Assembly (NCBI GenBank): GCA_027449965.1
Contig: DAIDKP010000013.1
Location: 62,001 to 126,000, forward strand
Source of the DNA: Acidobacteriaceae bacterium
GTDB taxonomy: Bacteria > Acidobacteriota > Terriglobia > Terriglobales > Acidobacteriaceae
DNA: 64,000 nt
Direction: 5' to 3'
Shown: positions 1 to 64,000 of the stretch, in pieces
Layout: the number at the start of each line of letters is the position of its first letter
Position numbering within the stretch: the first letter of the stretch is position 1
Translations under genes and position numbers: made by a program
The notes under the pieces: generated by a model
What the model saw: the letters and a program-made list of their open reading frames with translations, nothing else
Told to the model about the DNA's origin: nothing
Database searches by the model: none

Positions 1-1007
1 AGGCCGGACTGCCCATGGTCAATCTCCAGGCAAGTTCGGGCGGCAAGCGGCATCGCCTGATCGTGCAGGCATGGGATGGAATGAAACAGCGCGTCGCCGA
101 CACCAAAACGTTCTTCACGTCTCCGGGGCTGGGCAATCGGCTCAAGGTTGCGCTGTATGAACAGCTTCCGTATCACCCGCAGCAGATCAATGCCGGCACG
201 ACGTGGAGTTTCCCGCTGAGCAGCGCCCTGGCGGTGAGCGAGATCCGTGCTGTCGGGCAGCCTACGGTCTACACGCCGCCGCAGAAAAAGAATGCCAAAC
301 CGCCCCGGCACAAGTCGCCCGTTCCGGCTACTGGTACTCTCAGCGCTTCCGCAGACCCCAAACCGCACTGGCTCATTCATGCCGAGTTAGAGACGCCGCT
401 CGATTCGCGATCGGCAAAGGCGGGTGATCCGATCCAGGCGCGTGTGGTCGAGCCGGTCTATGACGGGCAGCGTCACCTTGCCATCCCGCAGGGATCGATG
501 CTGATCGGACGTGTGACGACGAGCAAAGCGGCGCGCTCCTTTGGCCGTAACGGGCATCTTCGCTTCAGTTTTCAGCAGTTGAAGCTGCCTGCGGCTCCGG
601 TGCAACAGGTGCAAGGCTCTGTGACCGGAGCCTTGGCTGGCGGCGGCAAAGCGATGGCAATGGATGCCGAGGGTAACGTCTCCGGCAAGAACAACGGCAG
701 CGTGCTTGCGCCGATCGCTCTGGGACTGCTTGCCGGCCACGCGCTTGATACGGATGGCAATATGACGGCGCAGACCGGCGTTGCCTCGAACGGCTTTGGA
801 GCTATCGGCCGCATCGTCGGATTGACAGCTGGATCCCGTTCGCTCGCTGCGGGCATCGGGTTTTACGCGGTTGGGCTTACCATTACACAAACCTGGCTTC
901 GCGACGGTCACCAGATCGTTTTTCCGCAGGGTACACGGATCGACATTGACACAGCCCCACTGACGGAGCCGATCTTGAAACCGCAGAGCGTGAAGCCGCA
1001 AAGCTAA
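1..1007 (+). CDS. Hypothetical exported/envelope protein, probably truncated at its 5' end by the window edge
   Basis: Open frame continues upstream of the ATG at 15 to the window edge; 330 aa ORF; no family firmly recognised. Confidence 0.55.
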   Translation, partial: AGLPMVNLQASSGGKRHRLIVQAWDGMKQRVADTKTFFTSPGLGNRLKVALYEQLPYHPQQINAGTTWSFPLSSALAVSEIRAVGQPTVYTPPQKKNAKPPRHKSPVPATGTLSASADPKPHWLIHAELETPLDSRSAKAGDPIQARVVEPVYDGQRHLAIPQGSMLIGRVTTSKAARSFGRNGHLRFSFQQLKLPAAPVQQVQGSVTGALAGGGKAMAMDAEGNVSGKNNGSVLAPIALGLLAGHALDTDGNMTAQTGVASNGFGAIGRIVGLTAGSRSLAAGIGFYAVGLTITQTWLRDGHQIVFPQGTRIDIDTAPLTEPILKPQSVKPQS

Positions 1008-1016
1008 AGTGGCATT

Positions 1017-2279
1017 TTAGCGTGGTGGCTGTCCGTTCCCGATCGTCGAACGCACCGCCGTCAAGACGCGCTGTTGATATCCGGCCCACGACAACGCACG
1101 CGTCTGCTGCAATGCCGCGTCGCTCATTGACTTCAGCAACTCGCGATCCTGATGCAGTCGAAGCAGCCGTTCGGTAATAGTCTGGGGCGAGCGAATGGGC
1201 ACCAGGAAGCTATCGACGCCATCGCGCAGAATATCTTCTCCGCCGGAGTTTGGCGTAGTAATGACAGGCAGCCCCTGGGAGATCGCTTCGCCCAGCACCA
1301 GCGCCAACCCCTCAAACAGCGACGGGAAGACGAAAACATCGTGCGCACGCATCTCTTTGAGCACCTGCGCGTGCGGCAGCGAGGCAATCCAGCGATATCG
1401 TGCGCAAGCTGCATCGAGGGCCGCGCACTCCTCGGTCGATCTTCGTCCGATCACCGTCAGCGTCACCGCGTCGCCCAGCATCTCGACCGCTTCGAACAGA
1501 TCGGCGATGCCTTTGCGCTGGGAGAGTCCGCCCACAAAGAGCACACGTAGGGGCTGCTCACGCCGCGTGAGCGCGCGCGGGGCAGCCACGGTTGCTGGAA
1601 CGCCGAACGGTGCGACTATCGTTTGTTTCGGCTCGCCCGGAAACTGCTCGAGCGTGCGGCGAACAAAGCTGCTGGGCACGAGTACGATGTCGGCCAGCGC
1701 AAGCTCCTCGTCCTTGCGTGCGCACTTGGCCGGGCTGTCGGTCAGCGCCTGCAGCGTAGCGGCCCACTGTGGACGGCGCTCGGCCTCTTCGACGGCCATG
1801 GCGCGGCTGGCTCGCCAGTAGCCAATGGGAAGATCGTAGATGCAGCGAAGGCCGAGTTGCCTGGCCGAGCGAAACTGCTCCAGCGCACCATCCTCATAGG
1901 CATATACGGCGCGCGCTTCCGGAAACTTTTGTAGCCGCCGCGCCACGAAGCGGTCCAGATCGCGATAGACAGTGTCGATTGAAAACGGCTGCGTTTCGCC
2001 GGCAGTTAGTCCATGCAAACCCATGCGCGGAAGCAGATGGCGCATCATCTCGCGCGCCGGACGCGTTCTCACTTTTTCTGCAGGAATCTGTACGCGCGCA
2101 CGACGCTCGAGTGTCCTACGCAGCGGACCGGGAACCAGTCGCGCAAGGGGCGCATCCGCGCGCCAGTGAATGCAGGTGTAGAAGGCGGAGAGCAACAGGT
2201 GCTCGTCCAGTGCAGCGGCCACCGCAGCCACGTTTGCGTTGCCGGTGGGATGGCTGAGCAGGACCACCGCTACTCCCAC
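1017..2279 (-). CDS. Glycosyltransferase family 4 (GT-B fold)
   Basis: 420 aa; [17 protein letters not shown] and [34 protein letters not shown] motifs typical of GT4; GTG start overlapping the guaA stop. Confidence 0.85.
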
Positions 2280-3820
2280 TCGATGGTGCCGGGCGGCTTT
2301 GAGGTGATGTCATAGACGACGCGGTTGATGCCGCGCACCTCATTGACGATGCGGTTGGAGATGCGCTTCAGCAGTTCGTGCGGCAGGGGCGTCCAGTCGG
2401 CGGTCATGCCGTCTTCGGAGTGTACGGCGCGGACGGCACAGGTGTAAGCGTAGGTGCGCTGGTCACCCATGACGCCGACGCTGCGGACCGGTAGCAAGAC
2501 AGCAAAACTTTGCCAAATCTGCGAGTACAACCCTGCGGCCTTGATCTCTGCGACGACGATTTCGTCGGCGTTCTGGAGGATCTCAACACGCTCGGCTGTC
2601 ACCTCGCCGACGATGCGCACCGCCAGTCCGGGGCCAGGGAATGGCTGACGACCGAGGATGTCTTCCGGCATGCCCAGATCACGGCCAATGCGTCGCACTT
2701 CGTCCTTGAAGAGGTCGCGCAGCGGCTCGATCAGCTTCATCTTCATCCGCTCCGGCAGGCCGCCCACGTTGTGGTGGCTTTTGATCGTCTGCGAGGGTCC
2801 GCGCACGCTGGACGACTCGATGACGTCGGGATAAAGCGTACCCTGGACGAGCCAGTCGATGGAGCCGGACTGAGTGGCGATGCGCTCGGCCTCGGCGTCA
2901 AAGACGGCGATGAATTCGCGCCCGATGATCTTGCGCTTGGTTTCAGGATCGGTGACCGTGGCCAGCTCGCTGAGGAAGCGGGTGGACGCATCGACGGGAA
3001 CAAGATTCAGTCCCAGTTTTTCACGCAGATTTTTCGTCACCTGTTCGAATTCGTTTTTGCGCAGAACGCCGTTGTTGACAAAGACGCAGGTAAGCTGCGC
3101 GCCGATAGCCCGGTGGACCAGCACGGCGGCCACGGACGAATCCACGCCGCCCGAGAGTGCGCACAGTACATGTCCGCTGCCTACTTTTTCGCGAATGGAA
3201 GCGACGGTCGATTCGATAAAGCGGGCCGGGGTCCAGTCGGCCTGCGCGCCGCAGATGCCAAAGACGAAGTTGCGCAGAAGCTGCCCGCCGAGCGGTGTGT
3301 GATGCACCTCTGGATGGAACTGCACGGCCCAGATGCGCCGCTCGTCGTCGGCAATGCCGGCGAGGGCATTCGAGGTCTGGGCGATGAGGCGAAAGCCCTG
3401 CGGCAACTGCTGCGCTTCGTCGCCGTGGCTCATCCACGCTTCGATGGAAGCGGGTAATCCGGCAAAGATGGCCGCATTGGCATCGAGAATCGAGACTTCT
3501 GCGTGACCGTACTCCCGCCGCGCTGCCGGGGCGACACGCCCGCCCAGGTGATGGACGATGAATTGCAGGCCATAGCAGATGCCGAGGACCGGCACGCCGA
3601 GCGCGAGCATCGCTGCGTCAGCGGCAGGTGCGTCGGCGTCATAGACGGACGATGGCCCGCCGGAGAGGATCAGGCCGATGGGTGCATGAGCGCGAATCTC
3701 CGCCAGCGAAGCGGTGCATGGCAGGACGACGGAAAAGACGTTCTGCTCGCGAATGCGACGGGCAATCAGTTGGGTATACTGGGACCCGAAGTCGAGGATG
3801 ACAATAGTTTGTGCAGACAC
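2270..3820 (-). CDS. guaA: GMP synthase (glutamine-hydrolysing)
   Basis: N-terminal class I amidotransferase ([28 protein letters not shown]), [12 protein letters not shown]-loop, C-term [13 protein letters not shown]; likely GTG start at 3820 ([11 protein letters not shown]), not the longer 600 aa ORF. Confidence 0.95.
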
Positions 3821-3917
3821 ACTTCCAGTGTGGCACGAAGCATGGGGCAGGGCGCAAGTGCGCCCGGGCAGCGTGGATCGATCAGGAAAACCGAGTGGAC
3901 GGAGGAGGGAATTTCGG

Positions 3918-5069
3918 ATGAGAGTTTGCGTGAGGATCTCCGGAGCGTTTCTGCTGGCAGGGCTGGGGATGGTGGCGTGGCTTGCCGCCGAGCCGTGTGC
4001 GGCAGCGCAGGCGAAGAAAGCCGTCGCCGAGCACGTCGAAGTAGGCACACTGGACCACGCCTCGTTTCGCATCGATATACCGACGCAGTGGAACGGTACG
4101 CTGATTGTTTACTACCACGGATATTCGGAGACGCCGGTCACCTTTGACGCATCGCGACCGAACGAAATTGGCTCCGGATTTGCACGGAAGGGATTTGCCG
4201 TCGTCCAGTCTGGCTACTCGGTCAACGGATTTGCTGTGGAGCAGGCGATGAGCGAGACTGAAGACCTGCGCCGGTACTTCATTGCGCACTATGGCCAGCC
4301 GCGAGAGACGTATGTGACCGGCCACTCGATGGGCGGCGAACTCACGATGGCCACCATCGAAAGCTATCCCGGCCGCTACAACGGCGCGCTGGCGCTCTGC
4401 GGCCTGCTGGAGCCGAGCACATGGGCGATTGAGCACGGCGGAGCCATGCTTGCCGCATTCAATTTCTACTATCCTGGGCTGATGCCTGGGCCGGAACACA
4501 TTCCCGCATCGGTCGATCTTGGGCCGGCGCTGGTGAAGAAGATGTTGCCGCATCTGCATGACAACCCCACGGGCTACGCGGAGATGAAAGCGCTGGGGCA
4601 CTTCAAGACGGATGAGGACATGGCGGGCGTGCTTGCGTTTCTGGCTTTCATCGAGCGTGACTTTGAGCAGAAGCTGGGCGCGCCGGTGCTGAACAATGCC
4701 AACTTCATCTACTTCGGCGGACCCGACGACAACGCGCTCAACGCGGGCGTGCATCGCTACACGGCCTCGAACGCGGTGCTTGATTACCTGAAGACCTGGT
4801 ACACGCCGACCGGAGTGCTGGACCGCCCGATGCTCGCTGTCCACACGACCTATGATCCGATCATTCCGCCGGACACGGTAAGCCAGTATGCGGACCAGGT
4901 GCAGCGCATGGGCAGCAGCCGATTCTTTGTGCAGCAGTTTGTCGAGGCCGACGGACATTGCAACATCAACGGCAAGCAGACGATGATTGCCTTCGACGAG
5001 CTGTTGACGTGGGTACATTCGGGGCATCGACCTGCGCCGGGCCTGGTGCCGGCAGCTTCAGTCCAATAG
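3918..5069 (+). CDS. Secreted alpha/beta hydrolase
   Basis: Signal peptide [33 protein letters not shown] nucleophile elbow; start chosen at 3918. Confidence 0.75.
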
Positions 5070-5161
5070 TCCGAATCGAGACAGTGTGCAGCGGGGCAGC
5101 ATGGAGCCGTGGACATAGCTGTTAGGGTTTTGCCGCGGCAAATGCGGGAGCCGGTGCGAGA

Positions 5162-7459
5162 TCAGAAGTGGAAGCGGTAACGCAGCTCGCCGTAGATCAT
5201 GCGTGGATCGTTGAAATGAAATCCGCCGACGGTGATGGAGTTGTCGAGCAGGACGCGATGATTGGTGACATTGACGATGGTGGCTGAAGCGCGCCATTGT
5301 TGTCCGAAGCTTTTACCCCCGGAGATGTCAAAGGTGGTGTGAGCTGGAAGATAGTTGGCGTTGTATGGGCCTTCGTTCGCTCCGGCCAGTCCATTGTGGA
5401 GTCCTGAGCCGTAGTAGACATTAGATGAGAACCAGGAGCGAAGCGGCAACTGAAGCGTGAAGCCGGTGTTGAGGGTATCGCGTTGGTCGTGGTCGACAGG
5501 GACATAGGCAGGCCCGATGTTGCAAGAGGGATCGGTGGGAATGGAGCAGGCGAATCCACCGATGATTGCTCCGCGTTCCTCGGCAATCTGGTTGGAGTAG
5601 GTGAGATAAAACTGACCGCGGCGTGCGACCTGGGGTGAGTGAAGGGTCATCTCCCAGCCGCGAATGAGTGCGCCATCGACGGCGATGGGAAAGTAGAGAT
5701 TGGACTCGCCGACGTTGGAGTGGTCGAGGAAGTTGTTGACGCGGGTTTGGAAGTTGTCGATGTCGAGCAGCCATCCGCGCTCGGGAATCTGGATGCCGAA
5801 CTGATGCTCTTCATCGCGCTCGGAGGGCAGTGGGACAAAGGTGTTTTCGCCGCTTTGGTGCGTGACGTAATCGAGTAGCCCGGTCGACACGGTCTCGACG
5901 GGCGCGGGCTGAAAGTAGTGACCGTAAAAGCCACGGAGCACCCAGTTGAGGCGAGGAATCCTGGCGGTCGCGCCGATGCGCGGATAGTTTGCTTCTTCAT
6001 TGAGCTGACTGCGAAAGATGGAGAAGCGCATGCCGCCGAGCAGGGTGATCCACTGGTTCACACGCCAGTGGTCTTCCAGATAGAACTCGACCAGTCCGGC
6101 ACTCGTGGCAGAGGTTTGATTGGGCACACTGGCGGAGGCCCCATCGTTGATCTGCAAGCCGAAGAGATCGTTCTCGGCCTGATAGAAGCTGTACATTCCG
6201 CCGGATAGACTATTCTGCGGGAACTCGGCGTGAACGTCGGCCTGCATACCGGCGTAGTTGGAGCGCTGATGCCAGGTGGTGGCGACGGGCACGTCCGTGG
6301 GCAGGGAGTTGTAGTTGGCAGTGTTGAAGTGATAGAACGGCGCCACTTGCCAGGTGAGCTTTGGGCTTACGGTGTGAACCCAGTTGGAGATCAGAAAAGC
6401 ATCCTGCTCCTTTTGCGCGTCCCGGAGTCCATAGGAGGCGTAGTAGCCGGAGGCAGTCTCGTAGTCTGTCGTGCTGGGATCGTATGGAATGTCGAAATAG
6501 TCCTGCCGGTACTGGCCGACAAATCGGAGTTGATCCGCTTCTGTCTGATTGCGAATGACGGACGCGAAAAGGCTCTGGGAGTTGGTGCTGTCATGGTAGA
6601 TGGCAGTCACGGGTGTTTGCAGTCCGTAGTTGGCGCGAGAGCCGGTCAGGCTGGTGTACCAGGCAGTCTGACGGGTGTGATTGCCCAGCGAGAGCTGCAT
6701 CTCGCCTTCGCCGAGGTTGCCGCCGATAACGCGCAAATCTCCCTGGCGGTCCCGCTCGAATCCATTTCTCGGTAGCACGTCAAAGACGCCGTATGTTCTG
6801 TCGCCCAGCTCGGCCGAGTAGCTGCCACGGTCCACTTCGAGTTGCTCGATATCGCCGGGATCGATCTGCGGCCCGACGTTGGATGCAATCTTGGTGTTGG
6901 GTATGGCTACGCCATCCAGCATCCACGTGGTCTGGTGGCCGCCACGGATGTGAAGCATGTCGTGCGCCATCAGAGCGCCGGGCACATAATCAGTAATCAT
7001 GGCCACGCCGAGTGTACGGTCAGCACCGGGCGTCTCGGCAATCTGTTCGCGGTTGACGGTAGTTGTGGGAGTGACGGTGTCTGGCTCGGTTGCGGTGGCT
7101 GTGACGGTTTGCTGAACAGTGCCAAGGCTGAGAGGAAAGTGAAGCACGGCGCGCACGCCGGCCTCAATGGTGACGGTGGTGTGGAGCGGCGCAAAACCAG
7201 GCGAAGCGATCGAGACGCGATAGATGCCGATGGGCACATTGGCCAGATCGAATTCGCCAAGGCGATTGGTGGTTCTTTGAAAGCTCAGCTCTGAGCTGAC
7301 AGCATGCAGCTGAACGCGCGCACCGGCAACCGGAAAATGCTGAGGATCATGGACGATGCCGTGTACTGTAGCCAGATCGTTGGCCAAGGCAGGCCTGACT
7401 CCCAGCATCCCCCCAAGCCACAACACAGATAGCATGATCGCTACGCACCGCTTGTGCAT
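5162..7459 (-). CDS. TonB-dependent receptor with N-terminal carboxypeptidase-regulatory-like domain
   Basis: Signal peptide at MHKRCVAIMLSVLW; VHGIVHDPQHFPVAGARVQL regulatory domain; plug region IRGGHQTTWMLDGVAIPN; C-terminal beta-barrel ending in YRFHF. Confidence 0.88.
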   Translation of the reverse strand: MHKRCVAIMLSVLWLGGMLGVRPALANDLATVHGIVHDPQHFPVAGARVQLHAVSSELSFQRTTNRLGEFDLANVPIGIYRVSIASPGFAPLHTTVTIEAGVRAVLHFPLSLGTVQQTVTATATEPDTVTPTTTVNREQIAETPGADRTLGVAMITDYVPGALMAHDMLHIRGGHQTTWMLDGVAIPNTKIASNVGPQIDPGDIEQLEVDRGSYSAELGDRTYGVFDVLPRNGFERDRQGDLRVIGGNLGEGEMQLSLGNHTRQTAWYTSLTGSRANYGLQTPVTAIYHDSTNSQSLFASVIRNQTEADQLRFVGQYRQDYFDIPYDPSTTDYETASGYYASYGLRDAQKEQDAFLISNWVHTVSPKLTWQVAPFYHFNTANYNSLPTDVPVATTWHQRSNYAGMQADVHAEFPQNSLSGGMYSFYQAENDLFGLQINDGASASVPNQTSATSAGLVEFYLEDHWRVNQWITLLGGMRFSIFRSQLNEEANYPRIGATARIPRLNWVLRGFYGHYFQPAPVETVSTGLLDYVTHQSGENTFVPLPSERDEEHQFGIQIPERGWLLDIDNFQTRVNNFLDHSNVGESNLYFPIAVDGALIRGWEMTLHSPQVARRGQFYLTYSNQIAEERGAIIGGFACSIPTDPSCNIGPAYVPVDHDQRDTLNTGFTLQLPLRSWFSSNVYYGSGLHNGLAGANEGPYNANYLPAHTTFDISGGKSFGQQWRASATIVNVTNHRVLLDNSITVGGFHFNDPRMIYGELRYRFHF

Positions 7460-7499
7460 TTTCGTTCCTCTTCCTACTGTTTTCAAAGGAGTATTCGCG

Positions 7500-7620
7500 C
7501 ATCGGACGCACCGGTGCGCATGGTTGCTTTCTGCGCCGGAACCTGTAATGGAGTCACAGCGGCAGAGGCAGGCCGGGGAATGCACCCATGCGAGGTGTGC
7601 CGGTCCGCTATCGCTGGCTG
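7500..7620 (-). promoter_or_regulatory. Possible cobalamin-riboswitch-like leader upstream of the TonB receptor
   Basis: Minus-strand text GGTGCATTCCCCGGCCTGCCTCTGCCGCTGTGAC resembles the conserved GGUG..A..CC....CUG.CCCCGC.ACUGU.A core; eyeballed only. Confidence 0.25.
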
Positions 7621-7698
7621 AAGGGCCGACCAGGACGAAGGAAAGCAGGCTATGCCGCAATGGAATCCTGATCCGGAGGAGGGCTTTCGCGCAGTGAC

Positions 7699-8139
7699 TT
7701 ATGCTTGTGCGCGATTCTCAGGTGGACCGCGGTCGCACCACAGCTTGCGCGAGAGGGATTGGATGTCGCATCGAACGAGGCGGCTTAGCCTGGCTTCGCA
7801 CCGAATTGGTGTCCAAAGGGGAGATTCATCGGGCATCCACGCGGTTGCCGATGTTGCGGCCCGGGGCGAATCCGGTTGGCAGTTGCACACGGCATGGACG
7901 CCGGGTTGGTGAGGATCTGCCGCCATGAGCGCTCGCAACTGTGCGTTGCTAGTGCCGGTACCGTCCATCATCGGGCAGTGATGCCTGCCATGTCGTTGGC
8001 AACAGCTCGGCAAACTTGAATCTGATGACGCTCCGAAGCTCCAGGTGGCTGCAACGGCTCCCCATGCGAGGATATCGGTTCCTGTGGCCAGCAGCAAAGC
8101 CAGTACAAGAGCCATTCCGGCCTGTTTCCATTTCCGCAT
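7699..8139 (-). CDS. Small exported Cys/His-rich protein of unknown function (possible metal-related)
   Basis: 146 aa; signal peptide MRKWKQAGMALVLALLLATG; motif CCQRHGRHHCPMM; same strand and upstream of the TonB receptor. Confidence 0.55.
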   Translation of the reverse strand: MRKWKQAGMALVLALLLATGTDILAWGAVAATWSFGASSDSSLPSCCQRHGRHHCPMMDGTGTSNAQLRALMAADPHQPGVHAVCNCQPDSPRAATSATAWMPDESPLWTPIRCEARLSRLVRCDIQSLSRKLWCDRGPPENRAQA

Positions 8140-8337
8140 CTGCTTACAGTGTTACATCCAATGAGTGGCAGATACAACCGCAGCGTGGATACTCTGACGG
8201 TTTGGTTCACACGATGAAGATTCGGATGGCTGCGTTGTCTCCGCGCGATTTTGCAGGGTGAGCGAGTGCCGCGAAACTGTGCGGATTCCGTGTGCATTTA
8301 TGATGGAAGGAATCCATTTTCGATAAGGAATTTTCCA

Positions 8338-9618
8338 GTGGCCAAAGCAACGCCCGCCCCTCTTTCTCCGGCTTCTCCCCTTCGAATCGGCCTGATCGGT
8401 TTCGGTACGGTCGGCAGCGCGGTGGCGCGGATTCTGACCGAGTCTGCACCGAGTGGACTGGAGTTGACGATGATCGCGAATCGGGGCGTGGCTCGCAAGC
8501 GCGTGGAGTGGGTTTCTTCGACTGTGCATTGGACGGAAGATGTGGACGAAGTGCTGACGCCGAATGCTCCTGTGGACCTGGTGGTGGAACTGGTGGGCGG
8601 GCTGGAACCGGCCGGGGAGTGGGTGAGGCGCGCGTTGACCGCAGGCAAAAGCGTGGTGACAGCGAATAAAAAGCTGATCGCATTTCACGGGCCGGAACTG
8701 GAAGCACTGGCGCGGGAACATAGCTGCCAGTTACTGTTTGGTGCTGCGGTGGCGGGTGGAATTCCGGTGATTCCGGGCATTGAACATGGCCTGTCCGGTG
8801 ACCGGATCACCCGGGTCGAGGGGATTCTGAACGGGACTTGCAACTTTATTCTTTCGGCGATGGAGTCTGGCGCGGAGTATGCGACGGTGCTGGCCGACGC
8901 GCAGCGTCGCGGCTATGCCGAGGCCGATCCGTCAGAGGATGTGTGTGGATGGGATGCACGGGCCAAGCTGGCGATTCTGATGCGGCTGGCGATGCGCATC
9001 CATGTGGCTCCAGAGACGATTGATGCGCGGCCGATTACCGCAGTCTCCGCCGTGGATTTTTCCTATGCCGCTGAGCTGAATTGCACGATTCGACAGATTG
9101 CGCGCGCCGAGCAGACTGCGGTGGGAGTGGCAGCCGTGGTGGGGCCGATGCTGGTGCCGCGCCGCTCGCCGCTGGCCTGGTCCACAGGAACCGAAAACAT
9201 GGTGGTCACAACGGGCGCCTATGGTGGGGAAGTGGTCTTTTCCGGGCATGGCGCGGGCGGGCATCCGACAGCCGTGGCTGTGTTGAGCGACCTGGCAAAT
9301 CTGGCGCACGGACTGGGGCGGGCACCGGTTGCCTTCCGCGCAGAGCAGGTGAGTGTGGAGCCGGAGGTACCGCACTATATTCGATTTCTGGTTCGGGATC
9401 GGCCGGGGATTGTGGCGGCGATTGCGCAGGCGCTTGCTGCTGAAGGGATCAACCTGAACGCGATTCTGCAAAAGCCGGGCTGTTGCGCAGAGAGTCTGCC
9501 ATTTGTGGTGACGGTGGAGCCGTGTCGCGCCGGGCTGCTGCGCCGCGCATTGGAGGCGATTGCGCAGATGGATTTTCTGCTGGAGCCTCCGCTGGAGATG
9601 CAGATTGTGGAGAAGTAG
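8338..9618 (+). CDS. hom: Homoserine dehydrogenase with C-terminal ACT domain
   Basis: IGLIGFGTVGSAVARIL, VVELVGGLEPAGEWV, NGTCNFILSAME; C-terminal ACT RFLVRDRPGIVAAIAQALAAEGINL; probable GTG start. Confidence 0.93.
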   Translation: MAKATPAPLSPASPLRIGLIGFGTVGSAVARILTESAPSGLELTMIANRGVARKRVEWVSSTVHWTEDVDEVLTPNAPVDLVVELVGGLEPAGEWVRRALTAGKSVVTANKKLIAFHGPELEALAREHSCQLLFGAAVAGGIPVIPGIEHGLSGDRITRVEGILNGTCNFILSAMESGAEYATVLADAQRRGYAEADPSEDVCGWDARAKLAILMRLAMRIHVAPETIDARPITAVSAVDFSYAAELNCTIRQIARAEQTAVGVAAVVGPMLVPRRSPLAWSTGTENMVVTTGAYGGEVVFSGHGAGGHPTAVAVLSDLANLAHGLGRAPVAFRAEQVSVEPEVPHYIRFLVRDRPGIVAAIAQALAAEGINLNAILQKPGCCAESLPFVVTVEPCRAGLLRRALEAIAQMDFLLEPPLEMQIVEK

Positions 9619-9645
9619 CTGGGTGGCATTCCAGGGAGCCGATGG

Positions 9646-9695
9646 CAGGCAAAGAAGAGGGTCCGGGGTTAAACCCGGACCCTCTTGTTTGCCTG
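9646..9695. terminator. Bidirectional intrinsic terminator between convergent hom and rplT
   Basis: 22-bp inverted repeat with one mismatch: caggcaaagaagagggtccggg / gttaaa loop / cccggaccctcttgtttgcctg. Confidence 0.8.
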
Positions 9696-9716
9696 CGGAG
9701 CCTGCTGCTGTGGAGA

Positions 9717-10085
9717 TTACTTTGCAGGAGCGGCGAGAGCGGCTTTGGCCTGCTCGATGAGGCGAGTGAAGCCGGCGGCGTCCTGCACGGCGATGTCGGC
9801 GAGCATCTTGCGGTCGAGTTCGATACCAGCTTTCTTGAGGCCGTTGATGAGCTGGGAGTAGCTGTAACCATTCTGTTTGGCAGCAGCAGAGATGCGGACG
9901 ATCCAGAGAGAGCGGAACTGGCGCTTCTTCTGGCGGCGACCGATGTAGGCGAACTTCAGTCCGCGCTCGACGGCTTCCTGAGCTGCCTGATAGAGCTTGG
10001 ATTTGGTGAGGAAGTAGCCGCTGGCTCGCTTGAGAATTTTCTTGCGGCGGTCGTGCCGCTTGGTACCGCGTTTGACGCGTGGCAT
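9717..10085 (-). CDS. rplT: 50S ribosomal protein L20
   Basis: [25 protein letters not shown]...; 122 aa. Confidence 0.98.
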
Positions 10086-10197
10086 AGTCGAAGCTCCTTT
10101 TCGTGTTTCGTTGTGCGGCTGGAGGCAGGATGTGCCTTTTCACTCGCTTGTGGTGCCTGAATCGATGGTTTGCGGCATGGGTGAGCCGCAGAGCCGA

Positions 10198-10395
10198 TCA
10201 GGCGTAGGGAATCATACGCGCGACTTTTTCAAAGTCGGCGTCGGAGACCATGAGGGTCTTGCCCAGCTTGGCTTTGGTCTTGGGCAGCTTGGAGGTGAGG
10301 ATGTGGCGCGTCTTGGTCTGGCGGCGCTTGATTTTGCCGCTGCCGGTCTTCGAGAAGCGCTTGGCCGCTCCAGTGTGTGTCTTGAGTTTCGGCAT
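10198..10395 (-). CDS. rpmI: 50S ribosomal protein L35
   Basis: [26 protein letters not shown]...; 65 aa. Confidence 0.98.
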
Positions 10396-10577
10396 TTTGT
10401 TCTCTTGTCTCCGGTGAGTTTCGCTGCTCGATGTGTGTCGGCAACAGCGCGCCCGCCCGGGGGATTCCGCAGTGGAAACAGGGACGTCCCTGTAGTCCGG
10501 CGGACTGAGTCAGTATATCGCACCTTGGATTTCTGCGCCACAGGCGACAGTTCGTCGACCTGTGGCACAGTTGGGTG

Positions 10578-12713
10578 CTACTGGCTGAGGTTTTGCTGGA
10601 GAAACTGGACGATGCGCTGGCGGGCTTGCCATCCGTGCCAGGGTTCCGGGGACGGATAGCCGAAGATGCCGCGCGCCAGCGGCCCGTGGTCTTCGCGCGG
10701 GAAGAGCATCATCTGTACGGGTACGTTCATTTGACGGAGAGCGCGGTACATCTCTTCGCTCTGGCCCATGGGGTCTGTCGTGTCGGACTGGCCCTGAAGG
10801 AGCAGAAATGGGGTGCGGGCGGCATCGACGCGGGAAAGCGGACTTTGCCGCCAGGCGTCTGTGAAGTGTTGCCAGGGCAGTCCGTAGTACCAGCGATCGT
10901 ACCAGGAGCCGCCTTCGGTGCCGTATTCGCTGAACTGATCGATGACCGGCGCGCCGGAGATGATGGCGCGGAAGCGGTTGGTTTTGCCTTCGGCAAAGCC
11001 GGCCATCTCTCCGCCGTAACTGTAGCCCATGAGGGCGAGGCGCTCGCCGTTCAGCTCAGGATGGGCTTTGAGCACCGCATCGAGGCCGGCCATGATGTCG
11101 GCGAAGTCTTCTCCGCCGAGGTCGTTTTTGTTGGCGGCAGCAAAGCGCCAGCCGTAACCACTGGAGCCACGCGGATTGGGACGGAGAACGGCCCATCCGT
11201 GGCCGAGCAGAAAGCTGACCCAGGGATCGTACCGGTCTTCCCAGGCGCGGAGCGGTCCGCCATGAACCTCGACGATGAGAGGAACGGGGTTGTGCTCATC
11301 GGCCTGCGGCGGCACGCTCAGCAGTCCCTGGATGGAAAGTCCGCCCTGCTGCCATTGGACGAGGGTGGAGTGTACGGCTTTGACGGGGTGGAGGGATGGA
11401 GTCTGGAGCGCAGTGCAATCGTCGCCCAGGCGCGCGGCAAAGCAGAGGGTGGGCGGGTGGTCGCTGGATTCTGCGAACCAGACCCAGCCGGATTGGTTGT
11501 GGTTGGTGGCGAGGCCGGTGAGAACGGCAAGCGACTGCGGCACGGGCTGGGGTGTTTGTGCCGAGTCTGCGCGAAGGATGACGGCTCCGAGGCGAACACC
11601 CTGGGCGACGGCGACGAGGATGCGTCCGTCGGTGAGCGGGACGGGTTCGCCGTAGCCGAGGCCACCGTCGAAGTCAGGCATCAGACGTTGGGGTGAGGCC
11701 AGCGGTTCGGTGGCCATGGCATAGAGTTCTTCGACTCCAGGCGGTGCGTCTTCCGGGGTTTGAGCTGCGAAGAAGAGATGGCTGCCGTCGCGACTCCAGG
11801 CGATGGGGCCGCGCAGGGTAGCGGGAGCGTGGACAAGCCGAACGGGTTTGTCGGTACTGGTGGGAACGATCCAGGCTTCGCCGGAGGGCTTGAGATCGCT
11901 GGCGCCGTTGGGCGGCTGGATGACGGCGACAAGTTGACGGCTGTCGGGTGACCAGGATGCGGCGCGGACGTTTCCATCGAGGGCGACAGGCGTCAGAGGC
12001 GCGTCGGAGGCAAGGGATCCGTCAGCCTTGAGGTGGGCGAGATACAGCCGTGTTCGATGGGTCTGATGATCGACCCAGGTGGCGTCGGCTTTGTCGTCAT
12101 GGGCAACTTTTTCGCCGGGGGTCTGCGGGTCGAGCGCCCAGATGGCCAGCCCTGTGCCGTCAGGTGAAAGGGAGTAGCCGCTGACGCCTAGGTCGAGCGG
12201 TTTGGCAGCCTTCGCACTGGCTTTGCGGGCTTCCGGGATGGCGTCAGGAAGTTTGGCGTCATCCACCGATGGGAGAGTCTTGAGCGCGTAGGGGATGGCT
12301 TCACCGCCGAGCAGGGAGAGACGAAAAAGCTGGGTCCGCTGGCCGCGATGTGCGAGAAAGAGAATGAATTTGCCGTCGGGCGACCAGGCGGCGCGGCTTT
12401 CGCCGGATTTTTCTTTGCCGGGCATGAACGTGATCTGACGTGGGGCGGCGCTCGAGTCCGTGGGGGTAAGCCAGAGGTGGCTAAGTCCGCCATCGGCTGT
12501 GGCGTCGGAGACGCTGAAGAGCACTGTGCGACCGTCCGGACTCAACTCGGCGGCACTCATGGTACGGAGGTGCAGCAGGTCGTCGGTGGTGGGAAAAGTG
12601 AGGGCGCTGGTAGTTGCCGAATTGGTTTGGATGGAATGGGGTCGGGCCGCGGCGACCAGCGAAGCGAGGAAGCACAGGCAGACAGCAGATGTTCTCATGG
12701 GGTCAGCATACAC
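10578..12713 (-). CDS. S9 family (prolyl oligopeptidase-type) peptidase
   Basis: 711 aa; WD40-like N-terminal propeller; VEVHGGPLRAW, LMGYSYGGEMA nucleophile region, QSDTTDPMGQSEEMYRAL, EDHG. Confidence 0.9.
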   Translation of the reverse strand: MYADPMRTSAVCLCFLASLVAAARPHSIQTNSATTSALTFPTTDDLLHLRTMSAAELSPDGRTVLFSVSDATADGGLSHLWLTPTDSSAAPRQITFMPGKEKSGESRAAWSPDGKFILFLAHRGQRTQLFRLSLLGGEAIPYALKTLPSVDDAKLPDAIPEARKASAKAAKPLDLGVSGYSLSPDGTGLAIWALDPQTPGEKVAHDDKADATWVDHQTHRTRLYLAHLKADGSLASDAPLTPVALDGNVRAASWSPDSRQLVAVIQPPNGASDLKPSGEAWIVPTSTDKPVRLVHAPATLRGPIAWSRDGSHLFFAAQTPEDAPPGVEELYAMATEPLASPQRLMPDFDGGLGYGEPVPLTDGRILVAVAQGVRLGAVILRADSAQTPQPVPQSLAVLTGLATNHNQSGWVWFAESSDHPPTLCFAARLGDDCTALQTPSLHPVKAVHSTLVQWQQGGLSIQGLLSVPPQADEHNPVPLIVEVHGGPLRAWEDRYDPWVSFLLGHGWAVLRPNPRGSSGYGWRFAAANKNDLGGEDFADIMAGLDAVLKAHPELNGERLALMGYSYGGEMAGFAEGKTNRFRAIISGAPVIDQFSEYGTEGGSWYDRWYYGLPWQHFTDAWRQSPLSRVDAARTPFLLLQGQSDTTDPMGQSEEMYRALRQMNVPVQMMLFPREDHGPLARGIFGYPSPEPWHGWQARQRIVQFLQQNLSQ

Positions 12714-12722
12714 GCGGGCAGC

Positions 12723-12773
12723 AAAAATCCGAGCGATCTTTCCACGGTGATAGCGCGGAAAGATCGCTCGGAT
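12723..12773 (-). terminator. Intrinsic terminator downstream of infC
   Basis: Perfect 17-bp inverted repeat (atccgagcgatctttcc / 13-nt loop / ggaaagatcgctcggat) followed on the minus strand by TTTTT. Confidence 0.85.
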
Positions 12774-12803
12774 CCTTGGTAGTGAGAGCCGCAGGGCGGG
12801 GAA

Positions 12804-13418
12804 TCAGACGCTGGTGGTCTGATTGGCGTCTGCCGATGCGGTAGCCTGCCCCGGAGTGGCCGCAGGCTTCGGCTTGGGCTGTTCGACTTTCTTCGACGGA
12901 GCGAGGATGGCGTGGAGTGTGGTGCCCTCCATGCGAGGCATGAACTCGACGATGCCAGCTTCGCCGATGTCCGTGATCAGGCGATTGATGATGTTATAGC
13001 CAAGCTCGCGATGCGACATCTGGCGGCCACGGAAACGCAGGCTGGCCTTGACCTTGTCGCCTTCGTTGAGAAATCGCACACATTGATTTTTCTTGGTCTG
13101 GTAGTCATGCTCATCCACGGTAACGGAGAACTTGACTTCTTTGACGACGATGACCTTCTGCTTTTTGCGCGCGGCGTTTTCGCTCTTGTCTTTCTCATAG
13201 AGGAAGCGGCCATAGTCCTGAATGCGGCAGACGGGCGGGACTGCGTTTGGGGAAACCTCAACCAGGTCCAGTCCGCGATCCCGGGCCATCTTGAGCGCTT
13301 CAAAAGGCGGGAGAATACCGAGTTGCTCTCCATGTTCGTCAATTACGCGAATCTCGCGCGCCCGAATGCGCTCGTTGATCCGGATCATCTGTTTTGCAGA
13401 ACGCTTATCGAATGCTAT
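12804..13418 (-). CDS. infC: Translation initiation factor IF-3, probable ATA start codon
   Basis: IRINERIRAREIRVIDEHGEQLGILPPFEAL...; strong SD TGGAGGAG placed 6 nt before ATA at 13418-13416; alternative in-frame GTG at 13442. Confidence 0.93.
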   Translation of the reverse strand: MAFDKRSAKQMIRINERIRAREIRVIDEHGEQLGILPPFEALKMARDRGLDLVEVSPNAVPPVCRIQDYGRFLYEKDKSENAARKKQKVIVVKEVKFSVTVDEHDYQTKKNQCVRFLNEGDKVKASLRFRGRQMSHRELGYNIINRLITDIGEAGIVEFMPRMEGTTLHAILAPSKKVEQPKPKPAATPGQATASADANQTTSV

Positions 13419-13530
13419 GGTGCTCCTCCAGAGTGTGCCCACGTTTGCGAAGTGCCTGCGTTTGTCTCGCTCATGTGCCGCAGGCTCGCACTACGAGTAT
13501 ACCATTCTGTCGAATTTTCGATTACATCGA

Positions 13531-14367
13531 TTACATCCTGCCAAGCAGCCGCAGGAAGCGCGCCCAGGCGTCGTCGCGTGCTTTCCTGTTGGCCGGGCTG
13601 GCATCCGGAGCTTCACCTGCTCGCATGAATCCGTGGCCGGCGCCGGCATAGACGACGGGACGATAGACCTTGCCCGCGGCCTGCATGTCGGCGGTGGTGG
13701 AAGGCACGGTGGAGCTGACGCGCGCATCGTCGCCGGCGTAAAAGCCGTAAACGGGAGCGGAGATGGCGGGCATGGCTTCTTTGACAGGCGGTGTCCCATA
13801 GAAGACAAAGGCTGCGTTGAGATGCTTGTGGAGCGTGGCGTATTCAAAGGCTTTGCCGCCACCCCAGCAGAATCCTGCGACGGCGAGCTTGCCGTTGGCG
13901 GCAGGCTGCTTGAGAGCATAATCGGCCGTGACGCTGAGGTCGGACATCACCTGACGGGGATCAAGCTGAAAGACGGCCTTCACGGTTGAATCCATGTCCG
14001 GAAAGTCGCTGCTGCCGCCGCCGTGTGGGCCGTGCTCGCTGAGTAGGTCGGGAACGATGGCGATGTAGCCCTGGGCGGCAAGATCGTCGGCCATGCTGCG
14101 CGCCCAGTCCGAGAGGCCAAAGATTTCATGGACGATGAGAACGACGGAGGCTTTGTGGCTGACTTCGGGATAGACGATGTAGGCCTGAAGCTTGCGATGG
14201 TCGTAAGGGATGGTGACCCATTCCTGATGGCGAGGACTTTTGTTGAGCTTGGCTTTGGCCCAGTCCTGAGCGTGGGCGGAGCGGACGCCGAGAGACAGGA
14301 CTGCAAACAGGATGGCGATACAGATGGCCAAAACCTTTGCCGTGGAATGCTTTTGCCCGTGGTTCAT
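13531..14367 (-). CDS. Secreted dienelactone hydrolase family protein
   Basis: Signal peptide; VLIVHEIFGLSDWARSMADDLAAQGY, AVAGFCWGGGKAF, YAGAGHGFM. Confidence 0.88.
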   Translation of the reverse strand: MNHGQKHSTAKVLAICIAILFAVLSLGVRSAHAQDWAKAKLNKSPRHQEWVTIPYDHRKLQAYIVYPEVSHKASVVLIVHEIFGLSDWARSMADDLAAQGYIAIVPDLLSEHGPHGGGSSDFPDMDSTVKAVFQLDPRQVMSDLSVTADYALKQPAANGKLAVAGFCWGGGKAFEYATLHKHLNAAFVFYGTPPVKEAMPAISAPVYGFYAGDDARVSSTVPSTTADMQAAGKVYRPVVYAGAGHGFMRAGEAPDASPANRKARDDAWARFLRLLGRM

Positions 14368-14991
14368 GCCGGTGGTCCTCCTGAAGAGTAACGGATGCGT
14401 GGTGGGAAGGAACTGATCCTGCGAAGAATTCTACGCATCGTGGAGCGCTCCGCCAAGTGTGAGTGAGCGGTGCGAGGTCTGACAGAGATCCAAGCGTGGG
14501 TGAAGCTCAGTCCATAGGCGGCTTCAGCCGGTGGTTTGTGTGGCTCCGTGATCCAAACCGTCTATTCTTGAACCTTGCCCTGGCAAACCATCATCCAACG
14601 TTCGTGCGACGAGTTTTTCATCGAACCGAAATCATTCAATCCGGTTGCTGGTGGAAGAAGATACGAGAAATAATGCAGCCGACTGAGTTCGATTGCACAA
14701 AATTGAAGTTGTGCGAACGATAGCGAATCCCCCTCGGGTGTGTAAAGAATGAAGCTGACAACATATGTGTCGGCGACCTTCTATGAAGAAATTGTCATTC
14801 AATCCGCTTCCTGCCCGGTGCTATCCAACCCGCAGCGATTTCGTCTTACAGGGTATCCGTTGTGTTGAAGATACCCAGTCTGTTTCCTTCAGTCGGCGAC
14901 TGTTATCGAGTAGTCGTCTTTTTGTGGTCCGGAAATCTCCAGACACACGCAACATGCAATGCTTGTTCACGGGGCTTAAGGACTACTGCTC

Positions 14992-16053
14992 ATGACTATG
15001 TCTTATCTGAATCGCATTGCCACGGCCGTACCCGAGCATGATGTGCATGATCTCTTTGTGGTCTTTGCAGAGGAGATGCTTGCAGACCCAAGGCTGCGCG
15101 CGGTGTTTCGCCGGATGGCGAGCCGCGCGGAAATCGATCATCGATATTCATTTCTCAATACGCAGAAAGGCCGGGGATCTTTTTCGTCACAGGATGCGAC
15201 GGAACTGTATCGGCTGGGCAGCTTTCCGAATACTTCGCGGCGCATGGAGTTGTTTGAGCAGTACGCTCCGGTGCTGATGCGAAAGGCAGTCGACAACCTG
15301 GCGCTCAACGAGCAGGAGCGCGCTGGAATTACGCATGTGCTGGTGACCTGCTGCACGGGTCTGTATGCGCCGGGTCTGGATTTTGAGATTGTCGACCACC
15401 TTGGACTTTCACCGAGCGTGGAGCGCACGATGATTGGATTTATGGGATGCTATGCCGCGATCAATGCGCTGAAGCTGGCGCGGCATATTGTGCGTTCCGA
15501 TCCGAAAGCCAGCGTACTGATGGTCAACCTGGAACTGTGCACGCTGCACTTTCAGGAGACGCAGGATCTGGAACAGGTGCTTTCCTTCCTGGTCTTTGCC
15601 GATGGCGCGGCAGCAAGCCTGATTACCGCTCGCGAGCAGGGTCTGGCGCTGGACAGCTTTCGAGCCGTGATGGTGCCGGGTACCAGAGAATTGATTACGT
15701 GGAAGATCCGTGGGCTGGGGTTTGACATGCTGCTCTCCGGGCAAGTGCCGACGGAGTTGAGCCGAGCCTTGCAAGAGGACGAACTGATGCGTGAGCGAGA
15801 CAGGATCGATCTGTGGGCGGTGCATCCGGGCGGGCGGTCGATTCTGGATGCGGTCGAGCGAGGGCTGGAACTGCCGGATAGCGCACTGACGGCATCGCGG
15901 GAGGTGCTGTCGCGCTTTGGCAATATGTCGTCGGCGACGGTAATGTTTGTGCTGCAACGGATGATGCAGCAGGCGAGGCCGGGCCAGAGCGGGTGTGCGA
16001 TGTCGTTTGGCCCCGGACTGACAGCGGAGACGATGCGCTTCCATGTGGTCTAG
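14992..16053 (+). CDS. Type III polyketide synthase (chalcone/stilbene synthase family)
   Basis: Active-site Cys in MIGFMGCYAAINALKLA, His in WAVHPGGRSILDAVE, Asn in SRFGNMSSATVMFVL; 353 aa. Confidence 0.92.
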   Translation: MTMSYLNRIATAVPEHDVHDLFVVFAEEMLADPRLRAVFRRMASRAEIDHRYSFLNTQKGRGSFSSQDATELYRLGSFPNTSRRMELFEQYAPVLMRKAVDNLALNEQERAGITHVLVTCCTGLYAPGLDFEIVDHLGLSPSVERTMIGFMGCYAAINALKLARHIVRSDPKASVLMVNLELCTLHFQETQDLEQVLSFLVFADGAAASLITAREQGLALDSFRAVMVPGTRELITWKIRGLGFDMLLSGQVPTELSRALQEDELMRERDRIDLWAVHPGGRSILDAVERGLELPDSALTASREVLSRFGNMSSATVMFVLQRMMQQARPGQSGCAMSFGPGLTAETMRFHVV

Positions 16054-16768
16054 CATAGAGATCGATTTCAGTCAGCGGGTTTCTCCGCGCGAGTTGCCTG
16101 AGCTGATGGATGGCGAGTGCAGCTATGAGGATTTTCGTGAGTGCCTGCGCAGCCTGGAAGAGATCAACCGATGGCTGTGGGGATATCGACCAACGTTGGC
16201 CTGGCTGAATCGGCTGCCACTGGATAGGAACGGGCCGGTGCATATTCTCGATGTGGGTTGTGGTGGTGGTGATCTGCTGCGGAAGATTGCCGACTGGGCG
16301 CGGAAACGCGATGTCGCTGTGAAACTGACGGGCATTGACCTGAATCCCTATGCAGCGAAAGCGGCAGCGGAGGCGACCCCGAAGGCTTTAGGAATCGAGT
16401 GGGTGACGGGGAATGCGCTGGAGTTTTGCCCGAAGACGCCTGTGGATATTGTCGTCAGCTCGCTGATGGCGCATCATCTGGAGGAGGAGCAGATCATAGC
16501 GCTGCTCCGGTGGATGGAGGTGACGGCGCGTGTGGGTTGGTTTATCAATGACCTGGAGCGCTCCGAGCGGAACTGCCGCCTCTTTCAGTGGGTGGAAAAG
16601 ATGGCAGGCTGGCATCGGTTTGTGCGTCACGATGGCCCCGTGTCATTTCGACGCGCTTTTGTGGATGAGGATTGGGTGCGACTGCTGACTGCGGCGGAAG
16701 TGCCGCGAATCGCAACATCGGTGGAGCACTGGCGTCCGGGAAGATTGTGTGTGGGGCGCTGGAAGTGA
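16043..16768 (+). CDS. Class I SAM-dependent methyltransferase
   Basis: VHILDVGCGGGDLLRKIADWA motif I, LTGIDLNPYAA; overlaps the PKS stop by 11 bp. Confidence 0.87.
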   Translation: MWSSIEIDFSQRVSPRELPELMDGECSYEDFRECLRSLEEINRWLWGYRPTLAWLNRLPLDRNGPVHILDVGCGGGDLLRKIADWARKRDVAVKLTGIDLNPYAAKAAAEATPKALGIEWVTGNALEFCPKTPVDIVVSSLMAHHLEEEQIIALLRWMEVTARVGWFINDLERSERNCRLFQWVEKMAGWHRFVRHDGPVSFRRAFVDEDWVRLLTAAEVPRIATSVEHWRPGRLCVGRWK

Positions 16769-16868
16769 GAGCTGCAATTTTGACCGAGATGCATCGACAG
16801 GCAAAGTTTGTTGTTCCCGTTCGAGCACGGATGCAACGAATATCGTCTAACTACCGAGGAAACCGATA

Positions 16869-17504
16869 ATGCCGACTTCCACAATGCTCGCGTCCAAATC
16901 TGCGGGTTCCAGATTCAAGATCATGCTGTGGGCGGGCATTGGCCTCACGACGCTCTTTGTCTTCATCACTTCAGAAGTCCTCCTTGTCACCGACTACCCG
17001 ATGTATCACGCTTATCGCTTGCAGGTGATCGCTGATCGTCATCTGCTGATCCCGCATACGCTCGCCGGATTATTTGCCCTTTTGATCGGCCCTGTCAATT
17101 TCTCCTCGCGGATTCGCCAGCGTCATCTCACGCTTCATCGCATACTTGGTCGCGTCTATGTGGTTTCTGTTTTTGTCGGTTCGTTGACCGGTATCGCTCT
17201 CGCCTGGGGACGTCCGGGGCTTCCGGGGACATCGATGCAGGCTGCGGCGTGGATGGTCTGCACAGTTGCTGCTTTTATCACTGCGCGCAATCGTCACATC
17301 GCTGTGCACCAACAGTGGATGGCTCGCTCCTACGCAGTCACGTTTACTTTTGTCTCCAGCCGCGTATTCAATCTGGTGCCCGCTTACTGGAGCCATCTTG
17401 GCGATGTGCTGTCCGCAGTTGGCGTGATTGCCTTCACTCTCGCATCCCTGCTGGTAGTTGACCTGGGCTTCAACTGGCACGAACTCACAACGCGTCGCAA
17501 CTGA
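16869..17504 (+). CDS. DUF2306-like integral membrane protein
   Basis: Multiple TM segments; HLLIPHTLAGLFALLIGPVNFSSRIRQRHLTLHRILGRVYV and HQQWMARSYAVTF resemble DUF2306. Confidence 0.75.
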   Translation: MPTSTMLASKSAGSRFKIMLWAGIGLTTLFVFITSEVLLVTDYPMYHAYRLQVIADRHLLIPHTLAGLFALLIGPVNFSSRIRQRHLTLHRILGRVYVVSVFVGSLTGIALAWGRPGLPGTSMQAAAWMVCTVAAFITARNRHIAVHQQWMARSYAVTFTFVSSRVFNLVPAYWSHLGDVLSAVGVIAFTLASLLVVDLGFNWHELTTRRN

Positions 17505-17693
17505 TTTTTGATTCGTCGATGCAGAGCGGGCAAAGTCGCGCACGATCAATCGGCACGCAACCACCATAGAAAGACCAGCACTCAGATGACGATTCATTCA
17601 GGATGATCTTCCAATTGGCTTTTTGAGCGTCTATTACAAATAAGAATTCGCACGATTCGCTGATTGTGCACACAATGGATTAGGAGCAATATC

Positions 17694-18815
17694 TTGCACG
17701 ACGAAGTTCTGATGATTGGTGGTGGCGTGGCAGGCTGCGCAGCTTCCATTGCCCTGGCTCGTAAGGGGCGCAGAGTCACGATGATTGAACGCGAACCAAC
17801 GCCCCGCCATAAAGTTTGTGGTGAGTTTTTGAGCGGCGAGGCCCTGGAGGATCTGCATCTGCTTGGCATTGATCCCGCGTCGCTGGGAGCCGTGCCGATC
17901 GATTACGTTCGACTCGCCACGACAAGGCGCGCTGCAACGGCCCCGCTCCCGTTTCCTGCAAAGTCGCTTACGCGCAAGACTCTCGACACCGCTCTGATCG
18001 CCGAGGCGATAGCAGCGGGAGTCCGAGTTAAGTGTGGCCGCAGTGTCGAATCGCTGAGCCGGACAGCGGATAATCAATGGCAGGCAACGCTCGATGACGG
18101 CACTACGTACAAGGCCCCAACGGCATTTCTAGCGACAGGCAAACACGATCTGCGAGGCCACCGACGTCCCAAAGATCGCCATCAATGGGTTGGCTTCAAG
18201 ATGTACTTCCGACTGTCTGCCGCTCAAACCGCTGATCTGGCGGACGCTTCAGAGCTAACGCTTTATGCTGGTGGCTATGGCGGAATCCAGCCGGTGGAAG
18301 ACGGCATGGCGAATTTTTGTTGTGTAGTGCAACGGCGGTATTTCGCGCGCGCGGGTCTTCGGTGGGAGAGTCTTCTGGCAAAGATGAAACAGGACTGCCC
18401 TCACCTCGCAATGCGGCTGGAAGGTGCCGAGCCGCTGCTCGATAAGCCCATTACCATCGCGCATATTCCCTACGGCTACATCCGCCGCGAAACCGAAGAA
18501 GGACTCTACTGCATCGGGGATCAGGCTGCCGTAATTCCCTCCTTTACGGGGGATGGCATCTCGATCGCGCTGCACACGGCTCGCCGTGCTGCGGCAGCCT
18601 ATCTTGCCGGAGAATCGGCACCAGTATTTCAGGCAAAGCTGCGCACCGCCATGTTGCCGCAGATGCGCCTGGCGGAACTGGCTGCCAATGGGATGAACAA
18701 TGCCATCGCGCGCGCTGTGCTGCCGTTCTGCCTGCGGATATGGCCCGGAGCCATGCGCGTAACGGCAAAACTCACGCGAGTCACACAGCCCGCAGCGCAG
18801 GCATACGCGGGCTGA
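17694..18815 (+). CDS. FAD-dependent oxidoreductase (geranylgeranyl reductase/aromatic hydroxylase-like)
   Basis: EVLMIGGGVAGCAASIALARKGRRVTMIE Rossmann FAD motif; YCIGDQAAVIPSFTGDGISIALHTAR; AGGAG before a TTG start at 17694. Confidence 0.87.
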   Translation: MHDEVLMIGGGVAGCAASIALARKGRRVTMIEREPTPRHKVCGEFLSGEALEDLHLLGIDPASLGAVPIDYVRLATTRRAATAPLPFPAKSLTRKTLDTALIAEAIAAGVRVKCGRSVESLSRTADNQWQATLDDGTTYKAPTAFLATGKHDLRGHRRPKDRHQWVGFKMYFRLSAAQTADLADASELTLYAGGYGGIQPVEDGMANFCCVVQRRYFARAGLRWESLLAKMKQDCPHLAMRLEGAEPLLDKPITIAHIPYGYIRRETEEGLYCIGDQAAVIPSFTGDGISIALHTARRAAAAYLAGESAPVFQAKLRTAMLPQMRLAELAANGMNNAIARAVLPFCLRIWPGAMRVTAKLTRVTQPAAQAYAG

Positions 18816-18883
18816 AATAAGCCTGCCAGCAACTCGGTCAAAGATTCATTTTGGGTAGTCAACATCTTCCATCTGGAGACGCA

Positions 18884-19447
18884 ATGAAATCGTTCGCTGT
18901 ATTCGCGCTCGCCGCCATCCTCGGCCCAGTCGCCCTCGCTCAATCTCAAACTTTTGCGCTCAATCCCAATACAAGTGAAGTCAGGATGACTTTGAATACC
19001 ACGCACGAGGTTGTTCATGGAGTCTTTCATATTCAATCAGGATCGATTCTTTTTGACCGCAGCAACTCGAAGATATCTGGCTCCGTGATCGTGCTGGCTG
19101 GAAGCGGAAAGACCGGCAATGAACTTCGCGATAAGAAGATGGATAAGGAGATTCTCAAGGTAGAACGATATACTTCGATCTCTTTTGCTCCGCAAAGCTA
19201 TACCGGCACGATTGCGCCTGAAGGTGATTCAACCCTTCAGGTGAGTGGAGTATTCACGCTGCTTGGCAATCCTCATAACCTGACGATACCGATGCAGATT
19301 CACCTCGATGGATCTAAGGCAACGGTCAGCGCGCACTTCATTGTTCCCTACGTCGAGTGGGGCCTCAAAAACCCGAGCTTCATGTTCTGGAAGGCTGAGA
19401 ACGATGTTGCGATCGATCTGAATCTTACAGGTCAAATCTCCAACTAA
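18884..19447 (+). CDS. YceI family protein, exported
   Basis: Signal peptide MKSFAVFALAAILGPVALAQ; YceI-like lipocalin fold pattern (FALNPNTSEVRMTLNTTHEVVHGVFHIQSGSILFD). Confidence 0.85.
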   Translation: MKSFAVFALAAILGPVALAQSQTFALNPNTSEVRMTLNTTHEVVHGVFHIQSGSILFDRSNSKISGSVIVLAGSGKTGNELRDKKMDKEILKVERYTSISFAPQSYTGTIAPEGDSTLQVSGVFTLLGNPHNLTIPMQIHLDGSKATVSAHFIVPYVEWGLKNPSFMFWKAENDVAIDLNLTGQISN

Positions 19448-19702
19448 CGCGTGCTCCCACAACCTAGCGGAAGCGAGGTGCGACTCGTTTCAACTCCTTG
19501 ATCCAAGAGGGGCTAAGGGGTTCTGCCGAAATCGCAAAGTAGTTTAAAAAGAGGAAGGCTCGCAGGGCGCTACGATTCTGTGGCACCAGAAGCAGGCGTG
19601 CGCGGGTACGAACTGTGTCTGGAAGTCGAAGCGCGAAGCCGTTGCAGCACTTTGTGCTCTTCGAGTACGATGATCCCGACTTGCAGAGTCCGGGAAATAG
19701 GC

Positions 19703-22456
19703 ATGAACCCCAAACTTGTTGCGCTCTTTCTGTTTTCGTTCTTCGCCGGTCACGCCTGTGCGTTTTCCTCGCCCTGCTCCATTCCTCAGCCCAGGCTGCG
19801 CGTCAACCGTGCTGACATCTTTTCCGATCAGCAGGAGCAGTGGCTCGGCGATGCGCAGGCCGATATGGTTGAGCCGCGGTACATTCTGTTGCCAGCCGAC
19901 CAGAGTCAGTATCTGGACGAACTCGGGCAGCGCCTGCTCCGGCAGCTCCCGCCCACGCCCATCCACTACACTTTCCGCATCTTTGAGTCGCCGTATCTAC
20001 GGGCTTTTTCACTGGCTGGCGGTCATGTTTACATCAGCCGCAAGCTGATTATGGACGCGCAAAGCGAAGACGAACTGGCTGCCATGCTGGCGCAGGAGAT
20101 CGGCAGAATCTATATTCATCACGCTGCCTCTGCGGTAACGCGCTTCATGGAAAGCACGATGGATGTGAAGCATCTGAGCGACCGCGCAGATGTGGAAAAC
20201 AAATTGGAGCGCATGTTGAATATGCCCTCCGATGAGTATGCGTATCTCTCGTTCGATGAGCAGCGCGATGACGATGTGCTGGCAGACCGGGTTGGCCTGT
20301 ACGCGATGATTCAGGCTCGCTTCAATCCCCGGGTCTTCCCGGAGTTTCTGGATCGCATCAACGACAATGGCGGTTACACCGGCAATTTCCTCACCGACTT
20401 GTTTGAGCTGACACCCATCATCAGCGAGCGGGTGCGCATGGCGAAGAAAGTTGTCGCTTCGCTGCCGAAGGGATGCAACCCGGATTACCATTCTGACGCG
20501 CAGGCTTTTCAGCGCTTTCAGCAGGCCATTGGAGAACAGCGAATCGATCCCTTTGTTGCGCCGACGCCGGGCCTCGAATCCGTCGCTTTGCAGCCGATTG
20601 CGCCGGTGCTGAAGCGTGTGATGCTTAGCCCGAACGGTAAATATGCGCTGGCCCAGGATGGCTTTCAGATTCATGTGCTTTCGACCAATCCTGCCAAGGT
20701 TTTGTTTTCCATCGACGCTTTTCAGGCCGAGAAAGCTCAGTTCACGCCAGACTCGCAGAGCGTCGTCTTCCACTACAACGATATGCACGTGGAAAAGTGG
20801 AAGATCGCTACCGGCCAGCCCACCAGCGTTCAGGACTTTGTGGATTACGCCGGATGCTTACAGACCAGCTTGTCCCCGGACGGCACGGCGATGGCCTGTG
20901 TCAGCCCTTACTTTACTCTGACCGGGAAGACGGTCTGGTTGAAGCTGGCCGACATCGTCAACGGGAAGATGCTTTACCAGAAGCACGATTTCTTTGATAA
21001 CTTCTCGAATACTCCCATTCAGGCCACCATGCGTTGGTCTCGGGATGGAAGATATTTCGTCGCTACCTCTGGATTGGCTGCGATGAGCTATGACCTGACG
21101 AAAAAGCAAACTGTGCATCTGGATGGCGTGCTTGGTGATCTACGTCAGCAGCGTTTTGTTTTTGTTGGTTCGAAGATGCTCTCCACCTGTGACTGGTCAT
21201 TTATAAACGGAGCCAGGAATCAGCTGTTTCAGATGTGTTACACAACCTTTCCCGATGGGCAGAAGCTGAGCCAATTCCAGTTACCTTACGGTGGGCTTCG
21301 CTCAGTGGCAGACAGCAATCATCTGCTCTTTGGTCCGCTTGCGCACTCCGCCGCCGCGCTCATCGATCCAACCAGCGAAAAGATTCAGGTTGAATTTCCT
21401 GACAGTGCAGTCGATCTGCTTGGCACAAAGGTTGCGTATGAGCTGCCTTCGGGCGGGGTTGGCATCGGTTCTCTGCACGGAGAGATTGGGAAGGTTGCCC
21501 TGCCGCAGAATCCGCTGACTGCGGTGGAAACGAGTGTCTTCAGTCCGGACGGACATTACGTGACGGTCTCCAATCCAGCGCGCGCTGCTGTGTGGGACAG
21601 CATCAGCGGAGCACGGCTTGCAGTTCGGCAACCGTTTTACACCGCGACCATCGACAACAACGGAGATCTCCATGCCAACACCACGGACCACGAGATCACC
21701 CGCACCTCAAATCCGTTTTTGTATCCCTTGCAGGTTGGAGATGTCGCTCTTTCCTTCGTGCCAACCGATGTCTATCAGGATTATGGCCAGTTCGTGCGCC
21801 TGGATGTGCAGGATGTGAAAACTCACGCGAAACTCTGGTCGAAGACCTTTATTCAGGGGGCGCCGCAGTTTGTTGCCGTCGATGCAGACTACTCGCTGCT
21901 CGTTACCAGTTTCAAGGGCTGGAGCGGCAACGGCAAATTGACCTACACCTCGGATCAGCGAAAGATGGCCCACATCTATCCATTTGGGACCGTCGTTGCT
22001 GTGATCTCCAATCGCACGGGCAAGATTGAGCATCAGCTTTTCAGTCCACAGCTCACAGCGCCAGACTGCCTGTGCGAATATCACTCCGCGGATCTCTTCG
22101 GAACCATGCTGGCGGTCTATGGCATCCATAACGAAACCACGGTCTATCAAGTGGCGACAGGTGAGCGCCTGTTTGCATTCTTTGGGCGCGCGCTGGCCGG
22201 TGACAATTCGCTGAGCCTTTTGGCTTCGACTGACCGGCTTCAGCAATTGAATATTTATGACGCGGCGAGTGGTCGTCGCGTGGCCCACTATATGCTCGAT
22301 CAGGCTGTCATCGCAGCTCATTTCGTTCCTGATCGACAGGAACTGCTTGCCTTGACCGCCTCGCAACATCTCTATCGCATCCATCTGGCCAGCCTGCTTT
22401 CACGCCAGCCCACGGAGAGCGCAGGGAAGGAAAGATCAGCATCGCATCCGCGCTGA
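19703..22456 (+). CDS. Exported M48-like (degenerate) protein with C-terminal WD40-like beta-propeller
   Basis: M48-like context SEDELAAMLAQEIGRIYIHHAA but HExxH replaced by QEIGR; C-terminal repeats such as LSPNGKYALAQDG, FSPDGHYVTVSN, SLSPDGTAMACVS. Confidence 0.75.
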   Translation: MNPKLVALFLFSFFAGHACAFSSPCSIPQPRLRVNRADIFSDQQEQWLGDAQADMVEPRYILLPADQSQYLDELGQRLLRQLPPTPIHYTFRIFESPYLRAFSLAGGHVYISRKLIMDAQSEDELAAMLAQEIGRIYIHHAASAVTRFMESTMDVKHLSDRADVENKLERMLNMPSDEYAYLSFDEQRDDDVLADRVGLYAMIQARFNPRVFPEFLDRINDNGGYTGNFLTDLFELTPIISERVRMAKKVVASLPKGCNPDYHSDAQAFQRFQQAIGEQRIDPFVAPTPGLESVALQPIAPVLKRVMLSPNGKYALAQDGFQIHVLSTNPAKVLFSIDAFQAEKAQFTPDSQSVVFHYNDMHVEKWKIATGQPTSVQDFVDYAGCLQTSLSPDGTAMACVSPYFTLTGKTVWLKLADIVNGKMLYQKHDFFDNFSNTPIQATMRWSRDGRYFVATSGLAAMSYDLTKKQTVHLDGVLGDLRQQRFVFVGSKMLSTCDWSFINGARNQLFQMCYTTFPDGQKLSQFQLPYGGLRSVADSNHLLFGPLAHSAAALIDPTSEKIQVEFPDSAVDLLGTKVAYELPSGGVGIGSLHGEIGKVALPQNPLTAVETSVFSPDGHYVTVSNPARAAVWDSISGARLAVRQPFYTATIDNNGDLHANTTDHEITRTSNPFLYPLQVGDVALSFVPTDVYQDYGQFVRLDVQDVKTHAKLWSKTFIQGAPQFVAVDADYSLLVTSFKGWSGNGKLTYTSDQRKMAHIYPFGTVVAVISNRTGKIEHQLFSPQLTAPDCLCEYHSADLFGTMLAVYGIHNETTVYQVATGERLFAFFGRALAGDNSLSLLASTDRLQQLNIYDAASGRRVAHYMLDQAVIAAHFVPDRQELLALTASQHLYRIHLASLLSRQPTESAGKERSASHPR

Positions 22457-22809
22457 GCAGCGGTGTCTTTCACGGAGAGCGCGTTGCATCCAGAGCTTGT
22501 TTCATCGACTCCTTTGCGGTTTCAGCAGGACAAGCCAGCGCAGCTTTTTCCGGGGTGAATGAAATCTCGTCAACTGTCTCGAAACGATGCAGAGATAAGA
22601 GCTGTGCGCCATTCTGTCGAAATGAAGGATGACGGATGAACTCGTCTTTGCCGACATTCTCCATGCGGAGGACATGGCTAGACCTATCCGAGTTGCAGCG
22701 CAGTGAGCGGCAGATGGAAGGCGGAGGACGATTGCGTGGATTCATTTCGATTCCAATTTCGCTCGGTCTGCTCTTCAGGTTGCGTGAGCCGCCCTTTACG
22801 GGGAGAGCC

Positions 22810-23670
22810 ATGATGCGACTGCTGATTACGATGGCAGCGCGTACGATGCGAGCTCTTCTGCTGATGCTTTTTGCTGCGGTGGGAACGATTCTGCTGGTGC
22901 GGTTCGCTCCTGGATTTTTTTCGGATGCGCGGGAGATGGATGCGCGATATGCGCAGGTGGCGCAGGCGGAGATGCAGATGGAAAGCGCTCGACAACAGCG
23001 GGTCAGCGTGACTGCAGCGAAGGCGCTGGAAGGATGGCTGCACGGCGACCTCGGCACGTCCCGCCAATACCAGACGCCTGTTGTCGATCTTCTGACTGCG
23101 CGAATTCCAGTCTCGGCGCTGCTGTTGGGCAAGGGCATTGTCTGCGGCTGGTTGCTGGCGATTTGCGCTGCACTGCCCATCAGTGGGCTGCGCGGAAAGA
23201 ACATTTTGTGGGGTGCTCCGTTCACGGTGTTGCTGGCGATTCCAGTAGCCGCGATGGCGACGGCGTGCATTGTTTCCGATGCAGGTGGCCCTGTGCTGGT
23301 GCTTTCTCTGCTGATTGCCGCCAGAGAGTTCAAGTTTCTGCAGAGTCTGCTGGAGAGCGCCTGGCGCTCACCGCATCTGTTGCTGGGTCGTGCGCAGGGA
23401 ATGCGCGCGCGCGCATTGTTGACGTTGCACATTCTTCCCAATCTTGCTCCGCAGTTATGCGCACTGGCGACGCTCTCGCTGGTGACGGCGCTGGGCGCAC
23501 TGATTCCTGTCGAAGTAGTCTTTACGGTGCCGGGAGTGGGCGAGCTTGCGTGGTCGGCAGTGATGAACCGTGATCTTCCCGTGCTGGCTACCATCAGCCT
23601 GCTGATGGCCTGCGCCGTGGGTCTGGCGGGATGGATCGCGCCGCGTCCGGCGATGCTGGAGGTGGCATGA
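22810..23670 (+). CDS. ABC transporter permease (Dpp/OppB-like)
   Basis: TM-rich; N-terminal LLMLFAAVGTILLVRFAPG; IPVEVVFTVPGVGELAWSAVMNRDLPVLATI is typical of DppB. Confidence 0.85.
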   Translation: MMRLLITMAARTMRALLLMLFAAVGTILLVRFAPGFFSDAREMDARYAQVAQAEMQMESARQQRVSVTAAKALEGWLHGDLGTSRQYQTPVVDLLTARIPVSALLLGKGIVCGWLLAICAALPISGLRGKNILWGAPFTVLLAIPVAAMATACIVSDAGGPVLVLSLLIAAREFKFLQSLLESAWRSPHLLLGRAQGMRARALLTLHILPNLAPQLCALATLSLVTALGALIPVEVVFTVPGVGELAWSAVMNRDLPVLATISLLMACAVGLAGWIAPRPAMLEVA

Positions 23671-24467
23671 AGAAGCTGCTCACTGCCGTCTTTCTGTTGC
23701 TGCTTGTGCTGGTTGCGGTGTTCACGCTGAGCTGGTCGCGCTGGAGCTATGCGGCGCAGGATCGCGAAGCTATTCTGGCGCCCACGACGGCCGTGCATCC
23801 GGCTGGCACCGATGAGCTGGGCCGCGATCGTCTGGTGCGGACGGCAGCGGCACTTCTGATTGGACTGACTGGGGCGACGCTGGCAGCGGCGATCAGCATT
23901 GTGGTAGCTGCAGGAGTTGGCTTGCTTGCCGGATTCAGTCCGCGTTGGATTGCCGCAGCGCTGATGTTTTTCAGCGATGGATTCCTGTCTTTGCCATGGC
24001 TGTTTTTTCTGATGATGGTCCGGTCGCTGCTGCCGCTGACGGCCTCTCCGCTGATGACGGCTGTGACAACCTTTGTTGTCCTTGCGTTTCTGGGCTGGCC
24101 AGCGTTTGCGCGGGCAATCTATCGCGGAGCACTGGGGATGCGTGGCTCGGAGTGGATGATTCAGGGACGCGCTTCCGGCCTGACAACGTGGCAACTGATG
24201 CGGCTGCATGTGGTTCCTCAGCTTCGCTCGTTGATCTGGCCGCAGTTTCTGATCTGTGTGCCGGCCTTCATCATGGCGGAAGCGAACCTGGGCGCGCTGG
24301 GGCTGGGAGTGGGGGAGCCAATACCGTCCTGGGGCGCGATGCTGATGGAGCTGGATAACACGGCGCTGCTGGTCAGTTCGCATTGGGTCTATCTGCCCAT
24401 TGCGTTGCTGGTGGTGGTGCTGATGATTCTGGAATCCTTTGCCAGCGAGGTGAAAGTCTATGCGTAG
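23667..24467 (+). CDS. ABC transporter permease (Dpp/OppC-like)
   Basis: HPAGTDELGRDRLVRTAAALLIGL signature; ANLGALGLGVGEPIPSWGAML; ATGA overlap with previous gene. Confidence 0.88.
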   Translation: MKKLLTAVFLLLLVLVAVFTLSWSRWSYAAQDREAILAPTTAVHPAGTDELGRDRLVRTAAALLIGLTGATLAAAISIVVAAGVGLLAGFSPRWIAAALMFFSDGFLSLPWLFFLMMVRSLLPLTASPLMTAVTTFVVLAFLGWPAFARAIYRGALGMRGSEWMIQGRASGLTTWQLMRLHVVPQLRSLIWPQFLICVPAFIMAEANLGALGLGVGEPIPSWGAMLMELDNTALLVSSHWVYLPIALLVVVLMILESFASEVKVYA

Positions 24468-26103
24468 CCAATACCGCTGTCGGTGTGCGCTATTTCTGTT
24501 GTGTCTCGCTGTCTGCGCGTCCTCGCCGGCGGCGTCGCGGCAGCCAGGTGAGCTGGTGTGGGCGATTCACTACGATCCATCCACCTTCGATCCGGCGAAG
24601 GTGGACGATCAGGCGTCGGAACTGGTGCGCTACCTGACAGGCGGCGTGCTTCTGCGCGTGAACCGGCTGACTCGAAAGCCCGAGCCGCAGCTTGCGGCAA
24701 GCTATGAGATCGCGTCTACGGGAAGACTGCTTGTCTTTCATCTGCGCAGCGGTTTGCGCTTTTCCGACGGTGCAGCCCTTACCTCAACGGATGTTGCGTG
24801 GTCGGTGCGGCGCGTGCTGGCGCCGCAGATACAATCAGTGGTGGCTGAAGAGTTTCTGTCGCCAGCCGCCGTCACCGTTGATACGCCGGATACGCTGACG
24901 GTGCGTGTGCATCTGCCCAGGCGCATTCCGGGTGTGGAGAGAATTTTTGACGAGATTGCGATTGAGCCAGCCAATCGCCCAAGTCAGGGACGCGTGACTT
25001 CCGGGCCGTTCGCGGTGGCAGAAGTCAAAAGCGGGCAGTATGTGGAGCTGCGGCGAAATGCGTATTATTGGCGTCGCGACGTGAGGGGCGTGCAACTGCC
25101 GTATACGACGGAAATCCGTCTTGAAATTCTGAACAATCGCGAGCAGGAGACAGCGGACTTCCTGCGCGGAGAAGTGGACCTGATCGACGGCTTGTCTCCG
25201 GAATACTTTGCCGTGGTTGCGCGGCGAGAAGCGCAGGCCGTTCACGATCTGGGTGCTTCGCTGAATACCGAGCAACTCTGGTTCAATCAATCGTCGTCTG
25301 CTCCGCTGCCCGATTTTGAGAAAGCATGGTTTCGGAATCGAGGCTTTCGCGTAGCCGTTTCACAGGCGATTCATCGCTCGGATCTGGCGCGCATCGCCTA
25401 CAACGGTCATGCGACGCCTGCCTTTGACTTTATCTCGCCCGCGAACCATCTTTGGCATGATGATGACCTGAAGTATCCGCGCGAGAATCTTGCTGATGCC
25501 GAGCGAATGCTGGCTGCGTCGGGATTTCATCGCAGCGGGAAGCAGCTTTATGACGTAGCCGGTCACCCGGTGCGATTCTCGATCCTCACCAATGCGGGCA
25601 ACGGCGCACGACAGAAGATGGCTTCGCTGATCCAGCAGGATCTTGCTGCTGCTGGAATGCAGGTGACCGTGGTGGAGCTGGATTTTCCGTCGCTGATTGA
25701 AAGTCTGATGCACAAGCAGGATTACGAAGCCTGTCTGCTGGGCGTATCGAATGCGGAGCCTGATCCAAGCTCGATGATGAACATGTGGCTTAGCTCGTCG
25801 CCGAATCATCAGTGGAATCCATCCCAAAAGACCCCGGCAACGCAGTGGGAGGCGGAGATTGATCGCCAGATGCAGTTGCAGGCGTCGAGTGCGTCGCAGA
25901 GGGAACGCAAGATGGCGATGGATCGTGTGCAGCAGATTGTGGCGGACCAGCAGCCGTTCATTTATCTGGTCTATCCGAATATGCTCGAAGCCGTCTCGCC
26001 GCAGTTGAGTGGTGTGGATGGAGCCATTCTGTCGCCGGGACCGGTCTGGAAGATTGATTTGATGCGGCGTCTGGATTTCCGTCCGCAGGCAGGTGGACGA
26101 TGA
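24460..26103 (+). CDS. ABC transporter substrate-binding protein, SBP family 5
   Basis: GELVWAIHYDPSTFDPAKVDDQASELVRYLTGGVLLRVNRLTRKPEPQLAASYE; signal peptide. Confidence 0.9.
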   Translation: MRSQYRCRCALFLLCLAVCASSPAASRQPGELVWAIHYDPSTFDPAKVDDQASELVRYLTGGVLLRVNRLTRKPEPQLAASYEIASTGRLLVFHLRSGLRFSDGAALTSTDVAWSVRRVLAPQIQSVVAEEFLSPAAVTVDTPDTLTVRVHLPRRIPGVERIFDEIAIEPANRPSQGRVTSGPFAVAEVKSGQYVELRRNAYYWRRDVRGVQLPYTTEIRLEILNNREQETADFLRGEVDLIDGLSPEYFAVVARREAQAVHDLGASLNTEQLWFNQSSSAPLPDFEKAWFRNRGFRVAVSQAIHRSDLARIAYNGHATPAFDFISPANHLWHDDDLKYPRENLADAERMLAASGFHRSGKQLYDVAGHPVRFSILTNAGNGARQKMASLIQQDLAAAGMQVTVVELDFPSLIESLMHKQDYEACLLGVSNAEPDPSSMMNMWLSSSPNHQWNPSQKTPATQWEAEIDRQMQLQASSASQRERKMAMDRVQQIVADQQPFIYLVYPNMLEAVSPQLSGVDGAILSPGPVWKIDLMRRLDFRPQAGGR

Positions 26104-26963
26104 GCGCGCCGGTGTTGCGAGTTCGACTGACGGCGGAGTATGGCAAACGAAGCGTGCTTCGAGATATCTGCTTGGATCTTTGTGCCGGGGATGCGCTGGG
26201 CATGGTTGGCTCAAGCGGCGCAGGAAAAACTACGCTGGTGATGGCGCTGCTGGGACTGCTCGCCTGGCGCGGCGGCAAAGCTTCGGGAGAGGTTCTCATT
26301 CACGGAAGAAATCTGCTGAGCATGACAGAGCGTGAGGTGCGGCGGATCCGTGGCAGGCTCATCAGCCTGATTCCGCAAAGCCCGATGACAGCGCTGAACC
26401 CCGCGGTCACGTTGCGAGCACATTTTGAAGCTGCTTGGCGCGCGCATGACAGCCAGGGGCGCGATGCGCTGGCCAGCCGCATGCGGGATGTTCTGGAAGA
26501 GGTACAGTTGCCCGCTGGAGACGAGGGATTTCTGCGTCGAAAGCCCGGCCAGATCAGCGTGGGGCAAGCCCAGCGAGTCCTGATTGCGCTGGCACTGCTG
26601 CATCGCCCTTCGATTCTGATCGCCGATGAGCCGACGAGCGCGCTTGATCCGGTGACGCAGGCGGAGATCGTGAAACTGTTGCAGCAGTTGACTCGTCGCC
26701 ACGGTGTGGCGCTGCTGTATATCTCTCATGATCTGGTGTCGGTTGTGCAGTTGTGCGACCGTCTGGCGGTGCTGCACGCAGGTACCATCGCGGAGTGCGT
26801 AACAATTGCGCAGATCGAGCAGGCTCGACATCCTGCAACCCTGGCGCTGTTTGGCTCGCTGCCGGTGCCGGTGCGGGTCTTGCTGGCGCACACCGCATCC
26901 AGGGAAACAGCAAAGGAAGATCGATGGGGTCGAGATCTTGTGTCTCCCCAGCAACGTTGCTGA
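26100..26963 (+). CDS. ABC transporter ATP-binding protein (Dpp/OppD-like), atypical signature motif
   Basis: Walker A GSSGAGKTT, Walker B ILIADEPTSALDP, signature ISVGQ instead of LSGGQ; ATGA overlap with previous gene. Confidence 0.88.
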   Translation: MSAPVLRVRLTAEYGKRSVLRDICLDLCAGDALGMVGSSGAGKTTLVMALLGLLAWRGGKASGEVLIHGRNLLSMTEREVRRIRGRLISLIPQSPMTALNPAVTLRAHFEAAWRAHDSQGRDALASRMRDVLEEVQLPAGDEGFLRRKPGQISVGQAQRVLIALALLHRPSILIADEPTSALDPVTQAEIVKLLQQLTRRHGVALLYISHDLVSVVQLCDRLAVLHAGTIAECVTIAQIEQARHPATLALFGSLPVPVRVLLAHTASRETAKEDRWGRDLVSPQQRC

Positions 26964-27156
26964 ACATTCTGGATGTGGCAAGAAGTTAATGCTTTGAAGG
27001 TACTGTCCGTAAATGGTTCATGCGCATACCACCTTCGTGATGAGAGGATTCTAAATTTCGCCTGTTGAAAATGGATTTTGCTCCGAAGAAAGGATTATTG
27101 GCAGCGCCTGCATTAGAAACTTCCAAGACATCATGGCGGCGCGGAAAGAGCAAAAC

Positions 27157-28938
27157 ATGAAACAACGAACAACAGGCAGCACGTTGTGGGGAAAAGCATT
27201 CGTGATCCTGTCTGCTTTTCTTCTATGCTCGAGTCTGGCTTTCGCAGGCTCGCGCAAGATATCGAAGGATCTGCAAGGGAAAGATCCCTCCAGCCGGGTG
27301 GACGTGATTGTGCAGTTCTATCAGGTGCCAACCGCGAAGTACCATCAAAAGATCATGGATCGCGGCGGCAAGCTCAAGCGGGAGCTTGGACATTTCAAGG
27401 GTGCCGCGTATTCGATGCCGGCTTCAGAACTGGAAGATCTGGCGAAGGACCCAGCAGTCAAATACATCTCGATGGATCGTCCGCTTCGTGGCTCAGGTAC
27501 GACAGCAACGACCTGGGTGCTTGACTATCACAATGAGACGATCAACTCATCGAATGCCTGGTCACAAGGTCTGACGGGTGCAGGCATTGGCGTTGCCGTC
27601 ATCGATAGTGGCATTGCCAACGTCTCTGATCTCAATGTTGCAAACGTCGTCTACAGTGAAGACTTCACAAACTCCGGAAGTCCGCTCGACCAGTATGGGC
27701 ATGGCACGCACGTGAGCGGAATCATTGCCGGAAACGGGAGCAACTCGACCGGCCCGACTGACAGTTACACCTTCAAGGGTATTGCTCAGGGGGTGAATCT
27801 GATCAACCTGCGTGTACTGGACCAGAGCGGAGCTGGCACGGACAGTGAAGTAATTGCAGCCATCCAGACTGCCATTCAGTTGAAGAGCACATATAACATC
27901 CGCGTCATCAACCTTTCGCTCGGGCGACCGGTGCTGGAAAGCTACATGACTGATCCTCTTTGTCAGGCAGTAGAACAGGCCTGGAAGGCGGGCATTGTTG
28001 TCGTGGTTGCAGCGGGTAACTACGGACGCGATAACGATGCCGGAACCTATGGCTACGGCACGATCACGGCGCCCGGCAATGATCCGTATGTGATTACGGT
28101 GGGAGCAATGAACACGATGGGAACGCCGGATCGCACGGACGATGTGCCGGCTTCCTACAGTTCAAAAGGGCCTTCAATTGCCGATCAGGTGGTGAAGCCG
28201 GATCTCGTTGCGCCAGGCAATCTGATTGTCTCTCTGTATACTCCACCGGATACGCTTGCCGTGGAGAATCCCACACATGAAATTCCCACTTCGCTCTACC
28301 AGACGAATGGAACGGCATCTGTTTCGCCCGCCTACTTCATTCTGAGTGGAACGAGCATGGCGACTCCGATGGTGAGTGCAACGGCTGCTTTGATGTTGCA
28401 GCAGAACGCTGCGCTGACTCCGGATCAGATCAAGGCGCGGCTGATGCTGACTGCGTTCAAGGATCTTGTCCAGGCGGCTACCGTAACGGATCCAACCACA
28501 GGCCAGACATTTAACGAGCAGGCAGATATCTTTACGGTTGGAGCAGGTTATCTGGACATTCGGGCCGCGTTGGGAAGCACAGTGCTGGCTCCGCCGACGG
28601 TAGGCAGCGCGATGTCTCCGACTGCGAGCATCTCGTCGTCCGGCAACGTGGTTCTGGTGAATGGCTCTTCTGTTCTGGGCAGCAGTGCGGCCACATGGAA
28701 CGTGCCCTCAGTGTGGGGGGACTCGATCTTTGGTGGGACGGACGCGCTGACGGGGGATGCCATTCTGTGGGGCACCGGAACTTTGACGGGGGATGCCATT
28801 CTGTGGGGAACGGACTCGCTCACTGGCGAAGCTATCCTCTGGGGAACGGGATCTTCGGTAAGCGATCTGAATCAGCTCTGGGGTCACCCAAAGACACAGG
28901 TAGATGCAAACAGCGTCTTGTGGGGCACCAAAAAGTAA
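27157..28938 (+). CDS. Secreted subtilisin-like serine protease (S8) with C-terminal WG-repeat tail
   Basis: Inhibitor-like pro-region; GVAVIDSGI, YGHGTHVSGIIAG, SGTSMATPMVSATAALM catalytic motifs. Confidence 0.93.
   Translation: MKQRTTGSTLWGKAFVILSAFLLCSSLAFAGSRKISKDLQGKDPSSRVDVIVQFYQVPTAKYHQKIMDRGGKLKRELGHFKGAAYSMPASELEDLAKDPAVKYISMDRPLRGSGTTATTWVLDYHNETINSSNAWSQGLTGAGIGVAVIDSGIANVSDLNVANVVYSEDFTNSGSPLDQYGHGTHVSGIIAGNGSNSTGPTDSYTFKGIAQGVNLINLRVLDQSGAGTDSEVIAAIQTAIQLKSTYNIRVINLSLGRPVLESYMTDPLCQAVEQAWKAGIVVVVAAGNYGRDNDAGTYGYGTITAPGNDPYVITVGAMNTMGTPDRTDDVPASYSSKGPSIADQVVKPDLVAPGNLIVSLYTPPDTLAVENPTHEIPTSLYQTNGTASVSPAYFILSGTSMATPMVSATAALMLQQNAALTPDQIKARLMLTAFKDLVQAATVTDPTTGQTFNEQADIFTVGAGYLDIRAALGSTVLAPPTVGSAMSPTASISSSGNVVLVNGSSVLGSSAATWNVPSVWGDSIFGGTDALTGDAILWGTGTLTGDAILWGTDSLTGEAILWGTGSSVSDLNQLWGHPKTQVDANSVLWGTKK
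28735..28842 (+). repeat. Three tandem 36-bp in-frame repeats (GTxxLTG(D/E)AILW)
   Basis: GTDALTGDAILW / GTGTLTGDAILW / GTDSLTGEAILW read directly from translation. Confidence 0.85.
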
Positions 28939-28962
28939 CTGGAATTGAGAAATACCCTTCGA

Positions 28963-29001
28963 TGGCCTTTGCCGGAAATGGATGTTATTCGGCAAAGGCC
29001 A
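28963..29001. terminator. Possible terminator hairpin downstream of the subtilase gene
   Basis: 12-bp perfect inverted repeat tggcctttgccg / 15-nt loop / cggcaaaggcca; no clear T-tract. Confidence 0.45.
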
Positions 29002-29085
29002 CTCGGAGAGGTAGGGAGATGTTCCTCTTGTAACGCAATCTCGCGGAAGTACTGAATTCCTGAATTCCTGGTTTGGAGGGCAACG

Positions 29086-31584
29086 ATGAGCGACACTGTA
29101 CCGATTCAGGCAAGAATCTTTGTCGCCACAACCGCGATTGTGGGAGCGACCGTGCTGGGAATGGCTTTCCTGCACTGGCACTCCAGCGATCCGTTGAAGT
29201 TTGGATGCTATCTACTAATCTCGATTCTTGCTTCCACGATGAAGGTCAGAATACCTGGTATCGAGAGCACGCATTCCGTAACGTTTCTCTTTGTGCTTCT
29301 TGGCGTCCTTGAGCTTTCACTTCCGGAGACATTGGTCATCGCCTGCTCTGCGGCGTTGGTGCAAAGCTTGTGGAAGACAAAGCAACGACCCGAAGCTATG
29401 AAGGTTATCTTCAATGTTTTCAGCCTGAGTTGCAACGGCGTCTATCTCACCTACATGGCGTATCACGTCACGGCGCAGTATCTCAAAGAGAGTATGCCGC
29501 TGCTGCTGCTGGCTGCCGGATGCACTTATTATCTGAGCAACACGATGCCGTTGGCCATTGTGATTGCGCTGGCGGAGCGTCGACCACTGCGCGGGCTTTG
29601 GGAGGAAACCTACTTCTGGTCGTTGCCCTATAACCTGGCGGGCGCTGCGCTGGTGGGTGTGATGAGCTATTGCAATCGCTATGCTGGGTGGCAAAATTCA
29701 CTGCTGATTGTGCCGATCATGTATGTGATCTATCGCTCCTATCTGCTGTATCTGAGTCGGCTGGAGGAGCAGAAAAAGCGCGTCGAAGTCGAAGAGCAAC
29801 AGGTGCTGGCGGAAAAGCTTCATGTTGAGCAGGTCTGCTCGCTTCATATGCGCACCATCGAAGGCCTGGCCCTGGCCATTGACGCCAAGGATCACACCAC
29901 GCACGAGCATCTGCATCGGGTGCGCGTTTACGCGGCGGAAATCGCCAAAGAGCTGAACCTGGATTCGCTGGAGCAGGACGCGTTGAACGCTGCTGCGCTG
30001 TTGCACGACATCGGCAAGCTGGCGGTGCCGGATCACATTATCAACAAGCCGGGCCGACTGACTCCGGAAGAGTTTGAAAAGATGAAGATTCATCCGATTG
30101 TGGGAGCCGACATTCTGGAGCGAGTGTCGTTCCCATATCCGGTTGCGCCAATCGTACGTTCGCATCATGAAAAGTGGGATGGCACCGGTTATCCGGATGG
30201 CTTGAAAGGCGAAGAGATTCCAATCGGCGCGCGCATTTTGGCGGCGGTGGATTGCCTGGACGCGGTGGCCTCGGACCGTCAATATCGGAAAGCTCTGCCG
30301 TTGGATGAAGCCATCCAGCTGGTTTTGGCTGAGTCTGGTAAATCCTATGATCCCAGGGTGGTTGAGATCCTTGCTCGCCGCTATCGTGAACTGGAAGCGG
30401 CTGCGATTCAAAGCCTGGAATCGACAGGAATGAGCCAGAACAGCGTTGGCTTCAAGGTGGAACGCGGAGAAAGACCAGCCGCCGGATTTGCCGTAGACAG
30501 TAATCCAGCGACTCGAGGCCAGGTGGACTTCCTGTCTTCGATTGCATCCGCACGTCAGGAGGCCCACACGCTTTTTGAGCTGAGTCAGGATCTGGGTGAC
30601 TCGCTGAGCCTGGACGAAACGCTCTCACTTGTGGCGATGCGACTGCGGAAGCTGGTGCCATACGATTCCATCGTGGTCTTTGTGAAGAAGGGCGATCTTC
30701 TTGAACCAGAATTTGTCAGTGGTGATTGCTTCCGGCTGCTCTCCTCGCTGGAGATTCCCGTGGGCACAGGGTTGTGCGGATGGGTGGCGGAAAATGCGCT
30801 TCCCATTGTGAACGGCAACCCGGATGTCGAGCTGGGCTTTGTCCGTGAACGAAAGGCGACGACCGGACTGCGATCCGCGCTGGCTGTGCCGCTCGAGGGT
30901 TTCTCTGGATTGGTGGGTGTGCTGGCGCTCTATCAGTCCGAGCCGGACGCCTTCACCAGCGACCACCTTCGCGTTCTGCAGGTGATCACATCGAAAGTGG
31001 CGCACTTCATCGAAAATGCACTGAAGTATCGTCAGGCAGAGAAATCAGCAACCAATGACTTCCTGACCGGAATGCCGAATGCGCGCGCGTTGTCGATCCA
31101 CCTGGAGCGTGAACTGGCACGCTGCAAACGTGAAAGCTCGAGTCTCGCCGTAATGGTATGCGATTTGAATGAGTTCAAGCAGATCAATGATCGCTATGGC
31201 CATCTGGCCGGCGACCGGGTGTTGCAACGTTTCTCAGCAAGTCTTCGAGAGGTCTGCCGTGACTACGACTATGCCGCGCGGATGGGAGGAGACGAGTTTG
31301 TGATTGTGGCTCCGGGCATGACGCAGAACTGCGTGGAAGAGAGAGCAATCCTGCTGAGTTCTCTGGCGCAAAGGGCTGGCCGCGAGGTCTGTGGGGAAAA
31401 TATTCTTTCGCTGAGCCTGGGAGCGGCGTTCTATCCGCAGGATGGACGCCAGCCGGAACAACTCCTCTCCGAAGCGGACAAGAAGATGTACGCCGCCAAA
31501 CGGTTTCATTATCTTGACAACGAAAAAATGCCGCGCTACACATCAGCTCGTCACGCACACGTCACCGCAGGAGAGGTGATGTAA
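29086..31584 (+). CDS. Membrane HD-GYP + GAF + GGDEF cyclic-di-GMP signalling protein
   Basis: N-terminal TM domain; HDIGKLAVPDHIINKPGRLT and HHEKWDGTGYPDGLKGEEIP (HD-GYP); GAF segment; ARMGGDEFVIV (GGDEF). Confidence 0.92.
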   Translation: MSDTVPIQARIFVATTAIVGATVLGMAFLHWHSSDPLKFGCYLLISILASTMKVRIPGIESTHSVTFLFVLLGVLELSLPETLVIACSAALVQSLWKTKQRPEAMKVIFNVFSLSCNGVYLTYMAYHVTAQYLKESMPLLLLAAGCTYYLSNTMPLAIVIALAERRPLRGLWEETYFWSLPYNLAGAALVGVMSYCNRYAGWQNSLLIVPIMYVIYRSYLLYLSRLEEQKKRVEVEEQQVLAEKLHVEQVCSLHMRTIEGLALAIDAKDHTTHEHLHRVRVYAAEIAKELNLDSLEQDALNAAALLHDIGKLAVPDHIINKPGRLTPEEFEKMKIHPIVGADILERVSFPYPVAPIVRSHHEKWDGTGYPDGLKGEEIPIGARILAAVDCLDAVASDRQYRKALPLDEAIQLVLAESGKSYDPRVVEILARRYRELEAAAIQSLESTGMSQNSVGFKVERGERPAAGFAVDSNPATRGQVDFLSSIASARQEAHTLFELSQDLGDSLSLDETLSLVAMRLRKLVPYDSIVVFVKKGDLLEPEFVSGDCFRLLSSLEIPVGTGLCGWVAENALPIVNGNPDVELGFVRERKATTGLRSALAVPLEGFSGLVGVLALYQSEPDAFTSDHLRVLQVITSKVAHFIENALKYRQAEKSATNDFLTGMPNARALSIHLERELARCKRESSSLAVMVCDLNEFKQINDRYGHLAGDRVLQRFSASLREVCRDYDYAARMGGDEFVIVAPGMTQNCVEERAILLSSLAQRAGREVCGENILSLSLGAAFYPQDGRQPEQLLSEADKKMYAAKRFHYLDNEKMPRYTSARHAHVTAGEVM

Positions 31585-31819
31585 TACGGATGATGGCGGC
31601 CGTTGTGGGATGGTCGTGAATGAGCTGAGCCGGTCCCGATAGTTCGGACAGTTTTTGCGGGTTTTTAAGTGAAAAGATTGCTCGTGGTCGTCGAGGCGGT
31701 GGAAATGTGAAAATCGTTTTGGTCGATTTTCAAGGTCTTGTGGGAAGAGCGGGAAGCGGCATTTTCGTTTTCCGCTCTTCTCATGAGACCGGCATTTCCA
31801 CGACCTGCTTCCTTGCGCG

Positions 31820-32647
31820 TCAAGCCGCCAATGCCTCTGGCGGACGGCGGAAGTGTACCTGTTCCGGCGTCTGCGCTCCCAGGCTGGAATGTGGGCGTCG
31901 GGCGTTGAAGAACTCGAAGTAGCGGCCGATCTTGTCTCTGGCTTCGCCGACCGACTCATATGCGCGCAGGTAAACGTGCTCGTACTTGAGCGAGCGCCAC
32001 AGCCACTCGACGAAAACGTTGTCGCACCATCGTCCCTTGCCGTCCATGCTGATCTGGATGCCTTCCGCCTTGAGCCGCCCGGTGAAGGCCTCGCTGGTGA
32101 ACTGACTGCCCTGATCGGTGTTGAAGATTTCCGGCTTGCCGTGCTGCTCGATAGCCTCTTCCAGCGCCTCGATGCAGAAGCTGGTATCCATGGAGATCGA
32201 CAGCCGCCAGGCGAGTACGCGACGGCTGAACCAGTCGATGACCGCGGCCAGATAGACAAAGCCGCGCGCCATGGGGATATACGTGATGTCCATGGCCCAG
32301 ACGTGATTGGGCCGCGTGATTTCAATGCCGCGCAGCAGGTAGGGATAAATCCTGTGTCCCGGCGCGGGCCTTGAGGTGTTCGGTTTGCGATAAAGCGTCT
32401 CGACGCCCATGCGCCGCATCAGCGTGCGCACATGGCGGCGGCCCACTTCCAGGCCTTCGCGCGAGAGCATGTCGCGCAACATGCGGCTGCCCGCGAACGG
32501 ATAGTTCCTGTGCAACTCGTCGATGCGCCGCATCCGCATCAGGTCTGCTTCTGCGATTGGGCGCGGACGATAGTAGGCGGTCGAGCGGATCACTCCCAAC
32601 TCTTCCGCCTGGCGGCAAACCGGTAGCTTGTGCTCGGGATCGATCAT
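31820..32647 (-). CDS. IS3-family transposase OrfB (rve integrase core)
   Basis: HTH_21-like segment, RPNHVWAMDITYIPMARGFVYLAAVIDWFSRRVLAW, FNTDQGSQFTS, RPHSSLG. Confidence 0.95.
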   Translation of the reverse strand: MIDPEHKLPVCRQAEELGVIRSTAYYRPRPIAEADLMRMRRIDELHRNYPFAGSRMLRDMLSREGLEVGRRHVRTLMRRMGVETLYRKPNTSRPAPGHRIYPYLLRGIEITRPNHVWAMDITYIPMARGFVYLAAVIDWFSRRVLAWRLSISMDTSFCIEALEEAIEQHGKPEIFNTDQGSQFTSEAFTGRLKAEGIQISMDGKGRWCDNVFVEWLWRSLKYEHVYLRAYESVGEARDKIGRYFEFFNARRPHSSLGAQTPEQVHFRRPPEALAA

Positions 32648-33006
32648 CGCTTTGCGCTCTGCAAACCCGCCTTGACGAGCGCAGTTTCTAGAAAATCGTT
32701 GGCTAGCGCCAGCTCGCCGATCTTGGCTTGCATCCGGGTCACATCAACCCTGGCCTCCGGCTCGGCCTTGTCCTCGCCGAAAACACCGGCCGCACCTTCC
32801 TGCAGCCGCGTTTTCCAATCTGTGACCTGGTTAGGATGGACATCGAACTGTTGAGCCAGCTCGGCCAGGGTCTTGTCTCCCTTCAGAGCGACCAAGGCCA
32901 CTTTCGCTTTGAAGGTTGCTGAATCGGTCCGGCGTGAGCGGCGTGTCATCGTTGCTCCTCTTTTCTGCCATCTTAATGGCCGTAAGGGAACAACCTTTCC
33001 ACTCAT
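32644..33006 (-). CDS. IS3-family transposase OrfA
   Basis: RRSRRTDSATFKAKVALVALKGDKTLAELAQQFDVHPNQVTDWKTRLQEGA; ATGA overlap with OrfB. Confidence 0.9.
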   Translation of the reverse strand: MSGKVVPLRPLRWQKRGATMTRRSRRTDSATFKAKVALVALKGDKTLAELAQQFDVHPNQVTDWKTRLQEGAAGVFGEDKAEPEARVDVTRMQAKIGELALANDFLETALVKAGLQSAKR

Positions 33007-33095
33007 ACCGCTGTCCGAATTTCCGAGACCGGCTCACTACCGAAGCCTCCGACACCTGAAAGCATCCACTTGGTAGAAGGCATCACGGGCAAATT

Positions 33096-34079
33096 TTACA
33101 GAACGCAACGAAAGCTCATGTGAGACGTTGAGCTGTCTGGCGTGTTGGACGTGCGTGCAGCCACGCGGTAACGATTGCAATACGACTTGTGACAAAGGAA
33201 GGATCCACCCTTCACGACGCGAGCCTTGCCGGTCGCCGGGCCTGTAGGGTTGTCTGCGGCAGACAGCCTATGCGATTCAGGCGAGAACCAATCCGCGCAC
33301 CATTCCCACGTGTTGCCGGTCATGGAGTACAAGCCATAGTCGTTGGGAGGAAATGCGTCCACGGGACAGGTGCCGGCGTAGCCATCTTCCGCTGTATCGT
33401 GGTGCGGGAAATCGCCCTGCCAGATGTTGCAACGATGTTGGCCGCTCGGACGCAATTTGTCTCCCCATGGATAGAGCTTCTGAACGAGGCCGCCGCGAGC
33501 GGCGAACTCCCACTCTGCTTCAGTGGGCAGGCGTCGGCCAGACCACCTCGCAAAGGCCACCGCATCGTTCCATGAGACGTGAACGACAGGATGTTCCTCG
33601 CGGCCTTTCAGGCTGGAGCCAGGGCCTTCGGGTGCATCCCAGGTCGCTCCGCGAACCTTACACCACCATGGCGCGGCGGAGACAGTCTCTTCAACAAAGG
33701 TAGCGCGCTTTGATGTGGGGATGTGCGCCCAGAAGACGAAAGACCAGCCGAAGCGTTCTGCCTCTGTGCGATAGCCCGTTGCCTTGACAAACTCGCGGAA
33801 CCAACGATTGGTGACAGGGAATCTATCGATCGCGAACGGCTTCAGATTCACCGCATGCACGGGGCCTTCTCCATCGTCCGGAAAGCCAAACTCATAGTCC
33901 GTGCCCATCAGAAATGTGCCTCCCGGAAGGTCAACCATCTCGGCACGAAGGTCCGTGGGGCACACACGCGCAGTCGTATCCATCGTTGCGGCGACGCTAG
34001 CGTCAGCGTGCTCGGCAGAAGGGGTGCAGCAGCCCTTTGAAGGCTCACCGCAGTTAGATTGGGAAGTACTGAAGCTCAT
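33096..34079 (-). CDS. Formylglycine-generating enzyme (SUMF1/FGE family)
   Basis: VDLPGGTFLMGTDYEFGFPDDGEGPVHAVNLKPFAIDRFPVTN; C-terminal KGGSFLCHKSYCNRYRVAARTSNTPDSSTSHMSFRCV containing the CxxxxC pair of true FGEs. Confidence 0.92.
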   Translation of the reverse strand: MSFSTSQSNCGEPSKGCCTPSAEHADASVAATMDTTARVCPTDLRAEMVDLPGGTFLMGTDYEFGFPDDGEGPVHAVNLKPFAIDRFPVTNRWFREFVKATGYRTEAERFGWSFVFWAHIPTSKRATFVEETVSAAPWWCKVRGATWDAPEGPGSSLKGREEHPVVHVSWNDAVAFARWSGRRLPTEAEWEFAARGGLVQKLYPWGDKLRPSGQHRCNIWQGDFPHHDTAEDGYAGTCPVDAFPPNDYGLYSMTGNTWEWCADWFSPESHRLSAADNPTGPATGKARVVKGGSFLCHKSYCNRYRVAARTSNTPDSSTSHMSFRCVL

Positions 34080-34224
34080 CCGATCATAGTAGCTTTTAGA
34101 TGGGGAAATGTCTCCGTCGTCCACGCGTACCGGCGCGGCTCGATCGCGACATCCTCTGGCCTGTCCTGGCCGATTTCTGTCCAGCAGCGAGTACGACTTT
34201 CGTATTCCGAAGTGGAGCGGGCTG

Positions 34225-34295
34225 GCCTGCTTGGAAATCGGTAACGCATTCTCGGAGTCGATCATCGCGTTGCGCGCAGCAAGCCCGCCCCCGTC
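34225..34295 (-). mobile_element. Degraded IS3-family remnant (orfA/orfB junction)
   Basis: Text cggtaacgcattctcggagtcgatcatcgcgttgcgcgcagcaagcccgcc aligns by eye with the IS copy at ~32628-32675; encodes MIDSENALPISKQA vs MIDPEHKLPVCRQA. Confidence 0.65.
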
Positions 34296-34620
34296 AGCCC
34301 CAGTGTAGCGGTACATACATATCGCCTTGCGCCGGTAGATGAGTGTCGCCATGGAGCCCACAGAATAGCCCCGCCGAGGAGAGGTTCAAATGAGCACAGT
34401 CGTCTGCGCTCACGTGCTGGACGAATGACAATCTGAATACCTTCAGCGTTAGCACAATTACGAAACGAATCGGGAGAAATTGTGATGCGGCGCCGCGTCG
34501 GGCATCAACGCGCCAGGGGCTGCCGTAGCTGTATGATTGGACCAAAGAATAGGGCTACCGATGTGAAGTGGCGCTGTAATGTGCTGTGGTAACCCGATTT
34601 CAGACCGGGGAAGGAACAAC

Positions 34621-35766
34621 ATGGGGATGGAGCGACTGCGCAGGGTGACCACGGGAGGAACGTGGATGCCGGAGGTGGATGGGCTGCGCTTTGTTGCGAT
34701 TGTGAGTGTGGCGTTGTTCCATCTGATGGGCGAAGTGCTGACGCGGGCACACCACGTGGTTGCGGTGCAGCCACGATATGACCTGCTGGTGCAACTGGTG
34801 GGCAATGGTGATCGCGGTGTGCGCCTGTTCTTCGTGCTCAGTGGATATATCCTGGCGCGCCCATTTTTTTGCCAGTATCGACAGGGTGGCCCGCGAGTTT
34901 CGCTGCAGAAGTATTATTTGCGAAGGCTGACGCGGCTGGAGCCGCCGTACATACTTTCCCTGGGGTTGTATGCGATTGCCATGCAGATATACTTTCACCC
35001 CGGCTGGGGATATTTGTTGCCCCATCTGCTGGCAAGTCTCTTCTATGTGCATTCCTTGGTCTATCACCAGATCAGCACGATTAACTATGTTGCGTGGAGC
35101 CTGGAGGTGGAGATTCAGTTTTATCTGCTTGTTCCCGCACTCGCGCTCTTGTTTGCCATTACCCATGCGAGTGTGCGCAGAGCTGTGTTGTTGGTATGCA
35201 TTTGCGTGGCCGGGTTTGTACAGATGCAGCCATGGTTTCCGCAGGAGGCATGGTTGACGATCCTCGGGCATATCCAGTTCTTTCTTGCTGGATTTTTGCT
35301 GGCGGATTTGCTGGCTGCCCGAGGCGACGCTTCGCAAAAGCACTGGTTGTGGGATGTAGCGAGCCTGGTGCTTTGGCCGATGGTGTACTGGATGCCGCAT
35401 AACTGGCCTCTTTCTAATGTGCTGTTGCCGCTGATCTTCTGCGCGATCTACATGGCAGCATTTCTGGGGCCAGGATCCAACCGCTGCTTCCGCACGCAAT
35501 GGGTCGCGGTGGCGGGTGGCATGTGTTACTCGACTTATTTGCTGCACCCGTTGGTGATCGATACAGGGTTCAAGTTTACGTCCCGTCTGCTGATCTTTCA
35601 GGATTTTCTGATTAACTATGGGCTGCAAGTGCTTCTGTTGGGGGTAGCGATTGCTCTGGTGAGCGCGGCGTTTTATATATGGGTGGAGCGACCCTGCATG
35701 GATCCCAACTGGCCACAAGCCTTACTGCGGAGGCTGCGGCGCGCGAAGACTATGAAGACGGCGTAG
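34621..35766 (+). CDS. Acyltransferase 3 family membrane protein (OafA/YrhL-like)
   Basis: MPEVDGLRFVAIVSVALFHL, LFFVLSGYILARPFF, YYLRRLTRLEPPYILSL, WSLEVEIQFYLL. Confidence 0.93.
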   Translation: MGMERLRRVTTGGTWMPEVDGLRFVAIVSVALFHLMGEVLTRAHHVVAVQPRYDLLVQLVGNGDRGVRLFFVLSGYILARPFFCQYRQGGPRVSLQKYYLRRLTRLEPPYILSLGLYAIAMQIYFHPGWGYLLPHLLASLFYVHSLVYHQISTINYVAWSLEVEIQFYLLVPALALLFAITHASVRRAVLLVCICVAGFVQMQPWFPQEAWLTILGHIQFFLAGFLLADLLAARGDASQKHWLWDVASLVLWPMVYWMPHNWPLSNVLLPLIFCAIYMAAFLGPGSNRCFRTQWVAVAGGMCYSTYLLHPLVIDTGFKFTSRLLIFQDFLINYGLQVLLLGVAIALVSAAFYIWVERPCMDPNWPQALLRRLRRAKTMKTA

Positions 35767-35895
35767 CGCTGTTGGTTGCAACGGAGCTGCGCGCAACGAG
35801 TGTCGGTGTCCATGGGAAGCTTCACGTACTCCATATGGCGCAGTCATTTGCCATCCTACCCGTGATCTGGCTATTAATCCGGCCCGATAATACTG

Positions 35896-36935
35896 TCATG
35901 CGGCATGGCAGCCTGTAGTGAAAGTAGCGATTTTCCGGCGGGGACTTGAGTGTGGGAAGAGTGAGGGCGGCACGGCGCACCTGGTTCTGGATGGCGCGGC
36001 CAGGCTTCGCCAGGGCTGCCAGCGACGTTTCCAGCGGATCAACAATGCCCAAAACAACAAATGAGCACCTGACAGCAGTTCTTCCACTCCCGGGGCGTGC
36101 CTGCGCCCAGCAGCTTGCGGAAGATCAAGCTCAGATTGAACCCGGCCACATGGATCAGTTCCGCTTGAGGATGTTGTTGTGATTGCGTACAAAGTCACCG
36201 CCACGATTGCGCCTGTGTCCAGATCCACCGCGTGTTCGGCCTTGTGCGTAAGATGCGTGCGACCGTCCTTCCTCTTCGCGATGCGCGCATCGGTGTCGGT
36301 CAGGCTCATCCACTCCTTGTTCGACGTGCGCTTCCTGCGCTTGCGGTCCAGCCGCGTCAGCACCTCGCGCGTCGGCGTCCTGATCCCCGACGCGCTGGCC
36401 AGATCCGTCAGAAACTCCTCGCAACTCTCGCCCGTATCCCGCCGCACAATCGAGCGCATCGCCGCTGATGCTTCCAGCGTCGTCGCATCCGCGCCCACTT
36501 GCTTGCCCTTCACCAGGCCGCGATCCGCCAGCCGTTCCAGAACCCAGGTGCATACTTCACGGTGCGTCTCCACGTCGATCAGCCGCCGCGTGCGCGAGAT
36601 CGTCGAATGGTTCGGCGTTAACTCGGTAATCCCGACGCCCACGAACTCCCGCAGCGCCAGCGAATCGACCAACCGCCACGCGATGCCGCGCTCGCTGTCA
36701 ATGCCCTCGAAGTAGCCAATCAGCAGCGAACGAAAATGCAGCCCGGGAACCAGACCGGGACGGCCCATCGTCGCCGCGTAGAACTTCCGGCAAAGGCCTT
36801 CCACAAACTCGTCGAGCTACTCCCCGTCCAAAAGCTCGTTCAGCCGCTGATAAAACGATGCCCCGGCGAAGGCGCCACATCTGCGTTGGCGATCCAGATC
36901 TCCTCCTGCTGCGCTTGTGACTTCCGCGTCCCCAT
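35896..36935 (-). pseudogene. IS1182/IS5-like transposase pseudogene
   Basis: FVEGLCRKFYAATMGRPGLVPGLHFRSLLIGYFEGIDSERGIAWR...NHSTISRTRRLIDVETH; N-terminal frameshift, in-frame TAG at 36817-36819 (NELLDGE*LDEFVEGLC), internal deletion/frameshift in the 3' part. Confidence 0.85.
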
Positions 36936-37423
36936 ACCCATGAATGAAAACTATCCGCAAATCAATTCCCGCTACACTGCTTTTCCCATCCCCGCATCTG
37001 GACTTGCACCACAGGCTGCTAGGCTCCGCGACGATTGCCGCCCTAATTTGGCACAGCAATTTTGCATCAAAAGCAGGGTGTGGAACTCCTCTCGAACTCC
37101 TTTGCTTCGCCACTTTATCTTTTGGCTCTTTGCATTCTTTGGGGTGTGTTTTTCTGCCTTCTGTGGCGCTGAACTACGAGACTTATCGGCACGGGACAAA
37201 GGAATATACCCACAGAAGTATTCGATCAATTTATCCCTGAGTTATAGCTGCCTATCCTGCTTCGTAGCAGGATATTTTGGACTGATACACACTGTGATTG
37301 CGTGGACAGCGTTGTCTTCAAAGTAGGAACTGGCAAACTTGCCACGCTGTCGGCTTCCGATTCGGTGATACTGCGATTTCGGTTTGTTCCTCGATTTCTG
37401 TCGTCGCGTCGTATACTCCCGTC

Positions 37424-39199
37424 ATGCCAAAAACTGTTCTGCAAAAGACATTTGCTTCGTTGCTTGCCATAGCTGTTGTAGGCCTCGCGTCGTCTGCCGC
37501 GCTTTCGGCGCAGAGTTTCCGTGTGCGCATCCCCGCTGATGCGCGGCCGCTGACGAGCGGTGGCGAGCGCGCAGCCGCGCCGGGGCCAATCGACGGGCGC
37601 CTGCTGCTGCTCCTCTCGAACAATCCGAGCGACGAGCCGCGCATGCAGATCGACGACACGCCGCGCTCGCAGAATATTTTTGGGCTGACGCTGGACGGGG
37701 CGAAGCCGGGCAGCGTGATCACAGTGGATAACAGCGCAGCCGGTTATCCTCACCTGCATCTGAGCCAGTTGCCGCCGGGAAATTATCGCGTGCAGGCCGT
37801 GCTGAATCTTTACGAGACCTTTCACATGGCCGATGGCCGTGTGCTCAAGCTGGCTCCGGATCGCGGCGAAGGCCAGCACTGGAATCTTGCGCCGGGCAAT
37901 CTCTACTCCAAGCCCCTCGCCGTGACCATCGGCGCGAACGGTAAGCCTGCGCAGGATGTCACCGTTGACCTGACTGAAGTGATTCCGCCGATCCCACCAA
38001 CCCCGGATTCGGAGTTCGTGCGCCGCATCCGCATCCAGTCCGCGCTGCTGACGAAGTTCTGGGGAAGGCCCGTCTATCTGGCTGCAACGGTGCTGGTGCC
38101 GTCTGGTTTTGACGTGCACCCGGACGCGCGCTTTCCGCTCATGCTCTTTGAAGATCACTTCAACGATGGATTCGATGAGTTTCGCACGACGCCGCCGGAT
38201 CCGAATCTGAAACCCGATTACTCCGAGCGCTTTCATCTCGCCGGTTACAACCGCATCCAGCAGCAGGAGGCGTACAAGTTCTATCAGACATGGATTGCGC
38301 CGAAGTTCCCGCGATTTCTCGTGGTAAAAATTCAGACGGCGAATCCGTTTTACGACGACAGTTACGCGGTGGACTCAGCCAATCTCGGCCCCTACGGCGA
38401 GGCGATCGAGACGGAGTTGATTCCGGCTGTCGAGAAGAAATTTCGCGCCATCGGCCAGGGATGGGCGCGATTCCTTTACGGCGGCTCGACCGGCGGATGG
38501 GAGGCGATTGCGGCGCAGGTTTTTTATCCGGATCACTACAACGGAGCGTTCATTGCGTGTCCTGACCCGGTTGATTTTCACGCCTACACCAACATTGATC
38601 TCTACCACGATGCCAATGCGTACTTCATCCAGGGCGCGAACAAGCGCATCGAGCAGCCGTCGATGCGGGATTATCTCGGCCACGTGCTCATCACCCAGCG
38701 CGGCGTCAACCAGTACGAAGCTGCGCTCGGCGATCACGGGCGCTCCGGCGAGCAGTACGACATCTGGCAGGCGGTCTTCTCGCCCGTCGGCGCGGACGGC
38801 TATCCGGCGCTCATCTTTGACAAGCAGACGGGCGTCATCGACCACAAGGTGGCGCAGTACTGGCGCGACCACTACGACCTGACGGCGAAGCTTGAGCGCG
38901 AGTGGCCGCAACTGCAACCGAAGCTCGACGGCAAGCTGCACGTCTACGTCGGTTCCGACGACACCTACATGCTGAACGACGCGGTCTATCGGCTTCAGGA
39001 TTTTCTTGACTCGGCCAACCCTCCGGCACATGCCGAGGTGGCCTACGGCCCGCGCGCCGAGCACTGCTGGAACGGCGACCCCACGCTGCCGAACGCCTAC
39101 AGCCGCCTGCACTACGAGACGCAGTATCTGCCGAAGATCATGGAGCGCATCGAAAAAACAGCACCCGCTGGAGCCGACCTGACAAGCTGGCGCTACTGA
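37424..39199 (+). CDS. Exported putative esterase with N-terminal accessory domain
   Basis: Signal peptide; FLYGGSTGGWEAIAAQVFYPDHYNGAFIACPDPVDFHAY esterase-like GxSxGG region; 592 aa from the ATG at 37424. Confidence 0.7.
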   Translation: MPKTVLQKTFASLLAIAVVGLASSAALSAQSFRVRIPADARPLTSGGERAAAPGPIDGRLLLLLSNNPSDEPRMQIDDTPRSQNIFGLTLDGAKPGSVITVDNSAAGYPHLHLSQLPPGNYRVQAVLNLYETFHMADGRVLKLAPDRGEGQHWNLAPGNLYSKPLAVTIGANGKPAQDVTVDLTEVIPPIPPTPDSEFVRRIRIQSALLTKFWGRPVYLAATVLVPSGFDVHPDARFPLMLFEDHFNDGFDEFRTTPPDPNLKPDYSERFHLAGYNRIQQQEAYKFYQTWIAPKFPRFLVVKIQTANPFYDDSYAVDSANLGPYGEAIETELIPAVEKKFRAIGQGWARFLYGGSTGGWEAIAAQVFYPDHYNGAFIACPDPVDFHAYTNIDLYHDANAYFIQGANKRIEQPSMRDYLGHVLITQRGVNQYEAALGDHGRSGEQYDIWQAVFSPVGADGYPALIFDKQTGVIDHKVAQYWRDHYDLTAKLEREWPQLQPKLDGKLHVYVGSDDTYMLNDAVYRLQDFLDSANPPAHAEVAYGPRAEHCWNGDPTLPNAYSRLHYETQYLPKIMERIEKTAPAGADLTSWRY

Positions 39200-39203
39200 C
39201 GGC

Positions 39204-40316
39204 CTATGGTCTGCTTGCAGTCGGTTCGCTTCCGAGCGTCACAGCGGGCTGCGCCATCGCCTGTGCGGCTGGTTGAGCCTGCACGCGCAGCGTCGGCAGC
39301 GCCCACGGATACTGGTCGCGGATGAAGGCAATCATCTTCTCGCGCACCAGGCAGCGCAGGTCAAAGTTCTGGCTGGAGCCGGGCGAACTGACCAGGCAGC
39401 GCAGCTCCATCGTATGCTCGCTCAGGTTGGTCACCTGCAAGCCGCACACGCGCCCATCCCATAGCGGAGATTCGGCGGCGATGCGCTGGAGTTCCTCGCG
39501 CAGAGGCTCGACGGGAATCGCATAATCGACGTAGAGAAACGCCGTGCCCATCAGGTCGCTCGTGTGCCGTGTCCAGTTCTGGAAAGGGTTTTCGATGAAG
39601 TAGCTGAGTGGCACGATCAGCCGCCGCTGGTCCCAGATGCGCACCACAACGTAGGTGCTGGTGATCTCTTCGATGCGTCCCCACTCGCCTTCGACGATCA
39701 CCACGTCATCCATGCGAATTGGCTCGCTGAGCGCGATCTGAAGACCGGCTATGAGGTTGGAGGCGGTGGATTTGGCCGCTGCTGCCAGCAGCAGGGAAGC
39801 GAGTCCGGCCGAGGCCAGCAGCCCCGTGCCATACTTCCACAGATCGTGATTGTGCAGGCTCCAGAGCAGCACCCCGCCATCCAGCAGAGCGATGATTGCA
39901 ATCAGGATGCGCCGGAAAAATTGCATCTGCGTGTGCACCCGGCGCGCACGCAGATTATTGATCGCTGTGATGTCAAAGCGGCCGAGCAAAATGGCCTGAA
40001 AGACATAGACGCCACCGATGCCCAGCCAGCCGACGGCGAGAATCAGCACAATGCGCGCTATCTGCTCCATCTGTGCTTGCAGCAGTCCGGTGAGACCGGG
40101 AATCATCGGAAGGACGAACTCGGCGGCGACGGCGAGCAGCAACAGGCGCGCAGGACGCGCCAGATACTTGCGTACGCCAAATTGCTTGCGCTGCATCTCC
40201 GTCTGCTTGCGACGCAGCAGGCGAAACAGCAAAAAGTGTGCTCCGTTGCCCAGTACCAGGCCGGCGCTGATCAGCGTGATGGCAAACAGGACGTTCATTT
40301 CAGAGAGTGAGAGCAT
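39204..40316 (-). CDS. Mechanosensitive ion channel (MscS) family protein
   Basis: ASLLLAAAAKSTASNLIAGLQIALSEPIRMDDVVIVEGEWGRIEEITSTYVVVRIWDQRRLIVPLSYFIENPFQNWTR; longer start at 40409 possible. Confidence 0.9.
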   Translation of the reverse strand: MLSLSEMNVLFAITLISAGLVLGNGAHFLLFRLLRRKQTEMQRKQFGVRKYLARPARLLLLAVAAEFVLPMIPGLTGLLQAQMEQIARIVLILAVGWLGIGGVYVFQAILLGRFDITAINNLRARRVHTQMQFFRRILIAIIALLDGGVLLWSLHNHDLWKYGTGLLASAGLASLLLAAAAKSTASNLIAGLQIALSEPIRMDDVVIVEGEWGRIEEITSTYVVVRIWDQRRLIVPLSYFIENPFQNWTRHTSDLMGTAFLYVDYAIPVEPLREELQRIAAESPLWDGRVCGLQVTNLSEHTMELRCLVSSPGSSQNFDLRCLVREKMIAFIRDQYPWALPTLRVQAQPAAQAMAQPAVTLGSEPTASRP

Positions 40317-40532
40317 GAACCTCGATCTGGTTTTCGTACGATGTGAAAGCTGCTTCTCGTTCATAGGAAGCTGGAAATTGCGATTGTGATGCCTGAGCGA
40401 CGAGCGCATACAGCCTTCCAGAGCACTTTTGCATCCATATCATGACGGCAAGTGCAATCTGGATCGTCGCGCGCAGCGGCGGATATGATGCAGTGTGCGG
40501 ATTCCAACGAAAGTGTTTGCGGAGAGCGAAGG

Positions 40533-41450
40533 ATGACGATTTTTGGATCGACGAGCGCAGAGTTACTGGATACGGTGCTTCTGGCAACCGATTTTTCCGA
40601 GTCTTCCAGCAAAGCCGGTCAGTACGCCAGCGCGCTGGCGCGCAAAATGGAAGCTGCGTTGGTGATTACACATGCTTTTGTGTTGGATCAGGCTGCGCTG
40701 GAGGCTGAGACCTTTCGCGATCTGATGAGCCAGCAGCGTATTCATTTACAGAAGGAACTGAATACGATTGCCAAAGAGCTTACGTCGGGCCGTGGTGCGG
40801 TCGAGACGGTTCTGCTCGAGCATGATCCCAGAGTTGCTGTGGCAGAGCTTGCCGAGCGTCGCAAGCCCTCGATCATCGTGATGGGCACCCATGGCGGTGG
40901 TTTGCTGGAGCACTTTGTCATTGGCTCGACAGCGGAAGGCATTCTGCGGCACACCAGGCTGCCGGCGTTGACCGTGGGACCGAAAGCGCCGCCGCTGCTG
41001 ACGGACGACCTTGCATTCAAGCGCATCCTTTTTGTGACGAACAACACAGCCGGAGCAGCGGACACGGCACAACTGGCTGTGGATGTGGCAAAAGCGTTTG
41101 GAGCCGCGCTGGATGTGCTGAACGTGATTCATCCAGACTCTGTGAAGAACACGCTCAACGAACCGCATGAGCTTCTTGCGAATCATGACAAGATTGAGGC
41201 CGCGCTTCCTGTATCCTTCCACGATCACCCGGAATCACGCACCTTTGTGAGCGTGGGCCAGCCAAGGACGGAGATTCTGAAGCATATTCGGGAGCGTGAA
41301 ATTGACTTGCTGGTGATGTGTTTGAACGCTGATTCGCAACTGGAGATGCAGGGTAATCTTTCGGGGGCATTTCCGATTATTGCCGAGGCGACTTGTCCGG
41401 TGCTCACGCAGGTGAAAGTCGCTCCAGCGCCAGAAACAGCAGCCCATTGA
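40533..41450 (+). CDS. Universal stress protein, tandem UspA domains
   Basis: TVLLATDFSESSSKAGQYASALA, SIIVMGTHGGGLLEHFVIGSTAEGILRHTRLPALTVGP; second domain follows. Confidence 0.9.
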   Translation: MTIFGSTSAELLDTVLLATDFSESSSKAGQYASALARKMEAALVITHAFVLDQAALEAETFRDLMSQQRIHLQKELNTIAKELTSGRGAVETVLLEHDPRVAVAELAERRKPSIIVMGTHGGGLLEHFVIGSTAEGILRHTRLPALTVGPKAPPLLTDDLAFKRILFVTNNTAGAADTAQLAVDVAKAFGAALDVLNVIHPDSVKNTLNEPHELLANHDKIEAALPVSFHDHPESRTFVSVGQPRTEILKHIREREIDLLVMCLNADSQLEMQGNLSGAFPIIAEATCPVLTQVKVAPAPETAAH

Positions 41451-41481
41451 AACGTCGGTTGCGCGCGGATAAACTGGAGAA

Positions 41482-41922
41482 ATGAAGACTTTTACGCTGG
41501 ACGAAGCACAATCGCTGTTGCCGCTGCTCGATTCACTGCTGACGAGGGCGATGGAGAGTCGAGAGGCAGCGCAGGCCATGGAGAATGAACTATCGGAGCT
41601 TTCGCATCGTATCTTCCTGATGGGCGGAATGCAGGTGGATCTGGGCCGCGTGACCAGGCTCAAAGTCGATGCCGAGGCTCAGTTGAAGCGCGCCCGTGAG
41701 ACGGTGGCGGAGATCGACGCGATCGGCGTTCAGGTGAAGGATATCGCCACAGGGCTGTTGGATTTTCCCTGCCGTATGGATGGAGAAACAGTGTTGCTCT
41801 GCTGGAAGCGCGGCGAGGCGCAGATTGAGTACTGGCACACGATCGAGGCCGGTTTCCGCGGTCGGCAGGCAATTGATGACCGATTCCGCCGTCGCTCGAC
41901 GATGGGTGGCCGTCCGAACTGA
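41482..41922 (+). CDS. DUF2203-like protein
   Basis: MKTFTLDEAQSLLPLLDSLL...GLLDFPCRMDGETVLLCWKRGEAQIEYWHTIEAGFRGRQAID. Confidence 0.8.
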   Translation: MKTFTLDEAQSLLPLLDSLLTRAMESREAAQAMENELSELSHRIFLMGGMQVDLGRVTRLKVDAEAQLKRARETVAEIDAIGVQVKDIATGLLDFPCRMDGETVLLCWKRGEAQIEYWHTIEAGFRGRQAIDDRFRRRSTMGGRPN

Positions 41923-41987
41923 CAGAGGACTGTGATTCCCGGGTCGAAGCTTCCGTTTGCTGTGTTACTCTTCGCTCAGTTCAGCAG

Positions 41988-43400
41988 ATGAATCTGCGCG
42001 GCTCGATCGTGGCCCGCGCCACTGGAGCGCACTCTTTGACCGATCTTCCGGCCGTGGTCCCCGCTTCGCAGCCTGATGCCTCACCGTCTCTTGCCGCGGA
42101 GACTTTGGCCGCGACCGAGATCGGCAAACGGACGTCGCGCAAATTGGTCTGGAGATTGATTCCGCTCTTGTCTGTGGGCTACGCCATCGCCTACATTGAC
42201 CGCATCAACATCAGCTTTGCCGCGTTACAGATGAATCGCGACCTGCGCTTCAGCGCAACGACTTATGGACTCGGCGCGGGGCTGTTTTTTCTAAGTTACT
42301 CAGCCTGTGAAATCCCATCCAATCTGATGCTGCATCGCATCGGCGCGCGACGATGGATGGCGCGGATTCTGCTGACCTGGGGCATACTTGCGATGCTGAT
42401 GGCGCGGGTGCGCACGCCGATGGAGTTCTATGGACTCCGGCTGCTGCTGGGTGCCGCGGAAGCAGGATTTTTCCCCGGCGTCCTCTATTACCTGACGCTT
42501 TGGTTTCCAGCCGGAATGCGTGCGCGGGCGATCAGCCGATTCTATGTAGCGCTGCCGCTGAGCACGGCGATTATGGGATCGCTTGCCGGTGTGCTCCTGG
42601 GCATGCAGGGCAGACTGGGCCTTGCCGGCTGGCAGTGGCTTTTTCTGGTGGAAGGATTCCCGGCAATCCTGCTGAGTGGAGTCTTTCTGCGCCTGTTGCC
42701 GGATCGTCCCGCCGATGCCGCGTGGCTGGAACCACGGGAGCGCAGCGAGATGGAAGCTGTGCTGGCGCGTGAGGCAGCCGAAGCAGGCAAACTCCACTCG
42801 CCATCGCCGCTGCGCGATCCACGCGTGTGGCTCTTTGGACTGGCGAATACGGTGATGCTTGCCGTGCTGTATGCGTTCACTTTCTCCGCGCCGATTCTCT
42901 TCACGGGATTGACGCACTGGAGCGTGATGGCGGTGGGCAACTTCATCTCTGCAATGGGATTGGTCGGTGTGGTGGCGATGGTGGCCAACGGTTGGCATTC
43001 GGATCGTAGCGGGGAACGATTCTGGCACGCGGTGGTTCCGGGATTTCTGCAGGCAGTGGCGTTTCTGGTGGCTGCGTTCGCGCATCGCGCCGTGGTTTCC
43101 GTACCGCTGCTGGCTCTGACGTTTGTGCTGTTTGCGGCAATTCAGGGTCCGCTGCTGATGTTGCCGACGACATTTCTGCATGGTCGCAACGCGGCTGTCG
43201 GGCTGGCCACGATCAACATGGTCGGCATGGTGGGCGGCTTTGTAGGACCGTCGCTGATGGGCATTCTGCGCGACTGGACCGGCAGCTACGAGCTAGGGAT
43301 CGCGTTGCTGGCGCTGCCCATGCTGATCTTCTGCGCCATTCTGATGGTGTTGCGCAGGTTGCTCGGCAGTCGCCGTCTACGGGATCAGGCTTTCGGATAA
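41988..43400 (+). CDS. MFS transporter (anion:cation symporter-like)
   Basis: SVGYAIAYIDRINISFAALQMNRDLRFSATTYGLGAGLFFLSYSACEIPSNLMLHRIGARRWMARI. Confidence 0.92.
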   Translation: MNLRGSIVARATGAHSLTDLPAVVPASQPDASPSLAAETLAATEIGKRTSRKLVWRLIPLLSVGYAIAYIDRINISFAALQMNRDLRFSATTYGLGAGLFFLSYSACEIPSNLMLHRIGARRWMARILLTWGILAMLMARVRTPMEFYGLRLLLGAAEAGFFPGVLYYLTLWFPAGMRARAISRFYVALPLSTAIMGSLAGVLLGMQGRLGLAGWQWLFLVEGFPAILLSGVFLRLLPDRPADAAWLEPRERSEMEAVLAREAAEAGKLHSPSPLRDPRVWLFGLANTVMLAVLYAFTFSAPILFTGLTHWSVMAVGNFISAMGLVGVVAMVANGWHSDRSGERFWHAVVPGFLQAVAFLVAAFAHRAVVSVPLLALTFVLFAAIQGPLLMLPTTFLHGRNAAVGLATINMVGMVGGFVGPSLMGILRDWTGSYELGIALLALPMLIFCAILMVLRRLLGSRRLRDQAFG

Positions 43401-43460
43401 CGAAGCGCATCCGAGTATGATGCTGCACAGAATCATGCTGCAATCTCAATAGCCAGACCA

Positions 43461-44519
43461 CTATTTGCGAGGCTGCGGCTGGCCGCCAACGTTCCACTGC
43501 GGCCTCCACTGCGTGTCTGCCAGCCAGCGCACGGGCGCAATCATGGAGTTGATGCTGTGCGTCAGAAAATCAAAGTCGATGCGGGAAATTTCGTCCGATG
43601 GCTGGTGATAATCCTTGTGCAGGCCAAAGCTGGACACGGTTTGTGCGACGATGCCTCGAACGGCCAGATTGTAGTTGTCGGAACGACGGAAGAAGTGCTC
43701 CTCCGGATGAGGGTCTGCGCTGATGGCCGCTCCGTGGCTGGCCAGCATGGGGCCAAGGTTCGAGCGGTTGTAGCCCGTCAGCCAGAGGGTTCGCTGCGGC
43801 AGTTTCGGGTCAGGCCGCCCGATCATCTCAAACTCCAGATTCGTTACGATATTGGTGAGTGGAACGGGAGAATGATCCAGGAACCAGCGGTCGCCGTAGC
43901 CGCCCAGTTCTTCCGACCCGAAGAGCACAAAGAGAATAGACCGACGCGGTCGCGGCCCTTTGCTCAGCGCGCGCGCCAGCTCCAGCACGGCGATGGTGCC
44001 GGAGGCGTCGTCATCGGCACCGTTGTAGATGCCGTCTCCGTTGACAGGCGTACCCATGCCCAGATGATCGAGGTGAGCTGTCAGCAGGATCACCGGGTTG
44101 TGCGCGCCGTCTTTCCAGTCGCTGCCGCGCAACAGAGCCATGGCGTTCCAGGTGTAGGGCCGCGCCTGGCCGTCTGTACCCAGATGCTTCAGGTAGCGGA
44201 GGACTCCATTGGGCAGGCTGGCGGGCATCTGGCCGCGCTGCACATAGCCGTCATCTTCCTGTGCCACGCTTGGCAGCGGATCCAGGCCAAAGGAGCGAAG
44301 AAGCGAAGCCGCATAGAGCGCAGCCAAATGCTCATCGCGTGTGGCCGAGCCACGCCCGTGCAGCGCATCCGAGGCAAGGAAGCTCATCTCAGCGTGAACG
44401 CACTCGGCGCAAACGGTCTGCGCTGATTTGCCTTTGGCCGACGCCACCGGAGCGCAAAGGCTGAGAGCGAGCGAAAGAGCGAGGAAGTACGCGGAGCTGC
44501 GAGTGGAATGGCGTGTCAT
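43461..44519 (-). CDS. M28-family metallopeptidase, exported
   Basis: ILLTAHLDHLGMGTPVNGDGIYNGADDDASGTIAVLELARAL; LFVLFGSEELGGYGDRWFLDH; signal peptide from start at 44519. Confidence 0.9.
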   Translation of the reverse strand: MTRHSTRSSAYFLALSLALSLCAPVASAKGKSAQTVCAECVHAEMSFLASDALHGRGSATRDEHLAALYAASLLRSFGLDPLPSVAQEDDGYVQRGQMPASLPNGVLRYLKHLGTDGQARPYTWNAMALLRGSDWKDGAHNPVILLTAHLDHLGMGTPVNGDGIYNGADDDASGTIAVLELARALSKGPRPRRSILFVLFGSEELGGYGDRWFLDHSPVPLTNIVTNLEFEMIGRPDPKLPQRTLWLTGYNRSNLGPMLASHGAAISADPHPEEHFFRRSDNYNLAVRGIVAQTVSSFGLHKDYHQPSDEISRIDFDFLTHSINSMIAPVRWLADTQWRPQWNVGGQPQPRK

Positions 44520-44755
44520 GACGGGATTGTATCGCTGTGAGCGAGGCAGGATCGAGCGGATAAGCTGCCCGGTGCGTCGGTCATACGAGTGATGTGGCGG
44601 AGTGAATATGCCTGGCTGGTGGTCGTGTGGCAGGTTGAGACGCGATAATGCAGTCAGAACCGTGGGTGAAAACAGCCCGGATAAGAGCACAGCCAGCGGA
44701 TGCAAGTCCGCAATCAGGAACGGTTATCTTTGAGCATGAGCGAGACAAACAACGC

Positions 44756-45937
44756 ATGAAGACTGCACACAGCCTCTCCTCCATCGCTGGATTTGCCCGG
44801 TTTGCCTCGCGCAAGGCAGTTTTGCCTGGATTGTTGAGGCCGCTCCTGCTTGTGTCACTGCTGCTGACGGGCTGCAACAATGAGTTCTTTACGCCGGTCA
44901 ACAACACGACGACGGCAGCCGGATCGTCGACGTACATGTACGTGGTGAATGTGAGCAGCACGGGTAGTGGCGGAACGCTTTCGGAGTATTCCCTGACCAG
45001 CGGTGTTGCGGCTCCGCTTTCGGGTTCGCCGATCACGCTGCCTGCCACGCCGACCTCGGTTGTGGTTTCACCGAACAATCTCTTTGTATACGTAGGCACG
45101 TCGGTGGGAATCCTGATGTATACAATCGGCGTCGGCGGCGTGCTGACGCAGGGCAACAACGGGACGGTGATCTACTCCGGTCCGAATGCGGTGCAGAATC
45201 TGGCTGTCGATGCGACTTCATCGTGGCTGATTGTCTCGTATAAAAACTCCACGGAGCTGGATGCGCTGGCGATTTCACCACTCTCCGGGCTGACGCAGAC
45301 GGGCACGCCGGTCCCGGCCACCCTCGATGCGTTGACGCCGGTTCAGTTGGCCATTTCACCGGCCAACAACAATGTATTCGTTGCGCTGGGCAGCGGCGGC
45401 ACCGATGCGATCGGCTTCACGGCTTCGGCGGCTTCACCCTGGGGCGCAGGGACGTATCACATCAACCTGGCGCCGCACAGCACCGCTGCCAATGCGGTTG
45501 CAGTCGATCCAAGCTCGACCTATCTGTTCATCGGCGAGGCAACGTCCAACATCCTGCGCAAGTTTGCCATCAGCAACCTGAGCGCGGCGCAGAACACGTA
45601 CAGCACCGGACAAACGCCTTCGGCGATTCTGTCCGACCCGACAGGCCAGTATGTCTACGCGACCAACTATACGGACAACACGATCACGGGCTTTTCGCTG
45701 AGCGCGGGAGCGCTGACGACGCTGACGGATTCGCCGTTTGCCACGGCCAAGGGGCCGATCGCCATTGCCGAGGACAGCACCAAGAGCTATGTCGTGGTGG
45801 CTGGCTTTGGCAACAATCCTGATCTTTGGGTCTATAGCTACGACACCACGAGCCCGGGAACGCTGGATGTGGCAACGACATTTTCGACGGCAACAACGGA
45901 CCCCTCGTATGCGATTGGCCTGGCGTTGACACACTGA
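44756..45937 (+). CDS. Lactonase-like/YVTN beta-propeller lipoprotein
   Basis: Lipobox-like LLLTGCNN; repeats with YMYVVN, FVYVGTSVGIL, YVYATNYTDNTITGFSL. Confidence 0.8.
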   Translation: MKTAHSLSSIAGFARFASRKAVLPGLLRPLLLVSLLLTGCNNEFFTPVNNTTTAAGSSTYMYVVNVSSTGSGGTLSEYSLTSGVAAPLSGSPITLPATPTSVVVSPNNLFVYVGTSVGILMYTIGVGGVLTQGNNGTVIYSGPNAVQNLAVDATSSWLIVSYKNSTELDALAISPLSGLTQTGTPVPATLDALTPVQLAISPANNNVFVALGSGGTDAIGFTASAASPWGAGTYHINLAPHSTAANAVAVDPSSTYLFIGEATSNILRKFAISNLSAAQNTYSTGQTPSAILSDPTGQYVYATNYTDNTITGFSLSAGALTTLTDSPFATAKGPIAIAEDSTKSYVVVAGFGNNPDLWVYSYDTTSPGTLDVATTFSTATTDPSYAIGLALTH

Positions 45938-46054
45938 GGCCCTCAGAGCCTTCTCATGCTTCGGCCATACAGTCAGTCGGCGGTTCGTTTGGCCTTTCAT
46001 GAAGGAAATGCCAGGTCAAAAAGTTTCGATCGTAAACGCCGGAAGCAAATAGGT

Positions 46055-46648
46055 TCAGATCGCGCGGGTCGACGTTTTGAGTCGCGTGTAGAGCCATGCG
46101 CGTGCCATGGACCACTCGCGTTCGACGGTGCGCGTGGAGATGCCGAGAACTTCGGCTGTCTCTTCGGAGGTCAGCCCGCCAAAGAAGCGCATCTCGACCA
46201 CTTTTTCCTGGCGGGCATCGAGAGTGGAAAGCTCGCTCAAAGCGTCGTTGATGGCGAGTAATCCCTCGGGATGATCGGTGCGTAGCTGGAGGCGTCCTTC
46301 CGCGAGTGTTTCCATGGCAGCCTGATCGAGCAGAGCTGAAGCGCGCTTGGCCGTGAGCCGTGCTCGCGCGTGGTCGATGAGGATACGTCGCATAAGCTGC
46401 GCAGAGATGGCGTAGAAGTGTGCGCGGTTGCGGAAAGTGGGTTCGCGCTGCTGCACCAGCTTCAGATAGACCTCGTGGACGAGCGCTGTGGGCTGGAGAG
46501 TGTGGTCTGGCCGCTCCTGCTGCATGTAGCGATTGGCGCGGCGATGGAGTTCGGCATAGACAAGCGGCATCAGGCGTTCGATGACGCTTTTGTCACCGCT
46601 CGACAGGCGCTGCAACAGAGCGGTGACCTCGTTCGGTGCGGACTCCAT
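46055..46648 (-). CDS. ECF-type RNA polymerase sigma factor
   Basis: LMPLVYAELHRRANRYMQQERPDHTLQPTALVHEVYLKL; FFGGLTSEETAEVLGISTRTVEREWSMARAWLY. Confidence 0.93.
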   Translation of the reverse strand: MESAPNEVTALLQRLSSGDKSVIERLMPLVYAELHRRANRYMQQERPDHTLQPTALVHEVYLKLVQQREPTFRNRAHFYAISAQLMRRILIDHARARLTAKRASALLDQAAMETLAEGRLQLRTDHPEGLLAINDALSELSTLDARQEKVVEMRFFGGLTSEETAEVLGISTRTVEREWSMARAWLYTRLKTSTRAI

Positions 46649-46750
46649 GGAAGAAAACTCCTGCCGGGCTTGAGCGGGCTTGAGAAGGATGAGAACATTC
46701 TAGCCTGCGAGGGTTACTGTGTCAGGACGAAGGGGTGCATGACGTTTGTG

Positions 46751-49700
46751 TCATTGTATGGAGCGATACTCGGCCATCGCTCGTCGTCGCAGCAGAAAGG
46801 AATCATCGGCGTCTTTCCACAGCGCCAGCACATCCTGATACGCGGTTCGGCTGGCGGCCAGGTCGCCGGATTGCCGAAGCGCTCGCGCAAGTCCAAGCTG
46901 AGCCAGCGCAGAGGTTGGGCAGTTCAAAACCAGTCCGCGATGCAGAAGAATGCTGCGGAATGCTGCGGCTGCGGCGACGGGCTGATGCTCGGCCAGCAAC
47001 ACCTGGCCAAGAGTGAAGGCGGCGTCCATGCACTGGCCCGGCGTGAAGATGCCGAGATCGTAGTCATGGGTTCCCTCCAGCGCGGAGATGGCCTGCGGAT
47101 ACAAGCCCTGAGCATAGGCGATGCGAGCGCGGAGAATGGGGAGCCAGTATGACTGGATGAGTGTATCGAGCGGGTGCGCGGCGGAGAGCGAATGCAGGAG
47201 CGACTGCGCACGTGCAGTATCCCCGGTGTATGTGGCAGCGAGTGCAAGTAGTAGCTGAAGGTCGCTGCCCTGCGTGGCGCTGGGAGTGGCAAGCGCAAGG
47301 GCGGCAAGATGGCGCGAACGGTCAAGCGCTCCCAACTCCGCCTGTCGCAGAGCTTCGCCGGCCAGCCAGTTGGCGCGGGTCTCCGCGTCTCCGGCGCGAA
47401 GAGCGATGCTGGCTGCCTGCTGCGCGTCACGATTGCCCTCGAGAAGCTGTCCGGCTCGATCCTCAGTGGCTGCCTGCTGCGCGAGCAGCGTATCTTCGAC
47501 GCCAGGAAAGCGCGACGCGGAGACCAGCAACTGATTCATCGTGGCCTTGTCGTCGGTATAGAAGGCAAGATCGTACTCATCGAGCTGAATGTTGAGATCG
47601 TGTAGGTTGAGCTGGTGAGCCTGATCCAGCACGGAGCGAGCTTCATCGGGTCGTTCGACGGCCAGATAAAGTTGAGCCAGATTGCCGTAGCTGGGCGAGA
47701 GGCCGGGTATCTCGGCGATCGCGCGGCGCTGAAGTTCGATGGCTCTTTCGTATTGGCCGGTGAAGGCGTAATCGACGCTGAGATTGATGGTCCATGCCAT
47801 GTCGTGTGGATAGGCGGAGGCCCATTTTTGATAGGTTTCCATCTCCTTGTCCACCTCGCCGGTGACAAATCCGTAGTAGTGAGAGACGATGTAGAAGCGC
47901 TCCCACTCGGTGACGCGATCTCGGCGGTCAAATGCCTGTTGCATGGCCTGGTTCGCGCGGAGCGTCTCGCCCATGTTGCCGTAAACAGTGCCAAGCCTGG
48001 CGTAAGCCATCGCAAAGTTGGGATCGATCTCGGTAGCGTGAAGGAAGTATGGCAATGCGGCAGCTTCGCCCTGTGTATTCCACACTTGCGTGCCCTGGGC
48101 AAAAGCGGTCAGAGCCTCCATCGAAGGGGTGGTGGCCTCGACCAGCGGAACATCGTATTTGAGAATGGAGGCGCTCGGTTCTCCGAGGTTAGGGCGCAGC
48201 GCTTCGGCCACTCGATCCAACGCATCGAGCACGGAGTCGCGAAACTCCACCGGTGCCTGTTGAACGGCGATCTGCTTGCCGGTGCTGCACTGGAAGGCGC
48301 GAATGCCAATGATGTAGCCGGTGCTGGTGCTGGCAAGAAATCCCTGGAGGACATCTTGTCCGTCTTCGCGCTGGCAGACCTGGAGCGCGATTTTGAGGGT
48401 GAGCCGCTCCTGCTCCGGAAGGCGCATGTAGCGTAGAGCCAGGTGGATCTTCTGCTCCGGCAGGAGTGTGAGATAGGGCGTCTGCTGGAGTTTGGCGGCG
48501 AGTGCGGTGTCCAGGCCATGATCGAAGGTGGATAGGCCGGTAGTATTCACAAAGTCAGCGAGCACGAGGGTGAGATTTTCTGGTGCTGCTCCGGGCAGAT
48601 GGCGGCGGCGAACGAAGAATGTCGCCCAAGCCGCAAGCAGCAGGCCGACCGCGATGGTGAGGAGTGAGCGCCAACCAGGATTGGCCCACAGCGCGCCTCG
48701 ACGCAACAAGGGCTGAGAGCCCAAGAACGGTCGAATGCCGGAGATCGCCGGCTTGCTGCGAGTGTCTCTTCCGTGGGAAAGATGATCGAGAAGCTCGGCA
48801 ACTTCAGCGGCTGAGGATGGGCGCAGCGTCGGATCGCGCTGCAGACAGCGAGCGATGAGATGGTCCCACTCGGGATGAAGGTCTTGGACGACGCGGGAGG
48901 GCAGCGGCGGCGGCTCGATCAGTCGCCGAAGCGCGGAAAAAAGCTGCGAGTCGGCATCGAAGGCGCGAACCCCTGTGATGGCCATGTAGGCTATGAGTCC
49001 GAGGCAGTAGAGATCGGAAGCCGGTGTCAGTGTTTTGCCCTCAATCTGCTCCGGAGACATGAATTCGGGCGTGCCGAAGGCAAGCTGACGGCTGGCGGTA
49101 AGGGTGGTCATTGCGGAGGAGTCGCAGCTCCAGGCCATGCCAAAGTCAGTGATGACGGCGCGCAAAGCTCCATCTCTGTCGGTTTCGATGAGGATATTGC
49201 CGGGCTTGAGGTCGCGATGGAGGATGCCCGCGGCGTGCGCTGCGCCCAAAGCGGAAGCCGTCTGTGTGAGTAGCAGGATCGCTTCCGGCTCCGGCAGCCT
49301 GCCCCGCTCGCGAATGCGCTCGGCGAGCGTTGGCCCGGACAAAAGCTCCATGCTGAGAAACAGGACATCTCCGGTAGCGGGGTCGTGGTGGCGAAAGAGG
49401 TCGAAGATGCGGCAGGCGTTGGGATGGGTGACCTGTTTGGCCAGATGGACCTCGCGCCGAAAACGAGCAAGCATCCCGGGATAATCGGCAATCTCCGGGC
49501 GAATAACCTTGATGGCGACGGGCATACGAAGTTCGATGTCCTCGGCCTCGTAGACCTCGCCCATGCCCCCGCGAGCGCAAAAACGGACAATCCGGAAGCG
49601 TTCCGCGAGCAGGGTCCCCAGCTGGATGCGCCCCGAGTGGGCAACGACACCCATGCTGGCGGCAAAAAGCTCACGAGCACCAAGAAAGGATCCAGCTTCT

Positions 49701-49852
49701 TCATTGGCCTGGAGCAGATCGTCGAGCATGCCGCGCAAATTTGGATTGAGTTGCTGACGATTGAGGAATTCGAGTCGAGCGGACGGCTCCATGTCCAGCA
49801 TGGAGTGAAAAAGCGCCTTGACCTGATCCCATTCCGAGGAGCTGATCTCCAT
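46751..49852 (-). CDS. Serine/threonine protein kinase with TM segment and C-terminal TPR-rich region
   Basis: FCARGGMGEVYEAEDIELRMPVAIKVI, HRDLKPGNILIE, DFGMAW, GTPEFMSPEQI; then TM and TPR-like repeats. Confidence 0.93.
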   Translation of the reverse strand: MEISSSEWDQVKALFHSMLDMEPSARLEFLNRQQLNPNLRGMLDDLLQANEEAGSFLGARELFAASMGVVAHSGRIQLGTLLAERFRIVRFCARGGMGEVYEAEDIELRMPVAIKVIRPEIADYPGMLARFRREVHLAKQVTHPNACRIFDLFRHHDPATGDVLFLSMELLSGPTLAERIRERGRLPEPEAILLLTQTASALGAAHAAGILHRDLKPGNILIETDRDGALRAVITDFGMAWSCDSSAMTTLTASRQLAFGTPEFMSPEQIEGKTLTPASDLYCLGLIAYMAITGVRAFDADSQLFSALRRLIEPPPLPSRVVQDLHPEWDHLIARCLQRDPTLRPSSAAEVAELLDHLSHGRDTRSKPAISGIRPFLGSQPLLRRGALWANPGWRSLLTIAVGLLLAAWATFFVRRRHLPGAAPENLTLVLADFVNTTGLSTFDHGLDTALAAKLQQTPYLTLLPEQKIHLALRYMRLPEQERLTLKIALQVCQREDGQDVLQGFLASTSTGYIIGIRAFQCSTGKQIAVQQAPVEFRDSVLDALDRVAEALRPNLGEPSASILKYDVPLVEATTPSMEALTAFAQGTQVWNTQGEAAALPYFLHATEIDPNFAMAYARLGTVYGNMGETLRANQAMQQAFDRRDRVTEWERFYIVSHYYGFVTGEVDKEMETYQKWASAYPHDMAWTINLSVDYAFTGQYERAIELQRRAIAEIPGLSPSYGNLAQLYLAVERPDEARSVLDQAHQLNLHDLNIQLDEYDLAFYTDDKATMNQLLVSASRFPGVEDTLLAQQAATEDRAGQLLEGNRDAQQAASIALRAGDAETRANWLAGEALRQAELGALDRSRHLAALALATPSATQGSDLQLLLALAATYTGDTARAQSLLHSLSAAHPLDTLIQSYWLPILRARIAYAQGLYPQAISALEGTHDYDLGIFTPGQCMDAAFTLGQVLLAEHQPVAAAAAFRSILLHRGLVLNCPTSALAQLGLARALRQSGDLAASRTAYQDVLALWKDADDSFLLRRRAMAEYRSIQ

Positions 49853-50135
49853 CTTGCGATTCCGGCCTGACTGATTTCCCAACGAGAAAGATGAAATCAC
49901 TACACTGCAACAACTTTGCTTTGTCAAGTGAAGTGTCTTGAAACGACCAATTGCTGCTGGTTGGCTGCTGGATGGCCCGGTTCCGGGCAGGCTGAGATTG
50001 CCTGCTGGAAGTGTTTGGCGGGTTTTGCCGAGTGATTGCGCGTTATCTGCAGATGCGCAAATGCGGATGTGAGCAATTTCCGTGATGCGCCAGCCGGGAT
50101 ACGGGGACAAGTCACCGTTTTGGGGAGGAATCGGT

Positions 50136-53100
50136 ATGCAAAGGGCAGCGGTTCGGCGGATGGTGGGACGCGTAATTTCTCTTCTGTTGAGCGTGGGAAC
50201 GTGTGCGGGAATCTTGAGCACGATGGTGTCTATGACGGGCTGTGTAGGAAGTTCCAAGCCGATTGGTGTGACGATCAGCGCGGCGACAACCACAGTGGAC
50301 GGCACGGATTCGGTCAGTTTGACGGCAACTGTCTCCCACGACAAGAACAGCGCAGGAGTGAAGTGGGCATTGACCGGCGCAGGAGCCTTGTCCGGCCAGA
50401 CGACCAGTGCGGTCAGCTATACGGCGCCTGCAGCCACCACCTCCGCGCAGACGGCGACGATTACCGCGACCTCGGTGGCGGACGCGACGAAAAGCGCAAC
50501 GACGACGATCACCATTCCCGCGATGGTGGGCATCACCACCAGCTCGCTGGGAGCTGGCTCGGTGGGCATGGCTTACAGCACGGCGCTGATGGCCAGTGGC
50601 GGAATTCCACCCTATAGCTGGACCCTTAGCAGCGGAACCTTGCCGCCAAGCCTTAGCTTGTCCACCGCGGGTGTGCTTTCAGGTACCCCGATGGCTGGTG
50701 ATGTGGGGACCTATAACCTGACCTTCCTGGTGACCGACTCCGGCAAGGCAACGGCACTGACTGCGACCCAGGCGCTGAGCCTTTCCGTGACTCCGGCTCC
50801 GGCGATTACCTTTGCTGCGACGTCGCTGGCCACAGCCGATTACAAAGTAGCCTACAGCGCATCGGTGATGGCAAGCGGCGGCGCGGGCACGCTCACGTAT
50901 TCACTGGCAAGCGGTACGCTGCCTGCTGGGTTGGCACTGTCGGCGAGCGGCATGATTACGGGAACGCCGACGGCGACGGGCAGCTTTCCGTTTGCTGTAG
51001 CGGCAGCGGATGCTTTTGGTGACAAGCAGATGCAGAGCTTCACGCTGAAGGTGGTGTATCCGACTTTGACGATCAGCCCGGCTTCGCTGCCCAACGCATA
51101 TGTGGGCGTGAGTTATATGCAGGCGTTGACGGCAAGCGGAGGGTCCGGTGCTGGCTTTGTGTGGAGCGTGTCGAGCGGATCGACATTGCCCGCGGGTCTG
51201 TCCCTGTCAGCGGCTGGAGTTCTCTCGGGATCGCCGACCACATCGGGTTCTTCCAGTTTCGGCGTAACGGTTTCCGACTCTGCGGCCAACACGGCCAATC
51301 AGACGTATACGCTTGTCATCAAGCCAGCACTGGCTGTGACGACGGCAACCACGCTGCCCACTGGCTTTGTGGGGACGAGCTATAGCCAGCAATTGATGGC
51401 AACCGGCGGCTCCGGCACTGGCTATGCGTGGTCAGTGGCAACCGGTGCGCTGCCGGCAGGGTTGACACTGTCCTCCGGAGGACTGATCACCGGTTCGCCA
51501 ACCGCCGCTGGCGCGTTCAGCTTCAGCGCGAAGGTATTGGACTCCGTGGGGAACGCGGCTACGGCGAACTTTACCATCCAGGTGTATGCCGCCTTCACGC
51601 TTTCCGCTCCGAGCGCAACCGTGCCCGGACCTGGAACGACGGGTGGTGTATACAACGGGACAATCACGGCGACCGGCGGAAGCGGAAGCTATGCCTGGTC
51701 AATCACCGGATTGCCTTCCGACGGGATCAGCGCTTCGCCCAACGGCGGCATGGTCAATCTGAGCGGAACGCCAACGTCTGCGACGACGGTGACTTTCACC
51801 GCATCGGTGAAAGACACGGTGACAAACCAGACGCTTGGCCCGAATACCTACAGCATCGTGGTCAGTAACCCGGCGCCGCTGACGCTGCCGAGCACAACGC
51901 CGAGCACCCTGGGAGCGGCAACGGTGGGCCAGGCCTACAATGGGTCGGTGATGGTCGCCGGCGGAGCAGGGCCGTATACCTGGACGATCAATGGGACCAC
52001 GGTTTCCGGCGCGGGCCTTGCATTGTCCAATGGATTGAGCGCAAGCAACGCCGGAGGAAATGCGCTGATGATCTCCGGTACGCCGACTGCAACCACCAGC
52101 GTTTCACTGGCCAATGTCGCGGTGAAAGACAATACGGGAGCAACAACGGGACCGGATACCTATTCGATCGCCGTGAATGCTGCCGGGTCGCAGGTCAGCG
52201 GGCAGATTACGCTGAACTCGAATTGCGGCGGCAGTGTTACATCCGTACCGACGATTACGGTGAGCATCAATACCTCGCCGGTGCAAACCGTAACAACGGA
52301 CAGCCAGGGGAATTACTCCTTTGCCAGTGTGCCGAATGGGAGTTACGTTATTACGCCATCGATAACTGGGCCAAGCTCCGTCTTTTTCCCTGCGACGGCG
52401 ACCGTGACGGTGAACAACAATACCATTACTGGCCAGAACTTTGGCGCATCGCTGGGCTACACAGTCTCTGGGGCGGTGAGTTACAGCGGCTCCAACCGTG
52501 GCCAGGTCTATGTCACGCTCAGCAATAACAATTGCAGCAGCAGCACACTGGGCACAAGCATTACGGAGGCCGAACTCGGCTCCGGAGGCAGCTTCACAAT
52601 TCAAGGAGTTCCTCCGGGTAATTACACAGTGAGCGCAGGCATGGATATTCTAGGCCAGGGTGTACCCAATACTGCCGATCCGACATCGAGCCTGGTGAGC
52701 GAAAGCGTGACCAACGCGAACGTGACCGGGGTCAGCTTGGCATTGACCGACGCGTCGCTGACTACGCCAACCTCCGCGCCGGGCATTCAGGCGATTACGC
52801 CAACCGATCAAGGAGTGATCGTCAGCTACAAGCCCATCACGAACAGCAACAACAGGGAGGAGGTGACATCTTATACCGTTGAATGGAGCACCAGCTCTTC
52901 CTTCAGCAGTCCATCAACCGCAACCTTCCCTGCGATTGGGACCAAGGCCACGGTCTGGATTCTGAATAACAGCACGTCGGGAATCAGCGGGAGCTTTACC
53001 AACGGCACCCAGTACTACTTCCGCGCGCGCGGCAATGTTTCGGCAGGATCCGGCCCCTGGACCGTCTGGGGTGGAAGTTCGCCCACTACGGTGACGGCTG

Positions 53101-54086
53101 GAGCACTCTCCGGGTCGAGTTACTACTCGGTGAGCGGAACGGTCACGCTGCCGTCGGGGATAACTCCGACCGGACCTCTCTATGTCGGATACTTTGATAT
53201 GTCGCATGGCGCCGCTTATGCGACAGAGATCGCGAGTCCATCGAATTCATCGTCAAATGCGTTCACGGTATCGGTTCCAAGCGGAAGTAACTACTACTTC
53301 TTTGGCATCCTCGATCAGAACAAGAATGGCGTAGTGGATATAGGCGATGTGACCAATGTGACTCAGGGAAATGGAGCCAACTCAACGGTTTCGATCACGA
53401 GCAGTATGACAGGCCAGAATCTTACCCTGTCAGCCACTAACAGTACGGCCACGGTGAGTACACAGAACCAGATGTTCACCTCTTCCGGAGGTACTTCGCA
53501 GTCCTATGGGCTGAACCTCAGCGTGCGCGCTGGCTATAAACTGCCTGTCGCTGTCACTGTGGTCTCCGGTCCGAATATGATTCATCCTGTCGACTTGCCA
53601 TCCTGTTTCAGTTGCGGACATGTTCAGTTCAACTACTCGCCGAATCTGGGTGGAACGGTGCCCAAAGTCGGAGATGCGTATAGCTTCATGGTCACATACA
53701 GCGACGGGACAACAGAGACTGTGACCAGTTCCGTTACGGCAGTTCTGACTTCGTTTGCCACAGCGTTGTCCCCTTCGGGCAGTGTTCCCGGAGACACAAT
53801 GCCCACGTTTACCTGGACAGACCCATCGAGCGCGAGCAGCTATACCTACCAGTTCAATCTGACGGATAACAGCGGCAACACGATCTGGCAGATTCCAGGG
53901 AATAACAGTAGCTCTGGAAACTTCAGCAGTTCGATCACTTCCATTACATGGGGGACGGATCCAACCGGCTCCAATAACTCACCCAGCGTCTCTTCGCTTA
54001 CGTCAGGAGCATCCTATAACTGGCAGATAGCCGTGCAGGATGCAAACGGAAATCAAGCGTTGACGCAAGTCAATTTCATCCCATAG
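50136..54086 (+). CDS. Large surface lipoprotein with putative Ig (He_PIG) repeats, carboxypeptidase-regulatory-like and Fn3-like segments
   Basis: Lipobox-like SMTGCVGS; repeats of YSxxxMASGGxxPYSWTLSSGTLPPSLSLSTAGVLSGTP type; 1316 aa from start at 50136. Confidence 0.85.
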   Translation: MQRAAVRRMVGRVISLLLSVGTCAGILSTMVSMTGCVGSSKPIGVTISAATTTVDGTDSVSLTATVSHDKNSAGVKWALTGAGALSGQTTSAVSYTAPAATTSAQTATITATSVADATKSATTTITIPAMVGITTSSLGAGSVGMAYSTALMASGGIPPYSWTLSSGTLPPSLSLSTAGVLSGTPMAGDVGTYNLTFLVTDSGKATALTATQALSLSVTPAPAITFAATSLATADYKVAYSASVMASGGAGTLTYSLASGTLPAGLALSASGMITGTPTATGSFPFAVAAADAFGDKQMQSFTLKVVYPTLTISPASLPNAYVGVSYMQALTASGGSGAGFVWSVSSGSTLPAGLSLSAAGVLSGSPTTSGSSSFGVTVSDSAANTANQTYTLVIKPALAVTTATTLPTGFVGTSYSQQLMATGGSGTGYAWSVATGALPAGLTLSSGGLITGSPTAAGAFSFSAKVLDSVGNAATANFTIQVYAAFTLSAPSATVPGPGTTGGVYNGTITATGGSGSYAWSITGLPSDGISASPNGGMVNLSGTPTSATTVTFTASVKDTVTNQTLGPNTYSIVVSNPAPLTLPSTTPSTLGAATVGQAYNGSVMVAGGAGPYTWTINGTTVSGAGLALSNGLSASNAGGNALMISGTPTATTSVSLANVAVKDNTGATTGPDTYSIAVNAAGSQVSGQITLNSNCGGSVTSVPTITVSINTSPVQTVTTDSQGNYSFASVPNGSYVITPSITGPSSVFFPATATVTVNNNTITGQNFGASLGYTVSGAVSYSGSNRGQVYVTLSNNNCSSSTLGTSITEAELGSGGSFTIQGVPPGNYTVSAGMDILGQGVPNTADPTSSLVSESVTNANVTGVSLALTDASLTTPTSAPGIQAITPTDQGVIVSYKPITNSNNREEVTSYTVEWSTSSSFSSPSTATFPAIGTKATVWILNNSTSGISGSFTNGTQYYFRARGNVSAGSGPWTVWGGSSPTTVTAGALSGSSYYSVSGTVTLPSGITPTGPLYVGYFDMSHGAAYATEIASPSNSSSNAFTVSVPSGSNYYFFGILDQNKNGVVDIGDVTNVTQGNGANSTVSITSSMTGQNLTLSATNSTATVSTQNQMFTSSGGTSQSYGLNLSVRAGYKLPVAVTVVSGPNMIHPVDLPSCFSCGHVQFNYSPNLGGTVPKVGDAYSFMVTYSDGTTETVTSSVTAVLTSFATALSPSGSVPGDTMPTFTWTDPSSASSYTYQFNLTDNSGNTIWQIPGNNSSSGNFSSSITSITWGTDPTGSNNSPSVSSLTSGASYNWQIAVQDANGNQALTQVNFIP

Positions 54087-54107
54087 CTGCGTGAAACAGG
54101 CAAGATG

Positions 54108-54153
54108 AGCACAGCGCGATCAGCCATTAGGTTGTTCGCGCTGTGCTTTGTTT
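54108..54153 (+). terminator. Intrinsic terminator downstream of the Ig-repeat lipoprotein
   Basis: 12-bp perfect inverted repeat agcacagcgcga / tcgcgctgtgct followed by TTGTTT. Confidence 0.75.
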
Positions 54154-54234
54154 CAAGCTATGTCGGGAACCACGCATGAGTGATGCGATCCGGGGAGAAT
54201 CGTGCGTGCTTCCTGCTTGAAACGGGGGAAGCGG

Positions 54235-55215
54235 TTATGCCGATGGCGCGCTGCCGCTACATGCCAACTGAATGGATGCTGCGCCCATGAGTGCAGTCTG
54301 AAAGCTGTACGCCGTGGTGCCGCTGCCCTGTGTGAGGAACGGTCCAAGTGCAGCCGCTGCCGAAGCCGATCCGTTATAGACCGAGGTAAGCGTGTCAGTT
54401 GATTCATAGCAGTCATTGTCAGCGGGCAGAATGGAAGTACCGGCAAAGGTGCTTCCGCTGGGAATGGCGCGAGCGAGAGAACGGTGTTCGGCCTCAACGC
54501 CCAGGATAGCCGCGCTGATCTTGGCAAACTCCGAAAGCTGTGCCGAGCTATATGCCGAGCCGCTGGCCGACATCTGCGTCGAACTGTAGGGTGAGACACC
54601 GCCGATCATCAGGCTGAACTCTTCCACAGCCGTCATGTACGCGGCGATGAAGGCCGTCTCCAACGCGACGAGAACAGGGAAGAAGTTGGTGAGCGTATCG
54701 AAGGTGCCGGTAGGAAAGTAGAAGGTCTGTACCGGATCACTGGTGGCTGCGCTGATGTTGAGCTGCGTACGGAAAAGATCGGCGTGCTGGATTTCTTCCG
54801 ACAAAGCGCCACGCAGATAGCCCACGTTGGCCACGCTGCCAGTGGAGCTGACCGTGGTTGCTGTGCCACCAGTGCCGGCCAGGTTCGGGTCCTGGATGAC
54901 GCCACCAACCAATGCGTTGTAGTACATCGTTGTGGCCAGGTCCTCGGCGATGAGTGCGGCGGTGAAGATTTGCTGCGCGGTGTCTGCCGTGACGGTGGCC
55001 TGAGCCATGGCGGTGGTTCCAGTGGAGCCGCATCCGGCGAGTGCAGCCGTACCGGCGACAGCACCGGCAATGCCGACTCCGGCCAGGAAACGTCTTCGGT
55101 TCATGGCCTGGATGGCCTGATCCATGCGGCGAATGGAGTCGATGCCAAAGGACGCAGCATCTTCGGACTGGGAGGCGTGAATGGGTGACTGGTTGCGAAA
55201 ACGTAGCAAGTGCAT
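54235..55215 (-). CDS. Ferritin-like domain protein with twin-arginine-type signal
   Basis: NRRRFLAGVGIAGAVAGTAALAGCG; ALIAEDLATTMYYNAL, ALSEEIQHADLFR, AVEEFSLM, ILGVEAEHRSLAR; SD GGAGG before ATG at 55215. Confidence 0.85.
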   Translation of the reverse strand: MHLLRFRNQSPIHASQSEDAASFGIDSIRRMDQAIQAMNRRRFLAGVGIAGAVAGTAALAGCGSTGTTAMAQATVTADTAQQIFTAALIAEDLATTMYYNALVGGVIQDPNLAGTGGTATTVSSTGSVANVGYLRGALSEEIQHADLFRTQLNISAATSDPVQTFYFPTGTFDTLTNFFPVLVALETAFIAAYMTAVEEFSLMIGGVSPYSSTQMSASGSAYSSAQLSEFAKISAAILGVEAEHRSLARAIPSGSTFAGTSILPADNDCYESTDTLTSVYNGSASAAAALGPFLTQGSGTTAYSFQTALMGAASIQLACSGSAPSA

Positions 55216-55340
55216 GAAACCCTCCTGCAATGGGAACGAAGCAGTCTGCAAATTGGATTGGGTCGAGGAAAAAGTTTTTTCACTGGTATTCTTGGGGTGC
55301 GGGTGCGATCGTCTTCCGGCACAATTTCGAGGTGAACAGG

Positions 55341-56615
55341 ATGCAAGCGGGGTCAGGCAGGGCCACAAGCGGGAAGCGTATTCCGCGCTTGTTGTGTTGC
55401 TCACTTCTGTCGATGGCCGGTTGGGTTGGCTGTGGTCATTTTCAGCCTCATGCGCACAGCTATGTGTATGTCTCGGCGCGCGAGGTGTATCTGCGGGATC
55501 GCGTTGCCGCAGTCTCCAATCGTGTGGCGCTGGTGAAAAACGGCGCGCGGCTGGAGGTGCTCGAGCAGGGCCATCGTTTTGATCGGGTCAGGACGCAGGA
55601 CGGAAAAGTGGGCTGGCTGATGGATCATCTGGTCATCAATGAGCAGCAGTATGACGCCTATCAACATCTGGCAATGCAGCACGCGCAGGATCCGGTTGTG
55701 GCTACGGCGCAGCTTCGCGATGATCTCTACCTGCATCGCACGCCGGGCAGGCAGACGGATCATTTCTATCTGGTTGCGGGCAACTCCCATGTTGCGCTGC
55801 TCGAGCGAGCGTCGATTCCGCATATGGTGCCCGGCGCTGTTCCAGCTCCGGCTGCTGCCGCAGGACAAAAGACACAGCAGGCAGCCGAGATTCCGATGGA
55901 AGACTGGTGGCTGGTGCGGGATAGCAACGGCGACACGGGGTGGCTGCTGGGTAGTCGCGTGGATGTCGATATTCCCGACGCAATCGGAGAATATGCCGAA
56001 GGACAGCGCATGGTGGCGGATTATCCGCTGGCGACGGTGACCGACGATGGGCGCACTCCACGCGAGGAAGCGCAGACGAGCCGTCACGGTCACCACGCTG
56101 GACGAAAAGCAGGCCGCGCGGGCAATAAGTCCGAAGCCGGAACTGCGGTCGGCGCAGATGTCGGCGCTGCAAATTCCAACACGCAGGTCACGGCTCCAAC
56201 CCCGCGACAGATGACCGAATATCTGGTGTTGCTGGCGCAGCCGAAGAGCGGACTTCCGTACGATTTTGACCAGATTCGCGTCTTTACCTGGAGCCTGAAT
56301 CATCATCGTTACGAGACAGCGTATCGGCTGCGAGGATTTGAGGGCTTTTTGCCGGTGACGATTACGCACGAATCGGTCAATGGCTTGCAGTATCCCGCCT
56401 TTGCTTTTCGCATCGCGGGCGAGGGCGGATCCGTGATGGATCCTTCGACTGGGATCGCACATCCGGTTGCGCCGCGAACTGTCAGCTTCCGGATGGAAGG
56501 AAATATCATCCGGCGAACCGGGGCAGATCAGGCTCCGATCGAAACGCGCAAGGACGGACAGGGAGACCCTGCGGCTGCCGGAAAGACGGCGAAGGCGCAC
56601 AAGCATCGCCGATAG
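55341..56615 (+). CDS. SH3-domain-like lipoprotein of unknown function
   Basis: MAGWVGCG lipobox-like; VYVSAREVYLRDRVAAVSNRVALVKNGARLEVLEQGHRFDRVRTQDGKVGWL bacterial SH3-like. Confidence 0.7.
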   Translation: MQAGSGRATSGKRIPRLLCCSLLSMAGWVGCGHFQPHAHSYVYVSAREVYLRDRVAAVSNRVALVKNGARLEVLEQGHRFDRVRTQDGKVGWLMDHLVINEQQYDAYQHLAMQHAQDPVVATAQLRDDLYLHRTPGRQTDHFYLVAGNSHVALLERASIPHMVPGAVPAPAAAAGQKTQQAAEIPMEDWWLVRDSNGDTGWLLGSRVDVDIPDAIGEYAEGQRMVADYPLATVTDDGRTPREEAQTSRHGHHAGRKAGRAGNKSEAGTAVGADVGAANSNTQVTAPTPRQMTEYLVLLAQPKSGLPYDFDQIRVFTWSLNHHRYETAYRLRGFEGFLPVTITHESVNGLQYPAFAFRIAGEGGSVMDPSTGIAHPVAPRTVSFRMEGNIIRRTGADQAPIETRKDGQGDPAAAGKTAKAHKHRR

Positions 56616-56620
56616 CTGAC

Positions 56621-57829
56621 CTATGCGGGTGTGCTCAGGAATGAGCCGATGGCATCGACGACGGCCTGTTGCTCAGCCTCAGTGATCTCCGGGAAGATGG
56701 GCAGCGCAAGCACTTCCCGTGCGGCGCGCTCGGCCTCAGGAAAGCTGCCTTCAGAGTAGCCCAACGCGGCAAGCGCTTTTTGCTGGTGCAACGGAATGGG
56801 ATAGTAAATCTCTGAACCGATCTGCCGCGTGGCGAGAAAGCTGCGTAAAGCATCGCGGCGAGTGCAGCGCACTACGTACTGGTGCCATACGTGATGCTGG
56901 CCTGCTGTCTCTGTGGGCAGCACAACGCCGTGCGTGGGATGGCTTGCGGCTTCGGCAAGTCCAGCCGCGCAAAACAGGGAGTGGTAGCGCGCAGCCGCAG
57001 CTCGCCGCTGTTCGTTCCAGCGCTGAATATGGCGCAGCTTCACGTTGAGAATGGCTCCCTGGAAGCCGTCCATCCGAGCGTTCCATCCCATTTCGTCGTG
57101 GTGATAGCGGATGCGCATACCGTGCTGGCGAAGGATGCGCGCGCGCTCGGCAAACTCCGGGTTGTTGGTCGTGACCAGTCCGGCGTCGCCGGCTGCGCTC
57201 AGGTTTTTGGTGGGATAAAAGCTGAAGGCGGCCATATCGCCGAGTCCTCCAGCATGAGTTTGCTGCCAGCGGGCACCCCAGGCCTGTGCCGCGTCTTCGA
57301 TCAGCAACAGATGGCGTTCCCGGGTCAACTGCGCAAAGCCCTGCCAATCGACGCATTGGCCATAAAGATGCACCGGCAGCAGTGCGCGGATGGAATCCGC
57401 ACCGGGCGCTTGCAGGACAGATTCCACGGCCTGGGGCGAGAGATTGAAGCTGACCGGATCGATATCGGCAAGCACGGGTCGCGCACCGGCGCGAAGAATG
57501 GAACTGACCGAGGCAAAAAAGCTGAAGGGCGTGGTGACCACAGCGTCTCCCGGGCCGATGCCTGCCGCAGCCAGAGCCAGCCAAAGGGCATCTGTGCCGG
57601 AAGAACAGCCAATCGCTGCTGCAACGCCCAGATGCTCGGCTGCCGCTGCTTCGAACTGCTGCACAGGCTCGCCGAGGATGAACTGCCGACGATCGATCAC
57701 CGTGCCAAGCGCGGCCAGCAATTCATCGCGCAGGGGCGCGTACTGGCGCTCCAGGTCGATCATGGGAACGGCGGCGACGGCGGAGGAGCGTACAGCGGAA
57801 GCGGTAGAGCTTTGGGCAGCGGTGGACAT
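56621..57829 (-). CDS. DegT/DnrJ/EryC1/StrS family PLP-dependent aminotransferase
   Basis: IGCSSGTDALWLALAAAGIGPGDAVVTTPFSFFASVSSIL; AFSFYPTKNLSAAGDAGLVTTNN; GWNARMDGFQGAILNVKL. Confidence 0.95.
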   Translation of the reverse strand: MSTAAQSSTASAVRSSAVAAVPMIDLERQYAPLRDELLAALGTVIDRRQFILGEPVQQFEAAAAEHLGVAAAIGCSSGTDALWLALAAAGIGPGDAVVTTPFSFFASVSSILRAGARPVLADIDPVSFNLSPQAVESVLQAPGADSIRALLPVHLYGQCVDWQGFAQLTRERHLLLIEDAAQAWGARWQQTHAGGLGDMAAFSFYPTKNLSAAGDAGLVTTNNPEFAERARILRQHGMRIRYHHDEMGWNARMDGFQGAILNVKLRHIQRWNEQRRAAAARYHSLFCAAGLAEAASHPTHGVVLPTETAGQHHVWHQYVVRCTRRDALRSFLATRQIGSEIYYPIPLHQQKALAALGYSEGSFPEAERAAREVLALPIFPEITEAEQQAVVDAIGSFLSTPA

Positions 57830-58289
57830 GGATGGAGAGTTCCTCGGATATGCGGCAGCGACGCGGCGGACAAGGCTGCTTGGGTGCATCTTTATCTTAA
57901 ATAATGGCAAACGGCTGCGTTGGGATGGGATGAAAGTGCTCGAGCGCATTGCATGAGACAGGAAAGCCGGGTGCGCCCCTTTCTCTCGCGCCGTCCAGGC
58001 GGAGCTGACGCATTCCGTTGAAATCGCGAAGGCATACAGGAAACACGATAGGGTGGTTGCTGCCACACGCCAGGATTCCCGGCTCGAAACCATGGTCAAT
58101 TTGAGTCTGCCTTGTTTCTCGCAGGGCTGAGCGCCTATAGTGATGGTGTTGACGGACGCTGGCTCGTTCAGGCGTTCGATGTAGCCCGTGTTATCGCTTG
58201 CGTCTTTTGCGCCGGCGACAAATTCACCTGAATCAGGTCAACCTTTTGCTTCCAGGCAAAGGCAAAAAATCTTCCCAGGAGATCGGCAC

Positions 58290-58583
58290 ATGGACAACAA
58301 GCCGGCACAGAACATTCAGGACACATTCCTGAATACGGTTCGCAAAGACAAAACCCCCATCACGATTTATCTGGTCAGTGGCGTGAAGCTGACAGGACGC
58401 ATCCGCTCGTTTGACAAGTATTCCGTGCTGCTTGAGAACAACAGCCAGGAGCAGTTGATCTTCAAGCACGCCATCTCGACCGTGGTCAGTAACCGCTCCG
58501 TGATGCACGGTGGAGAGCATCGCCCGGCATCGCCCGCAGGAGCAGCGCCGACTGCCCCTGTCACGCCGGCAGGCAACTCCTGA
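58290..58583 (+). CDS. hfq: RNA chaperone Hfq
   Basis: [59 protein letters not shown]. Confidence 0.97.
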
Positions 58584-58640
58584 TGTTTCGACAGGTCACG
58601 TCGCGGCGGTCACTGGATTGCGCATGAGTCGCGAGGCGTC

Positions 58641-60092
58641 ATGGCGGTGACGGAGCGCGCGGTACTGGTTGGTATCGAGCTGACTGGTCGGGACTCCGCA
58701 TCCCAGCGAGCGACGGCTCGGCAGGCTCGCGCTGCAGCGGATGTAACGTCCCAGGCGCACGGCGGTGGTCAGGAGGCTGGCAGCGAGGTGATTCTGCCGG
58801 ATGCATCGACCGCTCAGTTTGCAGCAGATCATCCGCCAGCGACCCAGCGGGCGGGGGCAAATGCTGCCGGCGCAGAAGATACGTTGGCCGAGTTTCGCGA
58901 ACTGGTAAAAAGCGCCGGCGCCGAGATTGTGGCAGAGATCGTCCAGCGGCGGCAGAGACTGGACGCAGCGACGTTGGTCGGCGCAGGCAAGCTGGAGGAG
59001 ATTCGCGGGATCGTGCTGATGCACGAGGCCAATCTTGTGCTGGTCGATCATGAACTGTCGCCCACGCAGCTGCGCAATCTGGAGGATCGCCTGGAGTGTC
59101 GCGTGCTGGATCGTACCCAGCTGATTCTGGATATCTTTGCCAGCCACGCACGCACGCGCGAGGGTCAGCTTCAGGTGGAGTGCGCGCAGTTGGAATACAT
59201 GCTGCCGCGGCTGGCCGGGCGGGGTCGTGCGATGTCGCAGCTGGGAGGCGGAATCGGAACGCGTGGACCGGGTGAGACGCAGTTGGAGACGGATCGCCGC
59301 AAGATTCAACGCCGGCTGGTGCATCTGCGAGAACAGCTGGATGCAGTGCGGCGAGTCAGGCGACAGCAGCGGCAGCGTCGAGAGGCTGTTCCTGTGCCGA
59401 CGGTGGCGCTGGTCGGGTATACCAATGCAGGCAAAAGCTCGCTGTTCAACCGGCTGACCGGTGCGCAGGTGCTTTCTTCTTCGCGCATGTTTGCCACCCT
59501 CGATCCCAAGCTGCGCGCAGTGGAGTTGCCGAGCCGTCGGCGGATTCTGCTTTCCGACACAGTCGGTTTCATTCGCAATCTGCCGCATATGCTGGTCTCC
59601 AGCTTTCGCGCCACGCTGGAGGAGGTGGAGCGGGCCGAGATTCTGCTGCATGTCCGGGACGCAGCGTCGGAATCGTTTCACGAGCAGAAGGAACAGGTCG
59701 AGCGTGTGCTTGCGGAACTGGATGCTGCGGGAATTCCTCGCATCGAGGTGTTGAACAAGGCGGACCTGCTGGATGTGGACGAAGTGGAGTCGGGCGCGGC
59801 GGCGGGACGGGTGTATGTTTCCGCACACACGGGCTATGGCATGAAGAATCTGTTGCAGGCAATCGACGATGCGCTGACCAGCGACCCGATGGTGGAGTCG
59901 GAACTGAGCGTAAGCCAGTCGGATGGAGCGATGCTGGCTGCTCTCGAAGCGAGCACCGTGATTCTGCATCGGGAGTATCTCGGGGATCAGGTCAGGATTC
60001 GTTTGCGTGCTCCGGCTTCGCTGCTGGGCCGGATGGCCAAGACGCGCGCGGAAGAAAAAGCTCTGGATTCCACCCCGAACGAAGCCGCCTGA
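58641..60092 (+). CDS. hflX: GTPase HflX
   Basis: [57 protein letters not shown]; adjacent to hfq. Confidence 0.96.
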
Positions 60093-60372
60093 AACGCGAT
60101 AGCCCAAAAGAAGGTGGGCCGCAGAAGGTGGGAGTGGAGATGCTTTCCCGAAATTCTGCGGCCCGCTGGACCCTGAAGCGGGTCTAGGTGATACTCTAAG
60201 CATAAGCCGATTTCAAGGAAACGCAACAAGTATTTGCGAGCGCAGGGCAGGCCCGCGAATTCGCTGTGTGTGCACTACGGGAACTTCGCTCCGTTGACAG
60301 GCCTGAAATGCCCTGTTACAAAGGCTCTGGCTTGAAGTCGCGCTGAATTGGGAAGGGTTTGAGACGTTCGTC

Positions 60373-60855
60373 ATGCAGGAAATTATTCTCCAGGTCGGCG
60401 CACTTCTGCTTGGTTCTGTACCGACCCTGATTCTGTTCGTCTTCCTGGTCATCGCCTATCAGTTTCTGGTTCAGACCCCACTGACAAAGATGCTGGCCGA
60501 GCGTCGCGCACGGACGCTGGGTGCGGTGGAGGCGGCGCAGAAGTCCATCACTGCCGCTGAAGTTCGCGCGGCCGAGTATGCCGAGCAGCTTCGGCTGGCG
60601 CGCACCGAGGTCTTCCGCACCCGCGAGCTCAAGATGCAGGAGTGGGCTGCGGATCGCGAAGCCGCGATTGCAGTCGCCCGAGCACGAGCGGCAGAACAGG
60701 TGCATAAGGCACATGCGGCGCTGACGACGGAAGTGGTAGTGGCGCGGCAGAGCCTGCTTGCCAGCGCGGACGAGCTGGCGATGCAGGTGGTGCGAGCCAT
60801 TTTGCCCCAAGGCACCGAGCAGACCACCGGGCAGGCAACAGGGGGGATTCGATGA
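60373..60855 (+). CDS. F0F1 ATP synthase subunit b (b')
   Basis: Single N-terminal TM, PLTKMLAERRARTLGAVEAAQKSI followed by long helix; first of the ATP synthase genes. Confidence 0.85.
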   Translation: MQEIILQVGALLLGSVPTLILFVFLVIAYQFLVQTPLTKMLAERRARTLGAVEAAQKSITAAEVRAAEYAEQLRLARTEVFRTRELKMQEWAADREAAIAVARARAAEQVHKAHAALTTEVVVARQSLLASADELAMQVVRAILPQGTEQTTGQATGGIR

Positions 60856-61580
60856 AATCACCCACGACCGTCTTTCGTTCGACCGTCTTCCGTTCAGGAT
60901 TGCGTACTTTCGCGCTGGCTTTGCTGGTGGCCATTGCCGCGCCTGGTCTTGCGTTTCTTCCCGCAGCCGCGCAGGGGGCTCCCGCTGAGTCCGCCTCCGT
61001 GCAGCAGGTGAAGCAGGCACAGCAGCAGGAGGCCGATGCGAACGATGTCTACCGCCACTCGGCGACAGTGCGGTGGATTGCGCACACCATGCACACCAGC
61101 ACGGAAAGCGCAGCGCGAACCTTTGAGGCGATCAACTTTGCCATCCTTGTACTGGCCATCTTGATTCCACTCTGGCGCATTCTGCCGGGTGTGTTGCGCC
61201 GCCGATCGCAGGCCTTGCAGCAGCAGTTCGAGTCCACGCGCGTTGCCACGGAGCAGGCCAACCGGAAGCTGGCTGCCATCGAGGCGCAACTGGGTGACCT
61301 CGGCAGCGAGATTCAAGCGATGCGCCGTCAAGTCGCCGAAGAGATGAAAGCCGATGAGGCGCTTCATCGCAGCGCTGTGAAGGACGAGAGCGAGCGTATT
61401 CTGGCCGCGGCGAATCAGGAGATTGAAAACGCGGCGATGCAGGCACAGCGGGAATTGCGTGCCTATGCCGGCCAGCTTGCAATTGAAAAAGCAATGGCCG
61501 GGCTGACCGTGACCCCGGCGCAGGATCGCGCGCTGGTGGATGAGTTTGTGCGCGGCACGGGAAATGAGGGCCGGAACTGA
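60852..61580 (+). CDS. atpF: F0F1 ATP synthase subunit b with N-terminal signal-like extension
   Basis: FEAINFAILVLAILIPLWRILPGVLRRRSQALQQQFESTR; preceded by ALALLVAIAAPGLAFLPAAAQG; overlaps b' stop and the delta start. Confidence 0.85.
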   Translation: MKSPTTVFRSTVFRSGLRTFALALLVAIAAPGLAFLPAAAQGAPAESASVQQVKQAQQQEADANDVYRHSATVRWIAHTMHTSTESAARTFEAINFAILVLAILIPLWRILPGVLRRRSQALQQQFESTRVATEQANRKLAAIEAQLGDLGSEIQAMRRQVAEEMKADEALHRSAVKDESERILAAANQEIENAAMQAQRELRAYAGQLAIEKAMAGLTVTPAQDRALVDEFVRGTGNEGRN

Positions 61581-62131
61581 TGTCACTGTTTGCTGCTCGT
61601 TATGCCCATGCCTTTGCCGATGTGTTGGTCTCCGGCGGATATGCCGACGACCAGATCGAGCGCCAGTTGGAGAGTCTGCTTGGCGCCTGGCGCGAAAGCC
61701 GGGAGCTTCGCGAAGTGATGGCGGATCCGTCCGTTCCGGCAGAGCAGAAGCGCGCTGTATTGGACCGTCTGAGTGCTTCGCTCCAGCTATTGCCGCCGTT
61801 TCGAAATCTGGTGGCTGTGCTGATCGATCACGCTCGTGTGGCCTCGCTGGAAGAGGTGGTCGCGGCGTTCCGCTTGTGGTGGCAGCAGCGGCAGGGCATT
61901 GCGGAAGCCGAGATTCTGACCGCGCGGGAACTGGACGCGGCGGATCGGGCTCGACTGGTGGAAAAAGCAGCCGGATTGGCCGGCACACGCGTCCGTGCAA
62001 CATTTCGCCAGGACCCTTCGATCCTGGGCGGCGTGATTGTGCGCGTTGGATCAGCAGTCTATGACGGATCGGTACGAGGTCGTGTGGATCGCTTGAGGGA
62101 GGCTCTGAGCGTGCAGGAATCGCGTGGCTGA
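61580..62131 (+). CDS. atpH: F0F1 ATP synthase subunit delta
   Basis: [20 protein letters not shown]...; [32 protein letters not shown]. Confidence 0.95.
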
Positions 62132-62205
62132 GAGCTGAAAAGTTTGACAGGAAGTGCAGTTCAACCCTTGCAACAGGGAATGCAAAAAAGAACAGGAAGA
62201 GCAGC

Positions 62206-63732
62206 ATGGTGCCCATTCAGGCAGACGAAATTTCACAGATTCTCCGCGAACAGATCGCCAACTACGACGCCAAGATGCACGTCGATGAGGTTGGAACGAT
62301 CATTTCTCTTGGCGACGGCATTGCCCGCATTCACGGCCTGGATAAGGTGATGGCCGGTGAGCTGCTTGCCTTTCCGCACGACGTGGCCGGCCTGGCGATG
62401 AACCTCGAAGAGGATCAGGTGGGCGCAGTGCTGCTCGGCGACTACACCGAACTCTCCGAGGGCAACACGGTTCGCCGCACCGGCAAGATTCTGAGCGTGC
62501 CGGTAGGCGAGGGAATGATTGGCCGCGTCGTCAATGCGCTGGGCGCTCCCATCGACGGCAAAGGCCCAATCGCGGCAGCGGCGACGCTTCCGGTCGAGCG
62601 GCTGGCTCCGGGCATCATCGACCGTCAGCCCGTGCGCGAGCCAATGGCTACCGGCATCAAGGCCATCGATTCCATGATTCCCATCGGTCGCGGTCAGCGC
62701 GAACTGATTATCGGTGACCGTCAGACCGGCAAGACCGCCGTTGTCATCGACACCATCATCAATAACGCCAAGAACGATCTGATCTGCATCTACTGCGCCA
62801 TCGGCCAGAAGCGATCCTCGATTGCTCAGGTCGTCCAGACGCTGACCGAAGCCGGAGCCATGGGCCACACCATCATCGTGGCGGCCTCTGCCTCCGAGCC
62901 AGCGCCGCTGCTCTACCTCGCGCCCTACGCGGCGACGGCGATGGGCGAGTATTTCCGCGATTCCGGCCGACACGCGCTGGTCATCTACGACGATCTCTCC
63001 AAGCACGCCATGGCCTACCGCGAAATCTCGCTGCTGCTGCGCCGTCCGCCCGGCCGCGAAGCGTATCCAGGCGATGTGTTTTATCTGCACTCGCGCCTGC
63101 TCGAGCGCTCGGCCAAGATGAGCCAGAAGAACGGCGGGGGTTCGCTGACGGCTCTTCCCGTGGTCGAAACGCAGGCCGGCGACGTCTCGGCCTATATTCC
63201 GACCAACGTCATCTCCATCACCGACGGGCAGATATTCCTCGAAACCGACCTTTTCAACTCCGGCATCCGTCCGGCGGTCAACGTCGGTCTCTCGGTCAGC
63301 CGCGTCGGCTTCTCGGCAGCCATCAAGGCCACCAAGCAGGTCGGCTCCACGCTCAAGCTTGATCTGGCGCAGTATCGAGAGCTGGCTGCCTTCGCGCAGT
63401 TTGGTTCAGATCTCGATCCGCTCACGCAGAAGCAGTTGAGCCGCGGCCAGCGACTCACCGAACTGCTCAAGCAGCCGCAGTTCCAGCCGCTCACCTGGCA
63501 GCAGCAGGTCATCGTGCTCTTCTCCGGAACCCAGGGATACCTCGATCCGATTGCCGTCGATGAGGTTCGCGCCTTTGAAGAGGGGCTGCTGCGCTATCTG
63601 GAGACGGCGCAGACGGCGCTGCTGGCCGATCTGGGCAACAAGAAGCAGCTCGACGACGAGATCAAGACCCGCGTTCACGCAGCTCTCAAGGAGTATTCGG
63701 CGAACTTCCAGGCGGCAAAGGCGACGGCATAA
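62206..63732 (+). CDS. atpA: F0F1 ATP synthase subunit alpha
   Basis: [29 protein letters not shown]; full-length 508 aa alpha. Confidence 0.98.
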
Positions 63733-63735
63733 AGC

Positions 63736-64000
63736 ATGGCAAACGTACTCGATCTTCGACGACGTATTCGCAGCGTGAAAAGCACGCGCCAGATTACTCG
63801 CGCGATGAAGATGGTCTCGGCGGCCAAGCTCCGTCGTGCGCAGGAACGTGCGATCTCGGCCAGGCCGTATGCGCTGCGAATCGCCAGCGTTCTGGCGTCG
63901 CTGAAGCGTCGCGTGGAGATTCTGGATCCGGTGACGGGCAACCTGCGCCATCCGCTTTTTGCGGTGCGTCCGGAGAAGCGCATTCTGCTGGTGGTGGTGA
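63736..64000 (+). CDS. atpG: F0F1 ATP synthase subunit gamma, truncated at window edge
   Basis: [39 protein letters not shown]. Confidence 0.96.

Follow-up and report, generated by a model that had tools for sequence, protein, structure and literature searches.

A conserved Acidobacteriaceae locus linking a type III polyketide synthase to DUF2306 and YceI proteins: a candidate polyketide redox-lipid pathway

Known polyketide-lipid operons and the Acidobacteriaceae locus

Operons that combine a type III polyketide synthase (PKS) with a methyltransferase (MT) and an oxidoreductase have precedents in pkqABC, in hidABC, and in planctomycete gene sets (PMC9927152, PMC10896814). In pkqABC and srsABC, from Mycobacterium and Streptomyces, an alkylresorcinol is made and then a quinone, and the genes stand in the order PKS, methyltransferase, oxidoreductase (PMC9927152). 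The hidABC and planctomycete operons encode the same three functions, usually in the order MT, oxidoreductase, PKS; planctomycete enzymes, when expressed, gave pentadecyl- and heptadecylresorcinols, and co-expression of the MT led to C-methylation (PMC10896814). Within the literature searched, respiratory polyketide quinones have been reported from actinobacteria only. A different kind of precedent is LcoA-BcnA, a cytochrome b561 and a YceI lipocalin for peroxidation defence, in which a small membrane protein and an exported YceI protein are co-encoded. YceI proteins bind redox lipids (their barrels hold ubiquinone-8 or octaprenylphenol), and BcnA, of the YceI family, binds antibiotics and tocopherol (PMC9113575). 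Lipocalins of the YceI family are common.

The window, a 64,000-nucleotide stretch of an Acidobacteriaceae genome, contains five intact plus-strand genes, just as a first-pass annotation had described them. These encode a type III PKS (353 aa, positions 14992-16053; Pfam Chal_sti_synt N and C), a class I SAM MT (241 aa, 16043-16768; Pfam Methyltransf_25/11 and NCBIfam) whose gene overlaps that of the PKS by the 11 bp first noted, a DUF2306 membrane protein (211 aa, 16869-17504; Pfam DUF2306), an FAD-dependent oxidoreductase (373 aa, 17694-18815; Pfam FAD families), and a YceI-family lipocalin (187 aa, 18884-19447). The FAD gene starts at a TTG codon behind AGGAG, and the proteins of relatives begin at the same position. 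The YceI assignment (Pfam YceI, 65 bits versus a gathering score of 23.7) and the signal peptide read from the sequence agree with the exported protein first proposed.

The analogy originally drawn to srsABC holds, and pkqABC and hidABC fit as well, a likeness that rests on gene functions and, for pkq and srs, on gene order and a Trp marker in the PKS. The locus differs from pkqABC and srsABC in having a class I soluble MT and a distinct geranylgeranyl (GG) reductase/halogenase-like FAD protein, in adding DUF2306 and YceI, and in its Gram-negative host; a quinone is its predicted product. Its gene order is unlike that usual for hidABC and the planctomycete operons, and hidABC has neither YceI nor DUF2306, although an 'S. 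ferox' operon contains a gene for a lipid/isoprenoid-binding protein, a possible parallel to the YceI protein here. Compared with LcoA-BcnA, the YceI protein belongs to a divergent subfamily, not the canonical type, the DUF2306 protein has no cytochrome b561 Pfam match, and the locus itself encodes enzymes that may make the YceI ligand. The PKS-MT-oxidoreductase plan is already known; what is new is the variant that adds DUF2306 and YceI.

Enzyme markers and predicted chemistry

The PKS has the intact Cys-His-Asn triad claimed for it: C153, H278, and N311 align with C175, H313, and N346 of PKS18, and at least 179 of 181 homologues share the triad. Residues T122, A126, and C183 are identical to the corresponding positions of PKS18. 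W237 falls at the position of ArsB Trp281, a marker for aldol (resorcinol) condensation, the equivalence being set by alignment with PKS18 L266 and by the 256/265 spacing (PMC6274091); Trp occupies this position in 180 of 181 homologues and is shared with pkqABC and srsABC (PMC9927152). By these aldol and long-chain markers (PMC6274091, PMC9927152) the enzyme is predicted to be a long-chain alkylresorcinol synthase. Identity as DpgA, the 3,5-dihydroxyphenylacetyl-CoA synthase, was rejected (109 bits versus an equivalog cut-off of 425).

The MT has a conserved HDGPVS segment. The FAD enzyme has a GG-reductase-like KVCGEFLS motif and a fold resembling that of PHBH; its match to a GG-reductase subfamily is below cut-off. 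Class A aromatic hydroxylases carry an NAD(P)H DG motif, ADGxxSxxR, which is present in B-type FAD proteins and replaced by ATGKHDLRG in the A-type; as the A-type enzyme lacks this motif, hydroxylation by it is uncertain. An AlphaFold2 model (pLDDT 92) matches the folds of FADH2 halogenases and aromatic hydroxylases, and the closest relatives in the PDB, by sequence and by fold, are FADH2-dependent halogenases, including the phenolic halogenases PltM and RadH. A halogenase making a halogenated alkylresorcinol would suit these relatives, as well as the chlorination of hierridin C by an unknown enzyme (PMC8086630). The fold agrees, but GYAGLQPVE or a similar segment replaces WxWxIP in the protein's family, and we rejected this extremely improbable assignment.

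Conservation of the block and complementary gene loss

The genes co-occur in a conserved neighbourhood, the absence of which would have counted most heavily against the first-pass annotation. PKS-MT-DUF2306-FAD is retained in 20 of 20 close relatives and YceI in 18 of the 20, and the MT gene adjoins the PKS gene in all 20, as it does at most of the loci from other phyla. Shared ancestry among relatives means that such counts of adjacency and co-occurrence do not represent independent events, and the Fisher values carry no correction for kinship. Since the block is kept in close relatives while the flanks examined vary from locus to locus, the grouping is not due to chance. PKS-MT-FAD, whose gene order is identical between Acidobacteriota and Proteobacteria, forms a compact operon of old origin. 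DUF2306 between MT and FAD is a feature of the window's clade, the operon of other phyla being without it, and YceI yielded one weak match among 80 loci from other phyla; both genes were added within a single clade of Acidobacteriaceae.

In most close relatives a minus-strand gene, encoding a 260-aa product with no Pfam match, sits between DUF2306 and FAD. Because of this gene, a single five-gene transcript appears unlikely in those relatives. It is absent from the window, where a 189-bp spacer (17505-17693) separates the two genes. A scan of the locus for promoter-like and terminator-like sites gave chance level only, and transcription of the five genes as one unit is doubtful.

The antisense gene raises the prospect that FAD and YceI work as a redox module of their own on some other host lipid (e.g. 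menaquinone), with linkage to the PKS a by-product of gene order. FAD-YceI pairs do occur with no adjoining PKS, and for one of the seven the genome has no detected PKS at all. Across phyla, however, FAD belongs to the PKS-MT-FAD operon, and gene loss has followed a complementary pattern. Nine genomes have lost the close PKS and retained a DUF2306-FAD-YceI cassette; PKS-MT is nevertheless kept in all nine, as a second, distant pair elsewhere (versus 27 of 163 other genomes), and where the distant locus has lost FAD, the cassette is its only site. Three cassette genomes (G158, G177, and G185) have exactly one FAD, in the cassette, and one MT, with the distant PKS, so that each enzyme gene is single-copy and the set is divided between two loci; a fourth, G088, has one FAD and two MTs. 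We therefore regard a separate module as very unlikely.

PKS-FAD-YceI operons are built around a second PKS family too, with a same-strand YceI gene within 1.4 kb at 24 of 79 places, and they extend to further families of the phylum. YceI can lie directly 3' of the FAD gene even where the PKS is located elsewhere. Such recurrent FAD-YceI linkage favors YceI as a pathway partner, but A/C-type YceI is missing from 15 of 64 genomes with an A-type PKS (the window's type), and no type III PKS was detected in 22 of 119 genomes that carry the window's YceI subfamily. The first-pass interpretation is partly supported: complementary loss and the PKS-FAD-YceI operons speak for one pathway of PKS, MT, FAD, and YceI more strongly than sequence alone could, while DUF2306 and YceI are lineage-specific, a single transcript is doubtful, the YceI subfamily reaches beyond PKS genomes, and product, hydroxylation, and YceI ligand are inferred.

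A secreted bioactive phenol, with YceI serving export or self-protection by sequestration, has its models in the bioactive hierridins produced by hidABC (PMC8086630, PMC10896814) and in the antibiotic and tocopherol binding of BcnA. We consider it quite unlikely, as the conserved block includes no exporter, regulator, or resistance gene, and the pathway is maintained across many species via split loci, as expected of a housekeeping lipid.

The YceI carrier, DUF2306, and the proposed pathway

In a tree whose canonical YceIs come from these same bacteria and do not include BcnA, the locus YceI falls in a divergent acidobacterial subfamily, split from ordinary YceIs with full support. Its members often directly follow an FAD gene. 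The clade is not specific to PKS loci: adding 20 members placed many outside such loci, and 22 genomes had no detected PKS. Its sister group adjoins a cbb3-type subunit/cytochrome c gene (cbb3-oxidase-like). This neighborhood bears on whether the product is instead a structural or barrier phenolic lipid, a methylated alkylresorcinol of the envelope ferried to the outer membrane by YceI and having no redox role. Resorcinol markers in the PKS are compatible with that, Azotobacter alkylresorcinols are membrane (cyst) lipids (PMC4824345), and the products of the PKS-MT-FAD operon from G. maris were C-methylated resorcinols, on which the FAD enzyme had no detected effect (PMC10896814). We judge it unlikely, given the oxidase-like neighbors of the sister YceIs and the FAD gene, which stays with YceI more persistently than any other and is kept when PKS and MT leave the locus.

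In DUF2306, considered here as a possible cytochrome b561, H63, H90, and H147 are invariant in 28 homologues. A model of moderate quality (pLDDT 77) gave no significant match in a fold search, the top hits being NOX-type di-heme domains (E 0.13-0.47, not significant).

The probable product of the gene set is a phenol or quinone lipid with a long chain, most likely a polyketide quinol/quinone-type lipid served by a periplasmic lipocalin. The PKS would load a long acyl starter and extend it with malonyl units, after which ring closure through aldol condensation would yield a 5-alkylresorcinol; the MT would methylate a carbon or oxygen of that product, and the FAD enzyme would oxidize the ring, most likely by hydroxylation. 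The end product may be a methylated alkyl-quinol/quinone or a methoxyphenol, resembling polyketide quinones or hierridins. In the periplasm, this lipid would be bound by the exported YceI lipocalin, for use as a redox shuttle or a chain-breaking antioxidant, with DUF2306 as a putative membrane partner. We put the probability of this whole reading, in which a pathway to a polyketide redox lipid comes with a dedicated periplasmic carrier, at roughly 55%.

More tentatively, Gram-negative Acidobacteria may possess a periplasmic polyketide quinone, with a dedicated YceI as carrier between DUF2306, as membrane redox partner, and either peroxidised lipids or a cbb3-like oxidase; type III PKS, FAD enzyme, and lipocalin would then constitute a hitherto unrecognised redox-shuttle system. 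The open literature searched held no report of a link between YceI and type III PKS, the terms co-occurring in one proteomics paper. Several gene arrangements now connect type III PKS and FAD enzymes with a YceI subfamily of a distinct kind, and cultured Granulicella rosea DSM 18704, which carries the whole locus, makes a YceI cargo and its maker directly testable.

The conserved core and its additions

The type III polyketide synthase (PKS) locus of the window was proposed in the first-pass annotation to be a candidate srsABC-like pathway to a phenolic or quinone-like lipid. All five genes named there are intact on the plus strand: the PKS (14992-16053), a class I methyltransferase (MT, 16043-16768) that does overlap it by 11 bp, DUF2306 (16869-17504), an FAD-dependent oxidoreductase (FAD, 17694-18815) and the lipocalin YceI (18884-19447), with gaps of 100 bp (MT/DUF2306), 189 bp (DUF2306/FAD) and 68 bp (FAD/YceI). 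The genome is 3.24 Mb in size and 95% complete, and the PKS has its closest named relatives in Granulicella and Edaphobacter.

Two grades of the window-type PKS emerged when 200 genomes from the order were searched, 78-86% identical (close) and 57-69% identical (distant), and 20 loci were taken from each. The proposed co-occurrence is borne out: PKS-MT-DUF2306-FAD is found in 20/20 close loci, with YceI next in 18/20, while the neighbours flanking this block vary among the loci examined. Distant loci consist of a compact PKS-MT pair, followed by FAD in 19 of 20; neither DUF2306 nor YceI was found in these 20. PKS-MT-FAD also occurs, in the same order, in most of 80 named loci picked out by scanning GTDB genomes, whose hosts include Alphaproteobacteria, Deltaproteobacteria and one Planctomycetota genome, among others, and the five-gene form is a single, fully supported clade in the tree. 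PKS-MT-FAD is therefore an old module, to which DUF2306 and YceI are additions of the Acidobacteriaceae.

In most close relatives the interval from DUF2306 to FAD contains an antisense gene for a 260-aa protein, which is missing from the window. This minus-strand gene is conserved there in most relatives among loci L031-L050 and L160-L166, and its exported-looking product has no Pfam match. Downstream of YceI, window positions 19580-22456 encode one protein, an M48 peptidase domain and then a long beta-propeller-like region; in the relatives examined, no such gene was found next to the conserved genes.

Split pathways and PKS loss

Nine genomes without an intact close-type PKS retain DUF2306-FAD-YceI as a cassette. 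Stages of decay include an internally deleted PKS with MT intact (L074), PKS gone with MT intact (L072, L073), MT broken (L071), and both genes lost (L075-L079). A short reversed relic of the PKS 5' end lies beside the 260-aa gene in two loci (L076:7249-7359, L079:6873-6974), and suggests an inversion while the PKS was lost. Distant-type PKS-MT is present elsewhere in 9/9 cassette genomes versus 27/163 others (Fisher p 3e-7, kinship ignored). In three genomes (G158, G177, G185) this distant PKS-MT locus itself lacks FAD. Searching each whole genome recovers a single FAD, the one in the cassette, and a single MT, the one beside the PKS; a fourth (G088) is similar, but with two MTs. One complete set left after reciprocal loss is the outcome that a single pathway predicts.

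YceI beside PKS genes and oxidases

The window YceI is an exported protein with relatives among known lipocalins, namely TT1927b and those of Campylobacter, Burkholderia and Saccharophagus. A locus-derived profile scores its subfamily at ~215-305 bits versus 20-58 for ordinary YceIs of the same genomes, and the tree splits the two with full support. The subfamily also occurs outside PKS loci, with no PKS detected in 22 of 119 genomes that carry it (odds ratio 4.1 for association). The association between the window's own YceI type (A/C-type) and the window-like (A-type) PKS is stronger: 49/64 genomes with that PKS have it, versus 9/136 without. In 6 of 7 loci of the closest sister group, the YceI gene overlaps or lies next to one that encodes a fusion of cbb3-type oxidase subunit II and cytochrome c. 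Since YceI stands beside both quinone-type synthesis and terminal oxidases, these settings point to a redox lipid as its putative ligand.

The fusion gene product is MFS-like/FixO/cytochrome c (L082, L083, L084, L086, L087, L089), and a gene for a CcoN-like membrane protein lies nearby (e.g. L084:6062-10440). These sister loci look like an unusual cbb3-like oxidase operon with the lipocalin gene last.

A second (B-type) PKS family in the same bacterial family is ~30% identical to the window type, and its FAD protein only 20-24%. Its genes are closely packed into a PKS-FAD-YceI operon (L090 and L104, among others), overlapping or a few bases apart. Among 79 places with a non-A-type PKS, a YceI lies on the same strand <=1.4 kb downstream in 24, and at no place is one nearby in any other arrangement; chance expectation is ~0.01 by our own estimate, which assumes a single YceI in a 5-Mb genome. 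Elsewhere in the phylum, other families have PKS-FAD-YceI (L251; looser in L245) or PKS then YceI (L241), and in L248 and L250 a YceI-like gene lies immediately upstream of the PKS. Seven of 20 further loci have a B-type FAD gene with YceI directly after it and no adjacent PKS; six of these seven genomes encode a PKS elsewhere. The pairing that persists most is therefore FAD followed by YceI, which recurs with and without a PKS alongside. At L108:5217-7588, the gene right after a B-type PKS is not FAD-YceI but encodes a protein with a copper type II monooxygenase C-terminal domain.

Predicted chemistry and the proposed pathway

The window PKS is a full-length type III enzyme whose claimed Cys-His-Asn triad is confirmed by alignment of C153, H278 and N311 with PKS18 C175-H313-N346. 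In the same alignment T122, A126 and C183 match identical residues of PKS18, T144, A148 and C205, the first two of which we take to be acyl-tunnel residues. C205 is an acyl-tunnel residue (PMC6274091). W237 occupies the CHS-Gly256 position, where PKS18 has L266; it is spaced nine residues from M246, as G284 is from M293 in ArsC, and Trp is found there in 180/181 collected homologues. The resorcinol producer ArsB has Trp281 at this position and the pyrone producer ArsC has Gly (PMC6274091, PMC9927152). From its residues, the window PKS is predicted to make a long-chain alkylresorcinol via aldol closure.

The MT belongs to class I and has a conserved segment, HDGPVS. The FAD protein is modeled with a PHBH-like fold (pLDDT 92, high confidence), and in structure it comes closest to FADH2-dependent halogenases and aromatic hydroxylases; its sequence has neither the halogenase WxWxIP segment (GYAGLQPVE or similar is found instead) nor the DG motif. 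It is a putative flavoenzyme modifying ring or lipid, and hydroxylation is the favoured prediction by analogy, because hierridin B bears an additional ring hydroxyl (PMC10896814). DUF2306 has three invariant histidines; a fold search gave no significant match, its top-ranked hits being NADPH-oxidase membrane domains.

On the favoured reading, PKS, MT and FAD would yield a methylated, ring-oxidised alkylresorcinol, either a quinol/quinone or a methoxyphenol, by chemistry that we liken to that of pkqABC/srsABC and hidABC. YceI proteins hold ubiquinone-8, and BcnA with LcoA serves in lipid protection against peroxyl radicals (PMC9113575); LcoA-BcnA and the ubiquinone-8-holding YceIs provide the analogy for lipid holding by the window YceI. 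The operon of the planctomycete 'S. ferox' includes a gene for a lipid/isoprenoid-binding protein (PMC10896814), possibly an independent parallel. The pathway reading is strengthened at the genome level and supported in part overall, with the product, the ligand and the sequence in which MT and FAD act being hypothetical. The three-enzyme core PKS-MT-FAD was known already; what is new is the lipocalin and DUF2306, and in the periplasm this YceI would hold the lipid product of the core.
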